A stretch of DNA of 64,000 nucleotides, taken from assembly GCF_030687145.1 (NCBI RefSeq), contig NZ_CP117460.1, positions 2,790,001 through 2,854,000 on the forward strand, written 5' to 3'. Source of the stretch: Pseudomonas sp. FP1742. Lineage in GTDB: Bacteria; Pseudomonadota; Gammaproteobacteria; Pseudomonadales; Pseudomonadaceae. The translations under genes and the position numbers were made by a program. Within the stretch, counting starts at the first letter, position 1. Every line of letters starts with the position of its first letter. This document shows, piece after piece, positions 1-64,000 of the stretch. The notes beneath the pieces are model-generated. The model worked only from the letters and a program-made list of their open reading frames with translations. It did not search any database and was not told the origin of the DNA.

Positions 1-1148
1 TGGCAAGGCGCGAAGGGGTGAACAGCCTGTTGCTGGGGCTGAACCAGGGCATGCCATTCGTGGAGATCGACGGCCAGCGCGCCGCGTCTACCCAGCCGTT
101 GAACCCAGGCCAATGGCAGCATCTGGCGCTGACCGCCGAGGGCGGTAAAGTCTCGCTGTATGTCAACGGGCGTGAAACCGCGAGCCTTGCCGTAGCGATG
201 CCGGCGTTCAATTCCGTCATGGCCATCGGTGCCGATCTGCCGAGCACAACACCCGCCACTTATCAGCCGTTCACCGGCGCCATTGATGAGCTGCGCCTGT
301 CCAAGGTTGCCCGACCTGCCGCGCAGTTGCTGGCAGACGCCAACTCCCAGGGCGCCGAGTCGAAACTGGTGGCTTACGGCGTCGATGAAGAACAGTCGGG
401 CTATGGCTTCGGCAGCCTCGGCTTCCTGCTCAACGCCGTGCCGGCGGACGCCTGGGTGATCATCGCGGTGCTGGTGCTGATGATGTTCCAGTCGTGGGTC
501 ATCATGATCCGCAAGAACCGCATGGTCAGCCGCGTCAGCGCCGCCAACGAAGCGTTCCGCGAACAGTTCGCCAAGGTCGGTACGCGTCTGGAGATGTTCG
601 CCGACGATCAGGACCTCGCCCAGCGTTTGCAGCACTCGTCGCTGTGGCGCTTGTATCAGGTGGCGGTGAAGGAAATTCGCACCCGCCGCGAGCAGGGCGC
701 CGACACCTCGTCAGTCTCGGCCGCGACCATCGAAGCGATTCGCTGCTCGATGGATGGCGTGCGCACCCGCGAAAACCAGGCGCTCAGTTCAAAACTCTCA
801 ACGCTGTCCAACGCCATCGCCGGCGGCCCGTACATCGGTCTGCTCGGCACGGTGCTGGGGATCATGGTGGTGTTCCTCGGCACGGCCATGGCCGGTGACG
901 TCAACATCAACGCCATCGCCCCGGGCATGGCCGCCGCCTTGCTGGCCACCGCCATGGGCCTGTTCGTCGCGATCCCGGCGCTGTTTGGCTACAACCGGCT
1001 GATCACCCGCAACAAGGAAGTCAGCGCCGACATGCGGGTGTTCGTCGATGAATTCATCACCCGTCTGGCGGAGATGCATGGCGAAAGCCAGTTCAGCGAA
1101 TCGGCCCATCGCCGCGACCATCACCCCCATTCGTCTGTACCGGCCTGA
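1..1148 (+). CDS. exbB: ExbB/TolQ/MotA-family proton channel with N-terminal LamG-like domain (5' partial)
   Basis: The reading frame is open from the left edge (first full codon at base 3), so the N-terminus lies outside the window. The visible part begins with a concanavalin/LamG-like beta-sandwich (GQWQHLALT near residue 38 of the visible part, GAIDELRLS near 95). A membrane helix follows (AWVIIAVLVLMMFQSW, about 150-165), then a cytoplasmic stretch and a typical MotA/TolQ/ExbB double helix (GGPYIGLLGTVLGIMVVFLG and AALLATAMGLFVAIPALF). It should form the proton-conducting stator of a TonB-type machine, with ExbD starting 11 bases downstream and a TonB-like gene after that. The order resembles exbB2-exbD2-PA0695 to PA0699 of P. 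aeruginosa, which I recall lies beside the PdtA/PdtB two-partner system; that system would be upstream of this window. The lectin-like extension is absent from housekeeping ExbB. Confidence 0.85.
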   Translation, partial: ARREGVNSLLLGLNQGMPFVEIDGQRAASTQPLNPGQWQHLALTAEGGKVSLYVNGRETASLAVAMPAFNSVMAIGADLPSTTPATYQPFTGAIDELRLSKVARPAAQLLADANSQGAESKLVAYGVDEEQSGYGFGSLGFLLNAVPADAWVIIAVLVLMMFQSWVIMIRKNRMVSRVSAANEAFREQFAKVGTRLEMFADDQDLAQRLQHSSLWRLYQVAVKEIRTRREQGADTSSVSAATIEAIRCSMDGVRTRENQALSSKLSTLSNAIAGGPYIGLLGTVLGIMVVFLGTAMAGDVNINAIAPGMAAALLATAMGLFVAIPALFGYNRLITRNKEVSADMRVFVDEFITRLAEMHGESQFSESAHRRDHHPHSSVPA

Positions 1149-1159
1149 GGAGCACCGAC

Positions 1160-1585
1160 ATGGCTTCCGTAAATGCCTCCCACGACGATGACGAAGATGC
1201 AGCGGTGGACAGCATCAACATCACGCCCCTGGTGGACGTGCTGATGGTGGTGCTGGTGATGTTCATCCTCACCGCCACCGCGCAGGTTTCCGGCATCCAG
1301 ATCAACCTGCCCAAGGCCAGTGCCTCGGTGTCGCTGTCCGAAGCCAAGACCAAGGCGATTTCGGTCAACGACGGCGGCCAGGTGTTCCTCGATGCCTACC
1401 CGGTGACCCTGGCGGAACTCGAAGACCGCTTGCGCATCGAGAAGGCGCAGAACCCTGACTTCCCGGTGATCGTGCGCGGTGACGCCACGGTGCAGTACCA
1501 GAAAGTCATCGAGGTGCTGGACCTGTTGCGCCGGCTCGAACTGTCCCAGGTCGGTCTCGTCACCGGCAAACCGACCCAGGGCTGA
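1160..1585 (+). CDS. exbD: ExbD/TolR-family biopolymer transport protein
   Basis: This 141-residue protein has the ExbD/TolR layout. A short acidic cytoplasmic N-terminus (HDDDEDAAVDSINITPLVD) leads into one transmembrane helix at about residues 25-45 (VLMVVLVMFILTATA), followed by a periplasmic domain. The Asp in ITPLVDVLMVVLVM is the conserved proton-relay residue at the start of the helix. It lies between the ExbB-like gene (11-base gap) and the TonB-like gene (2-base gap), so the three are almost certainly co-transcribed. The role is inferred: harvesting proton motive force with ExbB to drive the TonB-like protein. The family is firm, but the receptor it serves cannot be read from the sequence. 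Confidence 0.9.
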   Translation: MASVNASHDDDEDAAVDSINITPLVDVLMVVLVMFILTATAQVSGIQINLPKASASVSLSEAKTKAISVNDGGQVFLDAYPVTLAELEDRLRIEKAQNPDFPVIVRGDATVQYQKVIEVLDLLRRLELSQVGLVTGKPTQG

Positions 1586-1587
1586 CC

Positions 1588-2292
1588 ATGACCGCACAAC
1601 AACCCTTCAAGCCGTTGCCGGTCAAGCCGTCACCCGTGCGCTTTGCGAAGTGGGGCGCGGGGCTGCTGCTGGCCGGTGTGGCCGCGTGGTTTCTCTGGCA
1701 GTGGGCCAACGACATGAGCGGCGTGCGTCGGGAAGCACCGAAAGTGCCGACGATTATTCCGTTGCCGCCACCGCCACCTCCGCCGCCGGAAAAACCACCG
1801 GAGCCGCAACCCCCCGTGGAAGAAAAAATGGTCGAGCCTGAACCGGCGCCGGAACCGCAGGAGGTCAAGCCCGAAGAAGAGGCGCCGCCATCGCCCGTCG
1901 ATGACCTCGCCAACCCGATGCAAATGGACGGCGACGCCCAGTCCGGCAAAGACGCCTTCAACATTGGCGCCGGCAAGGGTGGCGGCATGGCCGGTGCCGG
2001 AGGCGGGCGTGTGGGCAACGGCACGTACAGCCAGTTTTTGGCGTTCACCTTCCAGCGCTTGCTGCGGGAAAACCCGGACCTGCGCAACCTGGCTTTTTCG
2101 CTGCAGACCGATGTCTGGCTGAGCGGCGTGGGCGAGATCACCCGGGTCGAGCTGGTGAAGTCCAGCGGCAACCCGGACGTCGACGCTCAGGTGCTCGCTG
2201 CATTGCGTGGCGCACCGCATTTAACCGAACGGCCACCGGCCTCCATGACTTTGCCTGTGCGCTTGTCCCTGCAAGGGCGGCGTCCGGGTTAA
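1588..2292 (+). CDS. TonB-like energy transducer
   Basis: This 234-residue protein has one N-terminal membrane anchor (GLLLAGVAAWFLWQWA, about 25-40), a long Pro/Glu-rich periplasmic spacer (runs of PPPPPPPP and repeated PEP/EPQ, about 55-110), a Gly-rich hinge (GAGKGGGMAGAGGG), and a C-terminal TonB-type domain. In that domain the alternating pattern V-x-L-V-K-S-S-G-N-P-D-V-D-A-Q-V is the usual TonB/TolA C-terminal signature. It starts 2 bases after exbD, so it should complete an ExbB-ExbD-TonB complex. The partner may be the porin encoded next or an outer-membrane protein upstream of the window. I recognise the architecture but not a named allele. Confidence 0.85.
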   Translation: MTAQQPFKPLPVKPSPVRFAKWGAGLLLAGVAAWFLWQWANDMSGVRREAPKVPTIIPLPPPPPPPPEKPPEPQPPVEEKMVEPEPAPEPQEVKPEEEAPPSPVDDLANPMQMDGDAQSGKDAFNIGAGKGGGMAGAGGGRVGNGTYSQFLAFTFQRLLRENPDLRNLAFSLQTDVWLSGVGEITRVELVKSSGNPDVDAQVLAALRGAPHLTERPPASMTLPVRLSLQGRRPG

Positions 2293-2332
2293 CCGAACAT
2301 TTTCAGGTTTTGCCAAAAGGAGTTGTGTGCAG

Positions 2333-4033
2333 ATGATTTCCAACGTGAATCGATTGTCCCTGGCGGTCGGCATGGTCATTGCGACCCTGGTCGGGCACGC
2401 AGCGGCAGCCCCTGCGCCCTCGGAAAACGCCACGATCAATCTGATCCGCTTGCTGGTGGAGCAAGGCGTATTGAAACAGGACAAGGCCGAGGCGCTGATT
2501 GCCCAGGCCCAGAACGAAGCCGTGCAGGCCCAGAAGGCGGCTAGCGCCAGTACTGCGGTGGCGGCCGGCCCGGCTGCCGCGCCTGGCGATGTACGGGTGC
2601 AATATGTACCGGCGGCGGTACGCGATCAGATCCGCGACCAGGTCAAGGCCGAGGTCATGGCCACCGCCAAACAGGAAAACTGGGCCCAGCCCAACACCTT
2701 CCCGGACTGGGTCTCGCGCATCAGCTTCGACGGCGACATTCGCCTGCGGGACGAGTCGCGTTACTACTCGGGCACCAACAGCAACGAAATCGTCGACTTC
2801 GCCAGGCTCAACAATAACGGCCCGTACGACGTGAACCCCAACAGCAGCACCAACCTGCCGCCATTGCTCAACAGCCGCGAAGACCGTGAAAACCTGTTCC
2901 GCCTGCGGGCGCGCCTGGGCATGAAAGCGCTGATCTCACCCGAATGGACCGCCGGCATTCGCATCGGCACCGGTTCAGACAACAACCCGGTGTCCACCAC
3001 CCAGACCCTCGGCGGCGGCTTCGGCAAAAAAGACATCTGGCTCGATCAGGGTTACCTGACCTGGAAACCGTCCGATCAACTGACCCTGACCGGTGGGCGG
3101 ATCGCCAATCCGTTCTTCTCCACCGACATGCTTTATTCCACCGACCTGAACTTCGATGGCGTGGCGGCGATCTTCGACCACAAGCTCAACCGCGACTGGG
3201 GCCTGTTCGGCACCGTCGGCGCATTCCCGGTGGAATACACCAACGACACCAGCACCAGCAACGGTTTCGACAAGGAAGAAAGCGACAACAAGTGGCTGTA
3301 CGGCGCGCAGATCGGCGCCAACTGGGCGATCAACAGCAACAACCGTCTGAAGGGCGCCTTGGCCTACTACCGTTTCGACGACATCGAAGGCCAGCGTTCC
3401 AGTCCTTGTGAACCCTGGGCCGGCGCACCGGGATGCGACAGCGATGGCAGCCGCTCGGCGTTCATGCAGAAGGGCAACAGCGTGTTCCTGCTGCGTGACA
3501 TCACCCCCAACCCGCTCAACCCGGCCACCACGGCGCAACCGCAATTCGTCGGCCTGGCTTCGGAATTCAACCTGCTGGACCTCAACCTCGTGTGGGACAC
3601 CGACCTGCCTGAAGACTTCAAACTGCGCAGCCAGGCCAACTACATCCACAACCTGGGTTATGACGAAGGGGAGATGCGCAAACGCTCGGCGGGGCAGATC
3701 GTCAACAACCTCGACAGCAATGGCGAAGTGGAAAGTGGCGCCAATGCCTGGATGGTGCAGTTCACCCTCGGCAACTCGCTGGACTTGAAGAAGCAGGGCG
3801 ACTGGAACTTCTTCGCCGGCTACAAGTACATCCAGCCGGACGCCTTGCCGGACGGCTTCAACGACTCGTCGTTTCACCTCGGCGGCACCAATGCCAAGGG
3901 CTACTTCCTGGGCGGCAACTACGGCCTGGCCAAGAACGTCTTCGCCACCGGTCGCTGGCTGAGTTCCGAAGCGGTGTACGGCGCGCCGTTCGATATCGAC
4001 GTCTTGCAGCTGGAAATCAACACGCGCTTCTAA
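2333..4033 (+). CDS. putative outer-membrane porin
   Basis: The product is a large (about 566 aa) exported beta-barrel. A signal peptide ends near GHAAAAP, a short helical segment follows (LIRLLVEQGVLKQDKAEALI), then many amphipathic strands rich in Asn/Asp/Gly, and a C-terminal Phe (INTRF) typical of BAM substrates. The body has putative-porin features such as SRISFDGDIRLRDESRYY and DQLTLTGGRIANPFF. Two starts are possible: GTG at 2327 or ATG at 2333. The Shine-Dalgarno AAAAGGAG at 2315-2322 fits the ATG better (10 bases rather than 4). It sits directly downstream of the TonB-like gene in the same operon. Substrate is unknown. Confidence 0.82.
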   Translation: MISNVNRLSLAVGMVIATLVGHAAAAPAPSENATINLIRLLVEQGVLKQDKAEALIAQAQNEAVQAQKAASASTAVAAGPAAAPGDVRVQYVPAAVRDQIRDQVKAEVMATAKQENWAQPNTFPDWVSRISFDGDIRLRDESRYYSGTNSNEIVDFARLNNNGPYDVNPNSSTNLPPLLNSREDRENLFRLRARLGMKALISPEWTAGIRIGTGSDNNPVSTTQTLGGGFGKKDIWLDQGYLTWKPSDQLTLTGGRIANPFFSTDMLYSTDLNFDGVAAIFDHKLNRDWGLFGTVGAFPVEYTNDTSTSNGFDKEESDNKWLYGAQIGANWAINSNNRLKGALAYYRFDDIEGQRSSPCEPWAGAPGCDSDGSRSAFMQKGNSVFLLRDITPNPLNPATTAQPQFVGLASEFNLLDLNLVWDTDLPEDFKLRSQANYIHNLGYDEGEMRKRSAGQIVNNLDSNGEVESGANAWMVQFTLGNSLDLKKQGDWNFFAGYKYIQPDALPDGFNDSSFHLGGTNAKGYFLGGNYGLAKNVFATGRWLSSEAVYGAPFDIDVLQLEINTRF

Positions 4034-4050
4034 GGCGCAGGGAGAGCGTC

Positions 4051-4680
4051 ATGAACACAAAAATCCTGCTGTTTGCCCTCGGGGTGTTGCTGACTCAAGG
4101 GGCGAGCGCCGAAGGCATGGAGGAACGCTTGCGCACCCAATTGCGCAGCACCACCCAGCAGTTGCAGGCCCTGCAAAGTCAGCAGGCCCAGGCCAGCGCC
4201 GCGCAAGTGGCGGCCGAGAGCCAGACCAAGGCTGCACAAACGCAAATCAAGCAACTGACGGCGGAATTGGCCAAGGTCAAGGGCGTGGCCGAACAACTGG
4301 CCGGTCAGCATGACAGCCTGCGAAGCCAGGCCCAGGCGCAAGCGGCGGCCAGCAGCGAGCAGATCGGCAAATTCAAGAAAGCGTATGAAGAGCTGTTGGT
4401 GATGGCCCGGGGCAAAGAAGCCGAACGCGCAAGGCTTGCGACACAATTGGCCGAGCGTGACACACAAATGCAGCAATGTTCGGTCAAGAATCAACAGATG
4501 TACGGCGTGGCCAAGGAGATCCTCGCGGCCTACGAAAAGATCGACGTCGCCGAGGTGATGAAGATCCGCCAACCGTTCGCGGGCAGCGCCCGGGTCAAGT
4601 TCGAAGAGCTGGCCCAAGGGTTTGGCGACGAACTCTATAAAACGCAATTCGACGCGCCCCAGGCCGCGATTGCCCATTGA
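4051..4680 (+). CDS. periplasmic coiled-coil protein of the TonB/porin operon
   Basis: This 209-residue protein has a signal peptide (MNTKILLFALGVLLTQGASA, cleavage near residue 20). A long Gln/Ala-rich coiled coil follows at about 25-150 (heptads such as LRSTTQQLQALQSQQAQ), then a C-terminal segment (VAEVMKIRQPFAGSARVKFEEL). It lies 17 bases after the porin gene, with a GGGAGAG ribosome site. I do not recognise a named family; similar Gln/Ala coiled coils are often mis-named as phage-shock or DNA-repair proteins. Its place between the porin and the isomerase suggests a periplasmic assembly or spacer role, which is inference only. Confidence 0.7.
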   Translation: MNTKILLFALGVLLTQGASAEGMEERLRTQLRSTTQQLQALQSQQAQASAAQVAAESQTKAAQTQIKQLTAELAKVKGVAEQLAGQHDSLRSQAQAQAAASSEQIGKFKKAYEELLVMARGKEAERARLATQLAERDTQMQQCSVKNQQMYGVAKEILAAYEKIDVAEVMKIRQPFAGSARVKFEELAQGFGDELYKTQFDAPQAAIAH

Positions 4681-4700
4681 ATGACAGGGACGCCTTTCAC

Positions 4701-5180
4701 ATGACTCAATTGATCAGCCACGTATCGCCACAATCCCTCACCGACGTGCTGCAAGCCGCCGGTTACCGGGTCAATCAAACGGAGCAGAACGGCATCGTGC
4801 AGTTGCTCAGCGCTAGCCAGGGCATCGGCTACGCCGTGCGTTTCGGCAACCCGGCAGCCGAGCCGGGCAGCTACGTCGACTTCACCTTCAGTTGCGCCTT
4901 GCGCGTGCAGGGCGAGTTGCCGGCCGGGCTGGCGGAGCTGTGGAATGCCTCGCGCCGGTTTGCCCGGATGTCGGTGCAGGGCGAGTTTCTAGTGATGGAA
5001 ATGGACGTGGTGGTGGCCGCCGGGGTGAGCGACGAGCACTTGCGCGGCAACCTTGAACTCTGGGATCGCTTGCTTCAGGAATTCATCGTTTACTTGCGCG
5101 AATACAGCCAGAACGCTGCGCAGTTGCAAGCCCAGGCTAAAACCGCCGAGGCGCCCGCGCAAGAGGTTCCAGCCCTGTGA
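4701..5180 (+). CDS. YbjN-like domain protein
   Basis: The product is about 159 residues with no signal peptide and resembles the YbjN family, whose fold is related to type III secretion chaperones. Examples are SLTDVLQAAGYRVNQTEQNG, VDFTFSCALRVQGELPAG and LRGNLELWDRLLQEFIVYL. I chose ATG 4701 (AGGGA at 4686-4690) over a TTG at 4677 that overlaps the previous stop. Its own stop overlaps the GTG of the next gene (GTGA), so it is translationally coupled to the PpiC protein. Function is unknown; a cytosolic chaperone-like role for an exported neighbour is possible. Confidence 0.68.
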   Translation: MTQLISHVSPQSLTDVLQAAGYRVNQTEQNGIVQLLSASQGIGYAVRFGNPAAEPGSYVDFTFSCALRVQGELPAGLAELWNASRRFARMSVQGEFLVMEMDVVVAAGVSDEHLRGNLELWDRLLQEFIVYLREYSQNAAQLQAQAKTAEAPAQEVPAL

Positions 5181-6127
5181 AAAAGCGTACGGTAGTGGCC
5201 GGCGCAGGGGCGCTGGCCGTGTTGGTAATTGCTGTTGCGCTGGGGCTGCGACCGGGCAATGACCCGGTCGCGGCCCAGCAGCCGGCGCCATCGGCAGTCT
5301 TGGCAACGAGTGCGCCGGCGGTCGCGCGCCTCGGCAATCAGCAAGTCGCCCCTGAAGAACTCAAGGCACTGCTCGCCACCTTGGCGCCGGAGTCCCGCGA
5401 ACAACTGCGGGCCAATCGCGGGGCGCTGGAGAGCTGGATTCGTTCGCGCCTGGCCGAGAAAGCCGTACTCGAACAGGCCGACGCCCAAGGCTGGCGCCAG
5501 CGTCCGGAGGTCGAACGGCAAACCCGCGCCGCGACTGAGCAGATCGTCTTTCGCGATTATTTGCAGTCGGTCAGTCAGGTACCGGCCGATTATCCCAACG
5601 CCGCCGAATTGCAGCAGGCCTATGAGGCCGGCAAGGCCGGTTGGGTGACACCGCCGATGTACCGGGTCAGCCAGATTTTCCTTGGGGTGAGCGATCCGCA
5701 AAATCTCGATGCCGTGCGCAAACAAGCTGCGGAGCTGAGCAAAAAAGCCCAGGCCGCGCCGACGGAATTCGCGGCGTTGGCGAGTCAGTATTCGCAGGAT
5801 CGAGCCAGCGCTGAGCGAGGCGGCGACACCGGCCTGCAACCGTTGCAGCAACTGGTGCCGGAAGTGCGTGGCGCGGTGGCGCGGCTGAAAGTCGGGGCCG
5901 TGTCCGAACCGGTGCAGAGCGCGGCCGGTTTCCATGTGATCAAACTCACCGAGCAGCAACCGGCCCGCACCGCGACCCTGGACGAACTGCGCGAACGCCT
6001 GACCCAGGCCTTGCGTGCCCAGCGTCAGGAACAGATCGCCAAGGCCTACCTGGAAGGCATGCTCAATACCGCGACGCTGAGTATCGACGGGGCCGAGCTC
6101 AACAAAGTGCTGGAGGAAAAACGTTAG
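5177..6127 (+). CDS. membrane-anchored PpiC-type peptidyl-prolyl cis-trans isomerase
   Basis: This 316-residue protein has an N-terminal signal anchor (VVAGAGALAVLVIAVALGL). A SurA/PrsA-like helical N-domain follows (about 50-150), then a parvulin PpiC domain at about 155-260 with typical elements YRVSQIFLGV, SQDRASAERGGDTG and SAAGFHVIKLTE. It should catalyse prolyl isomerisation of exported proteins in the periplasm. It ends the seven-gene operon and starts with GTG overlapping the preceding stop. In P. aeruginosa the equivalent cluster also ends with a PpiC-type gene (PA0699, from memory). The context suggests folding help for the porin or for a large secreted protein encoded upstream of the window. 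Confidence 0.85.
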   Translation: MKKRTVVAGAGALAVLVIAVALGLRPGNDPVAAQQPAPSAVLATSAPAVARLGNQQVAPEELKALLATLAPESREQLRANRGALESWIRSRLAEKAVLEQADAQGWRQRPEVERQTRAATEQIVFRDYLQSVSQVPADYPNAAELQQAYEAGKAGWVTPPMYRVSQIFLGVSDPQNLDAVRKQAAELSKKAQAAPTEFAALASQYSQDRASAERGGDTGLQPLQQLVPEVRGAVARLKVGAVSEPVQSAAGFHVIKLTEQQPARTATLDELRERLTQALRAQRQEQIAKAYLEGMLNTATLSIDGAELNKVLEEKR

Positions 6128-6150
6128 TTTCCCCGTTCGCAGCGATCCAG

Positions 6151-6241
6151 TGTGGGAGCGGGCTTGCTCGCGAAGAGGCCTTCACAGGCAACATTTCCAT
6201 TGAATGTGCCGACGCCTTCGCGAGCAAGCCCGCTCCCACAG
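6151..6241. repeat. REP pair (Pseudomonas REP, inverted doublet)
   Basis: Two inverted copies of TGTGGGAGCGGGCTTGCTCG(CGAAG) flank a spacer of about 40 bases. It lies between the PpiC stop and the LysR gene. The same doublet recurs at 12323, 16732, 44764 and 54076. Confidence 0.92.
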
Positions 6242-6286
6242 GGGATGTGTGGAGTACCTAAAACAAAGATCGACAGGGAGTCATCG

Positions 6287-7273
6287 ATGTCATTCATAGA
6301 ACCCACAGGACGTCAGGGTGTTGTCGAATACCGATCCTCGCGCGAGCCATCCGAATCCTGGCTGGCCCTGGCTGCCGGGATCGATGCCGAGGTGGCGCAA
6401 TATTTCATGGTCAGCGCCCGTTGCGGCTGTTTCATGCAGGCCGCGCGCAGCCTCAATGTGCGGGCAACATTGTTGCGCAAGCATCTGGCGCAGCTGGAAG
6501 ATCAGCTGCAGCGTTCACTGTTCAAGTTCCAGGGCAGTTCGCTGACCTTGAGTCGTGACGGCCAGCAGTTGCAGGCACGGTTGATCGCGCTGGTGCACGA
6601 ACGCAAGTTGCCGGTGATCGAACAGCCGTTGATTCGCCTGGCCGTAGCCGAGTCGATCCTGCACGACATCCTCGGTCGCGACCTGGTCGCGCTGCTGCGG
6701 CGCAACGCCAGTGTGCGCCTGGACATCATTTCCCTCGACAGTGAACTGTCCCTGCGGGCGATCAGCGCCGATGTGGTGGTGTGGCTGACGGGCACTGATT
6801 CGCCGCTGCCAGGCCCCAGTTTTGCCATCACCGAGCCCCAGCGTCTGGCACGGCTGGACTACCTGCCGCACATTGCCAAACGTTACTCGCGGGTCGCGGC
6901 CCGCCCGGACAGCCTGGGTGACCTGGCCGACTTCATGCTGGTGCAATGGCAGCACGACCGTCAGGTCGAGACCTTTGGGCCATGGAACCGTCTGGTGGAG
7001 CAGCGCCTGGCGGGGGTGGTGCAGTTGCATTCCTATGAGTTGATGCTGGAGATGATCCGTTGCAGCGCCTGCATCGGTTTGCTGCCGCACTACATGAGCC
7101 GATTCGATCGAGGGCTGTTGGCGTTGCCCGGGCTGTTCAACCAACCGATGCAGCGCCAGGTGTGGATGGCGGTCAATGCCGATTCCCGAAATGAGCCTGA
7201 GGTGCAGGGCATCGTCGAGCTGATCCGCAACACCTTCAATGAGCGGCGGGAGTGGTTCGAGCAGCTCGACTGA
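6287..7273 (+). CDS. LysR-type transcriptional regulator
   Basis: This 328-residue protein has a LysR-type winged helix at about residues 40-100. It shows the family pattern AARSLNVRATLLRKHLAQLE followed by LFKFQG and LTLSRDGQQL. An effector-binding Rossmann-like domain follows, ending in EVQGIVELIRNTF. The start at ATG 6287 follows CAGGGAG at 6274-6280. The frame is open further upstream through the REP, but that is not coding. A perfect hairpin lies just downstream. Target genes are unknown: the flanking genes are on the same strand but separated by repeats, so no divergent target is evident. Confidence 0.85.
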   Translation: MSFIEPTGRQGVVEYRSSREPSESWLALAAGIDAEVAQYFMVSARCGCFMQAARSLNVRATLLRKHLAQLEDQLQRSLFKFQGSSLTLSRDGQQLQARLIALVHERKLPVIEQPLIRLAVAESILHDILGRDLVALLRRNASVRLDIISLDSELSLRAISADVVVWLTGTDSPLPGPSFAITEPQRLARLDYLPHIAKRYSRVAARPDSLGDLADFMLVQWQHDRQVETFGPWNRLVEQRLAGVVQLHSYELMLEMIRCSACIGLLPHYMSRFDRGLLALPGLFNQPMQRQVWMAVNADSRNEPEVQGIVELIRNTFNERREWFEQLD

Positions 7274-7289
7274 TCTTCTGGCAAGAACA

Positions 7290-7327
7290 CCTCTGTGGCG
7301 AGGGGGCAAGCCCCCTCGCCACAGAGG
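7290..7327. repeat. compact perfect palindrome (GTGGCGAGGGGGC type), terminator-like
   Basis: Two 18-bp arms (7290-7307 and 7310-7327; CCTCTGTGGCGAGGGGGC) are separated by AA and are exactly complementary. It sits between the LysR stop and the acetyltransferase start and could end transcription. Its arms match the outer arms of the longer repeats at 14359, 34801, 39691 and 52937, so it may be a minimal copy of that family. Confidence 0.85.
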
Positions 7328-7379
7328 TTTGCACCGTTATAGAGTAAGCGGCCATGTACGCATCAAGGACGAAACACTC

Positions 7380-7898
7380 ATGCCCGCCGATTCCGTCATT
7401 ACCCTCGAACGCTTCAACGAATCCCACGTCGAGGGCGTCACCGCCCTCTACAACGACCCGGCTGTGGCCCGTCAGGTGCTGCAAATGCCGTTTCAGTCCG
7501 CCGAGGTCTGGCGCCAACGCCTGATGGCGGACAACGAACGGGCGGTGAAACTGGTGGCGCTGCACCAGGGATCGGTCATCGGCAACATCGGTCTGGAACA
7601 GTTTTCGCGAGTTCGCCGCAGCCACGCCGGCAGCTTTGGCATGGGTGTCGCCGTGGCTTGGCAAGGCAAGGGTGTCGGTTCGAAGCTGCTGGCGGCGGCG
7701 CTCGATGTCGCCGATAACTGGATGAACCTGCAACGGGTCGAACTCTCGGTGTACGCCGACAACGAAGCGGCCATCGGCCTGTATCGGAAGTTCGGCTTCG
7801 AGACCGAAGGCCTGTTCCGCGACTATGCCGTGCGTGACGGTCGGTTGGTCGATACCCTGAGCATGGCTCGCCTGCGTCGCACGCTCAAGGCAGACTGA
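7380..7898 (+). CDS. GNAT-family N-acetyltransferase
   Basis: This 172-residue protein has GNAT motif A (GMGVAVAWQGKGVGSKLL, with the acetyl-CoA pyrophosphate loop Q-G-K-G-V-G) and motif B (VYADNEAAIGLYRKFGFETEG). The layout resembles the L-amino-acid/RimI-like acetyltransferases often named YhhY. The start ATG 7380 was chosen because everything upstream in frame runs through the palindrome. It converges on the racemase gene, whose stop lies 1 base away. The substrate cannot be told from the sequence. Confidence 0.87.
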   Translation: MPADSVITLERFNESHVEGVTALYNDPAVARQVLQMPFQSAEVWRQRLMADNERAVKLVALHQGSVIGNIGLEQFSRVRRSHAGSFGMGVAVAWQGKGVGSKLLAAALDVADNWMNLQRVELSVYADNEAAIGLYRKFGFETEGLFRDYAVRDGRLVDTLSMARLRRTLKAD

Positions 7899-7899
7899 C

Positions 7900-8592
7900 T
7901 CAGTCGCCCAACGCGAATGCCACCGCCGCCTGCGCATGCAGTTCGGTGGTGTCGAACAAGGGCAGGGCGCTGTGCTCGGGTTTGATCAGCAGGCCGATTT
8001 CGGTGCAGCCGAGGATGATCGCCTGGGCGCCGCGTGCGGTCAGCGATTCGATCACCCGTTGATAGACCTGGCGCGACGCCTCACTGATCACCCCGCCGCA
8101 CAATTCGTCATAGATGATCCGGTGCACGGCCTGGCGTTCATCAGCCTCCGGCACCAGTACCGTCAAACCCTTGGTCATCAGACGCGCCTTGAGAAAATCC
8201 TGTTCCATGGTGAACGCAGTACCGAGCAGACCCACCCGCAGCGCACCGGCATCCAGTGCCGCCTGAGCGGCAGGGTCGGCGATGTGCAGGAACGGAATAT
8301 CGATCGCCGACTGAATCTGCCCGGCCACCTTGTGCATGGTGTTGGTACACAGCACCACGCAGTCAGCTCCGCCAGCCTCCAGGCGCTGGGCTGCATCCAC
8401 CAGAATCGCCGCCGCATCGTCCCAGCGCCCGGCATGCTGGGCCTGTTCGACAGGGCCGAAGTCGACGCTGTACATTAGCAATTTCGCCGAACGCAATGGC
8501 CCCAGGCGATCGCGTACCTGCTGGTTGATGAGGCGGTAATACTCGGCGCTGGACTCCCAGCTCATGCCGCCGATAAGGCCGATGGTGCGCAT
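7900..8592 (-). CDS. aspartate/glutamate racemase family protein
   Basis: This 230-residue, PLP-independent Asp/Glu racemase-family protein begins MRTIGLIGGMSWESSAEYY. It carries the two catalytic cysteine motifs, CTNTMHK (about residue 82) and GCTEIGLL (about 197). The family interconverts L- and D-aspartate or glutamate by a two-base mechanism, and YgeA is a well-known relative with broader specificity. It is transcribed alone and convergent with the acetyltransferase. Amino-acid specificity is not predictable here. Confidence 0.88.
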   Translation of the reverse strand: MRTIGLIGGMSWESSAEYYRLINQQVRDRLGPLRSAKLLMYSVDFGPVEQAQHAGRWDDAAAILVDAAQRLEAGGADCVVLCTNTMHKVAGQIQSAIDIPFLHIADPAAQAALDAGALRVGLLGTAFTMEQDFLKARLMTKGLTVLVPEADERQAVHRIIYDELCGGVISEASRQVYQRVIESLTARGAQAIILGCTEIGLLIKPEHSALPLFDTTELHAQAAVAFALGD

Positions 8593-8704
8593 TGGATTTC
8601 CTCAGGCTATGGCGTGTGTCGATAGGCAAAGCCTGGGAGTTTCCAATTGTTCAATGACGAATACCAGTGAAAACCAACTGTAATGCTCTTCTTTCGGGAA
8701 AGTG

Positions 8705-9175
8705 TCATGGTGCCTGTTCAGGCAAGGGGATCACATGGTTGCAACCAGCTTCCAGGGTTTTTGAATACCCTACATCAGGCCGCCACGGTTCCAGGTTCCA
8801 CTGAGGTTTATCTCTTGCAATCGCCAGATGACAGATCAATTGGTGACGCATGCCATGGGTGTTTTTCCAGTAGCGGCTGTTGGAATAGTCACGGGAGAGT
8901 TCGTCCCACAGGAAAGGTGTCCCCTCCGGCGGTGTCTTCCTCGCACACGGGGTCGGCGTGATGGAGAACGACCACTGATAGTCCCGGTAAACCCATTGCG
9001 CACTTGCGACGTATTTCACACAGCGTTCTACGGTAAGGATATAGCTGTCAGGGGCTTGTGTTGCCGTTTGCGCATAAGGGGGGGAGCTGATGCCAGCCAT
9101 CAAACCGAAGCCGATCAGCGCATGAGAGAGAATGCTCAGGGCTTTGCCGAGCGTGCGCCACAGCAGGGTGTTCAT
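8705..9175 (-). CDS. DUF2599-like exported protein
   Basis: This 156-residue protein has a signal peptide (hydrophobic core ILSHALIGFGLMAGI, cleavage after YAQ). Its C-terminal domain resembles DUF2599: WSFSITPTPCARK, WDELSRDY, GMRHQLICH, WNLEPWRPDVGY and AGCN. Three or four cysteines suggest disulfides in the periplasm. Its ATG overlaps the stop of the lipoprotein gene (ATGA), so the two are translationally coupled. The molecular function of DUF2599 is unknown. Given the coupling, a partner or periplasmic immunity role for the neighbour is one hypothesis. Confidence 0.72.
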   Translation of the reverse strand: MNTLLWRTLGKALSILSHALIGFGLMAGISSPPYAQTATQAPDSYILTVERCVKYVASAQWVYRDYQWSFSITPTPCARKTPPEGTPFLWDELSRDYSNSRYWKNTHGMRHQLICHLAIARDKPQWNLEPWRPDVGYSKTLEAGCNHVIPLPEQAP

Positions 9176-10107
9176 TGAGTCACCACTTGATCTGCGGCGA
9201 CGTAAGTAAAAGTGGCTGTGCCCGTGGCGCTAGTGGCAGGCGTCAAGCGAATAATCGGGACCACGATCTTCGGATTTGTCGAGTTGTAGAAATCCCGTTG
9301 GTTGTATTGCGCATCGGCTAGTGGCTTTGGATCGGTACCACCAGCAATGTAAAAGAACGCCATGATCGGGAATGTGTTGGGCTGACCAGGTGTCCAGACT
9401 TTAATGATGATTTCATTGTGTCCGTTAAACCCTGTGGCACCTAACATGGGTTTCGCTACCAGGGATTGGTAGAACGCGGGACCGGCTGCGGCATTGCGCT
9501 CATCTCTGATGTCGAATCCACATTGACGCAAATTCGGGTTGCCCCCCGCGATATTCCATACGGCTAGCCATTGTTGCGCAGTGGTCACGCCAGCGTTCTG
9601 GCACAGTTGACTTTGAGTGGGATAGTCTTTGGAAGGACCGCAAACTTCCGTCGTGCTCCGGTGCCAACCCCATGCGTCCATTGGGTACGAGCACAGATAA
9701 TCCAGATCGATCTTGTCGGCCGGTGCCTCAAAAATGGGATACAGGATATAGCCATTACCGTAACCCCACGCCAGCCGCCCGAAATTGGCATCCGCCCGCA
9801 GATAGGAATAGGATACCCCGCCACTTTCTACCGAAATGGGGCTGGGGTCCCAGACTTTATAGGTGTTGGCGGGGTCTTTTACCGTGACCCTGAGGGTCAC
9901 ACCCGAACACAGGAATGCGGGCTGCGAGTCCGATTTGTTGCAGTTAGGCCATTTTCGACTGTAAAGCGTGTTCAACTGGGTGGCGATGGCGGGGCCATTC
10001 AGCGTCTGGACATTGTTGAGCGTGCCTACTTCACTCGGCGGTTGTATAGCGACTTGAGTGCAGCCGACCATCAACGCGATTAACAGTGAACCTATTATTT
10101 TGCGCAT
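9172..10107 (-). CDS. exported lipoprotein, possibly halovibrin (HvnC)-like
   Basis: This 311-residue protein has a lipoprotein signal peptide (LLIALMVGCTQ, lipid-modified Cys at 16). The mature part includes LYSRKWPNCNKSD, PAFLCSGVTLRVT, GGVSYSYLRADANFGRLAWG and GHNEIIIKVWT, with several conserved-looking cysteines. From memory this pattern matches Pseudomonas proteins annotated as halovibrin HvnC-like; halovibrins of Vibrio fischeri are secreted NAD-glycohydrolase/ADP-ribosyltransferase-type enzymes. I cannot confirm the catalytic residues, so the name is tentative. It is the first gene of a two-gene unit coupled to the DUF2599 gene and lies downstream of the Ig-like gene on the same strand. 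Confidence 0.62.
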   Translation of the reverse strand: MRKIIGSLLIALMVGCTQVAIQPPSEVGTLNNVQTLNGPAIATQLNTLYSRKWPNCNKSDSQPAFLCSGVTLRVTVKDPANTYKVWDPSPISVESGGVSYSYLRADANFGRLAWGYGNGYILYPIFEAPADKIDLDYLCSYPMDAWGWHRSTTEVCGPSKDYPTQSQLCQNAGVTTAQQWLAVWNIAGGNPNLRQCGFDIRDERNAAAGPAFYQSLVAKPMLGATGFNGHNEIIIKVWTPGQPNTFPIMAFFYIAGGTDPKPLADAQYNQRDFYNSTNPKIVVPIIRLTPATSATGTATFTYVAADQVVTQ

Positions 10108-10180
10108 GACTTATCCCTCGTCTCTAACGACGCCTTGTCAGTGGGTTGTGTGCAGTGATCAGCTTTTTGAAGGGAAGCCC

Positions 10181-11548
10181 TTAGAGGATCACTCGCAGAA
10201 TCCATGAAAAAATAATGGGTTCAGCTGTGCCTGTTCGATGCAGGGTGTAGTTGAACAGACCTTCCTTTCCTTTGTTGTTGCTCACCCAGGCAGGCGGCAC
10301 TGGAACGTTGGTGTATGTGGGCTGCGTGATGTTGTATTCGACGCTGTCGTATCGGGTACTGCCAACCAGCAGCGAAATTCGCACCTTGTAGGGGGCTTCG
10401 AGAGTCGGGTAGTAGACCCTGAGATTGTCTTTGCCCGCATTCAAAGTAGGTGCCGGCAGGTGATGTTTCTGTGAGGTGACCGTGAGGTTCAGGTCTTTGG
10501 ACGGTTGGTCCAGAGTGTCACCCGGTAGCCTGACGGTGTACCTGACCTCTGCCTTGGTGCCGATACAGTCAAGCACTTCATGTCTGGGAATCAGAAACGT
10601 CAACTTCTCCCCCGCATACGAGACGGTTTGAATTTCACTGCCATAGGTCGTGGCGCGCCCGACCCAATAGGCTTTGACGGTTTGGCCCCGGTTTGAACCT
10701 GTGTATGCCACCTTCACCGTCGCGTGTTTGGCTTCATAAAAGTCCCTCTCAAAATCGATAACGGTACCGTTGGAAACCTTGGCTTCCAGCACCTCTGGTT
10801 TGATGAGATCCAGCAGGGGTTTTTGTACATGCACATCGATGTAGGTGGTTTGTGACCAGACTGCTTGCGGGCCTGAGGGGTTGCCAAGTAGGTCTTTTAC
10901 TTGGAAACGCAGGGCGAACCGGGGATTGTCCTGCCAAAAATCCCTGGCGAAGAGTGTCAGCACCACGCGGCCAGCGACAGCCTCTGCCGCGGTTACGGTG
11001 TGCAAAACATCCTGGCCGTCACAATCAAGTCTGATGACATCACGTTCACGCATATAGACGTAGCTCAAGGTGACGTCCACCCCTTGCGCGGCGCGCGCGG
11101 CATCCACGCCCTTGGCGATGACATCGGCGGGCAGCGTCATGAACAGGTTAAGGTTGTCCCCGGAGCCGGGTACCACACCCCCCGGCCCCGGCGTATTGAA
11201 GAGTACGACCAGTGACAACGAGGTTTCGGGATCCTGGCTGACCCGAGTCACTCGTAACTTCAGTTCGTTAATACCGTTGCGCAGCGATGCCTCAGGCAAC
11301 TTCATCGTGAACCGCTTGTTTTCTTCACCCGGCTGAATGATTTTGTTGGCCGTTGCGGTTGTCGAGCCGTTGACTAGCAGATCTGCTGAGTCAAATGAGC
11401 TCATGTTCAACCAGGGGTCGACAAGAATCGAAAGTAGCTGATTGACGATGAGTGAGAGCGGTACGCCACCTTCGGGATTTCCGGGATGGATAACCGGCGT
11501 CACCCATCCGGGAATGAAGACTTTGTTAATGTCAAGTGGGCTGTTCAT
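10181..11548 (-). CDS. Ig-like-repeat hypothetical protein
   Basis: This 455-residue protein has no signal peptide or membrane helix and is rich in beta-strand. It is composed of Ig-like sandwich segments: VTLSYVYMRERDVIRLDCDG, RFALRFQVKDLLGNPSGPQ, YEAKHATVKVAYTGSNRGQT, and a C-terminal NYTLHRTGTAEPIIFSWIL. I recognise it as a family of long Pseudomonas hypothetical proteins sharing an N-terminal PGW...GGVPLSL...VDPWLNMSS motif, but no function is known to me. A perfect palindrome lies 82 bases upstream of the ATG. Base composition is somewhat lower in GC than the flanks, compatible with acquisition. Confidence 0.7.
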   Translation of the reverse strand: MNSPLDINKVFIPGWVTPVIHPGNPEGGVPLSLIVNQLLSILVDPWLNMSSFDSADLLVNGSTTATANKIIQPGEENKRFTMKLPEASLRNGINELKLRVTRVSQDPETSLSLVVLFNTPGPGGVVPGSGDNLNLFMTLPADVIAKGVDAARAAQGVDVTLSYVYMRERDVIRLDCDGQDVLHTVTAAEAVAGRVVLTLFARDFWQDNPRFALRFQVKDLLGNPSGPQAVWSQTTYIDVHVQKPLLDLIKPEVLEAKVSNGTVIDFERDFYEAKHATVKVAYTGSNRGQTVKAYWVGRATTYGSEIQTVSYAGEKLTFLIPRHEVLDCIGTKAEVRYTVRLPGDTLDQPSKDLNLTVTSQKHHLPAPTLNAGKDNLRVYYPTLEAPYKVRISLLVGSTRYDSVEYNITQPTYTNVPVPPAWVSNNKGKEGLFNYTLHRTGTAEPIIFSWILRVIL

Positions 11549-11630
11549 TTCACGCTCCGGCTATCCGTAAGATTTTCTCTTGAACTGCAACAGGCGTAGT
11601 TATCAAACCCTATGGAACTGTGTGTGGCTA

Positions 11631-11646
11631 CTGTCAGATCTGACAG
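11631..11646. promoter_or_regulatory. 16-bp perfect palindrome, candidate operator
   Basis: CTGTCAGATCTGACAG is a perfect dyad with no spacer. It lies 82 bases upstream of the Ig-like gene (-) and 150 bases upstream of the next + strand gene. Size and symmetry fit a dimeric repressor or activator site. The regulator is unknown. Confidence 0.5.
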
Positions 11647-11796
11647 GTGAACCCCTGAAAAACAGGCAAATAATGACCGTTCATCGCATTTTTTTTGCCG
11701 AGGCTCTGTAGCCGTTCGCACCTTTGTCATACGCCCGCGCCCGACATCTGCCATGCTCAAAATCCGCAGCACCGCTTCAACCAAAGGAACACCGCA

Positions 11797-12291
11797 ATGG
11801 ACGACGTACAGCAACTGGGCGAGATGCTTCGTCACTACGCAGAAAGCGAAGCGCACAAGAAGCAACTGTTTGAAGCGCAATCGGCCGTGTGGGCGACGCG
11901 CATTGGTGAGTTGTTCGATCAGATCCAGCAGTGGCTGGCACCGGTCCTGGCACCGAACCTGCTGGAAGTCGGCCGCGAGGCGTATGTTGCGTCCGGGCCG
12001 AGCGTGCCGGTCGAGATTTCGACGTTCAAGACCGAGAAACTGACCATCGTCATCGCCGGGAAACCGGTGGAGTTTGTACCGGATGTGATGGGTGCGGGTG
12101 GGCAGATTTCCCTGGCCGTGATGGGATTGACCGCCGCGCGGTATGGCAGCATTTCGCTGGTATGCCTGCCACCGTCAAGCGCTTGGCAATGGCGCAAGAC
12201 CAATGGCTTGAAAGACCCGGACGTCTTTGCTTTTGATGCGAATTTCCTGGCGCAACAGCTGCAGAGCCTGATTCCCCGCGAGCGCAACTGA
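11797..12291 (+). CDS. conserved hypothetical protein
   Basis: The product is 164 residues, with no signal peptide. The N-terminal 50 residues are helical (LGEMLRHYAESEAHKKQLFE, IGELFDQIQQWLAPVL). The rest is a beta-rich domain (VPVEISTFKTEKLTIVIAGK, ISLAVMGLTAARYGSISLVC) ending in a helix. The start ATG 11797 has AAAGGAA 5 bases upstream; the in-frame extension to 11695 lacks a ribosome site. It reads outward from the divergent intergenic region and ends just before a REP pair. I do not recognise the family. Confidence 0.72.
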   Translation: MDDVQQLGEMLRHYAESEAHKKQLFEAQSAVWATRIGELFDQIQQWLAPVLAPNLLEVGREAYVASGPSVPVEISTFKTEKLTIVIAGKPVEFVPDVMGAGGQISLAVMGLTAARYGSISLVCLPPSSAWQWRKTNGLKDPDVFAFDANFLAQQLQSLIPRERN

Positions 12292-12322
12292 AGCGTGTTA
12301 TTTGTGACCAACACATAACCAC

Positions 12323-12412
12323 TGTGGGAGCGGGCTTGCTCGCGAAGAGGGAGTGTCAGTAGGCATCATTGTTGCCTGACACACCGCCTTCGCGAGCAAG
12401 CCCGCTCCCACA
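12323..12412. repeat. REP pair
   Basis: An inverted doublet of TGTGGGAGCGGGCTTGCTCG sits between the hypothetical gene and the end of the ccoN4 unit, which converge here. Its spacer contains the imperfect dyad GTGTCAG...CTGACAC. Confidence 0.92.
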
Positions 12413-12426
12413 TTGATTGTGGTGTA

Positions 12427-12648
12427 TCAGATTTCGAGCTTGCCCCAACCCGTTTTTAACTCCTCCGGCGCGACGGCGTTCACTTTCTTGCCAGTAGCCA
12501 ATTCCACCCGCCGCGCCACCTCGGGGTCATCGGCGAACGGGATCAGGCTGGCATCGTCCAGGCTCTCGGTTGTCTGGTGCATGAGGCAGTATTCGACCGC
12601 CAGCCAAAGCCCCAGCACACCCAATAGATTCAACGCCATCTCGATCAT
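12427..12648 (-). CDS. small membrane protein downstream of ccoN4 (PA4134-like)
   Basis: This 73-residue protein has one N-terminal transmembrane helix (MALNLLGVLGLWLAVEYCLM) and a short acidic/polar soluble tail (DDPEVARRVELATGKKVNAV). It starts 15 bases after the ccoN4 stop on the same strand, so it is co-transcribed. The position equals PA4134 of P. aeruginosa next to ccoN4 (PA4133). Size and topology recall CcoQ/CcoM-type small cbb3 subunits, but sequence similarity to CcoQ is not evident by eye. A role in assembling or stabilising the orphan oxidase subunit is inferred. Confidence 0.75.
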   Translation of the reverse strand: MIEMALNLLGVLGLWLAVEYCLMHQTTESLDDASLIPFADDPEVARRVELATGKKVNAVAPEELKTGWGKLEI

Positions 12649-12663
12649 GTCAGGCTCCTTGCC

Positions 12664-14091
12664 TCAGGCAAACTGCGCTTCAAGGTCGGCCACCTTCACA
12701 TCCGACACCCGTACCGTGCGCCACACGTTGTAGGCCATCAGCAGCATGCCGCTGAGGAAACACACCCCCCCGGCGAAACGCACCACGAACCCCGGATGGC
12801 TGGCCTGCAAGGCTTCGACGAAGGAGTAGGTCAGCGTGCCATCGTCGTTGATCGCGCGCCACATCAGGCCCTGGGTGATGCCGTTGACCCACATCGAGGC
12901 GATGTACAGCACGGTGCCGATGGTCGCCAGCCAGAAGTGCAGGTTGATCAGCGGCACGCTGTGCATCTGCGTGCGGCCGAAGACTTTCGGGACCATGTGG
13001 TAGATGGCGCCGAAGGTGATCATCGCCACCCAGCCGAGGGCTCCGGCGTGCACGTGGCCGATGGTCCAGTCGGTGTAGTGGGAGAGGGCATTCACCGTTT
13101 TGATCGCCATCATCGGCCCTTCGAACGTCGACATACCGTAGAAGGCCAATGACAGCACCAGAAACCGCAGGATCGGGTCGGTGCGCAACTTATGCCAGGC
13201 ACCCGACAGCGTCATCATGCCGTTGATCATCCCGCCCCAACTGGGCGCCAGCAAAATCAGCGACATCGCCATGCCCAGCGACTGCGCCCAGTCCGGCAGC
13301 GCGGTGTAGTGCAAGTGGTGGGGACCTGCCCAGATGTACAGGGTGATCAGCGCCCAGAAGTGCACGATCGACAGGCGATAGGAGTAGATCGGACGCTCGG
13401 CCTGTTTCGGCACGAAGTAGTACATCATCCCCAGGAAGCCTGTGGTCAGGAAAAAACCCACTGCGTTGTGCCCGTACCACCACTGCACCATGGCGTCGGT
13501 GGCCCCGGAATACACCGGGTACGACTTGAACCAGTCCACCGGAATCGATAGGTGATTAACCACGTGCAACATGGCGATCACCACGATGAACGCACCAAAA
13601 AACCAGTTGCCGACGTAGATGTGTCTGGTCTTGCGTTGCACCACGGTGGTGAAGAACACGATGGCATAAGCGACCCACACCACCGTCATCCATACCGCGC
13701 CGGAGAACTCGATCTCGGCGTATTCCTTGGTGGTGGTGTAGCCCAGCGGCAGGCTGATCAGCATCACCACGATCACCGATTGCCAGCCCCAGAAGGTGAA
13801 CGCGGCGAGCTTGTCGGAGTACAGCCGTACCTGGCAGGTACGCTGTACCGCGTAATAGCTGGCGGCGAATTGCGCGCTGCCGGCGAAGCCGAAAATCACC
13901 AGGCTGGTGTGCAGCGGGCGCAAGCGGCCAAAGGTGGTCCATGGCAGGTCGAGGTTCATCTCGGGCCATACCAGTTGCGAGGCGATCCATACCCCCATCG
14001 CCATCCCGACGACACCCCATACCACGGTTGCCACGACGAATTGGCGGACCACCTTGTAGTTATAGGCCTGTCCGATTGTTGCTGTGCTCAT
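12664..14091 (-). CDS. ccoN4: orphan cbb3 cytochrome oxidase catalytic subunit CcoN4
   Basis: This 475-residue haem-copper oxidase subunit I of the C family has about twelve membrane helices. It shows the characteristic histidine motifs [44 protein letters not shown] and [14 protein letters not shown], which provide haem b, haem b3 and CuB ligands. The start at 14091 gives [14 protein letters not shown] with GGAAG upstream; the longer frame lacks support. No ccoO, ccoP or ccoQ follows, so it is an orphan subunit that would have to join CcoO/CcoP encoded elsewhere. It resembles P. aeruginosa CcoN4 (PA4133), which I recall is linked to cyanide or nitrite tolerance. It diverges from the sulfite/nitrite reductase gene. 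Confidence 0.92.
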
Positions 14092-14174
14092 GGTCAGTTC
14101 TTCCACGGTTGCAAAGACTTGCCAGGCCACCCGGTCTGGCATGCCATGAACTGTAGGAACCCTGCCGGAAACAA

Positions 14175-14212
14175 AACAGTCTCAGGAAACTTTCATTTAT
14201 ACGGATCAGATG
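14175..14212 (-). promoter_or_regulatory. bipartite element upstream of ccoN4 shared with ccoG
   Basis: On the ccoN4 strand it reads CATCTGATCCG, 16 bases, CTGAGACTGTT. The same two blocks with the same 16-base spacing stand upstream of ccoG (41342-41379), 21 of 22 positions identical, while the spacers differ. The downstream edge is 83 bases from the ccoN4 ATG. The blocks contain CTGA repeated 24 bases apart, compatible with a direct-repeat operator. Confidence 0.6.
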
Positions 14213-14358
14213 CGGGGCACGCCTGCGGCCATCAGTCGCGTCCTGATACGGTTTTTTAGTGTTTAGCTGAATCTGTAACACGCTGCGCTGCTGCCGCATA
14301 GTTGCACCCCAAGAACGAGCCGCAGAGTTCGATCCACCGCAACTCCTGTGGGAGCGGC

Positions 14359-14472
14359 CTGTGGCGAGGGGGCTTGTCCCCGTTGGGTTGCGAAGCAGCC
14401 CCAAAATCTCTGATACACCGAAGATCTTGTGAGTGCTACGCACTCAAACGGGGGCAAGCCCCCTCGCCACAG
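14359..14472. repeat. long inverted repeat, GTGGCGAGGGGGCTTG family
   Basis: The outer arms are CTGTGGCGAGGGGGCTTGTC and its complement at the right end, enclosing a variable centre with a GAAGCAGCCCC segment. Related copies are at 34801-34922, 39691-39825 and 52937-53032. A partial REP (TGTGGGAGCGGCCT) abuts the left end. Confidence 0.85.
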
Positions 14473-14519
14473 GAGCTTCCACAGGTTCTGCGCAACATTC
14501 CTGATGAGGTGGCAGCTAC

Positions 14520-16193
14520 ATGTATCAGTACGACGACTATGACCGGGCCCTGGTGTTCGAGCGTGTTGCGCAGTTTCGCGATCAGGTCGAACGTTTCATG
14601 GCCGGTGAGTTAAGCGAAGAAGAGTTCCTGCCTTTGCGTTTGCAGAACGGCCTGTACCTGCAAAAGCATGCCTACATGCTGCGCGTGGCGATTCCCTACG
14701 GCACGCTGAGCGCCAGGCAAATGCGCACGCTGGCGAGCATTGCCCGGGACTACGATCGTGGTTACGGCCACTTCACCACCCGGCAGAACATGCAGTTCAA
14801 CTGGATTGAACTGGCCCAGGTGCCGGACATCCTCGAACGCCTGGCCCAAGTGGAAATGCATGCGATCCAGACCTCCGGCAACTGCGTGCGCAACATCACC
14901 ACCGAAGCCTTCGCCGGGGTCGCGGCGGACGAACTGATGGACCCGCGTCCGCTGGCGGAGATCCTGCGGCAATGGTCGACCATCAACCCGGAATTCCTGT
15001 TTCTGCCGCGCAAGTTCAAGATCGCCATCTGCTCGGCGAAGCAGGACCGCGCGGCCATCATGATGCATGACATCGGCCTTTATCTTTATCGCGACGACAG
15101 TGGGCAAATGCTCTTGCGGGTGATCGTTGGCGGCGGCTTGGGGCGTACGCCGATCCTCGGTTTGCAGATCCGCGAAGGCTTGCCGTGGCAGCACCTGCTG
15201 TCCTACGTCGAAGCGGTGTTGCGGGTCTATAACCGTCACGGGCGGCGCGATAACAAGTACAAGGCGCGGATCAAGATTCTGGTCAAGGCGCTGGGTATCG
15301 AAGCGTTCGCCAAAGAAGTGGAGGAGGAGTGGCAGCACCTCAAGGACGGTCCGGCGCAGTTGACCGACGTCGAGTATGAGCGCGTCGCCAGTGCCTTCGT
15401 GCCACCCGATTACCGTTCACTGGCCGGCACCGACCTGGACTTCGGCACGCGCCTGGCCGAGCACCCGGCGTTCGCCCGTTGGGTGACGCGCAGCGTTCAG
15501 CCGCACAAGGTGCCGGGTTACGCCAGCGTGGCGCTGTCGACCAAACCGGGCATCGCCTCGCCGCCGGGGGATGTCACGGCCGAGCAAATGGACGCGGTGG
15601 CGCAATGGTCCGAGCAGTTTGGTTTCGGCGAAATCCGCATCGCCCATGAACAGAACATCGTCCTGCCCGACGTGCCCAAGGCCGACCTTTACGCGCTATG
15701 GTGCCTGGCCTGCGAGCAAGGCCTGGGGAGTGCCAATATCGGTTTGCTGACTGACATCATCGCTTGCCCCGGCGGCGACTTCTGCGCCCTGGCCAACGCC
15801 AAGTCGATCCCCATCGCGCAAGCGATTCAGGCGCGTTTCGACGATCTGGATTACCTGCATGACCTGGGTGACATCAGCCTGAACATCTCCGGCTGCATGA
15901 ACGCCTGCGGCCACCACCACATCGGCAACATCGGCATCCTTGGCGTCGACAAGAACGGCAGCGAGTGGTACCAGATCACCCTCGGCGGCGCCCAGGGCAA
16001 GGACAGCGCGTTGGGCAAGGTCATCGGCCCGTCCTTCAGTGCCGCCGAAGTGCCCGATGTGATTGAGCGGATCATCGGCACGTTCGTGCGCTACCGCGAG
16101 AGCGAAGAACTGTTCGTCGATACCCTGGCACGCATCGGTCTGGAGCCATTCAAGGAGCGGGTTTATCCGAAGGTGCTGGAGGTGTCGGCATGA
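14520..16193 (+). CDS. siroheme nitrite/sulfite reductase (PA4130-like)
   Basis: This 557-residue hemoprotein is of the assimilatory sulfite/nitrite reductase family. It has two ferredoxin-like half domains (HFTTRQNMQFNWIEL; RIAHEQNIVLPDVP) and the siroheme/4Fe-4S cysteines in CPGGDFCALANAKSIPI and NISGCMNACGHHH (C-x5-C and C-x3-C). Substrate-binding basic residues are present in TSGNCVRNITTEAFAG. It is the first gene of a pair with a DUF934 gene. Two paralogues of this type exist in P. aeruginosa, the biosynthetic CysI (PA1838) and PA4130 beside ccoN4. The ccoN4 linkage and sequence start (MYQYDDYDRALVFERV) favour the PA4130 type. Whether it reduces sulfite or nitrite cannot be read directly. 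Confidence 0.9.
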   Translation: MYQYDDYDRALVFERVAQFRDQVERFMAGELSEEEFLPLRLQNGLYLQKHAYMLRVAIPYGTLSARQMRTLASIARDYDRGYGHFTTRQNMQFNWIELAQVPDILERLAQVEMHAIQTSGNCVRNITTEAFAGVAADELMDPRPLAEILRQWSTINPEFLFLPRKFKIAICSAKQDRAAIMMHDIGLYLYRDDSGQMLLRVIVGGGLGRTPILGLQIREGLPWQHLLSYVEAVLRVYNRHGRRDNKYKARIKILVKALGIEAFAKEVEEEWQHLKDGPAQLTDVEYERVASAFVPPDYRSLAGTDLDFGTRLAEHPAFARWVTRSVQPHKVPGYASVALSTKPGIASPPGDVTAEQMDAVAQWSEQFGFGEIRIAHEQNIVLPDVPKADLYALWCLACEQGLGSANIGLLTDIIACPGGDFCALANAKSIPIAQAIQARFDDLDYLHDLGDISLNISGCMNACGHHHIGNIGILGVDKNGSEWYQITLGGAQGKDSALGKVIGPSFSAAEVPDVIERIIGTFVRYRESEELFVDTLARIGLEPFKERVYPKVLEVSA

Positions 16194-16684
16194 ACAATCT
16201 GCTGCGTTTGCGAGAGGGCGGTGCCGAGTGGGTGCGCGATGACCCGTGGCAGTTGATTCGTGAAACGACCGGTGAACTGCCGGCCGGACCGCTGATCCTG
16301 CCGTTACCCCAGTGGCTGGCCCTTAACGCCGACACCACAACCGCGCTCGAGGGTGTCTGGCTGGGACCGGACGACGAAGTGACAAACCTGATTCCGTGGT
16401 TCCCCGACTTGCCGCTGATTGCTCTGGACTTCCCGAGTTTTCGCGACGGACGCGCCTACAGCCAGGCCTATCTGTTGCGTACGCGTTTCGGTTGGGAAGG
16501 GGAATTGCGTGCGATTGGGGATGTGCTGCGTGATCAACTCAGCCATATGCGTCAATGCGGCTTCGACAGCTTTGCCGTGCGCGAAGACAAGTCTGCCGAA
16601 GATGCGCTCAAGGGCCTGGCGGGGATGAGCGTGTTGTATGGGCGTTCGGTGATCGAGCCCAGGCCGTTGTTTCGGCGGCGTTGA
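16190..16684 (+). CDS. DUF934 protein, sulfite/nitrite reductase partner (PA4129-like)
   Basis: This 164-residue protein has the DUF934 pattern: ALDFPSFRDGRAYSQAYLLR, WEGELRAIGDVLRDQLSHM and CGFDSFAVREDK. Its ATG overlaps the reductase stop (ATGA), so the two are translationally coupled. DUF934 proteins consistently accompany this class of siroheme reductase and are thought to act in electron delivery or maturation, but no reaction is established. It is the last gene of the unit, followed by a REP pair. Confidence 0.87.
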   Translation: MNNLLRLREGGAEWVRDDPWQLIRETTGELPAGPLILPLPQWLALNADTTTALEGVWLGPDDEVTNLIPWFPDLPLIALDFPSFRDGRAYSQAYLLRTRFGWEGELRAIGDVLRDQLSHMRQCGFDSFAVREDKSAEDALKGLAGMSVLYGRSVIEPRPLFRRR

Positions 16685-16731
16685 AGTTTTCCCGGCGAAT
16701 TTGCCCGAGCCCTTCAGTTAAGCGCAATCCT

Positions 16732-16821
16732 TGTGGGAGCGGGCTTGCTCGCGAAGACGGCGGCAGAATCAACATTGATGTCGCTTGACACGCCGCTTTC
16801 GCGAGCAAGCCCGCTCCCACA
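16732..16821. repeat. REP pair
   Basis: An inverted doublet of the 20-base core TGTGGGAGCGGGCTTGCTCG lies downstream of the DUF934 gene. The rest of the 283-base gap up to the next gene carries TTTTTTTGTCC-like AT-rich sequence that may hold its promoter. Confidence 0.92.
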
Positions 16822-16967
16822 GGTCCTGCGTTTTAATTTACCGGCTTGGCGTTAGCCCTCTTTGCCACAAGGATCTTTTTTTGTCCGGGTATTTTTGCTT
16901 GGGCCACTGATGGCATTTTGGTAGAGTCCGCGCCTCATTAAGGAGTCGGTCAAGAAAGGAGTCTGTT

Positions 16968-17936
16968 TTGGGCGCGGGCAAGAAAATTTTAGGGCTGATC
17001 GCGTTGTTGCTGATGGCAGCCCTGTGGGGTAGTTATTTTTACGTGTTCAAAGAGAACCGTAACGGCCAGCTCGGGGATGCGTTCGACAGCTACGCCTGGT
17101 GCGGCACGCCGCCGGCCAGCGATAGCGGCGGGTTGGGCAAGGATCAACTGTCGCTGCGCATCACCAACAACGTTCGCGGCGAGTTCATGCTCTCGGGGGC
17201 GGTTGTCGTTTCCGAGCGCACCTTTGATCGCTACGACCTGGGCCGCAACGAACTGCGGCTGCGCATGGAGCCGCTGCAGTGGTCCTACGGCGTTGCGCCG
17301 ATTTTCATGGAACAGGTCAAGATCAAACCCCTGAGCCGTAACCTGTCTTCGGTCAACAAAAGTGCCTACGCCGAACTTGAGTCCCGGCCCATCGACGTCC
17401 AGGGGCGTGCGACCGACTTTCCGTTCGACACCTACCGCTACGGTTACAAACCGGTGTTGTACTACCTCAAGGGGAACGAGCGCGTCGACCTGCGCTTCAA
17501 AAACGTCACCACCAGCATGCAGATGTCCAACACCTTTACGCCGATCCAGAAGTACAACCGTGTCGAGTACATCAACGAGAAAAATTCGCTGATCAGTGAG
17601 CAGGACTACAAGCCCTACGGCGCCAACGAATGCGCGTTCAGCGTCGAGCGCAAGGGCTCGTTCAAGGTGATTGTGTTGCTGTTGCTGCTGGTGATGTGCC
17701 TGCCGCTGCTGCATGTGTTCTATCGCGACGAGCCGGGCATCGATTTTCTCGCCACGCTGGTGAGTATCGGGGCGATCCGGGTGTTCCTGGTGGGGCCGTT
17801 GAACGACTTTCAGCTGTACACCATCGACTTCCTGTTCGGTGCGGTGATTATCCTGGTGGGTACGGTGTCGTTGATCAAGGCAATGCGGGCCAATAGTCGA
17901 CGGGAGTTGGCAGCGAAAAGCGGGTCTTCGTGGTGA
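16968..17936 (+). CDS. inner-membrane hypothetical protein
   Basis: This 322-residue protein has an N-terminal signal anchor (ILGLIALLLMAALWGSYFYVF). A periplasmic domain of about 200 residues follows (EFMLSGAVVVSERTFDRYD, VDLRFKNVTTSMQMSNTF), then three C-terminal helices (VIVLLLLLVMCLPLLHVFY; FLATLVSIGAIRVFLVG; FLFGAVIILVGTVSLI). It starts with TTG at 16968, supported by AAAGGAG at 16955-16961 with 6-base spacing and no better start. The family is unknown to me. The periplasmic domain between one N- and three C-terminal helices suggests a membrane sensor or scaffold, but no catalytic motif is visible. Confidence 0.72.
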   Translation: MGAGKKILGLIALLLMAALWGSYFYVFKENRNGQLGDAFDSYAWCGTPPASDSGGLGKDQLSLRITNNVRGEFMLSGAVVVSERTFDRYDLGRNELRLRMEPLQWSYGVAPIFMEQVKIKPLSRNLSSVNKSAYAELESRPIDVQGRATDFPFDTYRYGYKPVLYYLKGNERVDLRFKNVTTSMQMSNTFTPIQKYNRVEYINEKNSLISEQDYKPYGANECAFSVERKGSFKVIVLLLLLVMCLPLLHVFYRDEPGIDFLATLVSIGAIRVFLVGPLNDFQLYTIDFLFGAVIILVGTVSLIKAMRANSRRELAAKSGSSW

Positions 17937-18056
17937 TTGCCGCGACCGTGGCGAGAGCTGAAAATTGTGATTTTCGATACAAAAACGCCGGGCATTAGCT
18001 ATACCTGTAACTCTCGTAGGCAATACCGTTGCCGTCCTTCTGACAGGAGTTAAAGC

Positions 18057-18728
18057 ATGAAGCTTGCGTTAATGATGAGCACACTGTGCATCGCCTCGAT
18101 CGGGGTGGTGGGTTGCGCCAGCAAAGTCGTCGAGCCAGGCCAGTACTCTGGCTTTCTCAAGGACTACAGTCAGCTCAAGGAAGCCAAGTCGCCATCGGGC
18201 GCCGTGGTGATGCGCTGGGTCGATCCCAAGCTCGACGTCAACAAATACACCAGTGCCTACATCGAACCGACTCAGCTCTATCCCAAACCGCAACCGACAG
18301 TGAAAATCCCTCAGACCACGCTGAACGGCATCACCAGCTACTACGATCAGGCGCTCAAGCGCGAACTGGGTAAATCCCTGCCACTGGCCAGCGGCCCAGG
18401 CCCAGGCGTGATTGTGGTACGTGCGGCGATCACCGCTGTCAGCAGCAAGACCGAAAGCCTCAAGCCGTATGAAGTGATCCCGATCGCTCTGGTGGCGGCG
18501 GCCGTCACCACCGCCAGCGGCGCTCGCGATCAGCAAACCGACCTGGCCACCGAAGCGGTGTTTCTTGATGGCAGCACCAACAAAGTCATCGCCCAGGTGG
18601 TGCGCAAGGGCACCGGCAAACCGTTGGAAAACGAAGCTCAGGTGATGAAGGTCGATGACGTGAAAAACGTGATCGATGGTTGGGCTTCGGACATGAATCA
18701 GTCGTTTGTAAAGTTCAAGTCCAAGTAA
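18057..18728 (+). CDS. DUF3313 lipoprotein
   Basis: This 223-residue lipoprotein has signal peptide MKLALMMSTLCIASIGVVGC, lipid-modified Cys at 20. The mature domain fits DUF3313: EPGQYSGFLKDYSQLKE, VMRWVDPKLDVNKYTSAYIE and VVRAAITAVSS. The motif AAAVTTASGARDQQTDLATEAVFLD resembles GNA1162/LPP20-like outer-membrane lipoproteins. A GACAGGAG ribosome site precedes the ATG. Transcription probably ends at the hairpin at 18750. Function is unknown. Confidence 0.82.
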   Translation: MKLALMMSTLCIASIGVVGCASKVVEPGQYSGFLKDYSQLKEAKSPSGAVVMRWVDPKLDVNKYTSAYIEPTQLYPKPQPTVKIPQTTLNGITSYYDQALKRELGKSLPLASGPGPGVIVVRAAITAVSSKTESLKPYEVIPIALVAAAVTTASGARDQQTDLATEAVFLDGSTNKVIAQVVRKGTGKPLENEAQVMKVDDVKNVIDGWASDMNQSFVKFKSK

Positions 18729-18749
18729 CGCGGGATTATTGTTCGCGCA

Positions 18750-18777
18750 AGATCGTTCCCATACATGGGAACGATCT
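18750..18777. terminator. bidirectional hairpin between convergent genes
   Basis: An 11-bp perfect stem AGATCGTTCCC/GGGAACGATCT with a 6-base loop lies between the DUF3313 stop and the stop of the small minus-strand gene. The stem is the same GATCGTTCCCA repeat type seen at 50501-50541, also between convergent genes. Confidence 0.7.
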
Positions 18778-18787
18778 ATCTCTTTGG

Positions 18788-18925
18788 CTATCCCCCCTGG
18801 ATATCGGCCGGTGCGACGGTGAGCGCAATCGGCGTCGCATGACTTTGCATTGTCTGGGCACCGACGCCACAACTGGCGAAAAGCGCCATCAGGCTGAATC
18901 CCGCGACGCGAAGCAAACCTTTCAT
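18788..18925 (-). CDS. small secreted peptide (45 aa)
   Basis: The 45-residue product has a convincing signal peptide (MKGLLRVAGFSLMALFASCG, cleavage likely after GVGA) and a mature part of only about 21 residues ending ALTVAPADIQGG. A good ribosome site (GAGGAAA) lies 7 bases before the ATG. No membrane segment other than the signal is present. The family is unknown. It stands alone, convergent with the DUF3313 gene and divergent from the bacteriocin gene. Confidence 0.5.
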   Translation of the reverse strand: MKGLLRVAGFSLMALFASCGVGAQTMQSHATPIALTVAPADIQGG

Positions 18926-19224
18926 AGATGTTTCCTCATTTTCCGAAGATGACATTCGGTCTGGCCAATAGCGTGAACGGTGGCTGGTCATTGCCGCCAA
19001 AACCAGGGGATGCAGTGGTCGTTTCTCAAGTGAAGGCCCTTTTTTACTCTAGCAGCTGGTTGTCGCGTCAACCGTCTGATCGTGCTGCTCTTTTATCGAA
19101 CTCATCCTTTTGATGTGTCGGCTTGGTGGCCGATCCTTCGATATAAATCCCATCCGATAACTATGTACCGCACCTGACCACTGCTCCATCGACATGCTGT
19201 GCCCTACAGACAAGGAGTGACTGT
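18926..19224. other. upstream region of the bacteriocin gene
   Basis: This roughly 300-base, relatively AT-rich gap holds the promoters of the small peptide (-) and the bacteriocin (+). A strong ribosome site AAGGAG is at 19212-19217. CTGTGCCCTACAG at about 19198 resembles a LexA site but has a 5-base rather than 8-base centre. No clear LexA box or repeated PrtN P-box was found. Confidence 0.5.
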
Positions 19225-21786
19225 ATGGCACAACAAATACATAACGATGGATCGTCAGGAAGTGTCGTCATCAGGTCGGGACCGCCCGCTTCGAGTGGTG
19301 GTTCTGGCGGTGGTTTTGGCGGTGGCGGAGGGGTTTCAGGCGGGTTCGGTAAAACCAGCAAGAACAAGCAAAAGGCCCGAAGGCGGGCCATAGAAGCGGA
19401 TCGTCAGAAAAAGCAAAAAGAGCGCGAGCAGGCCGAGGCGGCTCAAGCCCAGGCTCAGGAACAGGCCCGTGTTCAGGCCCTTCACCAGTTTCTTGCGGGG
19501 CTGGCGCAGCGTCATGACGCCATCAGAGCCGAGGTGGATCGTCGCTTTGCCGACAAGGCCGGTCAACTCGCGTCATCTCTCGAACACGAAATATCGGCTG
19601 CGCGACGGCCACCCAATAGCGACTCGAGCGAACGCTGGCAGCTTTATCTGATAACCAAGGAAAAAAACGAGATCGACGGGCTTACCACCCGTAAAACTGC
19701 CGAGCTCAATGCAAAAAACGCGGTTGCTCGGTCCTTCGATGGACACGATCCATTCGCCCGCACCTCGAACGATTACCTGACGCGACTGGGGCAGTTTGGT
19801 CAGGCACTCAATGACGGCCATCAGATATGGGAAAACGCCTATAACGCGGCCCATGAAGTCCGATTGCTGACATCGCAAATCAATGCGCTCACGGACAAAT
19901 CCAATGCGCTGGCAAGGCATCATGCCGAGCAGACAGTCGTCTGGCGCGAAAGGGAAGCCGTGTGGGAGGCCCAGCGTCAGTACGCCGAGCAGCGTGAAGC
20001 ACGGGTTCGCTTCAAGCAGCAAGCCGATGAAGATGTACGGGTTGAACGGGTCAGGCAGGCTAACACGCTGACTATTCCCGTTACCTCGGTTGCCGCTGGC
20101 GGGATGGTTTTGACGCGTGACGGCGCATTCGTGGCGCGGCAAGCGGCGGCAGTGCTTGAGGCGGCGGTACAGTCTGCCGTCAGCACCCTCATCGATTTCG
20201 GACGCATTGCCGCAAAAACGGGGCCGGTGTTCGTCACCGCGATGGTGTACTCGCCCACCCTCGGCAACAGTGAGTTGAGCGTCGAGCAACGTCGGCGTTT
20301 GTTCCAGGCTGTCGCCATTCCCGCGCAAGCGCTGGGGCTTTCCGATGGTCGAGCACTGCAATCGATTGCTGATTCCGGTGGCTCGGTGGAGGCGGCATAC
20401 CGGCTCAAACCCGAAGCCGTGTCAGAGGGCACCGCCATCATTGCTGTCGCTACCGGCGATGAGATTGATGCTGATGTGCCGGTCATCAATGCGGTACTCG
20501 ACCCGCTGACCGGGTTCTACAACGCAAAGATCCCCGGATTCCCGACCAGGCACCTTCAATTCGCGCCGGGCGCTGCCGCTCAGGCTGCCACGACGAGCCA
20601 GGCGGGGCTGGCGAAGTTGACGCCGCAGATCCAGCACATCCCGGTAGGTGTCGACCTGCGCATTCAGGACTGCATTGTTTGCGTACCAGGCTTACCACCG
20701 ACTTACCTGTCCTTCAATCAGCCACCCATGGGTTCGGGTGTCGTCACTGGGAGCGGTCAACCGGCCACGGCTGACTGGTGGAAAACGGCACGCAAGGTGA
20801 CAGGCGCCGCCATTCCGACACAGATCGGCGATCAGTTTAGAGGTCGCGAAATCAACTCGTTCGGCGCTTTTGACGAGACGCTGTGGCGAACGTTGGGCGA
20901 GCATCCGGCGCTCACGGCCCAGTTCGATGAGGTCAATAAAAAACGCATCGAACAAGGTTTTGCACCCTATGCGCCAAAAAGCACTTGGGTTGGTGAACGG
21001 CGTGAATTCGAGCTGCGTTATCAAGAGCTTGCGGAGTTGGGTGAAACCCCCTTCAACCTCGACAAAATCAGCATCACCACGCCGCAAAGCACCCACGGAC
21101 AGTTGGGGATCACCCCTGCGGTTCTGCCTTGGCCGATTAACCCCGTTGGCGTCGGAACCTGGACACCTCTCGTTCCGCCGGGTATCGAACACCTCGATCC
21201 TACAACCTCACCGGTTACACCGTCGATTCCAGCGGTTTATCCCGGCACCCCGGTCATCCCGGTCCTACCGCAAAACGAGACCTTTCCGGCTGTTGACGAA
21301 GGGCAGATCGGTGCCAGTATTCCTGGGTATCCGGCGGATATGGAGTTGCCCTCGTCGGATGTGTTGTTTCTGGATCGGCGGGATGATCCGGGGGTTGCTA
21401 CGGGGGTTGGGCAGACGGTTACAGGGATTTGGTTGGGGGAGGCTGCAAGAGCAGAGGGTGCGGCGGTTCCTGTCCAGATTGCGGATCAGCTAAGGGGGAG
21501 GGAGTTTGCCAATTTTCATCGGTTCAGGCGGGCGTTTTGGAGGACTGTTGCGGCGGATACGACATTGAATCACCAGTTTAGTGCTCACAATTTGAACAGA
21601 ATGCGCGAGGGGCTCTCTCCGTACCCGCCGTTAGCTGACCAAAGCGGCGGACGCAAAACGTTCGAACTTCATCATGATGTTGAAGTTTCAAAAGGTGGGG
21701 AGGTCTACGGCTTGGACAACATATCGGTAATGACTCCAAAACGTCATATTCAACTGCACAAAGGGAATGGCAATCATGATTTTTAA
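19225..21786 (+). CDS. S-type pyocin-like nuclease bacteriocin with two tandem HNH domains
   Basis: This 853-residue colicin-like bacteriocin has a Gly-rich disordered N-terminus (about 15-42), a basic/Gln-Ala coiled-coil receptor region (about 45-275), a Pyocin_S-type translocation domain (about 280-495) and a first colicin-E-type nuclease fold (about 503-628). A Pro-rich linker follows (about 630-715), then a second, complete HNH nuclease (about 722-850). The second copy has FELHHDVEVSKGGEVYGLDN and TPKRHIQLHK, that is catalytic His 816, 817, 841 and 845. In the first copy the aligned positions read FELRYQE and TPQSTHGQLG, so the metal/catalytic His are missing. The second domain should cleave target-cell DNA after import. 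The immunity gene overlaps the 3' end by 11 bases. Confidence 0.9.
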   Translation: MAQQIHNDGSSGSVVIRSGPPASSGGSGGGFGGGGGVSGGFGKTSKNKQKARRRAIEADRQKKQKEREQAEAAQAQAQEQARVQALHQFLAGLAQRHDAIRAEVDRRFADKAGQLASSLEHEISAARRPPNSDSSERWQLYLITKEKNEIDGLTTRKTAELNAKNAVARSFDGHDPFARTSNDYLTRLGQFGQALNDGHQIWENAYNAAHEVRLLTSQINALTDKSNALARHHAEQTVVWREREAVWEAQRQYAEQREARVRFKQQADEDVRVERVRQANTLTIPVTSVAAGGMVLTRDGAFVARQAAAVLEAAVQSAVSTLIDFGRIAAKTGPVFVTAMVYSPTLGNSELSVEQRRRLFQAVAIPAQALGLSDGRALQSIADSGGSVEAAYRLKPEAVSEGTAIIAVATGDEIDADVPVINAVLDPLTGFYNAKIPGFPTRHLQFAPGAAAQAATTSQAGLAKLTPQIQHIPVGVDLRIQDCIVCVPGLPPTYLSFNQPPMGSGVVTGSGQPATADWWKTARKVTGAAIPTQIGDQFRGREINSFGAFDETLWRTLGEHPALTAQFDEVNKKRIEQGFAPYAPKSTWVGERREFELRYQELAELGETPFNLDKISITTPQSTHGQLGITPAVLPWPINPVGVGTWTPLVPPGIEHLDPTTSPVTPSIPAVYPGTPVIPVLPQNETFPAVDEGQIGASIPGYPADMELPSSDVLFLDRRDDPGVATGVGQTVTGIWLGEAARAEGAAVPVQIADQLRGREFANFHRFRRAFWRTVAADTTLNHQFSAHNLNRMREGLSPYPPLADQSGGRKTFELHHDVEVSKGGEVYGLDNISVMTPKRHIQLHKGNGNHDF

Positions 21787-22051
21787 AGAGAGGCTGGAGG
21801 ACTACACAGAAGCGGAGTTTTTATCTTTTTTGGAGGAGTTTTCCAATCAATCAAGTGGTTTGAAAGGGCAGGCGTTGGAGGATTACAGGGACAGACTCCT
21901 CACGCATTTTGAACGTGTCACTGAGCATCCAGGCCGTTCAGACGTCATCTTCTACCCCAAAGAAGGCCAGGAAGACAGTCCTGAGGGCATCCTGAAAGAA
22001 GTCAAAGAATGGCGTGCACGTAATAACAAGCCCGGCTTCAAACCAGAGTAA
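21776..22051 (+). CDS. colicin-E/pyocin-type immunity protein
   Basis: This 91-residue acidic protein is of the Im7/Im9 (Colicin_Pyocin) family. Evidence is DYTEAEFLSFLEEF at helix 1 and the hallmark loop HPGRSDVIFYP; the tail EVKEWRARNNKPGFK is also typical. ATG 21776 is preferred over ATG 21767 because AAGGGA lies 9 bases upstream. The gene overlaps the last codons of the bacteriocin, as usual for bacteriocin-immunity pairs, so it most likely neutralises the C-terminal nuclease. It is visibly poorer in GC and uses more T/A-ending codons than the housekeeping genes nearby. Confidence 0.9.
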   Translation: MIFKERLEDYTEAEFLSFLEEFSNQSSGLKGQALEDYRDRLLTHFERVTEHPGRSDVIFYPKEGQEDSPEGILKEVKEWRARNNKPGFKPE

Positions 22052-22083
22052 CTGCACTGATCTAAACGCAAACAATTCACACG

Positions 22084-22111
22084 CATCTGCTCATCACAAT
22101 ATGAGCAGATG
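22084..22111. repeat. 11-bp inverted repeat between immunity and Im-pyocin genes
   Basis: CATCTGCTCAT, loop CACAAT, ATGAGCAGATG: a perfect 11-bp stem without a T-run, so not a classical terminator. It lies in the 105-base gap between the immunity gene and the Im-pyocin fusion, about 45 bases before the fusion start. It could be an attenuating hairpin or an operator. Confidence 0.6.
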
Positions 22112-22156
22112 TCGTTACCTGGGCAGTTGTGCGCCAGAAACAAGGAAGCAATAAAG

Positions 22157-23725
22157 ATGGAACTAAAAACAACACTCAAGTATTACACCGAACCGGAATT
22201 CCAGGCTCTGGTCGACAGGATCTGGGCTGTCGATTTACCGAAAACGGACCACGATCAATTGATCAATCATTTCGACCGCATCGCCGGTCACCCCAAAGGT
22301 GCGGACCTGCTGTTTTATCCGCCAGAGGCTAGCTACAACGCCTACTCATCCGGCTCGGTCGTGTATTACGTCAAAGGCTGGCACCACAAACAGGGCAGTG
22401 CTGCGTTCAAGGGGGAAAGTATTCCCGTCCCCAAACCTGTTGCGACAGGGCCCAAAGCGCCGTTGACCCTGGCGCAGATGACGCAGCGGCGTATTGCACA
22501 CAACCTGGCTGACGTACAAAAAGTCGCTGTAGATCTGACGGTCTCCGAGCGAGCGGCAGAAGCGGCACTTACTGTGTTCGAGCAACGAATAAAGCACCTG
22601 CGTCAACGACAGAGCGCACACGTGGACATCCGTGAGCGTGAAGCGGACATCCGTGCCCTGGAGGCTTCTGAACTTGAAGCGCGTCTGGCAGCCCACCGGT
22701 ACGAATTCTGGAAAATGCGCATCGAGTTCAAACGAGACAGCGCCCACCGTGAACTGCCCTACGCCGGATCCGAACACGCGCAGTGGCAGAGCATCGCCCA
22801 GCAGATCAACGCCACTTACGACCGTTATCTGACGAAATTGAATGAGATCAATCAACGCCTCCGCGGCTTTCAAGTGGACGCTGAAACGTTGCTGGTGACG
22901 GCGCAAACACAACTCGTCGATCAGCGTTATCAGCAGGGAACAGGGCCGACTCAGACGTCCGGGCTGCTTTTTGCACCGCTCGCCTTTGCCAATGCGCGAC
23001 CGGGTATTTTCCTCGATGGCGGCCTTTCGCAACCCTTGGAGACCCATCGGGTTGCGCTGCAAAAAGCCATGCGTTCGGCGGTGGCGGAGTTTACCTGGCA
23101 GATCACCTCGGGAACCGATGAGCATCAAGGTCAATACGCAGCCGTTCTGCAATTCGATTTTTCCAGTCGGGCCGAAGTGGGGAAGTATGGGATCAGCGTT
23201 CCTCTGTCCGAGTTGCTTCCGACCGAGGGCCAGGATTGGCAAAGCCTGGCTGCGTCTGGCGCTGAGGTCGATCTTCCGTTCCGGTTGAGCAGCGGTATGT
23301 ACACTGTTGCGCCAGGAACGATGTCTCGAGGTCTGAGAGAAATAAAGACATTGTGCCAGGTGGCTCTCACGCCCACTAATGGCAGCACGTTGTCGCCCGG
23401 AGTAAGGGTACGGGCCGCCGTCTGGAGCGAGCCGCTGAAGACCTACTGTTTCACCGCTGACGGGCCAGTCCCGGAGACCGTGAGCTGGAGCGCTCCGGCT
23501 CCCTTTGCAAGCACGTCGACCCTGGCGCCGGCCGCCGAGTATCGGCTGGGGTTCCTGCGGTCTTCGCCTGTGCCCTTGCTTGAGTCCTTCAGCGACATGG
23601 CGGCGATTCGTTTCGATGACTATATCGTCGTCTTCCCGCCTGCGTCTGGCCTGGACCCGCTTTACCTCATGTTCAGAGACCGGCGCGAATATCCCGAAAT
23701 GACCATGGGTCAAGCAAAACCCTAG
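22157..23725 (+). CDS. Im immunity domain fused to pyocin receptor/translocation module, no nuclease
   Basis: The product is 522 residues. Residues 1-86 form a complete Im7/Im9-like domain (YYTEPEFQALVDRIW, HFDRIAGHPKGADLLFYPP, YVKGWHHKQGSAAFK). Residues about 105-255 are a charged coiled coil (RRIAHNLADVQK, REREADIRALEASELEARL). Residues about 268-508 match the pyocin translocation region (GIFLDGGLSQPLETHRVALQ, YRLGFLRSSPVPLLESFSD, FDDYIVVFPPASGLDPLYLM). The protein then stops a dozen residues after FRDRREYP, where related bacteriocins continue into the nuclease. ATG 22157 has AAGGAAG upstream. It may be an immunity protein with an acquired delivery module, or a decayed bacteriocin; I cannot decide. 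Confidence 0.82.
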   Translation: MELKTTLKYYTEPEFQALVDRIWAVDLPKTDHDQLINHFDRIAGHPKGADLLFYPPEASYNAYSSGSVVYYVKGWHHKQGSAAFKGESIPVPKPVATGPKAPLTLAQMTQRRIAHNLADVQKVAVDLTVSERAAEAALTVFEQRIKHLRQRQSAHVDIREREADIRALEASELEARLAAHRYEFWKMRIEFKRDSAHRELPYAGSEHAQWQSIAQQINATYDRYLTKLNEINQRLRGFQVDAETLLVTAQTQLVDQRYQQGTGPTQTSGLLFAPLAFANARPGIFLDGGLSQPLETHRVALQKAMRSAVAEFTWQITSGTDEHQGQYAAVLQFDFSSRAEVGKYGISVPLSELLPTEGQDWQSLAASGAEVDLPFRLSSGMYTVAPGTMSRGLREIKTLCQVALTPTNGSTLSPGVRVRAAVWSEPLKTYCFTADGPVPETVSWSAPAPFASTSTLAPAAEYRLGFLRSSPVPLLESFSDMAAIRFDDYIVVFPPASGLDPLYLMFRDRREYPEMTMGQAKP

Positions 23726-23788
23726 CGTGACTTTGCGCTAACGCAGCGACTAATAAGTATCCGCCAAACAAAGGAATGTTTACCGTCT

Positions 23789-24232
23789 ATGCCTGTTCTG
23801 GAACTTACCACCCTGATCCCCAACCGCACGCCCGAGCTGGTCCTCGAGTTTTGCCTGGAAGGTCTCAACGCTCCGAAGATCTTTGTGGAGCGAGTCACAC
23901 TGTTGAGCGACGTCGACCTAAGTAATCTGCGCATCGAAGCCGGCCATCAATTCCACTTTCGGCACTGGATGTTTAACGTCATACCTTTGAGTTGGACGGT
24001 GGTGATCCGTGAGGTTGGCCATCACCATTTCATCGATGAAATGCTTGAAGGCCCGATGGCTGTCTTTCGTCATGAGCATCGGGTCGAGGCAGCAGACGGC
24101 GGTACGCTTTACACCGACCTGGTCACTTACAAGGCGATTGGCGGCGCACCTGTGGAGTGGTTGCTGGTTAATGGCTACCTGCGCAGAATTTTTTCGGCGC
24201 GCCACCGCAATATGTTGCGCTTGCTCGGTTAA
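23789..24232 (+). CDS. SRPBCC-family (START/Bet v 1-like) ligand-binding protein
   Basis: This 147-residue soluble protein has the helix-grip pattern of SRPBCC/polyketide-cyclase-like proteins: MPVLELTTLI, FHFRHWMFNVIPLSWTVVIR, FIDEMLEGPMAVFRHEHR and TLYTDLVTYKA. An AAGGAATG ribosome site lies upstream of ATG 23789. It follows the Im-pyocin gene by 63 bases on the same strand but has ordinary Pseudomonas composition, so it is likely the chromosomal flank of the bacteriocin island. Ligand unknown. Confidence 0.8.
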   Translation: MPVLELTTLIPNRTPELVLEFCLEGLNAPKIFVERVTLLSDVDLSNLRIEAGHQFHFRHWMFNVIPLSWTVVIREVGHHHFIDEMLEGPMAVFRHEHRVEAADGGTLYTDLVTYKAIGGAPVEWLLVNGYLRRIFSARHRNMLRLLG

Positions 24233-24307
24233 GCCGCCCATATGCGGTGTTGTGAAAGCGGGCTTGGCTCGCGAAGACAAACATCATTGTTGAATGTAGA
24301 ACTGCGC

Positions 24308-24337
24308 GTAGGAGCTGCCGGAGGCTGCTCCTACGGT
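24308..24337. repeat. GTAGGAGCTGCC-type palindromic repeat
   Basis: CGTAGGAGC...GCTCCTACG is a 9-bp stem with a short GC-rich loop, a second Pseudomonas extragenic palindrome type. It lies downstream of a degenerate single REP core near 24255. Both stand between the convergent SRPBCC and YCII genes. Confidence 0.6.
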
Positions 24338-24360
24338 GTAAGGGGTGTGTCAGGTGTGCT

Positions 24361-24786
24361 TCAGTGCTTCTTCGCCTGCGCCCGCACGCGCTCTTCCTGT
24401 TCACGCAGTTCCGGGGTGAACTCGGCACCGAAATCTTCGGCCTCGAACACCTGGCGAATCTCGATCTCGGCCTCTGTACCCGGCATTGGATTCGGGCAAC
24501 GCTTGACCCACTCGATCGCTTCCTCTTTTGACTTCACCTGCCACAGCCAGTAGCCGGCGATCAGCTCTTTGGTTTCGGCGAACGGGCCGTCGATCACTGT
24601 GCGTTTATCTCCCGAGAAGCGCACACGGGCACCTTTACTGCTGGGCTGCAGGCCATCGCAATCGATGAGGATGCCGGCCTTGGCCAGTTCCTCGTTGTAA
24701 TTGCCCATTGCGGTCATCAGTTCTTCGCTGGGCATCACGCCGGCCTCGGAATCGGGGCTGGCTTTTACAATGATCATGAATCGCAT
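24361..24786 (-). CDS. YCII/DGPF-domain protein
   Basis: This 141-residue protein has MRFMIIVKASPDSEAG at its start and the diagnostic DGPFAETKELIAGYWL segment of the DGPF/YCII family, which adopts a dimeric alpha-beta barrel. The start at 24786 follows GGAGAC. The tail is charged (LREQEERVRAQAKKH). Family members often neighbour ECF sigma factors, but none is here. Enzymatic role unknown. Confidence 0.87.
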   Translation of the reverse strand: MRFMIIVKASPDSEAGVMPSEELMTAMGNYNEELAKAGILIDCDGLQPSSKGARVRFSGDKRTVIDGPFAETKELIAGYWLWQVKSKEEAIEWVKRCPNPMPGTEAEIEIRQVFEAEDFGAEFTPELREQEERVRAQAKKH

Positions 24787-25111
24787 GGTCTTGTCTCCGC
24801 TGGTTTTGAGTGACTCACTGTCTAGTCGAATGGCCATGCGCTAAATCGACAGCGCGGCCAAAGAAAGATCGCCGCAAACCTTCTGATACCCCCAGCAGGC
24901 GTTGCCCATGGCTGTGATCTCTTTCTATTGACCTCTTGGGGGACGCTGAAGATCAATAAATCGAAGCCTTCGCGCGATAGGTTGCAGTTGCCGGGCTGGT
25001 CTCTCTCGGGCTCATGACAATTTGTGTTTTTGCATAGGTCGTCAGTCAATTTCGTGGTTAACTTCGACCTCGTCAAAATTCTCCACATCAACGTTCAGAA
25101 GGACTCCGTTC
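24787..25111. other. intergenic region upstream of tpx
   Basis: This 325-base gap between divergent YCII and tpx genes should carry both promoters. No repeat or ORF of coding quality was seen. The ribosome site AGAAGGA is at 25097-25103. Confidence 0.4.
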
Positions 25112-25612
25112 ATGGCTCAAGTCACTCTTAAAGGCAACCCGGTTCAAGTCAACGGCCAATTGCCACAAGCCGGTTCCCAGGCGCCAGCCTTTTCCCTGGT
25201 CGCCGGCAATCTGTCCGACGTGACCCTGGCGAGCTTCGCCGGCAAGCGCAAAGTGCTGAACATCTTCCCAAGCATCGACACCCCGACCTGCGCCACCTCG
25301 GTGCGCAAGTTCAACGCCCAGGCCAATGACGTGGCCAACACCGTGGTGCTGTGCATCTCCGCCGACCTGCCGTTCGCTCAAGCCCGCTTCTGCGGCGCCG
25401 AAGGCCTGGAAAACGTGCAGAACCTGTCGACCCTGCGCGGTGCCGAGTTCAAGGAAAACTACGGCGTAGCCATTGCCGATGGTCCACTCAAAGGCCTGAC
25501 CGCCCGTGCCGTTGTGGTTCTGGACGAAAACGACAAGGTCCTGCATAGCGAACTGGTCAAGGAAATCGCTGAAGAACCGAACTACGACGCAGCGCTCGCC
25601 GTTCTGAAGTAA
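25112..25612 (+). CDS. tpx: thiol peroxidase Tpx
   Basis: This 166-residue atypical 2-Cys peroxiredoxin reduces H2O2 and alkyl hydroperoxides using thioredoxin. The peroxidatic Cys lies in [15 protein letters not shown] (about residue 60) and the resolving Cys in [13 protein letters not shown] (about 94), with the Tpx signature Q-N-L-S-T-L-R following. Length matches E. coli Tpx. The start ATG 25112 has AGAAGGA upstream; the frame is open further 5' but without a ribosome site. It is monocistronic and ends at a clear intrinsic terminator. Confidence 0.95.
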
Positions 25613-25632
25613 GAGAAGTCGTTACAATTGTT

Positions 25633-25660
25633 AACGGCCTGGCCCTGTCCAGGCCGTTTT
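25633..25660 (+). terminator. intrinsic terminator of tpx
   Basis: The stem AACGGCCTGG/CCAGGCCGTT (10 bp) with loop CCCTGT is followed by TTTTC, 20 bases after the tpx stop. Confidence 0.88.
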
Positions 25661-25793
25661 CATTTGTGCTTCAGTGTTTTAGCTATACCTCCTGTTCCGT
25701 AAGCCAAAGGTAAATTGCCGGTAAAGGCGCTTTGCTTAATACCCGCCAGTGCTTATCGTTCAGCCTCCCGTAGAAAAAAAGCGCACGCGCCCA

Positions 25794-27110
25794 ATGGTTG
25801 ATCATTCCATGCAATCCTCCGCTTCCCGCAATCCTCGTCGCTGGCTGTTCGGCCTGCTGGTCCTGTTGGTCATCGCCGGCCTGTGCTGGAAGTTCTGGCC
25901 CGCTGGCAGCAGCCCGAAGGAGGGTGTGGGGCAGAAAGCCGTTGCCGGGCATACCGGTCGGTCGGGGGGGATGCGTCCGGGATTCGGCGGGGCGACGGGA
26001 CCGGTTCCGGTGCGCGTGGCGCCGGTGGTCAAAGGCGATTTTCCGCTGTATTACAAGGCGCTGGGCACGGTCACGGCGCTGAACACCATCAATGTGCGCA
26101 GCCGCGTCGGTGGCGAACTGGTCAAGGTCTATTTCGAAGAAGGGCAGATGGTCAAGGCGGGTGACCTGCTGGCCGAGATCGACCCGCGTCCTTATCAGAA
26201 TGCCTTGCTCCAGGCCGAAGGCACCTTGCTGCAGAATCAGGCGCAATTGAAAAACGCCCAGGTCGACGTCGAGCGCTATCGTGGCCTGTACCGCGAAGAC
26301 AGTATCGCCAAGCAAACCCTGGACACCGCCGAAGCGCTGGTCGCCCAGTATCAGGGTACGGTCAAGACCAATCAGGCGGCGGTCAACGACGCCAAGCTCA
26401 ATCTGGAATTCACCAAGATCCGCGCTCCGATCACCGGGCGTGTGGGCCTGCGGCAGCTGGACGTCGGCAACCTCGTGGCGGCCAACGACACCACGGCGCT
26501 GGTGATCATCACCCAGACCCAACCGATCAGCGTGGCCTTTACCTTGCCGGAAAACAGCCTGGACACCGTGCTGACCCGCTATCGCACCGGTGCCAAGCTG
26601 CCCGCCGAAGCCTGGGACCGTGGCGACACCCAATTGCAGGCCACCGGCGTACTGCAGAGCCTCGATAACCAGATCGACGTCACCACCGGCACCCTGAAAT
26701 TCAAGGCCCGCTACGAGAACCGCGATCAAGCGCTGTTCCCGAATCAGTTCGTCAACGTGCACCTGCTGGCCGATACCCTTAAAGATGTGGTGCTTGCACC
26801 CTCGGCGGCGATCCAGTTCGGCACCAACGGCACATTCGTCTATGCCCTGGACGGCGACAAGAAGGTCACCATCCGTCAGCTGAAAGTCGGCGCCAGTGAC
26901 GGGGAAAACACGGTGATTACCGAAGGCCTGGCCGTCGGCGATCGAGTGGTGCTGGAGGGCACCGACCGCCTGAAGGACGGCAGTGAAGTGGAAGTGGTCA
27001 ACGACAGCAAGGATGTACCGACCACCCCGACCGAACACCTGCAAGGCAAATCGGCGGCGACTCCGGTTGAGCCGGCGGCCACCGACAAGGCGAAAAAGGG
27101 CGGCGCATGA
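25794..27110 (+). CDS. muxA: RND efflux periplasmic adaptor MuxA/MdtA
   Basis: The product is about 438 residues. An N-terminal signal anchor ([19 protein letters not shown]) precedes membrane-fusion-protein domains: the lipoyl halves ([40 protein letters not shown]), an alpha-hairpin between them, and the beta-barrel and membrane-proximal domains ([16 protein letters not shown]). It links the inner-membrane pumps to the outer-membrane channel. Its stop overlaps the MuxB start (ATGA). ATG 25794 is the best of several weak starts; ATG 25809 is an alternative. Gene order A-B-C-outer membrane factor is that of muxABC-opmB of P. aeruginosa and mdtABC of E. coli. Confidence 0.9.
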
Positions 27111-30100
27111 ACATCTCGCGGCTGTTCATCCTTCGCCCGGTCGCCACGACCCTGAGCATGCTGGCCATTATTCTGGCCGGTGTGATCGCTTATCGGCTGC
27201 TGCCGGTGTCGGCATTGCCCCAGGTCGATTACCCGACCATCCGCGTCATGACGCTCTATCCCGGCGCCAGCCCGGATGTCATGACCAGCGCCGTGACTGC
27301 GCCGCTGGAGCGTCAATTCGGCCAGATGCCCGGCCTGACCCAGATGGCCTCGACCAGTTCCGGTGGCGCCTCGGTGCTGACCCTGCGGTTCAGCCTCGAC
27401 ATCAACATGGACGTCGCCGAGCAGCAGGTGCAGGCCGCGATCAACGCCGCGACCAATTTGCTGCCCAAGGATTTGCCGGCGCCGCCGGTGTACAACAAGG
27501 TCAACCCGGCGGATACCCCGGTGCTGACCCTGGCCATCACCTCCAAAACCATGCTGTTGCCCAAGCTCAATGACTTGGTCGATACCCGCATGGCGCAGAA
27601 AATCGCCCAGATCAGCGGCGTCGGCATGGTCAGCATTGCCGGTGGTCAGCGTCAGGCGGTGCGGATCAAGGTCAACCCCGAGGCCCTGGCGGCCAACGGC
27701 CTGAACCTGTCGGACGTGCGCACCTTGATCGGCGCCTCCAACGTCAACCAGCCCAAGGGCAACTTCGACGGCCCGACCCGGGTGTCGATGCTCGACGCCA
27801 ACGACCAGCTGACTTCCCCCAAGGACTACGCCAACCTGATCCTCGCTTACAAAAACGGCGCGCCGTTGCGGCTCAAGGACGTGGCGGAAATTGTCGATGG
27901 CGCCGAGAACGAACGCCTGGCGGCGTGGGCCAATGAAAACCAGGCCGTGCTGCTGAACATCCAGCGTCAACCCGGCGCCAACGTCATCGAAGTGGTCGAC
28001 CGGATCAAGGCCTTGCTGCCGAGCATCACCGACAACCTGCCGGCCGGCCTCGACGTCACGGTGCTCACCGATCGCACCCAGACCATCCGCGCCTCGGTCA
28101 CCGACGTGCAACACGAACTGCTGATCGCCATCGCCCTGGTGGTGATGGTCACGTTCCTGTTCCTGCGGCGGGCCAGTGCCACGATCATTCCGTCGGTGGC
28201 GGTGCCGCTGTCGTTGATCGGCACCTTCGGCGTGATGTACCTCGCCGGGTTTTCGGTCAACAACCTGACCCTGATGGCGCTGACCATCGCCACCGGTTTT
28301 GTGGTGGACGATGCGATCGTCATGCTGGAGAACATTTCCCGCTTCATCGAAGAGGGCGACAGCCCGCTGCAAGCGGCGCTCAAGGGTGCCAAGCAGATCG
28401 GCTTCACCCTGATTTCCCTGACCCTGTCGTTGATCGCGGTGCTGATTCCGCTGCTGTTCATGGCCGACGTGGTGGGGCGCTTGTTCCGCGAGTTCGCGAT
28501 CACGTTGGCGGTGGCGATTCTGATTTCCCTGGTGGTGTCCCTGACCCTAACGCCGATGATGTGCGCGCGGTTGCTCAAGCGTGAGCCCAAGGAAAAAGAT
28601 CAGGGCTGGTTCTACCGCTCCAGTGGAGCGACCATCGACTGGATGATCGCCGCCTACGGGCGCAAGTTGCAGTGGGTGCTCAAGCATCAGCCGCTGACCT
28701 TGCTGGTGGCCATCGGCACGCTGGCATTGACCGTGTTCCTGTACATGGTGGTGCCCAAGGGTTTCTTCCCGGTGCAGGACACCGGGGTGATCCAGGGTAT
28801 TTCCGAGGCGCCGCAGTCGATTTCCTTCGCGGCGATGAGCGAGCGTCAGCAGCAACTGGCCAAGGTGATTCTGGCTGACCCCGCGGTCGAGAGCCTGTCG
28901 TCCTACATCGGGGTCGACGGTGATAACTCGACGCTCAACAGCGGTCGCCTGCTGATCAACCTCAAGTCCCACAGCCACCGCGACCTGAGCGCGACCCAAG
29001 TCATTGCCCGCCTGCAACCGGAGCTGGACAAGCTGGTCGGCATTCGCCTGTTCATGCAGCCGGTGCAGGACCTGACCATCGAAGATCGGGTCAGCCGTAC
29101 GCAGTACCAGTTCAGCATGTCGTCGCCGGATGCCGAGTTGCTTAGCCTGTGGAGCGAGCGTCTGGTCGAAGCCCTGGCGCAACGGCCGGAACTGACCGAT
29201 GTCGCCAGCGATTTGCAGGACAAGGGCTTGCAGGTTTATCTGGTGATCGACCGCGATGCGGCGTCGCGGGTCGGCGTGTCGGTGGCGAACATCACCGACG
29301 CGCTGTATGACGCCTTCGGCCAGCGGCAGATTTCCACCATTTACACCCAGGCCAGCCAGTACCGCGTGGTGCTGCAATCGCAGTCCGGCGAGAAGATCGG
29401 CCCCGATGCGCTGAACCAGATTCACGTCAAGACCACCGATGGCGGACAAGTGCGTCTGTCCAGCCTGGCGCATGTCGAGGAGCGTCAGGCGCAACTGGCG
29501 ATCACCCACATCGGCCAGTTTCCGGCGGTGATGATGTCGTTCAACCTGGCGCCCGGCGTGGCGTTGGGGCATGCGGTGCAGATCATCGATCAGGTGCAGA
29601 AAGACATCGGCATGCCGATTGGCGTGCAGACCCAGTTCCAGGGCGCGGCCGAAGCGTTCCAGGCATCGCTGTCGAGCACCTTGCTGCTGATCCTGGCGGC
29701 GGTGGTGACCATGTACATCGTGCTCGGCGTGCTCTACGAGAGCTATATCCATCCGATCACCATCCTCTCGACCTTGCCCTCGGCGGCGGTCGGCGCCTTG
29801 CTGGCGCTGCTGTTGAGCGGTAATGACCTGGGGATGATCGCGATCATCGGCATCATCTTGCTGATTGGTATCGTGAAAAAGAACGCGATCATGATGATCG
29901 ACTTCGCCCTCGAGGCTGAACGTAATCAAGGCATGGACCCGCAGGCTGCGATCTATCAGGCGGCGCTGTTGCGTTTCCGGCCGATTCTGATGACCACCCT
30001 GGCGGCATTGTTCGGCGCGGTGCCACTGATGCTCGCCACCGGTTCCGGCGCGGAGTTGCGCCAGCCTTTGGGTCTGGTGATGGTCGGTGGCTTGCTGGTG

Positions 30101-30211
30101 AGTCAGGTGCTGACGCTGTTCACCACGCCTGTCATCTACTTGTACTTCGACCGCCTCGGGCGGCGCTGGGGCCGTAAGGCCCAGTCCGTGGACCCGGTAG
30201 AACAGCCATGA
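27107..30211 (+). CDS. muxB: RND multidrug efflux permease MuxB/MdtB
   Basis: This 1034-residue RND pump of the heteromeric MdtBC type has twelve membrane helices and two large periplasmic loops. The N-terminus [19 protein letters not shown] and the proton-relay aspartates in [18 protein letters not shown] (helix 4) are clear, as is [19 protein letters not shown] in the second half. It exports drugs using proton motive force together with MuxC as a mixed trimer in the E. coli MdtBC model. It overlaps muxA and muxC by 4 bases at each end, indicating a tightly coupled operon. Confidence 0.94.
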
Positions 30212-33200
30212 ACCTGTCCGGACCTTTCATCAGGCGCCCGGTCGCGACGATGTTGCTGAGCCTGGCGATCATGTTGCTGGGCGGCGTGAGCTTCGGCCTG
30301 TTGCCGGTATCGCCGTTGCCGCAGATGGATTTCCCGGTGATCGTGGTCCAGGCGAGCCTGCCCGGTGCGAGCCCGGAGGTCATGGCTTCCACCGTGGCGA
30401 CGCCGCTGGAGCGTTCCTTCGGCGCGATCGCCGGGGTCAACACCATGAGCAGCCGTTCCAGCCAGGGCTCGACCCGGGTGATTCTGCAGTTCGACCTGGA
30501 CCGCGACATCAACGGCGCGGCGCGGGAAGTGCAGGCGGCGATCAACGCCTCGCGCAACCTGCTGCCGAGCGGGATGCGCAGCATGCCGACCTACAAGAAG
30601 GTCAACCCATCGCAAGCGCCGATCATGGTGCTGTCGCTGACCTCGGATGTGCTGGAAAAAGGCCAGCTCTACGACTTGGCCTCGACCATTCTGTCCCAGA
30701 GCCTGTCCCAGGTGCAGGGCGTGGGTGAAGTGCAGATCGGCGGCAGTTCGTTGCCGGCGGTGCGCATCGAGCTCGAACCCCAGGCGCTCAACCAGTACGG
30801 CGTGGCACTGGACGATGTGCGCACCACCGTCGCCAACGCCAACGTGCGCCGGCCCAAGGGCTCGGTCGAAGACAGCCAGCGGCTGTGGCAGGTGCAGGCC
30901 AACGACCAGCTGGAAAAAGCCAAGGATTACGAGTCGCTGATCATTCACTACGCGGACGGCGCGGCCCTGCGCCTGAAGGATGTGGCCAAGGTCAGCGACA
31001 GCGTCGAAGACCGCTACAACAGCGGGTTCTTCAATGACGACGCAGCGGTGTTGCTGGTGATCAACCGCCAGGCCGGCGCCAACATCATCGAGACGGTCAA
31101 CGAGATCAAGGCGCAATTGCCGGCGTTGCAGGCGGTGCTGCCGGCCAGCGTCAAGCTGAACCTGGCGATGGACCGCTCACCGGTGATCAAGGCCACCCTG
31201 CACGAAGCGGAAATGACCCTGTTGATCGCCGTGGCGCTGGTGATTCTGGTGGTGTTCCTGTTCCTCGGTAACTTTCGCGCCTCGCTGATTCCAACCCTGG
31301 CGGTGCCGGTGTCACTGGTGGGCACGTTCGCGGTGATGTACCTCTACGGCTTCTCCCTGAACAACCTGTCGCTGATGGCGCTGATTCTGGCCACCGGGCT
31401 GGTGGTGGACGACGCCATCGTGGTGCTGGAGAACATTTCCCGGCACATCGACAAAGGCGTGCCACCGATGAAGGCCGCCTACCTCGGGGCGCAGGAAGTC
31501 GGCTTCACGCTGCTGTCGATGAACGTTTCGCTGGTGGCGGTGTTCCTGTCGATCCTGTTCATGGGCGGGATCATCGAAAGCCTGTTCCGCGAGTTTTCCA
31601 TCACCCTGGCGGCGGCCATCGTGGTGTCGTTGCTGGTGTCGCTGACGCTGACGCCGATGCTCTGCGCCCGCTGGCTCAAGCCACATACGCCGGGGCAGGA
31701 AAACCGTCTGCAACGCTGGAGCCAGCGGGCCAACGACTGGATGGTTGGCAAATACGCCACCAGCCTCGACTGGGTGCTGCGTCATCGCCGACTGACCTTG
31801 CTCAGTCTATTCGTGACGATTGGCGTGAACATTGCGCTGTATGTTGTTGTTCCTAAAACATTTATGCCGCAGCAGGATACCGGCCAGCTGATCGGTTTCG
31901 TACGTGGCGATAATGGCCTGTCGTTCAGCGTGATGCAGCCGAAGATGGAAACCTTCCGCCGCGCCGTGCTCAAGGACGACGCGGTGCAAAGCGTTGCAGG
32001 GTTCATCGGTGGCAACAACGGCACCAATAACGCATTCATGCTGGTGCGGCTCAAGCCGATCAAGGAGCGCAACCTGTCCGCGCAGAAAGTCATCGAGCGT
32101 TTGCGCAAGGAAATGCCCAAGGTGCCCGGTGCGCAACTGATGCTGATGGCCGACCAGGACCTGCAATTTGGCGGCGGTCGCGAGCAGACCACCTCGCAGT
32201 ATTCCTACATCCTGCAAAGTGGCGATCTCGGCGCGTTGCGCGAGTGGTATCCGAAAGTCGTTGCCGCCTTCAAGGCCCTGCCGGAGTTGACGGCAATTGA
32301 CGCCCGCGAAGGCCGTGGCGCCCAGCAAGTGACGCTGATTGTCGATCGCGATCAGGCTAAGCGGCTGGGCGTGGACATGAATATGGTCACGGCAGTGCTG
32401 AACAACGCCTATAGCCAGAGGCAGATTTCGACGATCTATGACAGCCTCAACCAGTATCAGGTGGTGATGGAGGTCAATCCGAAATACGCCCAGGACCCGG
32501 TCACCCTGAATCAGGTCAAAGTGATCACCGCCGACGGCGCGCGGATTCCGTTGTCGACCATTGCCCATTACGAAAGCAGTCTGGAAAACGACCGGGTCAG
32601 CCACGAAGGCCAGTTCGCTTCGGAAAGCATTGCCTTCGACATGGCCGACGGAGTGACGGTGGAGCAGGGCTCGGCGGCCATCGAACGGGCGATTGCCAAG
32701 GTTGGCCTGCCGGAAGACGTGATCTCGAAAATGGCCGGCACCGCCGATGCCTTCGCCGCCGCCCAGAAGAGCCAGCCGTGGATGATTCTCGGCGCGCTGG
32801 TGGCGGTGTATCTGGTACTGGGGGTGCTGTATGAAAGCTACATTCATCCGCTGACCATTCTTTCGACCTTGCCGTCGGCCGGGGTCGGCGCACTGCTGTC
32901 GATCTATGTGCTGGGCGGTGAGTTCAGCCTGATCTCCTTGTTGGGACTGTTCCTGTTGATTGGCGTGGTGAAGAAAAACGCCATTCTGATGATCGACCTG
33001 GCGCTGCAACTGGAACGGCACCAAGGCCTGGAGCCGCTGGAATCGATCCGCAGCGCTTGCCTGCAACGGCTGCGGCCGATTCTGATGACGACTCTGGCGG
33101 CGATCCTCGGGGCCTTGCCGTTGCTGCTGAGCCGTGCCGAAGGGGCGGAAATGCGTCAGCCGCTGGGCCTGACCATCATCGGCGGGCTGGTCTTCAGCCA

Positions 33201-33315
33201 GGTGCTGACCCTTTACACCACCCCGGTGGTTTACCTCTATCTCGACAAACTGCGCCATCGTTTCAACCGCTGGCGTGGGGTGCGTACCGATGCTGCTCTG
33301 GAAACTCCGCTATGA
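30208..33315 (+). CDS. muxC: RND multidrug efflux permease MuxC/MdtC
   Basis: This 1035-residue RND permease is paralogous to MuxB. Shared hallmarks include the N-terminal [17 protein letters not shown], the helix-4 aspartates [20 protein letters not shown], and [20 protein letters not shown]. Translation is coupled to both neighbours by 4-base overlaps (ATGA). Two different permeases plus one adaptor are diagnostic of the MdtABC/MuxABC class rather than MexAB. In P. aeruginosa the system contributes to resistance to novobiocin and other agents; the substrates here are not predictable. Confidence 0.94.
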
Positions 33316-34793
33316 CTGACCGTTCGCTTCTCAACCTGGCTGCACCGCTGATCACGGCCCGAGGCTCGCGTTTGCTGAGCCTGTCGCTGTGCGTGGCGAT
33401 GCTCAGCGCCTGCGCCATCGGCCCGGATTACCAGCGCCCGCCAGCCGCCACACCGGCGCAGTACAAAGAGGCGGCCGGCTGGCGTCAGGCCAACCCCAGC
33501 GATTCGTTGGCGCGTGGTGCCTGGTGGGAGCTGTATGGCGATCAGCAGCTCAACGGCCTGATCGAAAAGCTCAACAGCGCCAACCAGACCGTTGCCCAGT
33601 CCGAGGCCCAGTACCGTCAGGCCCAGGCTTTGGTGCGCAGTGCCCGGGGGGCATTTTTCCCGACGGTGGACCTGACCGTCAGCAAGAACCGCTCCAGCCA
33701 GGGTACCGGCAGCAGCAGTTCGAGCCTGAGCAGTTCGTCCAGCGGCATCCGTGACACTTACTCGGCACAGGCCGGGGTCAGTTGGGAAGCCGACATCTGG
33801 GGCAAATTACGTCGAGGCCTGGAAGCCGACACGGCCAACGCCCAGGCGAGTTTTGCCGATCTGGCGGCGATGCGCCTGAGCCAGCAATCGGAATTGGTGC
33901 AGAACTACCTGCAACTTCGGGTGATCGATGAGCAGAAACGCCTGCTGGAAGCGACAGTCGAGGCCTATCAGCGCTCGTTGAAAATGACCGAAAACCAGTA
34001 CCGCGCCGGAGTTTCCGGCAAGGATGCGGTGGCCCAGGCCACCACTCAGCTCAAAACCACCCAGGCGGAAATGGTCGACCTGATCTGGCAGCGCGCGCAG
34101 TTCGAGAATGCCATCGCCGTGCTGATCGGCCTGCCGCCGGCCGAATTCAGCCTGGCCGAAACCCCAGACATCCCGGCGCTGCCCCAGGTGCCGCTGAGCT
34201 TGCCTTCGCAGCTGCTGGAACGGCGCCCGGACATCGCCTCCGCCGAACGCTCGGTGATGGCCGCCAACGCCAACATCGGCGTGGCGAAGGCGGCCTACTA
34301 CCCGGACCTGACCCTGAGCATGAACGGCGGCTATAGCAGCAGCACGTATGCCAACTGGATCAGCCTGCCGAACCGTTTCTGGTCGGTCGGCCCACAACTG
34401 GCCATGACCCTGTTCGACGGTGGCCAGCGCTCGGCGGAAGTCGACCGCAGTGAAGCGGCCTACGACGAGACTGTCGCCAAATACCGCCAGACCGTGCTCG
34501 ATGGCTTTCGCGAAGTGGAAAACTATCTGGTGCAGCTCAAGGTGCTGGAAGACGAGGCCAAGGTGCGCCAGGAAGCGCTGGATGCGGCGCGCGAGTCCCT
34601 TCGCTTGACCCGGAATCAGTACAAGGCCGGGTTGATTGCCTATCTGGATGTGGTGGTGGTTCAGGCCACGGCGCTGAGTAACGAGCGCAACGTGTTGAGC
34701 TTGTTGCAGAGCCGGCTGATTGCCAGCGTGCAGTTGATTGCCGCGCTGGGCGGCGGGTGGGACGGGCAGCTTCAGGTCAGCGACAAGCAATAG
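33312..34793 (+). CDS. opmB: outer-membrane efflux channel, NodT/OpmB-type lipoprotein
   Basis: The product is 493 residues. A lipoprotein signal (LLSLSLCVAMLSACAIGPDY, lipidated Cys about residue 34) precedes two OEP/TolC-like repeats with long helices (VAQSEAQYRQAQALVRSARG; LTRNQYKAGLIAYLDVVVVQ). The typical AIGPDYQRPP start of NodT-family channels is present. It forms the trimeric outer-membrane duct for MuxABC. ATG 33312 overlaps the muxC stop. It ends the operon, followed at once by a G-rich inverted repeat that may act as a transcription stop. Confidence 0.92.
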   Translation: MTDRSLLNLAAPLITARGSRLLSLSLCVAMLSACAIGPDYQRPPAATPAQYKEAAGWRQANPSDSLARGAWWELYGDQQLNGLIEKLNSANQTVAQSEAQYRQAQALVRSARGAFFPTVDLTVSKNRSSQGTGSSSSSLSSSSSGIRDTYSAQAGVSWEADIWGKLRRGLEADTANAQASFADLAAMRLSQQSELVQNYLQLRVIDEQKRLLEATVEAYQRSLKMTENQYRAGVSGKDAVAQATTQLKTTQAEMVDLIWQRAQFENAIAVLIGLPPAEFSLAETPDIPALPQVPLSLPSQLLERRPDIASAERSVMAANANIGVAKAAYYPDLTLSMNGGYSSSTYANWISLPNRFWSVGPQLAMTLFDGGQRSAEVDRSEAAYDETVAKYRQTVLDGFREVENYLVQLKVLEDEAKVRQEALDAARESLRLTRNQYKAGLIAYLDVVVVQATALSNERNVLSLLQSRLIASVQLIAALGGGWDGQLQVSDKQ

Positions 34794-34800
34794 CACCACC

Positions 34801-34922
34801 CTGTGGCGAGGGGGCTTGCCCCCGTTGGGGCGCGAAGCGGCCCCCTGCATTCTTCAGATATACCGAACCGCCTTATTTTACGACTGCTGCGCAGCCGAAC
34901 GGGGGCAAGCCCCCTCGCCACA
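34801..34922. repeat. long inverted repeat, GTGGCGAGGGGGCTTG family
   Basis: The outer arms CTGTGGCGAGGGGGCTTGCC and complement enclose GTTGGGGCGCGAAGCGGCCCC and an AT-rich centre. It begins 8 bases after the opmB stop. Confidence 0.88.
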
Positions 34923-35059
34923 GGGTCACACAAACGTTTCATCATCTTGGTGGCCTTTTGATTACTTTGTGAGTGCGTTCGTCTGCGGAATCAGTACAAT
35001 CGCCGGCTTTGCTCCCCGAGAACAAATACAGTACAGCGGGGGCTGTTGCGAGAAATTTC

Positions 35060-37195
35060 ATGCTCATCGGCAGTTATTCCCTTACGCTGGTTTTCATATC
35101 GCTCTGTGTGGCGATACTGGCTTCTTATACCGCGCTTGATCTCACCGGGCGCATCGCCACGGCCAAGGGCCGAGCGGTGCATTTATGGACAGCGGGCGGC
35201 GCTTTTGCGATGGGCATTGGCGTGTGGTCGATGCATTTCATCGGCATGCTCGCTTTCAAATTGCCAATCGACCTTGGCTACGATGCCACCCTCACGGCGC
35301 TGTCGCTGTTGATCGCGGTCCTGTCTTGCGGTTTTGCCCTGTGGCTGGTCAGCCAGCCACGTTTGCCGGTCTGGCAACTGGGGTTCGGTGCGCTGATCAT
35401 GGGGGCCGGCATCAGTGCCATGCATTACACCGGCATGGCCGCCATGCGCATGCAGCCGGGCATCGATTACGATCCGACTCTGTTCGGCGCGTCGCTGCTG
35501 ATCGCTGTCGGCGCGTCGGGCGCGGCATTATGGATCGCGTTCCGCCTGCGTCAGCACACGCCGTATGTTCGCCTGTTCCGTGGCGGTGCAGCCGTCATCA
35601 TGGGCATTGCCATCGTCGGCATGCACTACACCGGCATGGCTGCGGCGCGTTTTGCCGACGGCAGTTTCTGTGGCGCGGCCGGCAGTGGGTTGAAGGGCGA
35701 TGGCCTGGACAATCTGGTGCTGATCACCACCCTGGCGGTGTTGAGCATTGCCTTGCTGACCTCGATCCTCGATGCACGCCTGGAGGCTCGCACCGCGGAT
35801 TTGGCCCACTCGCTGACCGAGGCCAATCGCGAACTCACCCAACTGGCGCTGCACGACACCCTGACCGGTTTGCCGAACCGGGTGTTGCTGGCCGATCGCA
35901 TCGATCAGGCGATGTCGAGGGTGCAGGAGCAGGGCGGCTTTTTCGCGTTGATGTTCATTGATCTGGACGGCTTCAAACCGGTCAACGATGCTTTCGGGCA
36001 CCACATGGGCGACCAGTTGCTGCGTGAAGTCGGCCTGCGACTGCGCGAGGATCTGCGCAGCCAGGACACCCTGGCGCGGATCGGCGGAGATGAGTTTGTG
36101 TTGCTGGTGCAACTGGGCGAGCCGAACGACGCGCTGAACCTGGCGGAGCGTCAGGTCAGGCAGATCGCACGCTCGTTCCGGGTCGCCGAGCATGACCTGC
36201 ACATTTCCGCGAGCGTCGGCATTGCACTCTATCCGGGCAACGGCCAGACCGCCGAAGAATTGCTGATGAATGCCGACGCCGCGATGTACCACGCCAAAGG
36301 CGCGGGGAAAAACGGCCATCGCTTCTTCGACGCCTCGATGAACAGCAACGCGCGTAAACAGCTGCAATTGCTGCAAGACCTGCGCAATGCCGTCGATCAG
36401 CAGCAGTTCAGGCTTTATTACCAGCCAAAATTCGACGCCGGTCATGGCCGTCCGGTGGGTGCCGAGGCGTTGTTGCGCTGGGAGCACCCGACCCAGGGCA
36501 TGTTGCTGCCGGACAGTTTCATCGATCTGGCGGAAAAAACCGGGCTGATCATTCCGATTGGCGAGTGGGTGCTCAACGAAGCCTGCCGTCAGATGCGCGA
36601 GTGGTATGTGCTCGGTTATACCGACTGGCGCATCGCGGTGAACCTCTCGGCCTTGCAGTTCTGCCACGCGGGGCTGGTGCAGAGCGTTGCCAAGGCCCTG
36701 GCCGCCCATCATCTGCCGGCCAACAGCCTGACCCTCGAAATCACCGAAACCACCGCCATGAGCGACGCCGATGCGAGCATGACAGTGCTGCAGGAACTGT
36801 CGGAAATGGGTGTCGACCTGTCTATCGATGACTTTGGCACCGGCTATTCGAGCTTGATGTACCTCAAGCGCCTGCCGGCCAATGAGCTGAAGATCGACCG
36901 GGGGTTCGTCCGCGATCTGGAGCACGACAGCGATGACGCGGCGATTGTCTCGGCCATCGTCGCCCTCGGCCAGGCGCTGGGTTTGCGGATCGTGGCCGAA
37001 GGGGTGGAGACCGGTGTCCAGCAGGACTTCCTGACCCAGCTGGGCTGCGACTCGCTGCAGGGTTACCTGCTCGGGCATCCGCTGCCGGCCGATCGCTTCA
37101 TGGTCGACATACACCGAGCGGAACAGGTTGGGGACGTCGTACCTGTAGCAGCTGCCGAGCCCGCGAGGCTGCGTTCGGCGGCGAAGCCGTCGTAA
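35060..37195 (+). CDS. mucR: MHYT-GGDEF-EAL cyclic-di-GMP enzyme (MucR-like)
   Basis: The product is about 711 residues. The N-terminal MHYT sensor has seven helices and three diagnostic motifs (SMHFIGML, AMHYTGMAAM, GMHYTGMAAA), thought to bind metal and sense O2 or NO. The GGDEF domain has an intact active site (RIGGDEFVLL), and the EAL domain an intact signature (GAEALLRWEHP, TLEITETTAM, DDFGTGYSSL). Both synthesis and hydrolysis of c-di-GMP are therefore possible. The architecture and N-terminus MLIGSYS fit P. aeruginosa MucR (alginate regulation), with NbdA the alternative. The last 17 or so codons are encoded by the left arm of an inverted repeat, so the C-terminal tail is probably not native. 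Confidence 0.85.
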   Translation: MLIGSYSLTLVFISLCVAILASYTALDLTGRIATAKGRAVHLWTAGGAFAMGIGVWSMHFIGMLAFKLPIDLGYDATLTALSLLIAVLSCGFALWLVSQPRLPVWQLGFGALIMGAGISAMHYTGMAAMRMQPGIDYDPTLFGASLLIAVGASGAALWIAFRLRQHTPYVRLFRGGAAVIMGIAIVGMHYTGMAAARFADGSFCGAAGSGLKGDGLDNLVLITTLAVLSIALLTSILDARLEARTADLAHSLTEANRELTQLALHDTLTGLPNRVLLADRIDQAMSRVQEQGGFFALMFIDLDGFKPVNDAFGHHMGDQLLREVGLRLREDLRSQDTLARIGGDEFVLLVQLGEPNDALNLAERQVRQIARSFRVAEHDLHISASVGIALYPGNGQTAEELLMNADAAMYHAKGAGKNGHRFFDASMNSNARKQLQLLQDLRNAVDQQQFRLYYQPKFDAGHGRPVGAEALLRWEHPTQGMLLPDSFIDLAEKTGLIIPIGEWVLNEACRQMREWYVLGYTDWRIAVNLSALQFCHAGLVQSVAKALAAHHLPANSLTLEITETTAMSDADASMTVLQELSEMGVDLSIDDFGTGYSSLMYLKRLPANELKIDRGFVRDLEHDSDDAAIVSAIVALGQALGLRIVAEGVETGVQQDFLTQLGCDSLQGYLLGHPLPADRFMVDIHRAEQVGDVVPVAAAEPARLRSAAKPS

Positions 37196-37290
37196 ACCCT
37201 ACATGCAAGGTTGTACCGACACACCGCGATAGCCCATTTCACGACGGCTTCGCCGCCGAACGCAGCCTCGCAGGCTCGGCAGCTGCTACA
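37144..37290. repeat. 50-bp-arm inverted repeat overlapping the 3' end of the mucR-like gene
   Basis: The left arm 37144-37193 and right arm 37241-37290 are complementary at 49 of 50 positions, with a 47-base centre. The left arm starts TGTAGCAGCTGCCGAGC and ends GCGAAGCCGTCGT. The final T of the left arm forms the TAA stop of the upstream gene. Confidence 0.9.
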
Positions 37291-37388
37291 AGATGTACCA
37301 TGCCCCTTGATGTGGACCCATGCAAAACCGCGCAATGGCGGTTATTCTTGGCCCCGACTGCTTACGCTTGGAACGGGGGAACGCCAGC

Positions 37389-38135
37389 ATGGATAAAGTC
37401 ATCGTCATCACCGGCGGCAGCCGCGGAATCGGTGCCGCCACGGCCCTGTTGGCCGCCGAGCAGGGTTATCGGATCTGTATCAACTATCAGTCTGACGAGC
37501 AGGCGGCGCACAGTGTGCTGGAGCAAGTCCGCGCACTCGGCGCCCAAGCCATCGCCGTGCGCGCCGACGTCAGCATCGAAGACGAAGTGATCGCACTGTT
37601 TCACCGCGTGGACACCGAATTGGGTCGGGTTACCGCGCTGGTGAACAACGCCGGCACCGTCGGGCAAAAGTCGCGGATCGACGAAATGTCGGAATTCCGC
37701 ATTCTGAAAATCCTCAAGACCAACGTCCTGGCGCCGATTCTCTGCGCCAAACACGCGATTTTGCGCATGTCGCCCAAACACGGCGGGCAGGGCGGCAGCA
37801 TCGTCAACGTCTCCTCGGTCGCCTCGCGTTTGGGCTCACCCAACGAGTACGTGGATTACGCAGCGTCCAAAGGGGCGCTGGACAGCTTCACCATCGGTCT
37901 GTCCAAGGAAGTGGCGGGCGAGGGGATTCGCGTCAATGCCGTGCGTCCGGGTTACATCTACACCGATTTCCATGCATTGAGCGGCGATCCGGATCGGGTC
38001 AGCAAACTTGAGTCGGCGATTCCGATGGCCCGTGGTGGGCGGCCGGATGAAGTGGCGGAGGCGATTGTGTGGTTGTTGTCGGATAAGGCTTCTTATGCGA
38101 CAGGGACTTTCGTCGACCTGGGTGGTGGGCGTTAA
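37389..38135 (+). CDS. SDR-family oxidoreductase
   Basis: This 248-residue classical short-chain dehydrogenase/reductase has the nucleotide-binding loop VITGGSRGIGAATALLA (NADP-type with basic context), NNAG (VNNAGTVGQK), the catalytic Ser in NVSSVASRLGS, Tyr/Lys in YVDYAASKGALD, and the C-terminal PGYIYTDFHA and VDLGGGR. The start ATG 37389 follows GGGGGA. It resembles sugar or glucose-1-dehydrogenase-like SDRs, but the substrate is unknown. It stands alone between two repeats. Confidence 0.9.
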   Translation: MDKVIVITGGSRGIGAATALLAAEQGYRICINYQSDEQAAHSVLEQVRALGAQAIAVRADVSIEDEVIALFHRVDTELGRVTALVNNAGTVGQKSRIDEMSEFRILKILKTNVLAPILCAKHAILRMSPKHGGQGGSIVNVSSVASRLGSPNEYVDYAASKGALDSFTIGLSKEVAGEGIRVNAVRPGYIYTDFHALSGDPDRVSKLESAIPMARGGRPDEVAEAIVWLLSDKASYATGTFVDLGGGR

Positions 38136-38160
38136 CCCTTGGATTTGCTTTGTCTGTTCT

Positions 38161-38230
38161 GGCCTCTTCGCGGGCAAGCCATGTGACCAACACCGTTCAT
38201 TGTGGGAGCGGGCTTGCCCGCGAAGAGGCC
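38161..38230. repeat. single REP with 20-bp inverted arms
   Basis: GGCCTCTTCGCGGGCAAGCC at 38161-38180 is exactly complementary to 38211-38230. The right half carries the REP core TGTGGGAGCGGGCTTGCCCG. It lies between the convergent SDR and mpaR genes. Confidence 0.85.
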
Positions 38231-38251
38231 GGTACCGGCAACATCAAACCC

Positions 38252-39661
38252 TCAGAACGACCGCACAATCCGCCCCAACGTCTCCATCGCCTTCTCCGAA
38301 TCCTCGGTCCACGGGCTGCCGTAATTCAACCGAATACAATTTCTGAACCGCTGGGTCGGTGAAAAAATCGGCCCCGGGGCGATGCTGATCCCTTGCGCCA
38401 ATGCCATCTGGAACAATTTCAATGAATCCATCTGCGGCGGCAGTTCCAGCCACAGGAAGTAACCGCCGGCCGGTTGACTGACGCGGGTCTGGGCCGGGAA
38501 GTAGCGGGCGATGGCGGCGAGCATGGCACTTTGCTGTTCTTCCAGGGCGTAGCGCAGTTTGCGCAGGTGCCGGTCGTAGCCGCCGTGTTGCAGATAATCG
38601 GCGATCGCCGCCTGGGCAGGCATCGAGGCGCACAACGAGGTCATGAGTTTCAGCCGTTCGATTTTCTGCGCATAGCGCCCGGCGGCGACCCAGCCGATGC
38701 GGTAGCCGGGGGCCAGGCTCTTGGCGAACGAACCGCAGTGCATCACCAACCCTTCGGTGTCGAAGGCCTTGGCCGGTTTCGGCGCCTGTTGGCCGTAATA
38801 GAGCTCGGCGTAGACGTCGTCTTCGATCAGCGGCACCTGATGGCTGCGCAACAGCTCCACCAACTCCTGCTTCTTCGCCTCGGGCATGGTCGCGCCCATG
38901 GGGTTCTGGAAACTGGTCATGCACCAGCAGGCCTTGATCGGGTGCCGTTCCAGGGTTTGGGCGAGCACGCCGAGGTCGATACCGTCTCGCGGGTGGACGG
39001 GGATTTCCACGGCTTTGAGCTTCAGCCGTTCCAGCACTTGCAGGCTGGCGTAAAACGCCGGGGCTTCGATGGCCACCAGGTCGCCAGGTTCGGTGACGGC
39101 TTGCAGGCACAGGTTCAGCGCTTCCAGCGCGCCGTTGGTGATCAGCAGTTCTTCCATCGGCAGCATCAGCCCGCCAACCATGTAGCGCAGGGCGATTTGT
39201 CGACGCAGTTGCGGGTTGCCCGGCGACATGTCGGTGACCACCATGCGCGGGTCCATCTCCCGGGCGGCACTGGCCAGCGAGCGGGACAAGCGCTGCAGCG
39301 GGAACAGCGTGGGGCTGGGGAAGGCCGAGCCGAAGGGCACGGTGGTCGGGTCCTTGATCGAGTCCAGCACCGAGAACACCAGTTCGCTGACATCGACTTC
39401 GGTGGACTCGTTGACCTGGCTGCTGATCACCGGCTCCGAGAACGGGCTTGGCGCATGCGTATTGACGAAGTAGCCGGAACGCGGCCGGGCGCGGATCAGA
39501 CCGCGGCGTTCGAGCAGGTAATAGGCCTGGAACACCGTGGACGGACTGACGCCGTAAGTCTGGCTGGCGTAGCGCACCGACGGCACCCGATGACCGGGGC
39601 CCAGGACGCCGGAGCGGATCAGTTCAGCGATGTCGTCGGCGAATTTTTCGTAGCGTTTCAT
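38252..39661 (-). CDS. mpaR: MocR-type GntR/aminotransferase regulator MpaR
   Basis: This 469-residue MocR protein has a GntR winged helix at about 1-70 (YEKFADDIAELIRSGVLGPG, VSPSTVFQAYYLLERRGLI) and a fold-type-I aminotransferase domain at about 100-469 with the PLP lysine in CGSFAKSLAPGYRIGW. The start MKRYEK at 39661 matches my memory of PA4132 (MpaR, 469 aa), which in P. aeruginosa lies between ccoG2 and ccoN4 and is needed for cyanide induction of that cluster. Here it is downstream of ccoG on the same strand, with a repeat in the 189-base gap. It is the best candidate regulator for the shared element upstream of ccoN4 and ccoG. Confidence 0.83.
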   Translation of the reverse strand: MKRYEKFADDIAELIRSGVLGPGHRVPSVRYASQTYGVSPSTVFQAYYLLERRGLIRARPRSGYFVNTHAPSPFSEPVISSQVNESTEVDVSELVFSVLDSIKDPTTVPFGSAFPSPTLFPLQRLSRSLASAAREMDPRMVVTDMSPGNPQLRRQIALRYMVGGLMLPMEELLITNGALEALNLCLQAVTEPGDLVAIEAPAFYASLQVLERLKLKAVEIPVHPRDGIDLGVLAQTLERHPIKACWCMTSFQNPMGATMPEAKKQELVELLRSHQVPLIEDDVYAELYYGQQAPKPAKAFDTEGLVMHCGSFAKSLAPGYRIGWVAAGRYAQKIERLKLMTSLCASMPAQAAIADYLQHGGYDRHLRKLRYALEEQQSAMLAAIARYFPAQTRVSQPAGGYFLWLELPPQMDSLKLFQMALAQGISIAPGPIFSPTQRFRNCIRLNYGSPWTEDSEKAMETLGRIVRSF

Positions 39662-39690
39662 CGAGTGCCCGGTTAGTGAATTGTGCATTT

Positions 39691-39825
39691 TGTGGCGAGG
39701 GGGCTTGTCGGAACGCCGCATCGCCCGTTCGGCTGCGCAGCAGTCGTAAAACCAGACTGCTCGATATATCTGAATAATGTAGGGGGCCGCTTCGCGACCC
39801 AACGGGGGCAAGCCCCCTCGCCACA
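39691..39825. repeat. long inverted repeat, GTGGCGAGGGGGCTTG family
   Basis: The arms TGTGGCGAGGGGGCTTG and CAAGCCCCCTCGCCACA surround a 100-base centre with GGGGGCCGCTTCGCGACCCAACG. It lies in the mpaR-ccoG intergenic gap, over the region upstream of mpaR. Confidence 0.88.
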
Positions 39826-39850
39826 GGACAAAGGATTGCAGTTTAAAGGC

Positions 39851-41281
39851 TCAACGGTTCATCGGCGCAACAAACCGGCTCTTGGCCACGCTATAGATGC
39901 CCGGTTCATCGCTGTCGACAATCTTGAAAGCGATCGCCTGTGAGCTGCTGTTCGGTCGTTCCATGGTCATCGCCACCGATACCGGTACATCGACGATCTC
40001 GCCGGGGGCCAGGCTCAGTTCGGTCTTGCCTTGCAGCTGGAAGCCGTCGCCATCGACCAGCGTCAGACGGTAATCCTGACGTTGCTGGGTCTTGTTGATG
40101 ACCTTCAGGCTGTAGATGTTTTCGATCTGGCCTTCACTGTTCTCGCGGAACAGGCCACGGTCCTTGCTCACGTCCAGCGATACCATCGGCCGCTCCACCA
40201 GCGCCAGGGCGAGGGCGCCGATCATCACCAGCAGCACTGCGGTGTAACCGATCAGGCGCGGGCGCAGCAGGTGGGTCTTGCCTCCCTGCAATTGATGCTC
40301 CGAGGTGTAGCTGATCAGCCCACGGGCGTAGCCCATTTTGTCCATGATCGAATCGCAGGCGTCGATGCACGCGGCGCAACCGATGCATTCCATCTGCAAG
40401 CCGTCGCGGATGTCGATGCCGGTCGGGCAGACCTGCACACACACCTGACAGTCGATGCAATCACCCAGTCCGACCTCGGCGGGTTTCACCTCACGCTTGC
40501 GCGGGCCACGGTTTTCGCCACGGGCCACGTCGTAGGAAATGGTCAGGGTGTCCTTGTCGAACATCACGCTCTGGAACCGCGCATACGGGCACATGTGCAT
40601 GCACACGGCTTCACGCAGCCAGCCGGCATTGATGTAAGTGGCACCGGTGAAAAAAAGCACCCAGAACAGGCTGACACCGCCGATTTGCAAGGTCAGCAGT
40701 TCTTCGGCCAGGGGCCGGATCGGTGTGAAGTAGCCGACAAAGGTCAGGCCGGTGAGCAGGCTGATCGCCAGCCACAAGGTATGTTTGGCCGAGCGGCGGA
40801 GCAGTTTGTTCAGGCCCCAGGGCGCGGCTTGCAGCTTGATCCGCTGGTTGCGCTCGCCTTCGGTGATCTTCTCGCACCACATGAAGATCCAGGTCCAGGA
40901 GCTCTGCGGGCAGGTGTAACCGCACCAGACCCGGCCGGCAAAAACGGTGATCGCAAACAGGCCGAACGCGGCGATGATCAGCAGCGCCGACAGCAGGATG
41001 AAATCCTGGGGCCAGAAGGTCGCGCCGAAGATATGGAATTTGCTTTCGGACAGGTCCCAGAGCACCGCCTGGCGGCCGCCCCAATTCAGCCACACCGTGC
41101 CGAAGAACAGCAGAAACAGAAACCCCGCGCCACTCATGCGAAGGGTGCGGAACAGGCCGGTGAAGCTGCGTGTGTGGATCAGGTTGTCGCTGGACTTGGC
41201 CTTCATCTTTGGACGCGAAGGCTCATTGCTTTTTATAAATGAGGCAGGTTCAACGGTTCGGACGGGGATTCTATCGCTCAT
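39851..41281 (-). CDS. ccoG: cytochrome c oxidase accessory protein CcoG
   Basis: This 476-residue membrane ferredoxin-like protein has about five helices, an early cysteine motif in GRVWCGYTCPQSSWTW and two 4Fe-4S clusters (CIDCQVCVQVCP and CIGCAACIDACDSIM). A C-terminal Ig-like FixG domain follows (LYSLKVINKTQQRQDYRLTL). CcoG/RdxA/FixG proteins are implicated in reducing copper for cbb3 oxidase assembly. MSDRIPVRTV at 41281 is preferred over an ATG 24 bases upstream because of family length. This copy is not beside ccoNOPQ but pairs with mpaR as PA4131-PA4132 do in P. aeruginosa. The bipartite element lies 60 bases upstream. Confidence 0.92.
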   Translation of the reverse strand: MSDRIPVRTVEPASFIKSNEPSRPKMKAKSSDNLIHTRSFTGLFRTLRMSGAGFLFLLFFGTVWLNWGGRQAVLWDLSESKFHIFGATFWPQDFILLSALLIIAAFGLFAITVFAGRVWCGYTCPQSSWTWIFMWCEKITEGERNQRIKLQAAPWGLNKLLRRSAKHTLWLAISLLTGLTFVGYFTPIRPLAEELLTLQIGGVSLFWVLFFTGATYINAGWLREAVCMHMCPYARFQSVMFDKDTLTISYDVARGENRGPRKREVKPAEVGLGDCIDCQVCVQVCPTGIDIRDGLQMECIGCAACIDACDSIMDKMGYARGLISYTSEHQLQGGKTHLLRPRLIGYTAVLLVMIGALALALVERPMVSLDVSKDRGLFRENSEGQIENIYSLKVINKTQQRQDYRLTLVDGDGFQLQGKTELSLAPGEIVDVPVSVAMTMERPNSSSQAIAFKIVDSDEPGIYSVAKSRFVAPMNR

Positions 41282-41341
41282 GGTCTTTCGCTCATCAGCC
41301 TCCATCAGGCCTGAGCACTATGACCGGCGATCTGTTTGCAT

Positions 41342-41379
41342 AACAGACTCAGCTAACGCAATAAAAAGCGGATCAGATG
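41342..41379 (-). promoter_or_regulatory. bipartite element upstream of ccoG shared with ccoN4
   Basis: On the ccoG strand it reads CATCTGATCCG, 16 bases, CTGAGTCTGTT. It matches the ccoN4 element (14175-14212) at 21 of 22 block positions with equal spacing and orientation, while the surrounding bases differ. The position 60-98 bases before the ATG fits an activator or operator site. Confidence 0.6.
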
Positions 41380-41476
41380 AGGTGCCGACACCCGCCTGCG
41401 ACAACTTGATGCACCCGTGGCGGCGGGCCGCAAGCGCCTATGCCAAGCGCGGGTGGGGTGGGTTGATGCGGGTCAG

Positions 41477-41710
41477 TCAAATCACCGAATCACTGTCCGT
41501 GGCCTTCAAATGCCGGCGACCGTCCACGGCGCCTGCTACGGTCAATCCGTCGGCTTCTGCTTCGGTGATGTAGAAGCGCTGGCCGTCGAGGTCCACTGCC
41601 GACATGGATTTCTCCTCGTCGGTGATGATGGTGACATCGGGGCAAAGACGAATTTCTTCGCCGTTTTCGGTGATGAAGAAGCAGGTGTGATTTTCGATGC
41701 GCACGGTCAT
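41477..41710 (-). CDS. DUF3203-like small protein
   Basis: This 77-residue soluble protein has AAAGGA 7 bases before the ATG at 41710. It carries the pattern CFFITENGEEIRLCPDVTII, VDLDGQRFYITEAEADGLTV and GAVDGRRHLK, which I associate with the Pseudomonas-specific DUF3203 family. No catalytic motif and no membrane segment are visible. It stands alone between ccoG and the mgtC-like pseudogene. Function unknown. Confidence 0.75.
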   Translation of the reverse strand: MTVRIENHTCFFITENGEEIRLCPDVTIITDEEKSMSAVDLDGQRFYITEAEADGLTVAGAVDGRRHLKATDSDSVI

Positions 41711-41847
41711 GGAGCAATCCTTTTTCTGCGGGTTCTTAAGGGTTAGGGCGCATTCGCCGGTCATCGTTCTGCGCAACCGATTAATGGTGGGTGGGGTCCA
41801 TCGTCTAGAGGGGGCCGTTTTTCCGTTCAAATGATAGGGAGCGCACG

Positions 41848-42347
41848 ATGGACGCTTGGTGGCACGAGGTTTGGGTGACGCTGCAAGCGGAATTCGCCGA
41901 TGTCGGCGACGCCTCGCAACTGACGCGCATTACGGTGCGATTGCTGATGGCCGCCTTGCTGGGCGGCCTTCTCGGTTTCGAGCGTGAGCAAAAGGGCAAG
42001 GCTGCCGGGGTTCGTACTCATATGCTGGTCGCGTTGGGCGCGGCGCTGTTTGTGCTGGTGCCGCAGATGTCGGGGCTCAGGCCGATGCCATGAGCCGGGT
42101 GGTACAGGGGGTAATCGCCGGCATCGGTTTTCTCGGCGCCGGGACTATCCTGAAGAACACCGATGGCAATGAGGGCCACGTCAAAGGCCTGACCACCGCC
42201 GCCGGGTTGTGGATGACAGCCGCCATCGGCGTTTCGGCCGGGCTGGGCCGCGAGGCGACGGCGGTGCTCAGTACATTGCTGGCGTTGGTGATCCTCGGTG
42301 TGATGCCGGTCATCGTGCGTCAGCTGGAAAAAGATCGAAACCCGTAG
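41848..42347 (+). pseudogene. MgtC/SapB-family membrane protein, frameshifted
   Basis: Two consecutive frames together encode an MgtC/SapB-type protein of about 165 residues. The 5' part ends in MLVALGAALFVLVPQMSG and then runs into a TGA at 42091; the 3' part resumes as ADAMSRVVQGVIAGIGFLGAGTIL and ends at 42347. The shift lies in the run GGGG at 42072-42075: one extra G would read S-G-A-Q-A-D-A-M-S-R and restore the family sequence. The conserved helices, VRTHMLVA and GFLGAG motifs are otherwise intact, so the lesion is recent, a phase switch, or a sequencing error. Confidence 0.8.
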
Positions 42348-42355
42348 GGGCGCGC

Positions 42356-42520
42356 TCACGGATTCACAATCACTGGTGATTGCGGAGTCTGCGGTTCCTC
42401 GCGGGGCGGCGGAGTGGTTCCGGGCGGCTCTTGCTCGGGTACCGGGCCTGGCTCGGTGGGCGGGATTGTCGGCTCATCAATGTTCGGATCGGGTGTCTCG
42501 GCCGGGATTGGAATGCTCAT
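42356..42520 (-). CDS. small Pro/Glu-rich protein (54 aa)
   Basis: A 54-codon frame starts MSIPIPAETPDPNIDEPTIP and ends TPQSPVIVNP; about a third of residues are proline. GGAG lies 8 bases before the ATG. It has no signal peptide or helix and should be disordered. I recall near-identical short Pro-rich proteins in other Pseudomonas genomes, which supports it being a real gene, but no function is known. It converges with the mgtC-like pseudogene, its stop 8 bases beyond. Confidence 0.65.
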   Translation of the reverse strand: MSIPIPAETPDPNIDEPTIPPTEPGPVPEQEPPGTTPPPREEPQTPQSPVIVNP

Positions 42521-42748
42521 GGATAAGGCTCCAGTGGCAGATGGCGTGAGTCGTGCTTAAGTTGGTTGACCCGTGCCTGGCGGATTTGATTCCCCGAAAG
42601 ACTTGGCAAATCCCTGTGAACTTTGCCGACGCCTGTGGCTCGGAACTTATGTGAGTTCATGCCGGTGCGTTCATGTCGGGGCAGACTGCTTCGTGTGAAT
42701 GATGACCAGGCACAAGAGCGTCCTTGGGGCGTAAAGGAGAGATGCTCG

Positions 42749-44746
42749 ATGACTGCAGAGAAACCCACAGAACTGAGCTACAACCCGCATATACCCCTGT
42801 CCCAGGCATTGTTGCTGCCGCGGATCGTAATTGAAAACACCATGCCGACCCTCGATGGCGGGCAATTCGCCGTTAAAGCCGTGGTCGATCAGGACGTGGT
42901 GGTGACCAGCAAAGTGTTTGCCGACGGTCACGACCAACTGGCCGTGCGCATCCGCTGGCGTGCCGAAGGCGACGACGCCTGGCAGAGCGAGGTGATGGAT
43001 GCGCTGGGCAATAACGGCTGGCAGGGCCAGTTCCGTGTCAAGAAGCAGGGCCGCTATGCGTTCTGTATCGAAGCCTGGATCGATCAGTACGCCAGTTTTT
43101 GTTATGAACTGAAAAAAAAGCACGGGGCCTGCATGTCGGTCAGCCTGGAATTGCAGGAAGGGCGCATGCACGTCCAGCAGGCAGCGGAACGCAGCGAAGG
43201 CCTCCTCAGCGAGCAGCTGGCGGCGTTGCACCACGAGCTGTCCGGTCTGCTCGAAACCGAGCAGGTTGCCTTGTTTCTGCACCAGCGCAGCGCGGACTTG
43301 ATGGCCCAGGCCGACCATCGTCCCTTCCTCAGCCTGAGCCCTGAATACCCGGTGGACGTGGAACGAGAGCTGGCGCAGTTCGCCAGTTGGTATGAATTGT
43401 TTCCGCGCTCGATCACCGATGACCCGGCCCGCCACGGCACTTTCAATGACGTGCACACGCGGCTGGCGATGATCCAGGACATGGGCTTCGACGTGCTGTA
43501 CTTCACGCCGATCCACCCGATAGGCCGCAGCTACCGCAAAGGCCCGAACAACTCATTGACCGCCGGCCCCGACGATCCGGGCAGCCCTTACGCCATTGGC
43601 AGCGACGAAGGCGGGCATGAGGCGATTCATTCGGAGTTGGGCTCCCGCGAGGACTTTCGCCGGCTTGTCGCCGCCGCCGCCGAGCATGGTTTGGAAGTCG
43701 CCCTCGACTTTGCGATTCAGTGCTCCCAGGATCATCCGTGGCTCAAAGAGCATCCGGGCTGGTTCAACTGGCGCCCGGACGGCACGATCAAATACGCCGA
43801 GAACCCACCGAAGAAATATCAGGACATCGTCAACGTCGACTTCTATGCCGTGGATGCGATTCCCAGCCTGTGGGTTGAATTGCGGGACATCGTGGTGGGC
43901 TGGGTCGAAGAGGGCGTGAAGCTGTTTCGTGTCGATAACCCGCACACCAAACCGCTGCCGTTCTGGCAGTGGCTGATCGCCGATGTGCGGGCGCTGTACC
44001 CCGAGGTGATTTTTCTGGCGGAAGCCTTTACCACGCCGGCGATGATGGCGCGCCTGGGCAAGGTCGGTTACTCCCAGAGCTATACCTATTTCACCTGGCG
44101 CAACACCAAGACCGAGCTGGCGACTTATTTCACCGAACTCAACGAATCGCCGTGGCGTGAATGCTACCGGCCGAATTTTTTCGTCAATACGCCGGACATC
44201 AACCCGGCGTTCCTGCATGAATCCGGGCGCGCGGGTTTTCTGATCCGGGCCGCGCTGGCGACCATGGGCTCTGGCCTGTGGGGCATGTATTCGGGTTTTG
44301 AACTGTGTGAAGCGGCACCGGTGCCGGGCAAGGAGGAGTACCTCAATTCCGAGAAGTACGAGATCCGCCCACGGGACTTCACCGCGCCGGGCAACATCAT
44401 TGCCGAAATCGCCCAGCTCAACCGCATCCGCCGACAGAACCCGGCGCTGCAGACCCATCTGGGCCTGAAGATCTACAACGCCTGGAACGACAACATCCTG
44501 TATTTCGGCAAGCGCAGTGAGGATGGCAGCAATTTCATTCTGGTGGCCGTCAGCCTCGATCCGCATAACGCCCAGGAAGCGAATTTTGAATTGCCGCTGT
44601 GGGAAATGGGCTTGCCCGACGATGCCAGCACCCAGGGCGAAGACTTGATGAACGGCCACCGCTGGACCTGGCACGGCAAGTACCAGTTCATGCGGATAGA
44701 ACCGTGGCATCAGCCGTTCGGGATTTGGCGGATCACTCGTTCCTGA
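42749..44746 (+). CDS. glgE: alpha-1,4-glucan:maltose-1-phosphate maltosyltransferase GlgE
   Basis: This 665-residue GH13_3 enzyme transfers maltosyl units from maltose-1-phosphate to alpha-glucan chains. The N-terminal beta-sandwich (about 30-120) is followed by a helical S-domain and the catalytic barrel, with nucleophile Asp in LFRVDNPHTKPLPFW, acid/base Glu in FLAEAFTTPAMM and the partner Asp in NTPDINPAFL. Family length is about 660-670. ATG 42749 is supported by AAAGGAGA at 42733-42740; the open frame extends to 42623 without a good site. It is followed by a REP pair and then treS/maltokinase, the enzyme that supplies its substrate. Confidence 0.94.
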   Translation: MTAEKPTELSYNPHIPLSQALLLPRIVIENTMPTLDGGQFAVKAVVDQDVVVTSKVFADGHDQLAVRIRWRAEGDDAWQSEVMDALGNNGWQGQFRVKKQGRYAFCIEAWIDQYASFCYELKKKHGACMSVSLELQEGRMHVQQAAERSEGLLSEQLAALHHELSGLLETEQVALFLHQRSADLMAQADHRPFLSLSPEYPVDVERELAQFASWYELFPRSITDDPARHGTFNDVHTRLAMIQDMGFDVLYFTPIHPIGRSYRKGPNNSLTAGPDDPGSPYAIGSDEGGHEAIHSELGSREDFRRLVAAAAEHGLEVALDFAIQCSQDHPWLKEHPGWFNWRPDGTIKYAENPPKKYQDIVNVDFYAVDAIPSLWVELRDIVVGWVEEGVKLFRVDNPHTKPLPFWQWLIADVRALYPEVIFLAEAFTTPAMMARLGKVGYSQSYTYFTWRNTKTELATYFTELNESPWRECYRPNFFVNTPDINPAFLHESGRAGFLIRAALATMGSGLWGMYSGFELCEAAPVPGKEEYLNSEKYEIRPRDFTAPGNIIAEIAQLNRIRRQNPALQTHLGLKIYNAWNDNILYFGKRSEDGSNFILVAVSLDPHNAQEANFELPLWEMGLPDDASTQGEDLMNGHRWTWHGKYQFMRIEPWHQPFGIWRITRS

Positions 44747-44763
44747 GTCTGGCGAAGATCAAA

Positions 44764-44853
44764 TGTGGGAGCGGGCTTGCTCGCGAAAGCGGTGTGTCAG
44801 GCGACATCAACGCTGACTGTTAAGGCCCCTTCGCGAGCAAGCCCGCTCCCACA
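44764..44853. repeat. REP pair
   Basis: An inverted doublet of TGTGGGAGCGGGCTTGCTCG lies in the glgE-treS gap. A transcript crossing it would form a stable hairpin, possibly setting relative expression of glgE and treS. Confidence 0.92.
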
Positions 44854-44909
44854 CTGACCGCATTTCTTCAGGCGGATACTGTTTTTCCAGAATTTTTCAG
44901 GAGTTACAA

Positions 44910-47900
44910 ATGGCGAAGAAACCCAGGTCAGCCACCTTTATCAAGGATCCGCTCTGGTACAAGGATGCAGTGATCTATCAGGTTCACGTTAAGTCTTTTT
45001 TCGACTCCAACAATGACGGGATCGGCGACTTTCCCGGCCTTATCGCCAAACTCGATTACATTGCCGATCTGGGTGTCAACACCATCTGGCTGTTGCCGTT
45101 CTATCCTTCGCCGCGACGCGACGATGGCTACGACATCGCCGAGTACCGTGGCGTGCACCCCGACTACGGCACCCTGGCCGATGCCAAACGCTTCATTTCC
45201 GAAGCCCATAAACGCGGTCTGCGGGTGATCACCGAACTGGTCATCAACCACACCTCGGACCAGCACGCCTGGTTCCAGCGTGCGCGCAAGGCCAAACCCG
45301 GCTCGGCGGCCCGGGACTTCTATGTCTGGTCCGATAACGATCAGAAATACGACGGCACCCGCATCATCTTTCTCGACACCGAAAAGTCCAACTGGACTTG
45401 GGACCCGGTAGCCGGTCAGTACTTCTGGCACCGCTTCTATTCCCACCAGCCGGACCTGAATTTCGACAACCCGCAAGTCATGAAAGCCGTGCTGTCGGTG
45501 ATGCGCTACTGGCTCGACATGGGCATCGACGGCTTGCGGCTGGACGCGATCCCGTACCTGATCGAGCGCGACGGTACCAACAACGAAAACCTCCCCGAGA
45601 CCCACGACGTCCTCAAGCAGATTCGTGCCGAGATCGACGCCAATTACCCCGATCGCATGCTGCTGGCCGAGGCCAATCAGTGGCCGGAAGACACACAGCT
45701 GTACTTCGGCAATACCGACGCCAGCGGCCAGAACGGCGACGAATGCCACATGGCGTTTCACTTCCCGTTGATGCCGCGCATGTACATGGCGCTGGCCCAG
45801 GAAGATCGTTTCCCGATTACCGACATTCTGCGCCAGACCCCGGAAATTCCCGCCAACTGCCAGTGGGCGATTTTTCTGCGCAACCACGATGAACTGACCC
45901 TGGAAATGGTCACCGACAGGGAGCGCGATTACCTGTGGAATTACTACGCGGCCGACCGTCGGGCGCGGATCAACCTGGGGATTCGCCGGCGTCTGGCGCC
46001 ATTGATGGAGCGCGACCGTCGTCGTGTGGAACTGCTGAACAGTCTGTTGCTGTCGATGCCCGGCACGCCGACCCTGTATTACGGCGATGAAATCGGCATG
46101 GGCGACAACATCTACCTCGGCGATCGCGACGGTGTGCGCACGCCGATGCAGTGGTCGATCGACCGCAACGGCGGTTTCTCCCGCGCCGACCCGGCCAGCC
46201 TGGTGTTGCCGCCGATCATGGACCCGCAATACGGCTACTTGTCGGTCAACGTCGAAACCCAGGCCGGCGACCCTCATTCCTTGTTGAACTGGAACCGGCG
46301 CATGCTCGCGGTGCGCAAGCAGTCCAAGGCTTTCGGTCGCGGGACGCTGAAGATGCTCTCGCCGAGCAATCGCCGGATCCTGGCTTACACCCGTGAATTC
46401 ACCGGCGCGGACGGCAAGCACGAGATCATTCTGTGCGTGGCCAACGTGTCCCGCAGCGCGCAAGCGGCGGAGCTGGATCTGTCGGCTTACGTGGGCATGG
46501 TTCCGGTGGAGATGCTCGGCGGCAACGCGTTCCCGCCCATTGGCCAGTTGAATTTCCTGCTGACGCTGGCCCCTTACGGTTTCTACTGGTTCGGCCTGGC
46601 GGCGGAAAATCAGATGCCGAGTTGGCATGTGGAGCCGGCGCAAAGCCTGCCGGACTTCACCACCCTGGTGCTGAAGAATCGCATGGAAGAGCTGCTTGAA
46701 GCACCGTCCCGCGCCACGCTGGAGCAGGCCATTCTGCCGAGCTGGCTGCAGAATCGTCGCTGGTATGCCGGTAAGGACGGCACCATCGACAGCGTCAACC
46801 TCGCCTACGGCGTGCGCTTCGGCGACCCACAGCATCCGGTGCTGTTGAGTGAAATCGACGTCACCAGCGCTGGCCAGACCAGCCGCTATCAGTTGCCATT
46901 CGGCTTTATTTCCGAGGAGCAGGTTGGCGCGGCCTTGCCCCAGCAATTGGCGCTGGCCAGGGTTCGGCGCGGTCGGCAGGTCGGCCTGATCACCGACGCC
47001 TTCAGCCTCGACAGCTTTGTTCATGCAGTGTTGCAGGGCATGCAGGCCAGTACGGTGTTGCCCTCGGACGGCGGCGAGATCCGTTTCGAGCCTACTGATG
47101 AATTGACCAAATTGGGGCTGAGCGCCGAGTCGCAGGTGCGTTACCTGTCCGCCGAGCAATCCAACAGTTCGGTGGTGATCGGCGCCAGCCTGGTGTTGAA
47201 GCTGATCCGCAAGGTCGCGTCTGGGGTGCATCCGGAACTGGAAATGAGCGCGTACCTGACCCACGCCGGTTTCAAAAATATTTCGCCGCTGTTGGGGGCG
47301 GTGATTCGTCGCGATGCGGCGGGCGAGGACACGCTGTTGATGATCGCCCAAGGCTATCTGAGCAATCAGGGCGATGCGTGGGAATGGACCCAGAACAACC
47401 TCGAACGGGCGCTTCGTGACGAGCTCGCCGATGCCGTGTCCGAGCAGGAACAGCACTACAACGCCCTCGGCGAGCTGAAGGATTTTGCCGGCATGCTCGG
47501 CCAGCGCCTGGGGGAGATGCATCAGGTACTGGCGACCCCGAGCGCCAACCCGGACTTCGCCCCACAAATCATGAGCCAGAAAGATGCCCTGGCTTCGGCC
47601 AAGGACGTGGCGGCGCAGCTGGAGCATGCCTTGAAGTTGCTCAAGCAGCATCAAACCGAACTGAGCGCGACGGACCAGACGTTGGTCAGCCGCTTGCTGG
47701 ACAACAAGAAAGCGATCCTCGGACATATCCAGGAGTTGGGCAAAAAGGCCGCTGGCGGCTTGCGTATCCGCGTCCATGGCGACTTGCACCTGGGGCAAGT
47801 GCTGGTGATCAAGGGCGATGCTTATCTGATCGATTTTGAGGGTGAACCCGCGCGGCCGCTGCATGAGCGCCGAGGCAAACACAGCCCCTATAAAGACGTC

Positions 47901-48251
47901 AGCGGCGTGTTGCGTTCCTTCGATTACGCCGCGGCGATGGCGATCAACGTGCACAACGTCGATAACACGGCGGATGCTCGGGCGGCGCGTCAAAGGGTCG
48001 CCGAGCGTTATTTAAGAGAGGCGCGACAATCATTTGTCGACGCTTATCGGCTGGCGGCAGCTAGTCTTGCTCATGCATGGCAAGATCCTGAAGGCGAGGA
48101 TGCTGCGCTGGCGTTGTTCGGTCTGGAGAAGGCGGCTTACGAAGTGGCCTATGAGGCTGAAAACCGCCCCACTTGGCTACCGGTGCCGTTGCAAGGTTTA
48201 TACGGATTATTGAGTGGGCTTAAACCCTTTTCCGATCTTGGTGGAGAGTAG
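44910..48251 (+). CDS. treS: trehalose synthase fused to maltokinase (TreS-Mak)
   Basis: This 1113-residue bifunctional enzyme has a GH13 trehalose synthase at about residues 10-560, converting trehalose and maltose: [16 protein letters not shown], nucleophile Asp in [15 protein letters not shown], Glu in [11 protein letters not shown] and Asp in [12 protein letters not shown] maltokinase follows at about 590-1113 with kinase-like motifs [30 protein letters not shown] and [13 protein letters not shown], phosphorylating maltose with ATP to maltose-1-phosphate. The fusion couples trehalose to GlgE. A CAGGAG site precedes the ATG. glgB starts 2 bases after its stop. Confidence 0.95.
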
Positions 48252-48253
48252 TC

Positions 48254-50485
48254 ATGAGTATCTCGAACAAGGAACAGGGGCACGTTAAAGAGGCGCTGCT
48301 GCCCAGGGCGCGGGATATCGACGCGTTGGTACGCGCCGAACATCAGGATCCCTTTGCAATTCTCGGCCCGCACGGCGATGGCGCCGGCGGGCAATTCATT
48401 CGGGCCTATCTGCCGGACGCCTTGAGCGTGCAGGTGGTAGACAAGGCGTCCGGGGAAGAACTCGGCAGCCTTGAGACGACCCAGACTCCGGGACTGTTCG
48501 TCGGGCACTTCGAGCAGGCCCGGCCTTATTTATTGCGAACCCGTTGGGCCGGCGGTGAACAACTCGCCGAGGACCCTTACAGCTTTGGTCCGTTACTTGG
48601 CGAGATGGATTTGTACCTGTTCGCCGAGGGCAATCACCGGGATCTGAGCAGTTGCCTCGGCGCGCAACTGAAGACAGTCGATGGTGTGGATGGCGTGCGT
48701 TTCGCCGTGTGGGCGCCGAATGCCAGAAGGGTCTCGGTGGTCGGTGATTTCAACGTCTGGGACGGACGGCGGCATCCGATGCGCCTGCGGCACCCTTCAG
48801 GGGTCTGGGAGTTGTTCATCCCGCGCCTGCAAGCGGGGGAGGCCTACAAATACGAAATCCTCGGCGCCCACGGCATTCTGCCGCTCAAGGCCGACCCGAT
48901 GGCCCTGGCCACCGCGCTGCCGCCGGACACCGCATCAAAAGTCGCCTCGCCGCTGAAAGTCGACTGGCAGGACCAGGACTGGATGCAGTCCCGCAGCGAG
49001 CGTCAGCGAACCAGCGCACCGCTGTCGATCTACGAGTTGCACGCCGGTTCCTGGCAATGCGAGCTGGATGACCTGGGCGAAGTCGCCCGTCAGTACACCT
49101 GGCCCGAACTGGCCGAGCGGCTGATTCCTTATGTGAAGGAGCTGGGTTTTACCCATATCGAACTGATGCCGATCATGGAGCATCCGTTCGGTGGTTCGTG
49201 GGGTTATCAACTGCTGTCGCAATTCGCCCCGAGCGCCCGTTACGGCTCGCCGGATGACTTCGCTGCTTTCATCAACGCCTGCCACCAGGCCGAAATCGGC
49301 GTGATCCTCGATTGGGTGCCGGCGCATTTCCCCACCGACACCCATGGCCTGGCGCAATTCGACGGCACGGCATTGTACGAATACGGCAACCCGATGGAGG
49401 GTTTTCACCAGGACTGGGACACGCTGATCTACAACCTGGGCCGCACCGAGGTGCACGGCTACATGTTGGCGTCGGCGCTGCACTGGCTCAAGCATTTCCA
49501 CGTCGATGGCCTGCGGGTCGATGCGGTGGCGTCGATGCTGTATCGCGATTACTCGCGCAAGGCCGGCGAGTGGGTGCCCAACCGTCACGGCGGTCGGGAA
49601 AACCTGGAAGCCATCGATTTTCTGCGCCATCTCAATGACGTAGTGGCGCTGGAAGCACCGGGTGCACTGGTGATTGCCGAAGAATCCACGGCGTGGCCGG
49701 GTGTCAGCCAGAGCACGCAACAGGGCGGGCTGGGTTTTGCCTATAAGTGGAACATGGGCTGGATGCACGATTCGCTGCATTACATTCAGCAGGATCCGGT
49801 GTACCGCGCCCATCATCACAACGAACTGAGTTTCGGCCTGGTATATGCCTGGTCCGAGCGTTTCATCCTGCCGATCTCCCACGATGAAGTGGTGCACGGC
49901 AAGCATTCGCTGATCGACAAGATGCCTGGCGATCGCTGGCAGAAATTCGCCAACCTGCGGGCTTACCTGAGCTTCATGTGGACCCATCCCGGCAAGAAGC
50001 TGTTGTTCATGGGCTGCGAATTCGGCCAGTGGCGCGAATGGAATCACGATCAGCAACTGGACTGGTATCTGCTGCAATACCCGGAACACCAAGGGGTGCG
50101 CAAGCTGGTCGGCGACTTGAATCGGTTGTATCGCGAAGAGCCGGCGCTGCACGATCAGGACGATGTCCCGCAAGGCTTCCAGTGGTTGATCGGCGACGAC
50201 GCGATCAACAGCGTCTATGCCTGGCTGCGCTGGAGCAAGGAGGGCAGGCCGGTGTTGGTGGTGGCCAACTTCACCCCGGTGCCGCGTCAGTCCTACCGTA
50301 TCGGCGTGCCGTTTGCCGGGCGCTGGGTCGAGTTGATCAACAGCGATGCCGACACCTATGCCGGGTCCAATTACGGTAACGGTGGCGGGGTGTTCACCGA
50401 GGAAGAACCGAGCCATGGGCAGGCACTTTCACTGGTGTTGAATTTGCCGCCGTTGGCGGTGTTGATTCTGCGGCCGGAGGGTTAG
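48254..50485 (+). CDS. glgB: 1,4-alpha-glucan branching enzyme GlgB
   Basis: This 743-residue GH13 branching enzyme has two N-terminal CBM48-like modules ([39 protein letters not shown]). The barrel carries nucleophile Asp in [16 protein letters not shown], Glu in [14 protein letters not shown] and Asp in [14 protein letters not shown]. It introduces alpha-1,6 branches into the glucan extended by GlgE. The length equals that of the two-module GlgB class. It starts 2 bases after treS and is therefore co-transcribed; a perfect 19-bp hairpin follows. Confidence 0.95.
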
Positions 50486-50500
50486 AATCCTGATCCTCCT

Positions 50501-50541
50501 GACTTGATCGTTCCCACGCAGAGCGTGGGAACGATCAAGTC
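50501..50541. terminator. 19-bp perfect hairpin between convergent genes
   Basis: The arms GACTTGATCGTTCCCACGC and complement (50501-50519, 50523-50541) have a 3-base loop and lie between the glgB stop and the stop of the barrel gene on the other strand. The type is as at 18750-18777, a recurring Pseudomonas extragenic hairpin that can stop transcription from both sides. Confidence 0.75.
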
Positions 50542-50547
50542 ATACCC

Positions 50548-51612
50548 TCACCAACGCATCCGCACCCCAAGGCTGCCAATCAACCCGTTCAAATCATTGT
50601 CATCCACATCGCTGCTGTAATCGGCGCTGACATACAGGCTGACCAAAGGCGTCACCCTGGCCACCAACCCCAGACCCACATCCACCGTCGATGAATTGCG
50701 ACTGCTACTGATTTTGTCGACCTGATCCAGGCTCACGGTATTGCCCGTGTACACCGTGTGCCACAAATTGGTCCGCACATAGGGTTCGACCGGCAGGCCG
50801 TTGATATCGTAACTGCCTTTCAAACGTGCACCGACCCGACCGCTCCAGGACGTCAGGTCGCTGGATGAGGCGTTGCCGGAGCCGGCATACGGCGTATCCA
50901 GCGTGATGCGTTGATTGATCAACTGCGCCTGGGGTTCAACCACCCAGTTTTCGCTCAGGCCGATCGGGAAACCACCTTCCACCGACAGCGTCACCGCGCT
51001 GCCTTCGGTGGCTTGCCGTACGCCCTGTTCATTGCGGCTGTAACCGTTGACCCGGCCACCGCTGGCCGTCAAGTCGACGTGCCAGCCTTGCGGCCCGGTC
51101 AGGCTCCAGTAGGCACCAAGGCTTTGGCCTTGAAGGTTGAGCGTGTCATGGCTGGGGGCGGCGAGGGCGCGGCTGGTCAGCAGGCCGTTGTCATTGCCCT
51201 GGAATTGCGCGTTGCCGCCGATCAGTCCGACCCGTTGGGTATGACCGCTGTTGCTTTGCACGGTCAGGAGCGCCGGGCCTTTGAATTCGCTGGCTCCGGG
51301 GATCGTGCCCTGGGCCAGATAATCGGTTTGGGCCTGCCGCGACGTCGGGCCATAGGCGTGTTCCCAGGCCAGGGGCGCGGCGTCTTCGATTGTCAGGCGC
51401 GAGCTGGGTAAGTCGGAGTTGACGCGTAAACGGTCGGGATACGTGGCCAAGCCGAAGGGCAAGGTAAGTGTCGGCGGTTGCTGGCTGTACCAGGGCGATG
51501 TTTCGTCCTCGGCAGACGACGCTCGCACCTCCATGGATGAGCACAGCAGGAGTGAACCGGAGACAACGCAAAAAGTGAATCTTATCTCTTGTGGGGTGAA
51601 TGAAGTTCTCAT
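50548..51612 (-). CDS. barrel-only autotransporter-like outer-membrane protein
   Basis: This 354-residue protein has a signal peptide (FTFCVVSGSLLLCSSMEVRA) and a short exported N-region of about 80 residues. A C-terminal autotransporter-type beta-domain follows: AYWSLTGPQGWHVDLTASGG, WVVEPQAQLINQRITLD, GRVGARLKGSYDINGLPVEP and GLIGSLGVRMRW. It ends in Trp as autotransporter barrels do. No passenger domain is present, and the usual protein is several times longer, so it is either a truncated autotransporter or a stand-alone barrel. The 425-base region upstream is AT-rich without other genes. Function unknown. Confidence 0.78.
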   Translation of the reverse strand: MRTSFTPQEIRFTFCVVSGSLLLCSSMEVRASSAEDETSPWYSQQPPTLTLPFGLATYPDRLRVNSDLPSSRLTIEDAAPLAWEHAYGPTSRQAQTDYLAQGTIPGASEFKGPALLTVQSNSGHTQRVGLIGGNAQFQGNDNGLLTSRALAAPSHDTLNLQGQSLGAYWSLTGPQGWHVDLTASGGRVNGYSRNEQGVRQATEGSAVTLSVEGGFPIGLSENWVVEPQAQLINQRITLDTPYAGSGNASSSDLTSWSGRVGARLKGSYDINGLPVEPYVRTNLWHTVYTGNTVSLDQVDKISSSRNSSTVDVGLGLVARVTPLVSLYVSADYSSDVDDNDLNGLIGSLGVRMRW

Positions 51613-52037
51613 GGAGGTCTACCTTGCAATCGCATGTGTATCTCGCTGTGGCGTCTCTCCTACCCCGAATGAGGGGCGACCGAATGGATTGAGGCAAGGT
51701 CCGACCCGCCCGTTTCGAGGGTGTCTGGAGACTTGCCCCGGATGGATTTCCGGGGGTAGTAAGGACTAGCTAAGAAGACCGATGGCTTTGCGTCAAGAAA
51801 ATGGCCGATAAGTGGTATTGATAATTTATGCTTTATAAGTGACTGATTTTTGTCGCAGATCTAAGTTGTTGTTTGTGCGAAAAATCATTCTTGAAGGTGC
51901 GATCCAGACGTGTTTGGTAGTGGGCTATCGGTCGAGCGATGGATGATCAGTGAAAAGATATTGAGCGAGTTGGAACGTCATTGCTGTCATTTTTTCTGCT
52001 AAAGCCGGTAGCCTTTGGCGCCTGTCGTTTGACGGTA
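51613..52037. other. AT-rich intergenic region
   Basis: This 425-base gap without credible ORFs is clearly AT-richer than its surroundings at about 51780-51960. It includes a 7-bp stem CCCCGGA/TCCGGGG at 51736-51755. It likely contains the promoter of the barrel gene (-). No repeat of the REP families and no RNA gene was recognised. Confidence 0.45.
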
Positions 52038-52838
52038 TTACAGGTGCACTTCCACCGCCAGGGGCAAATGGTCCGACAGGTGCGTCCAGGGCTTGTGGCC
52101 CAGGATGCGTGGTTCATGACTGCTGGCATTGCGCAGGTAGATACGGTCCAGGCGCAGCAGGGGAAACCGCGCCGGGTACGTCTTCGCCGGTCGACCGTGG
52201 TGGCGTTCGAACGCTTCATGCAGGTAATTGCGTCGGGAGAGGGCGGCGTTGCCTTGCAATTGCCAGTCGTTGAAGTCGCCGGCAATGATCACCGGGGCAT
52301 CGTCGGGCAGCGATTCAAGCAACAGGCAGAGCAACTGCAGCTGGAGTTGTCGATGGCTTTCCAACAGGCTCAGGTGCACGCAAATGGCATGCACTTCGGC
52401 ATGGCCCGGTACATCCAGCACACAGTGCAACAAGCCGCGCCGCTCGGGGCCGGTGATCGAGACATCGAGGTTACGAAATTCGCGTATCGGGTATTTCGAC
52501 AGCAGGGCATTGCCGTGATGGCCGTCGGGGTAGACCGCGTTGCGACCGTAAGCGAAATCGCTCCACATGCTGTCGGCCAGGAATTCGTATTGCGAGGTCG
52601 GTGGCCAGTCGTTGTAACGGGAAGAATGGCGGTCGTGCTCACCGACCACTTCCTGAAGAAACACCAGGTCCGCCGACGTACTGCGTACCGCCTCGCGCAG
52701 TTCCGGGAGGATGAAACGTCGGTTGAGGGCAGTGAACCCCTTGTGAGTATTGACCGTCAGCACTCTGAGTCGATGAATCGCCGGGGGCGTGTTCAGTGTC
52801 ATTGATTCGACGGCTTGGCGTTCGGAATCGCGGGTCAC
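52038..52838 (-). CDS. endonuclease/exonuclease/phosphatase (EEP) family protein
   Basis: The product is about 266 residues with EEP motifs: [12 protein letters not shown] (N and metal site), [12 protein letters not shown] (catalytic Glu), [21 protein letters not shown] (GDFN) and a C-terminal [13 protein letters not shown] (SDH). The fold covers metal-dependent phosphodiesterases including YbhP-like proteins associated with cardiolipin synthase; specificity is not readable. The first in-frame GTG (52844) overlaps its own Shine-Dalgarno sequence, so GTG 52838 with AGAGGAG 5 bases upstream is preferred. ATG 52802 is another option. A repeat separates it from the PIG-L gene. Confidence 0.85.
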
Positions 52839-52936
52839 GTTCACTCCTCTGAATCAGGGTTGCTGTATGCATGCGACTGATGCATTGGCGAGCAGTTCAG
52901 TTTGAGCGCAGCCAATCCAATGCGGGAGCGGGCTAC

Positions 52937-53032
52937 TGTGGCGAGGGGGCTTGCCCCCGTTCGGCTGCGAAGCAGTCGCAAAGCTTTTGGGGCCGCTTCG
53001 CGACCCAACGGGGGCAAGCCCCCTCGCCACAA
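52937..53032. repeat. long inverted repeat, GTGGCGAGGGGGCTTG family
   Basis: The arms TGTGGCGAGGGGGCTTGCCC and complement enclose GTTCGGCTGCGAAGCAGTCGC and GGGGCCGCTTCGCGACCCAAC. A truncated REP start (GCGGGAGCGGGCTA) abuts the left side. Confidence 0.88.
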
Positions 53033-53068
53033 AAGCGCCTTTGCCACAAAAGGCATTCCTCGAATGAT

Positions 53069-53827
53069 TCAGACAAACACAAGTTCATATGGCAAGCGCA
53101 TACGCTCCAGAATCACCCGGGGCAGCATCGGGGCGATGCCGATCGCCGGTTCACCGTCGAGTTGGCTGGCATAGGCGTAAGTGGCGTGGCTTTTGCGCGC
53201 GACGGTCCAGGTGTCGAGGCGTAGCTTGCGCGCGCGATGCCAGGGGATCAGACCGTGATCGCGCATCGGCCAATGCCAGGCCCAGACCGGTATTTCGTTG
53301 AGCGTCGCTCCGACCAGGGCGGCAGCCCTGGCACTGGCACGGCCGACGGCGTCGTGATCGACGTTGCCATCTTCGCGCCAGGTGGTGAATACCACATCGC
53401 CGGGGCGCAGGTAGCGGACGATGAATTGGGTCAACTCGGACTCCCGCTCGGCCAGAGCGTTGTCGGTGAAGCCGCCGCGAATCCACTTCAGGCTGTGCAT
53501 CGGCAACCCGAGCCGGCGCAAGGCTTCGACACTTTCCTGGGGGCGGAACACGCTCAGGCGTTTTTCCGACCACTGTCGCGACCCCGGATGACTGGCGCTA
53601 CCGTCGGTGATCGAGATCAATTGCAGGGGATGCCCGAGGGCGCACAACAGTTGCAGCAGGCCACCGCAGGTCACCACTTCATCACCGGGATGCGGGGCGA
53701 TGACCACTGCGCGAGCCCCGGACGGGACGAGTGTTTCGGTGTTGATGACGGGGATGTTGTCCAGTTGCGGGGCGCTGTTCCAGATCTGCGCGGGCAAGCT
53801 GTTTTCGCTGATGGAAACCGGTTTCAT
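53069..53827 (-). CDS. PIG-L/LmbE-like deacetylase with altered catalytic motif
   Basis: This 252-residue protein has the PIG-L/LmbE fold pattern: RAVVIAPHPGDEVVTCGG near residue 45, LISITDGSASHPGS, RPQESVEALRRLGL, and DVVFTTWREDGNVDHDAVGR with a zinc-ligand-like His-x2-His-type end. The family motif is H-P-D-D-E, where the first Asp is the general base and the second a zinc ligand. Here it reads H-P-G-D-E, so the general base is replaced by Gly. ATG 53827 has AAGGAC upstream. A deacetylase activity on an N-acetylated sugar is the family default but is doubtful with this change. Confidence 0.8.
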   Translation of the reverse strand: MKPVSISENSLPAQIWNSAPQLDNIPVINTETLVPSGARAVVIAPHPGDEVVTCGGLLQLLCALGHPLQLISITDGSASHPGSRQWSEKRLSVFRPQESVEALRRLGLPMHSLKWIRGGFTDNALAERESELTQFIVRYLRPGDVVFTTWREDGNVDHDAVGRASARAAALVGATLNEIPVWAWHWPMRDHGLIPWHRARKLRLDTWTVARKSHATYAYASQLDGEPAIGIAPMLPRVILERMRLPYELVFV

Positions 53828-54075
53828 AGGCGCTACGTCCTTGTTCTGTCTTGCCCTCAGTCGTGCGCGATGCTTGCAAGGGCGCAAGCCTGGCAGACCC
53901 GTGAAGGCGGGTAGATAGCAATGTGCAGCGCTCCGAACCCTGGATTGCCGCCGGCAGAGTATTGCTCATGAAACGCTATTCGTCGCCTCAGCCTTTGGTC
54001 TGATGCGGTTTTTTTAACCCTGGCTGTGTCGGGGTTCGCAAAAAATCACCGGAACCTTCGAGGCAACACAATTGG

Positions 54076-54165
54076 TGTGGGAGCGGGCTTGCTCGCGAAG
54101 AGGGCGTGTCAGTCGACATTAATGTTGCCTGGCACACCGCCTTCGCGAGCAAGCCCGCTCCCACA
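54076..54165. repeat. REP pair
   Basis: An inverted doublet of TGTGGGAGCGGGCTTGCTCG lies between the PIG-L gene (start at 53827) and the glgX stop (54194). The rest of the gap (53828-54075) holds the PIG-L promoter region and nothing else recognisable. Confidence 0.92.
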
Positions 54166-54193
54166 TGAGTTGTGCTTTACCCCTGAGATCCAC

Positions 54194-56350
<2,157 letters not shown>

Positions 56351-56443
56351 AGCTGCTCCTGCAACGGTATTTTTCGAGGGCGAATGCGCTCTCGGTGGCG
56401 AGAGAACTCGCCACGAAGTTAATCAGGACAAGGCCGTGAAGCG

Positions 56444-56785
56444 TCAGGTCGTTGGCGGTTTACGCGCTGCGCGAGGCTTTTTCACGGTGGCTTTTTCGCC
56501 TGGCGGGATCACTGCCGAAGCAGCGGCGGGTTTGGCTTTGGGCTTGGCTCGGGGTTTGGCTTCGATGCCCTTGGCATTGACCAGCTTGCCGTCGGGCTTG
56601 CCGACAGGTTTGGTGGCGGCGGTTTTGCTGCCGCTGGCCTTGGCTGATTTGCCGGGCGCCAGCGCTTCGGCCTCGGCCAGTTTGCAGGCCATCTTCCAAT
56701 GGCGCTCTTCCTGGCCCTCGGGTTTGCCTTCGGATTCCCAGATTTGATAGGCAAATTCGCGGATGCGTTTTTCGTCGGTACTCAT
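56444..56785 (-). CDS. DUF2934 protein with Lys/Ala/Pro-rich tail
   Basis: The product is 113 residues. The N-terminal 45 residues match DUF2934 (IREFAYQIWESEGKPEGQ, HWKMACKLAEAEA). The rest is a low-complexity basic tail rich in Lys, Pro and Ala (KPRAKPKAKPAAASA, KKPRAARKPPTT) resembling nucleic-acid-binding or histone-H1-like tails. It starts 21 bases after the treY stop and precedes glgX in the same unit. DUF2934 proteins commonly accompany trehalose/glycogen genes in proteobacteria and rhizobia; function unknown. Confidence 0.85.
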   Translation of the reverse strand: MSTDEKRIREFAYQIWESEGKPEGQEERHWKMACKLAEAEALAPGKSAKASGSKTAATKPVGKPDGKLVNAKGIEAKPRAKPKAKPAAASAVIPPGEKATVKKPRAARKPPTT

Positions 56786-56806
56786 CGCAATGCTCCTGAA
56801 CTGAAC

Positions 56807-59602
56807 TCAAGCTTGGGTAGTTTGGATAAAGAGATTGACCGGGAAGTCCCCCAGCGCGGTGTTGACCAGCAATTCCCTGTGTTTTGTGACTGCGACGCTT
56901 GCAAAAAGTCCCTTCAGATTTTCTTCAGTGACGGCGAACGGCAATTTGACTCGGGTATCGCCCCACAGCGGCGCGTCAACCCGTGGTTCGGCACTGTTTT
57001 CCAGCAGTTCGGCACAGCGTATCGGTACTACCACGATAGCCCGTTTTCCCTGCCATTCTCGAGCAAACGCCAACACCCGGTGGGCTTGGCTGCCAATGAC
57101 TTCAAGGGCCTGGTAAGTCCCCTGTTGAAACACCTCGGCATGCTCGGCGCGCACGTGTAATGCCCGGACGATCAGGGTTTGCTTGATGCGCCCGTCATGC
57201 CAGTTCGCCAACAGATCGGGCAGGTCCAACGGTCTTTGCAGGGCCTGCTGACGAAGGGTGTAATCCACCGGCCGGCGGTTGTCCGGATCGACCAGTGTGA
57301 AGTCCCAGAACTCGTTACCCTGATAGAGGTCCGGCACCCCCGGCACGGTCATGCGCAGCAAGGTTTGCGCCAATCCATTGAGCGCGCCCGGGGCGGCAAT
57401 GCGTTGCGCCGCCGCACCGATGGCCGTGCGCAGCGGCTGGCCTTCGGGGCTGAGCAGCAGGCGTTCGAGAAACCCCTGGGTCGCCTGTTCATACCCCTCG
57501 TGTGGCGCGCTCCAGCTGCTTTGCAACTTGGCTTCGCGCAGGGCTTTCTGTTGCCACTGCCAGAGGCGTTTGGCGTAGTCCTCGAGCGCTGGCTGATCAT
57601 CGCTGCGCAGGTCCAGCGGCCAACTGCCGAGAATCGCTTGATAGAGAATCAGCTCGTCGCCCGCCGAGGGGGCGCCTGGGTCAATGCGCAGTGCGTCGGC
57701 CAGTATTCGCCACTGTTCGACCTGCTCGGCGTACCAGGTGCTGCGCTCGCTCAACACCGCCAGCCGCGCGCGGGTGTCTTCACCGCGTTTGTGGTCGTGG
57801 GTTGCGGTGGCCAGCAGGTTGTCGGGGAATTCGGCCAGGCGATTGGCGCACACGGCGTGGAAGTCGATAACCGGGGCGCTGAACTGCTCGGTGTTGTAGC
57901 CGACATCGTTGCGCGACAGCAGCACTGCCGAGCGATATAGCGCGGTGTCTTCCACGGCCTTGGCCGCCGCCGGAGAGGTCAGTTGCTGGAAGCGCACGCA
58001 GGCATGCTTGAGCAGTTTGCGCGGGCGGCCCACCGGGCGCTTGCGCCAGGGTTGGCCGCCGAGCCAGCCGGCCAGGCAATCGAGCACCGGCCAATCGGCC
58101 TCGCCAAGGGTCTGCCGGGCACCGTCCATGGCCTGTTGGAAAAACACCTCGTCCTGGGCTGAGCGACCCAATGGGCTGATGTAAGTGCGGTACACCGGGA
58201 AGTGCACAATCAGTTCCTGCAAGGCCCGACGGATCGCGCCGAGGGTCAGGTCCCGTGTCATCAGGTCGTTGCGGGCCACTTGCAACAGGGCGTGGGCGAC
58301 GCTTTCGAAGTCTCCGGCGAGGGAGCCGTTGAGAATCTGCTGGCGTGCCAGTTGCGCTTCCTGGCGAAAGTCGGCGGGGCGTTCGCTATGCCGGCTCCAG
58401 AGTTCGCCCAAGGTCTGGGCACCTTCGGGATCATGTTGCAGCAACGACAGCTGGTTCATGAATTCGTAACCGGTACTGCCATCGACGCACCAGTCGCGGT
58501 GCAGGGTTTCGCCTTCGCCGAGGATCTTCTCGACGTAGATCGGCAGGTGTCGGCCGGGTGCCAGGCGATCGATCCTGCGCCGCAGTTTGCGGCAGTAGCC
58601 ACGCGGATCGGCGAGGCCGTCGATGTGGTCGATGCGCAGGCCGTCGACCAGTCCTTCGGCCACCAGCTCGAAAATCTTTGCATGGGTCGCTTCGAATACC
58701 GCCGGCCGTTCGACGCGCAAGCCACCGAGTTCATTGATATCGAAAAAACGCCGCCAGTTGATGTCATCCGCCGCGGTGCGCCAACTGGCCAGGCGATAAC
58801 TCTGGCGCTCCAGCAGGTTATGCAGGCGCTGGAAACCCTCGGGAGTGAGCGAGTCGTACGTGCCGAGGGTGCGCGCGATGGCGTGAAGAATGGCCGGATC
58901 GCTGGCGAGTTCATGCAGCTCGGCCTTTAGCGGAATCGCCAGGCTGTGGGCGTCGGTCTGGTAACTCAAGGTACTGAAGCGGTCGGCCAGGGATTTGAGC
59001 TGCTCGGTCTGCTCGGCATTCAATCGATCATCGGGCTTGAGCAGTTCTCCGTAGTCCGTGGGGCTGATCGGGAAATGATGCTCATAGTGCTCGACATAGA
59101 AGGCGCCGCGCCGGGCATCGAAACGCAAGGGCAGGGTGCCGTCCTGCAAAGCGATGCCGTAATCGCTGCCCAGAAAGGGCAACAGTAACTGGCCTTCCAT
59201 CAACGGGTCGGGTGAGTGCCATTGAATGTCGAAGAATTCGCCGTAAGGGCTCAGCCGCCCCCATTCCAGCAAGTCGAGCCACCAGGGGTTGTCGCCACCG
59301 CCAACGGCCATGTGGTTGGAAACGATGTCGAGGATCAGCCCCATGTTCTGTTTGCGCAATGCACTGACCAAGCGGCGCAATGCCGCTTCGCCACCCAGTT
59401 CAGGGTTGACCGTGGTCGGGTCCACCACGTCATAGCCATGCATGGAGCCCGCGCGGGCGGCGAGCAGTGGTGAGGCGTAGAGGTGGCTGATGCCCAGGCT
59501 GGCGAAATACGGCACCAGCGGCACCGCCTGATCCAGGGTGAAGTCCTTATGAAATTGCAGCCGCAGGGTTGCCCGCAGCGGTGGGATGAGCGGTTGATTC
59601 AT
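56807..59602 (-). CDS. treY: malto-oligosyltrehalose synthase TreY
   Basis: This 931-residue GH13_26 enzyme converts the reducing end of maltodextrin to a trehalosyl unit by intramolecular transglucosylation. Motifs: DIVSNHMAVGGGDNPWW, nucleophile Asp in DGLRIDHIDGLADPRGY, Glu in IYVEKILGEGE and Asp in TATHDHKRGEDTRARL. Its ATG overlaps the malQ stop (ATGA), so it is translationally coupled. TreZ, encoded upstream in the same unit, releases trehalose from its product. Confidence 0.95.
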   Translation of the reverse strand: MNQPLIPPLRATLRLQFHKDFTLDQAVPLVPYFASLGISHLYASPLLAARAGSMHGYDVVDPTTVNPELGGEAALRRLVSALRKQNMGLILDIVSNHMAVGGGDNPWWLDLLEWGRLSPYGEFFDIQWHSPDPLMEGQLLLPFLGSDYGIALQDGTLPLRFDARRGAFYVEHYEHHFPISPTDYGELLKPDDRLNAEQTEQLKSLADRFSTLSYQTDAHSLAIPLKAELHELASDPAILHAIARTLGTYDSLTPEGFQRLHNLLERQSYRLASWRTAADDINWRRFFDINELGGLRVERPAVFEATHAKIFELVAEGLVDGLRIDHIDGLADPRGYCRKLRRRIDRLAPGRHLPIYVEKILGEGETLHRDWCVDGSTGYEFMNQLSLLQHDPEGAQTLGELWSRHSERPADFRQEAQLARQQILNGSLAGDFESVAHALLQVARNDLMTRDLTLGAIRRALQELIVHFPVYRTYISPLGRSAQDEVFFQQAMDGARQTLGEADWPVLDCLAGWLGGQPWRKRPVGRPRKLLKHACVRFQQLTSPAAAKAVEDTALYRSAVLLSRNDVGYNTEQFSAPVIDFHAVCANRLAEFPDNLLATATHDHKRGEDTRARLAVLSERSTWYAEQVEQWRILADALRIDPGAPSAGDELILYQAILGSWPLDLRSDDQPALEDYAKRLWQWQQKALREAKLQSSWSAPHEGYEQATQGFLERLLLSPEGQPLRTAIGAAAQRIAAPGALNGLAQTLLRMTVPGVPDLYQGNEFWDFTLVDPDNRRPVDYTLRQQALQRPLDLPDLLANWHDGRIKQTLIVRALHVRAEHAEVFQQGTYQALEVIGSQAHRVLAFAREWQGKRAIVVVPIRCAELLENSAEPRVDAPLWGDTRVKLPFAVTEENLKGLFASVAVTKHRELLVNTALGDFPVNLFIQTTQA

Positions 59603-61677
59603 TGGTCACGCTCGGCCGCCTGAAGTCGCGCACAGGCGAGCAGTTCCAGGCGTCGGGCGGCATCCGGATCATCAAGCAGGGTTTCGCTGTCGCCGGGCAA
59701 CCGACGGGACCAGTTGGGATGGGTATCGGTGGTGCCGGGCAGGTTGGCCTGTTGTTCGATGCCCAGGGCATCCTCCAGTGGCAGCAACACCAGTGGCGCG
59801 CGGGTATGACCGAGGAACCGGACGGCGGCGTCGAGCACCTGATCGGTTTCATGGGACTCTTCACGGAAATTTTGCGGGTCCTGGCTCAGCACCCGGCGCA
59901 AGCCTTCGCGCTCGCGTTCGCGATGTTGGCGCCATTGGATTTCACCCGTGGCGTCGACCAGGTCCAGGCGCGCGCTCCAATCGATATCGCGGCCATGCCA
60001 CCAGCCATTGAGCGTCGGCAGGTCATGGGTGCTGGTGGTTGCCAGCGCATTGTCGGGCCAGTCGAGAATCGGCTTGAAGTGGGCGTTGTCCTGTTCGAAC
60101 AGCAGCACGCGCATCCCGAGGATCGAGCGTGCGATGAGTTTCTCGCGCAGGCCATCGGGCACGGTGCCGAGGTCTTCGCCGAGAACGATAGCCTGGTGCC
60201 GATGGGATTCGAGGGTCAGCAGGCGCAGCAGGTCGTCCACCGGGTAATAGAGGTAGGCGCCGTCGCTGGGCGGCGCGTCCTTGGGGATCACCCACAGGCG
60301 TTGCAGGCCCATGACGTGATCGATGCGCAGGCCGCCGGCATGGGCGAAGTTGGCCCGCAGCATTTCGATGAACGCACGAAATCCGTTGCGCACCAGACCT
60401 TCAGGCGAGAACGCGGAAATACCCCAGCCCTGGCCGGTGCGGTTGAGGATGTCCGGTGGCGCTCCCACGGTCAGCGAGGCGAGCAGTTCGTCCTGGCGAC
60501 TCCAGGCCTGGCTGCCACCGCCGTCGGCGCCCACGGCCAGGTCGGCGATCAGGCCGATCCCCATGCCGGCACCGCGAGCGGCGGTCTGGGCGCGTTCCAG
60601 GCTGCGGGCGATCAGCCATTGGCAGAACGCGTAGTAGCCGATGCGCGAACTGTTCTCCTCGGCAAATTGCGCCAGGGCAGCGCTGCGCGGGTTACGCCAT
60701 TGTTCGGGCCACTCGCGCCAGTCGAGGTTTTCACCGCGCCTGGCACGGGCTTCCTGGATCGCTTCGAAGCGGCAATGATTTTCCAGCGCTTCGCCACCGG
60801 CGTGACGGAAGCTGCTGAAGTCGGCATGCAAGGGGTGGGCGCCGTGGGTGAACCCTTCGTACAAGGCTTCCAGTAAACGGTGTTTGGCCTCGGCGGCGGT
60901 GGGCCAGTCGATCAGCGGCAGGGCTTCGAGGTGCTTGAGTTCGGCGGCCAGCCCCGTGGCGTCGATCGCGGTGCGCAGGGCACGCTCGCCGAGAATCGCA
61001 CCGGGCGCCGCGTACAGGCTATTGAGAAACAAACGGCTGGACGGTGAGTAGGGGCTGTAGCGCTGGGTGTCGCCGCTGAACATCGCATGCAGCGGGCTGA
61101 TCGCCAACGCTTCGGCGCCCCGTTCGCCGGCCACCCGGGCCAGGTCCTCAAGCGCCTGGGTGTCGCCGAAACCGCCATCGCCGGGCCGGCGCAGCGAATA
61201 CAACTGCACGCTCAGGCCCCAGACACGCGGGTTTTGACTGTCAACGGCGTCGCCGACGCTGTAGCAGCGCTCGGGGGCCACCGCCAGGGTGAACGACTGA
61301 TCGTCGATGATGACGTGCTGATAACCCACCGGCACCAAACCGGGTAAAACAGCGTTGTCATCGAGCTTCAGGTTGAGCCGTGAGCCGTCTTCGAGATGGA
61401 TCTCACAGGGGGTTTGCGGTGCGAAGTAGTGGGCCAGATCAAGCCCGACGCCAACGTCACACGTCAGCAGCGGCGGCAGGTGCCGGGTTTGTCGCACCTC
61501 CTGCAGTTGCGCCAGGCTGGCGTTGATCTCCTGGGCGGTACTGGCAGGATGGCCAAGCCCGGCCAGCACTGAACGCAGCACTGCCGGGGTCACTTTCTGT
61601 GGGCGGCCATTGGCGTCGATCCAGTCGACGGCCAGGCCGGCTTGGCTGGCCAGTATTTCCAGTTGCGTATCGCTCAT
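59599..61677 (-). CDS. malQ: 4-alpha-glucanotransferase (amylomaltase) MalQ
   Basis: This 692-residue GH77 enzyme disproportionates maltodextrins. Motifs: ALEDLARVAGERGAEALAIS, HAMFSGDTQRYSPYSPSSR, nucleophile Asp in LRIDHVMGLQRLWVIP, Glu in IVLGEDLGTVPDGL and Asp in TSTHDLPTLNGWWHG. The start ATG 61677 follows GGAGAG, and the frame open to 61737 overlaps treZ. It overlaps treZ upstream and treY downstream by 4 bases each. The N-terminal extension before the barrel is typical of proteobacterial MalQ. Confidence 0.94.
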   Translation of the reverse strand: MSDTQLEILASQAGLAVDWIDANGRPQKVTPAVLRSVLAGLGHPASTAQEINASLAQLQEVRQTRHLPPLLTCDVGVGLDLAHYFAPQTPCEIHLEDGSRLNLKLDDNAVLPGLVPVGYQHVIIDDQSFTLAVAPERCYSVGDAVDSQNPRVWGLSVQLYSLRRPGDGGFGDTQALEDLARVAGERGAEALAISPLHAMFSGDTQRYSPYSPSSRLFLNSLYAAPGAILGERALRTAIDATGLAAELKHLEALPLIDWPTAAEAKHRLLEALYEGFTHGAHPLHADFSSFRHAGGEALENHCRFEAIQEARARRGENLDWREWPEQWRNPRSAALAQFAEENSSRIGYYAFCQWLIARSLERAQTAARGAGMGIGLIADLAVGADGGGSQAWSRQDELLASLTVGAPPDILNRTGQGWGISAFSPEGLVRNGFRAFIEMLRANFAHAGGLRIDHVMGLQRLWVIPKDAPPSDGAYLYYPVDDLLRLLTLESHRHQAIVLGEDLGTVPDGLREKLIARSILGMRVLLFEQDNAHFKPILDWPDNALATTSTHDLPTLNGWWHGRDIDWSARLDLVDATGEIQWRQHREREREGLRRVLSQDPQNFREESHETDQVLDAAVRFLGHTRAPLVLLPLEDALGIEQQANLPGTTDTHPNWSRRLPGDSETLLDDPDAARRLELLACARLQAAERDQ

Positions 61678-63470
61678 GGGCGCTCTCCATCCGGGGGTAG
61701 CAAAGGGGCTGCGGCCGTGAGGCTGACTAGCGCGCAATACGGGGCAAGCATGCCCTGATTCAACAGGCCGGCCGAATGCGGCGGGTATTCGAACAGCAGT
61801 GTCGCGTCGGCCTGTGGGGAGTGGACCACGGGTGCGTCGCGGAGGTTCAGGTCAATGCGCAACTGACTGCCATTGCCCAGCCGCCAGCGTGCCGACACCG
61901 CGCCCTCGGCCAGTACCTGCGCCCCCAGCGCGTGGGCGCCGGGCAGGTGCGGGATGATATGTCGGTGGCGGATTTGCAGCAGTTGGCGATACAACTCATA
62001 AGTGGCCGGTTCCTGGCTGGCGGTCAGTGTCGGCCGCGATGCCTCGAAGGTCTGCGTCGCGTTCGGGTCGGGAATCTGCTCACGTTTGTGCGGGTCGGCA
62101 AAGGCGCTGAAGGCTGCGAATTCGTTGCGTCGACCTTCGCGCACCAACTCCGCCAGTTCACCGTGATGGCTGGTGAAGAACAGGAACGGTTGCTCGGCGG
62201 CGAACTCATCGCCCATGAACATCAGCGGAATCATCGGCGACAACAGCAGTAACACGGTGGCGGCGTTGAGGGCTTCGGAGCGGGCCAGTTGATGCAGCCG
62301 CTCGCCAAAGGCGCGGTTGCCGATCTGGTCGTGGTTCTGCAGGAAAAGCACGAAGGCCGTGGGCGGCAAGTGACCGCTCGGCTCACCGCGCGGCGTACCG
62401 TGGTGGGTGATATGGCCTTGAAACACAAAGCCCTGGCTTAAGCAGCGGGCGAGTTGTTCGGTGGGGTTCTGGGCGTAGTCGGCGTAATAGGCATCGGTTT
62501 CACCGGTGAGCAAAACGTGCAGGGCGTTATGGCCGTCGTCGTTCCACTGTGCGTCGAAACCTTGCTCCAGCAGGCTGGCCTGGTTGTGCTCGTTTTCCGC
62601 CATCAGCCACACATGCCGCGCCGGGTCGATTTGCCGGCGGATCCGTTGCGCCAGCTCTTGAAGGAAATCCGGGTCTTCGATGGCGTGCACCGCATCCAGG
62701 CGCAGACCGTCGAAGCGATATTCCAGCAACCACATCAACGCATTGTCGATAAAGAAGTCGCGCACCTCGCGCCGACGAAAATCGATGGCTGCGCCCCACG
62801 GGGTGTGTTTGTCTTCGCGGAAAAAGCCTTTGGCATAGCGGTGCAAGTAATTGCCGTCCGGGCCGAAGTGGTTGTAGACCACGTCGAGAATCACCGCCAG
62901 GCCATGGCCGTGGGCCGTGTCGATCAGGTGCTTGAGTTGTTCGGGCGAACCGTAGGAGGCCTGAGGCGCATATGGCAGAACCCCGTCATAGCCCCAATTG
63001 CGCTCGCCGGGAAATTGCGCCAACGGCATCAGTTCGATGGCGGTAATCCCCAGTTCGACCAGTCGCGCCAGATGCTGCTCGACCTCGCTGAAACCGCCGA
63101 GAGCACCGACATGCAGTTCGTAGATCACCGCCTCGTTCCATGGCCGACCCTGCCAGGCGCGGTGTTGCCAGCGATAGGCGAGGGGATCGACCACCACGCT
63201 GGGGCTGCCGATATCCCCCGCCTGGGCGCGGGAGGCCGGGTCCGGCACCTCCAGCTCGCCATCGATGTTGTAGCGGTAACGGGTGCCCGCGGGGCAGCGG
63301 GTCTTGATCACAAACCAGCCATCGGCCTGAGGCAGTAGCGGCAGGGATTGTCCATCTTCCAGTTCAAGACTGACGTAAAACGCATCTGGCGCCCACAAGG
63401 CAAAACGCGTGTGTTCTGCGTCCAGCATGATTGCGCCGTGGGGCCAGGTCTCGAGGGTCCGTAACGGCAT
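61674..63470 (-). CDS. treZ: malto-oligosyltrehalose trehalohydrolase TreZ
   Basis: This 598-residue GH13_10 enzyme hydrolyses maltooligosyl-trehalose to trehalose and a shortened dextrin. The N-terminal CBM48-like module (TRFALWAPDAFYVSLELED) is followed by the barrel with ITAIELMPLAQFPGERNWGY, nucleophile Asp in DGLRLDAVHAIEDPD, Glu in WLMAENEHNQASL and Asp in QNHDQIGNRAFGERL. It starts 13 bases after the glgA stop and overlaps malQ. With TreY it forms the route from glucan to trehalose. Confidence 0.95.
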   Translation of the reverse strand: MPLRTLETWPHGAIMLDAEHTRFALWAPDAFYVSLELEDGQSLPLLPQADGWFVIKTRCPAGTRYRYNIDGELEVPDPASRAQAGDIGSPSVVVDPLAYRWQHRAWQGRPWNEAVIYELHVGALGGFSEVEQHLARLVELGITAIELMPLAQFPGERNWGYDGVLPYAPQASYGSPEQLKHLIDTAHGHGLAVILDVVYNHFGPDGNYLHRYAKGFFREDKHTPWGAAIDFRRREVRDFFIDNALMWLLEYRFDGLRLDAVHAIEDPDFLQELAQRIRRQIDPARHVWLMAENEHNQASLLEQGFDAQWNDDGHNALHVLLTGETDAYYADYAQNPTEQLARCLSQGFVFQGHITHHGTPRGEPSGHLPPTAFVLFLQNHDQIGNRAFGERLHQLARSEALNAATVLLLLSPMIPLMFMGDEFAAEQPFLFFTSHHGELAELVREGRRNEFAAFSAFADPHKREQIPDPNATQTFEASRPTLTASQEPATYELYRQLLQIRHRHIIPHLPGAHALGAQVLAEGAVSARWRLGNGSQLRIDLNLRDAPVVHSPQADATLLFEYPPHSAGLLNQGMLAPYCALVSLTAAAPLLPPDGERP

Positions 63471-63483
63471 CGTTTAAAGCCTC

Positions 63484-64000
63484 TTACTGTTTGGCCGATT
63501 TACCCAGCGCTTTAGCCACCAGTTGTTCGTAGAGTTCGGCGTAGGGTTCGACTGCCTTGCACCAGTTGAAGGGCGCCGCCATGGCCCGGCAACGCATGGC
63601 GTTGAGCAGGCCGGGGAAGGCGAACACCTTGAACGCGCGGCTCAGGGCTTCGCGATAGCTTTCCACGGTGGATTCGTCGAACAGGAAACCGGTCACGCCG
63701 TTTTCGATGGTGTCGGCCAGGCCGCCGGTATTGCGCGCCACCGGCAATGAACCGAAACGCTGGGCGTACATCTGGCTCAGGCCGCAGGGTTCGTAACGTG
63801 AAGGCATCAGCAGGAAATCGCTGCCGGCGAACATCCGGCGGGCGTCGGTTTCATTGAAACCGATGTGCACCCCGACTTGTCCGGGGAAGCGCAATGCCAG
63901 TTCACGCATGGCTTGTTCTTCTTCCGGTTCGCCACGGCCGATGATTGCGATCTGCCCGCCGTTGGCGACGATGTATTCAGCCACCGCTTCGGTCAGGTCC
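63484..64000 (-). CDS. glgA: glycogen synthase GlgA (partial, C-terminal part only)
   Basis: Only the last 172 residues are inside the window; the frame is open to the right edge. The GT5 C-terminal domain is clear: GFNETDARRMFAGSDFLLMP followed by SRYEPCGLSQMYAQRFGSLP and NTGGLADTIENG, containing the conserved E-P-C-G-L-x-Q-x-Y nucleotide-sugar site and the GG loop. It elongates alpha-1,4-glucan from ADP- or UDP-glucose. It is the first visible gene of the minus-strand unit and lies 13 bases before treZ. Its start and any upstream genes are outside the window. Confidence 0.92.
   Translation of the reverse strand, partial: DLTEAVAEYIVANGGQIAIIGRGEPEEEQAMRELALRFPGQVGVHIGFNETDARRMFAGSDFLLMPSRYEPCGLSQMYAQRFGSLPVARNTGGLADTIENGVTGFLFDESTVESYREALSRAFKVFAFPGLLNAMRCRAMAAPFNWCKAVEPYAELYEQLVAKALGKSAKQ

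Follow-up and report, generated by a model that had tools for sequence, protein, structure and literature searches.

The colicin DNase-Im pair is the textbook model of fast-diversifying and ultra-specific protein binding. In the known Im/DNase pairs, as outlined in PMC4548480, diversity at the interface far exceeds that elsewhere in the domains, and helix III of the Im protein is described as conserved (PMC3576412). For the uptake of such toxins, pyocin G has been reported to depend on its Pyocin_S domain for transport across the inner membrane (PMC9040868), and the DPY motif, D-X4-FP-X8-Y, is reported by Sharp et al. for all nuclease bacteriocins that they examined, with the Tyr being needed for killing by colicin E9 and being the only motif residue essential there (PMC5536347). 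Sharp et al. 2017 also relate, with reference to Ghequire and De Mot 2014, that some Pseudomonas bacteriocins have tandem pyocin_S domains and an additional DNase without a functional HNH; the text that they devote to these bacteriocins mentions neither a partner gene nor a docking role (PMC5536347). Finally, the legend to Fig. 1D of Atanaskovic et al. 2022 has Colicin_Pyocin among the domains found in inner-membrane translocation (IMT) proteins, so that proteins of the type described here were probably counted there; this legend entry is accompanied by no locus, partner or function in section 5 of that paper (PMC9040868). Searches of the open-licence literature by title and abstract and by terms returned no prior description of such a protein or of a two-chain nuclease bacteriocin.

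In the window, i.e. the stretch of 64,000 nucleotides from Pseudomonas sp. FP1742 that was analysed as a whole, three genes form a set: A, which codes for a bacteriocin, a stand-alone immunity gene, and B as the third gene (Table 1). The frame of B is intact from the ATG at 22157 to the TAG at 23725 and is preceded by an SD-like AAGGA at 22142-22146, as the earlier note on this DNA had claimed; the longest frame opens at 22109, and relatives align with the start at 22157 (MELK). Pfam matches Colicin_Pyocin to residues 4-85 (55.1 bits, cutoff 21.2) and Pyocin_S to residues 362-505 (57.7 bits, cutoff 22.5) of B, and finds no nuclease domain in B and no nuclease match in the next listed ORF 3' of it on the same strand (23789-24232). 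The AlphaFold2 model of B (34 family sequences, mean pLDDT 84.9, pTM 0.69) consists of four Im helices (12-23, 29-43, 50-53 and 65-78), further helices spanning 105-259 and a beta-rich module that is ordered to approximately residue 506 and followed by a low-confidence tail, so that the stop coincides with the end of a domain. In Foldseek searches, the first part of B matches Im9 with a TM by target of 0.85 (1emv) and 0.87 (1bxi), and the last part matches the colicin translocation domains 7nst, 5znm and 5ew5 with E values of 6e-6 to 9e-5 at a low TM by target of 0.27-0.41. In total, ORF, Pfam, AlphaFold2 and Foldseek bear out the description of B as a 522-aa fusion of an Im7/Im9-like domain and a Pyocin_S region without a nuclease. 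B starts directly with the Im fold and, in sequence as well as in the model, is without a Gly-rich N-terminal segment of A's type. Homology between the helical arm of B and the coil of A was considered and rejected, as a profile comparison aligned the two only from approximately profile column 260 onward.

Table 1. Features of the A/B locus, in positions of the window
Feature	Position	Strand	Basis
Gene A, partner bacteriocin, 853 aa	19225..21786	+	ORF, Pfam, relatives
Pyocin_S domain of A, non-canonical DPY (F replaced, loop 3 residues shorter)	20356..20709	+	Pfam, motif check
Dead (pseudo-) DNase of A, proposed docking site for the Im domain of B	about 20755..21129	+	alignments
True DNase of A, colicin-type, with the HNH histidines	21391..21762	+	Pfam, alignment
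Stand-alone immunity protein of 94 aa, presumably the cognate of the true DNase	21767..22051	+	Pfam Colicin_Pyocin, 116 bits
Hairpin ahead of B, following the stand-alone Im gene; stem of 12 bp, no U run	22083..22112	+	folding, alignment A4
Gene B, 522 aa: Im domain, helical arm and Pyocin_S (IMT) domain; without a nuclease	22157..23725	+	ORF, Pfam, AlphaFold2, Foldseek
Im7/Im9-like domain of B, proposed docking domain (residues 1-88)	22157..22420	+	Pfam, alignment, Foldseek
Helical arm of B (residues 105-259)	22469..22933	+	AlphaFold2 model
Pyocin_S/IMT domain of B (residues 362-505)	23240..23671	+	Pfam; Foldseek to colicin translocation domains
Canonical DPY motif of B, D-X4-FP-X8-Y (residues 488-503)	23618..23665	+	motif as defined in PMC5536347

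Alignment of five B members to a one-genome-per-species collection gave 38 loci, all of them in Pseudomonas except one in Pantoea. From these, two loci with an ordinary bacteriocin plus Im (L067 and L068), two fragments (L061 and L065) and L034, whose Im domain is broken, were dropped, and the window, L002 and L003 were added, giving 36 loci with B; one identical Im domain (L031) was merged, leaving 35 Im domains, and 34 of the 36 proteins make up alignment A3 (L042 and L050 were left out). Odd members are L042, which stops early, L050, the end of which is altered, and L066, in which a short B of 332 aa (6001-6996) has no helical arm and the Im domain leads directly into Pyocin_S; the A partner of this short B also has a dead DNase. 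Among 398 Pseudomonas genomes, 45 match B at E <= 1e-40, 39 of them over the full length, and in a class-wide sample of 369 genomes of Gammaproteobacteria the window's own genome is the only one with a match; because only the three best candidates per genome were scored in the former sample and four at most in the latter, extra copies may be missed. Judged by their lengths, two contigs occur both among the loci and among the 398 genomes (L053 = G026 and L059 = G025). No record among 72,556 plasmids covers 80% of B, and the best plasmid match is annotated as an S-type pyocin with a separate immunity gene. In a tree with 24 other Im sequences, the 35 fused Im domains cluster together to the exclusion of the rest (support 98/81), and 96% of 200 bootstrap trees contain this cluster.

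The earlier note held that B stops at the junction where related bacteriocins continue into the nuclease, and argued against simple decay. Both points stand, and neither of the refuting outcomes named in that note, homologues that all run on into a nuclease or a dN/dS near 1, was seen. None of the 36 proteins has a complete HNH. Five retain a truncated dead DNase after the junction, which ends just past VYDxDN and before the last two HNH histidines, and 29 of the other 31 end 2-23 residues past the position of F506, the two exceptions being L042, which is broken earlier, and L050, the end of which is shifted. RDRREL or RDRREV is found at the stop junction in eight loci, and in L062, one of the 29, a DNase-like piece lies 3' of B in another frame. 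The lack of any complete HNH together with the many stops at or near the junction suggests that the nuclease was lost and stayed lost. The dN/dS of the whole gene is 0.14-0.48 in the 16 pairs tested, mostly near 0.2 (0.21-0.24 for B of the window versus L031-L033), and that of the Im domain is 0-0.33 in the 14 pairs where it was computable; the helical arm has higher values of 0.82 (L031/L033) and 0.99 (L043/L042, the latter being broken). On the basis of the sequence comparisons, the B family is under purifying selection, and we reject decay or a nonsense allele as an explanation for B. Frames are broken in A or B of L033, L034, L041, L042 and L062, suggesting that parts of the A/B system have been lost in places. 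One detail of the comparison made in the earlier note can be refined: FLDRRDDPG in A, to which the end of B had been likened, is the second junction of A and is preceded by an inactive DNase-like domain. This dead DNase inside the adjacent bacteriocin is the partner that was overlooked.

A is laid out as a Gly-rich N-terminus, long helices, a Pyocin_S domain with an altered DPY motif, the dead DNase, a linker and the true DNase, with Pfam Col-Pyo_DNase matching two stretches; an AlphaFold2 model of residues 1-635 (9 sequences) was poor, with a mean pLDDT of 58, and too weak for use. Among 35 dead DNases, H102 is replaced by R in 33 and by L and G in the remaining two, H103 is kept in nine, and no domain retains H127 or H131, whereas all four HNH histidines are kept in 17 of 17 true DNases. 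Judged by these losses, the inner DNase of A is catalytically dead. The 35 sequences exclude L057, in which the dead DNase is fragmentary, and L062, in which none was found in A, and L034, which is outside the set of 36, contributes one dead and one true DNase. The bacteriocins with tandem pyocin_S domains in PMC5536347 very probably are, from their description there, gene A of the A/B pair.

A and B occur together. A was searched for in the 398 Pseudomonas genomes with an alignment that extends through the dead DNase, and the scores split cleanly into 35 full-length matches (823-1061 bits), three fragments (355-564 bits) and other matches of at most 323 bits. With three candidates scored in each of the 398 genomes, a full-length B was found on the same contig and strand in 35 of the 35 genomes with a full-length A, and in all 35 pairs the start of B lies no more than about 2.8 kb downstream of the dead DNase; for four of the 39 full-length B (in G133, G266, G332 and G176) no full-length A was found. 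The toxin in the locus varies: of the 36 loci, 16 code for a colicin-type true DNase, 19 are without one and have an immunity gene that is DUF6392-like, as called by blastp to three proteins of which two match Pfam DUF6392, and one has neither. For three of the 19 DUF6392-type loci, Pfam had no match to the C-terminal toxin. A stand-alone Im gene is present in all 16 loci with a colicin-type true DNase, and B does not differ in kind between the colicin-DNase and the DUF6392-type loci. The constant partner of B across the loci is the dead DNase of A. Extra stand-alone Im genes lie in L038 (5953-6270 and 6267-6542), L046 (5971-6276) and L047 (5452-5769 and 5995-6276); those in L038 and L046 adjoin toxins of the DUF6392-immunity type, and the extra genes may remain from toxins that occupied the swap site earlier.

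The Im/DNase interface was compared with the rest of each domain by mean column entropy in bits, using single-residue lists that we take to represent the Im9/E9 interface. In the stand-alone Im proteins (21 sequences) the interface is more variable than the rest (1.29 versus 0.75 bits), as is the exosite of the true DNases (17 sequences; 1.59 versus 0.82 bits). In B and in the dead DNases the pattern is reversed: the interface of B's Im domain (35 sequences) has 0.85 versus 1.49 bits, and the exosite of the dead DNases (35 sequences) 0.70 versus 1.27 bits. Shuffling of position labels in the full sets gave p values of 0.008 and 0.006 for the conserved faces and of 0.014 and 0.006 for the variable faces, and the contrasts between conserved and variable faces were reached in 0 of 20,000 shuffles each. 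The reversal is seen within the same loci, i.e. in the 17 loci with both DNases (dead exosite 0.15 versus 0.75, true exosite 1.59 versus 0.82 bits) and in the 17 loci with both kinds of Im (B's interface 0.28 versus 1.02, stand-alone Im 1.21 versus 0.74 bits), as well as with the published exosite 72-98 (dead DNase 0.27 versus 0.88, true DNase 1.37 versus 0.77), and it holds in all four sets when representatives of <80% identity are used (29 fused Im, 27 dead DNases, 11 stand-alone Im and 14 true DNases). The coarse Im stretch 30-56 is likewise conserved in B (0.85 versus 1.62), with little excess variability in the stand-alone Im proteins (0.92 versus 0.82).

Distances at the two conserved faces, that of B's Im domain and that of the dead DNase, correlate across 31 loci (r 0.85), and a partial r of 0.60 remains once the other parts of the two domains are controlled for (reached in 0 of 2000 permutations). 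L003 and L050 were left out of this comparison, as their dead DNases are partial; linkage in one operon inflates this co-variation as well as the co-occurrence of A and B. B keeps the published determinants of binding of Im proteins (D51 in 35 of 35, F54 in 34 and Y55 in 35) and adds private residues (in Im9 numbering, W23 in 33 of 35 and H33 in 34 of 35); in B numbering, the conserved residues of the domain are W23, H32-D33, D50 and F53-Y54. On the other side, the dead DNases keep the published exosite determinants N75, G82 and P85 (35 of 35 each) and A84 (27 of 35), and have R78 and W92 as private residues (35 of 35 each, versus 9 of 17 and 0 of 17 in the true DNases). Among the interface substitutions some are unusual; at E9 position R54, for example, 29 of the 35 dead DNases have D or E. 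The DNase remnants of B itself (six domains, one in another frame) have a variable exosite (1.82 versus 1.06 bits); we thus rejected docking of the Im domain on B's own dead DNase, which looks vestigial.

Compared with the DNase immunity proteins (Im2, Im7, Im8, Im9, ImS2 and ImAP41; Colicin_Pyocin), B shares the fold and the helix III hotspot (D51, the aromatic residue at 54 and Y55) but differs in that its Im domain is fused to a translocation domain, in that its interface is conserved instead of hypervariable, and in that it occurs with toxins outside its DNase family. Only 16 of 36 loci pair B with an active colicin-type DNase, and from toxin type and interface pattern we reject for most loci that the Im domain is the antidote for the operon's toxin. 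With the S-type pyocins and nuclease colicins (pyocin G, colicin E9), B shares the Pyocin_S domain with the DPY motif but has neither a nuclease nor an N-terminal region resembling that of A. The Pyocin_S end of B also gives a short and weak match (18.6 bits) to the VPA1263-type T6SS DNase effectors (NF047924), far below the cut-off of 900, and B is without the nuclease of these effectors.

Combining the pairing of A and B with the interface data, we suggest as the probable explanation that A and B are the two subunits of one nuclease bacteriocin in which B docks on the dead DNase of A and most likely aids toxin translocation. In this model, (i) the Im domain of B would no longer neutralise a toxin but bind the immunity-protein exosite of the dead DNase inside A, in which case an old toxin/antidote pair now serves as a docking joint, (ii) B would bring a second Pyocin_S domain for inner-membrane translocation with the canonical DPY motif that is mostly lost in the copy of A, and (iii) B would most likely help to carry the toxin of A across the inner membrane of the target. 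As such a joint is independent of the C-terminal toxin of A, toxins and their true immunity genes could be swapped without loss of B. The strength of these elements differs. Judging from conservation and co-variation, we have considerable confidence in docking of the Im domain on the dead DNase, although the conserved faces could instead contact other domains of the same chain; given docking, the chance that B is a delivery subunit is somewhat over half. The most specific version, in which A provides recognition and the swappable toxin, B provides inner-membrane translocation in trans, and the dead nuclease and the immunity fold are repurposed as the joint, falls just short of an even chance.

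We hypothesize translocation in trans because the DPY motif is canonical in B and mostly altered in A. The exact motif is present in 32 of 36 B proteins (it is absent in L037, L047, L050 and L042) and in only two of the 34 A proteins in which the region is covered (L053 and L066); the other 32 have lost the F and three loop residues and keep the D and the Y. In L053 and L066, A keeps the whole canonical motif and B is still present. As A keeps the Tyr that is essential in colicin E9, it may still translocate unaided, and the difference between the two motif copies is suggestive only as a basis for translocation in trans.

The docking evidence, i.e. the lost histidines, the reversed interface and the co-variation, also fits a B that remains in the producer and serves the whole family as a second immunity or escort protein: by holding on to the constant dead DNase, it would neutralise any A-type bacteriocin, or block its import, irrespective of the toxin carried. 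A partner face that is constant while the toxins vary agrees with such a function, as does the overlap of the start of B with the end of the immunity gene in three loci. We nevertheless consider it unlikely, since binding to the dead domain would leave the active site of the true toxin uncovered and the Pyocin_S domain and the DPY motif would be left without an obvious use. Similarly, a chaperone-like B that is a partner of A in folding, stability or release and has no role inside target cells would account equally well for the pairing with A and for the docking face, but the retention of a full translocation domain, with DPY kept in 32 of 36 proteins, is left unexplained and makes this quite improbable.

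Two further readings go back to the earlier note. The fusion of an immunity fold to a translocation domain could suggest a free immunity protein that is imported by kin or shared with them as a receptor blocker; this idea found no support and is very improbable, as B is without a Gly-rich N-terminal region of A's type, its Im face is conserved and not matched to the variable toxins, and no colicin-type true DNase was found as a target in 19 of 36 loci. That B is a functionless remnant of a three-part fusion could be argued from the truncated dead DNase in 5 of 36 proteins, from which the ancestor probably had more, and from the few broken copies (L034 and L042, the altered end of L050, and the fragments L061 and L065). 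The low dN/dS of the whole gene and of the Im domain, the retention of B beside every full-length A found and a conserved Im face that is unexpected for a leftover disfavour this reading, to which we give hardly any credence.

Several observations concern the expression and genomic setting of the A/B cassette. The hairpin listed in Table 1 stands 44-74 nt upstream of B. From 24 folded gaps, 13 loci chosen by eye for a similar gap were aligned for this hairpin (alignment A4), giving 11 predicted consensus pairs of which three are changed on both sides; among the other 11 gaps, L053 and L066 have a strong hairpin of different sequence and the rest have no matchable one. The hairpin could set the A:B ratio. 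In L055, L060 and L063, the last 11 nt of the immunity gene are shared with the start of B. A loose LexA-like pattern (SOS control) had no match in the DNA before A in the window and matched before A in 5 of 24 loci at scattered distances. In L052, L054-L057, L059, L060, L063 and L064, an ORF of 328-332 aa lies 3' of B, which we take to code for a phosphate-binding PstS-like protein; this shared neighbour suggests that in that group the cassette stays at a single chromosomal site. The window has an ORF at 25022-25612 that is presumably thiol-peroxidase-like, and such an ORF, on the same assumption, is near the cassette in L035, L042 and L045; this neighbourhood is perhaps a second conserved site.

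If A and B are the two subunits of one bacteriocin, nuclease bacteriocins can be multi-subunit, the inactive DNase inside these Pseudomonas bacteriocins has a purpose, and the role of the Pyocin_S/DPY module becomes testable on a separate chain. The joint between A and B also suggests how toxins can be swapped without loss of an accessory subunit. In this locus, a DNase-Im pair has apparently become fixed as a structural joint, the dead enzyme being the socket.
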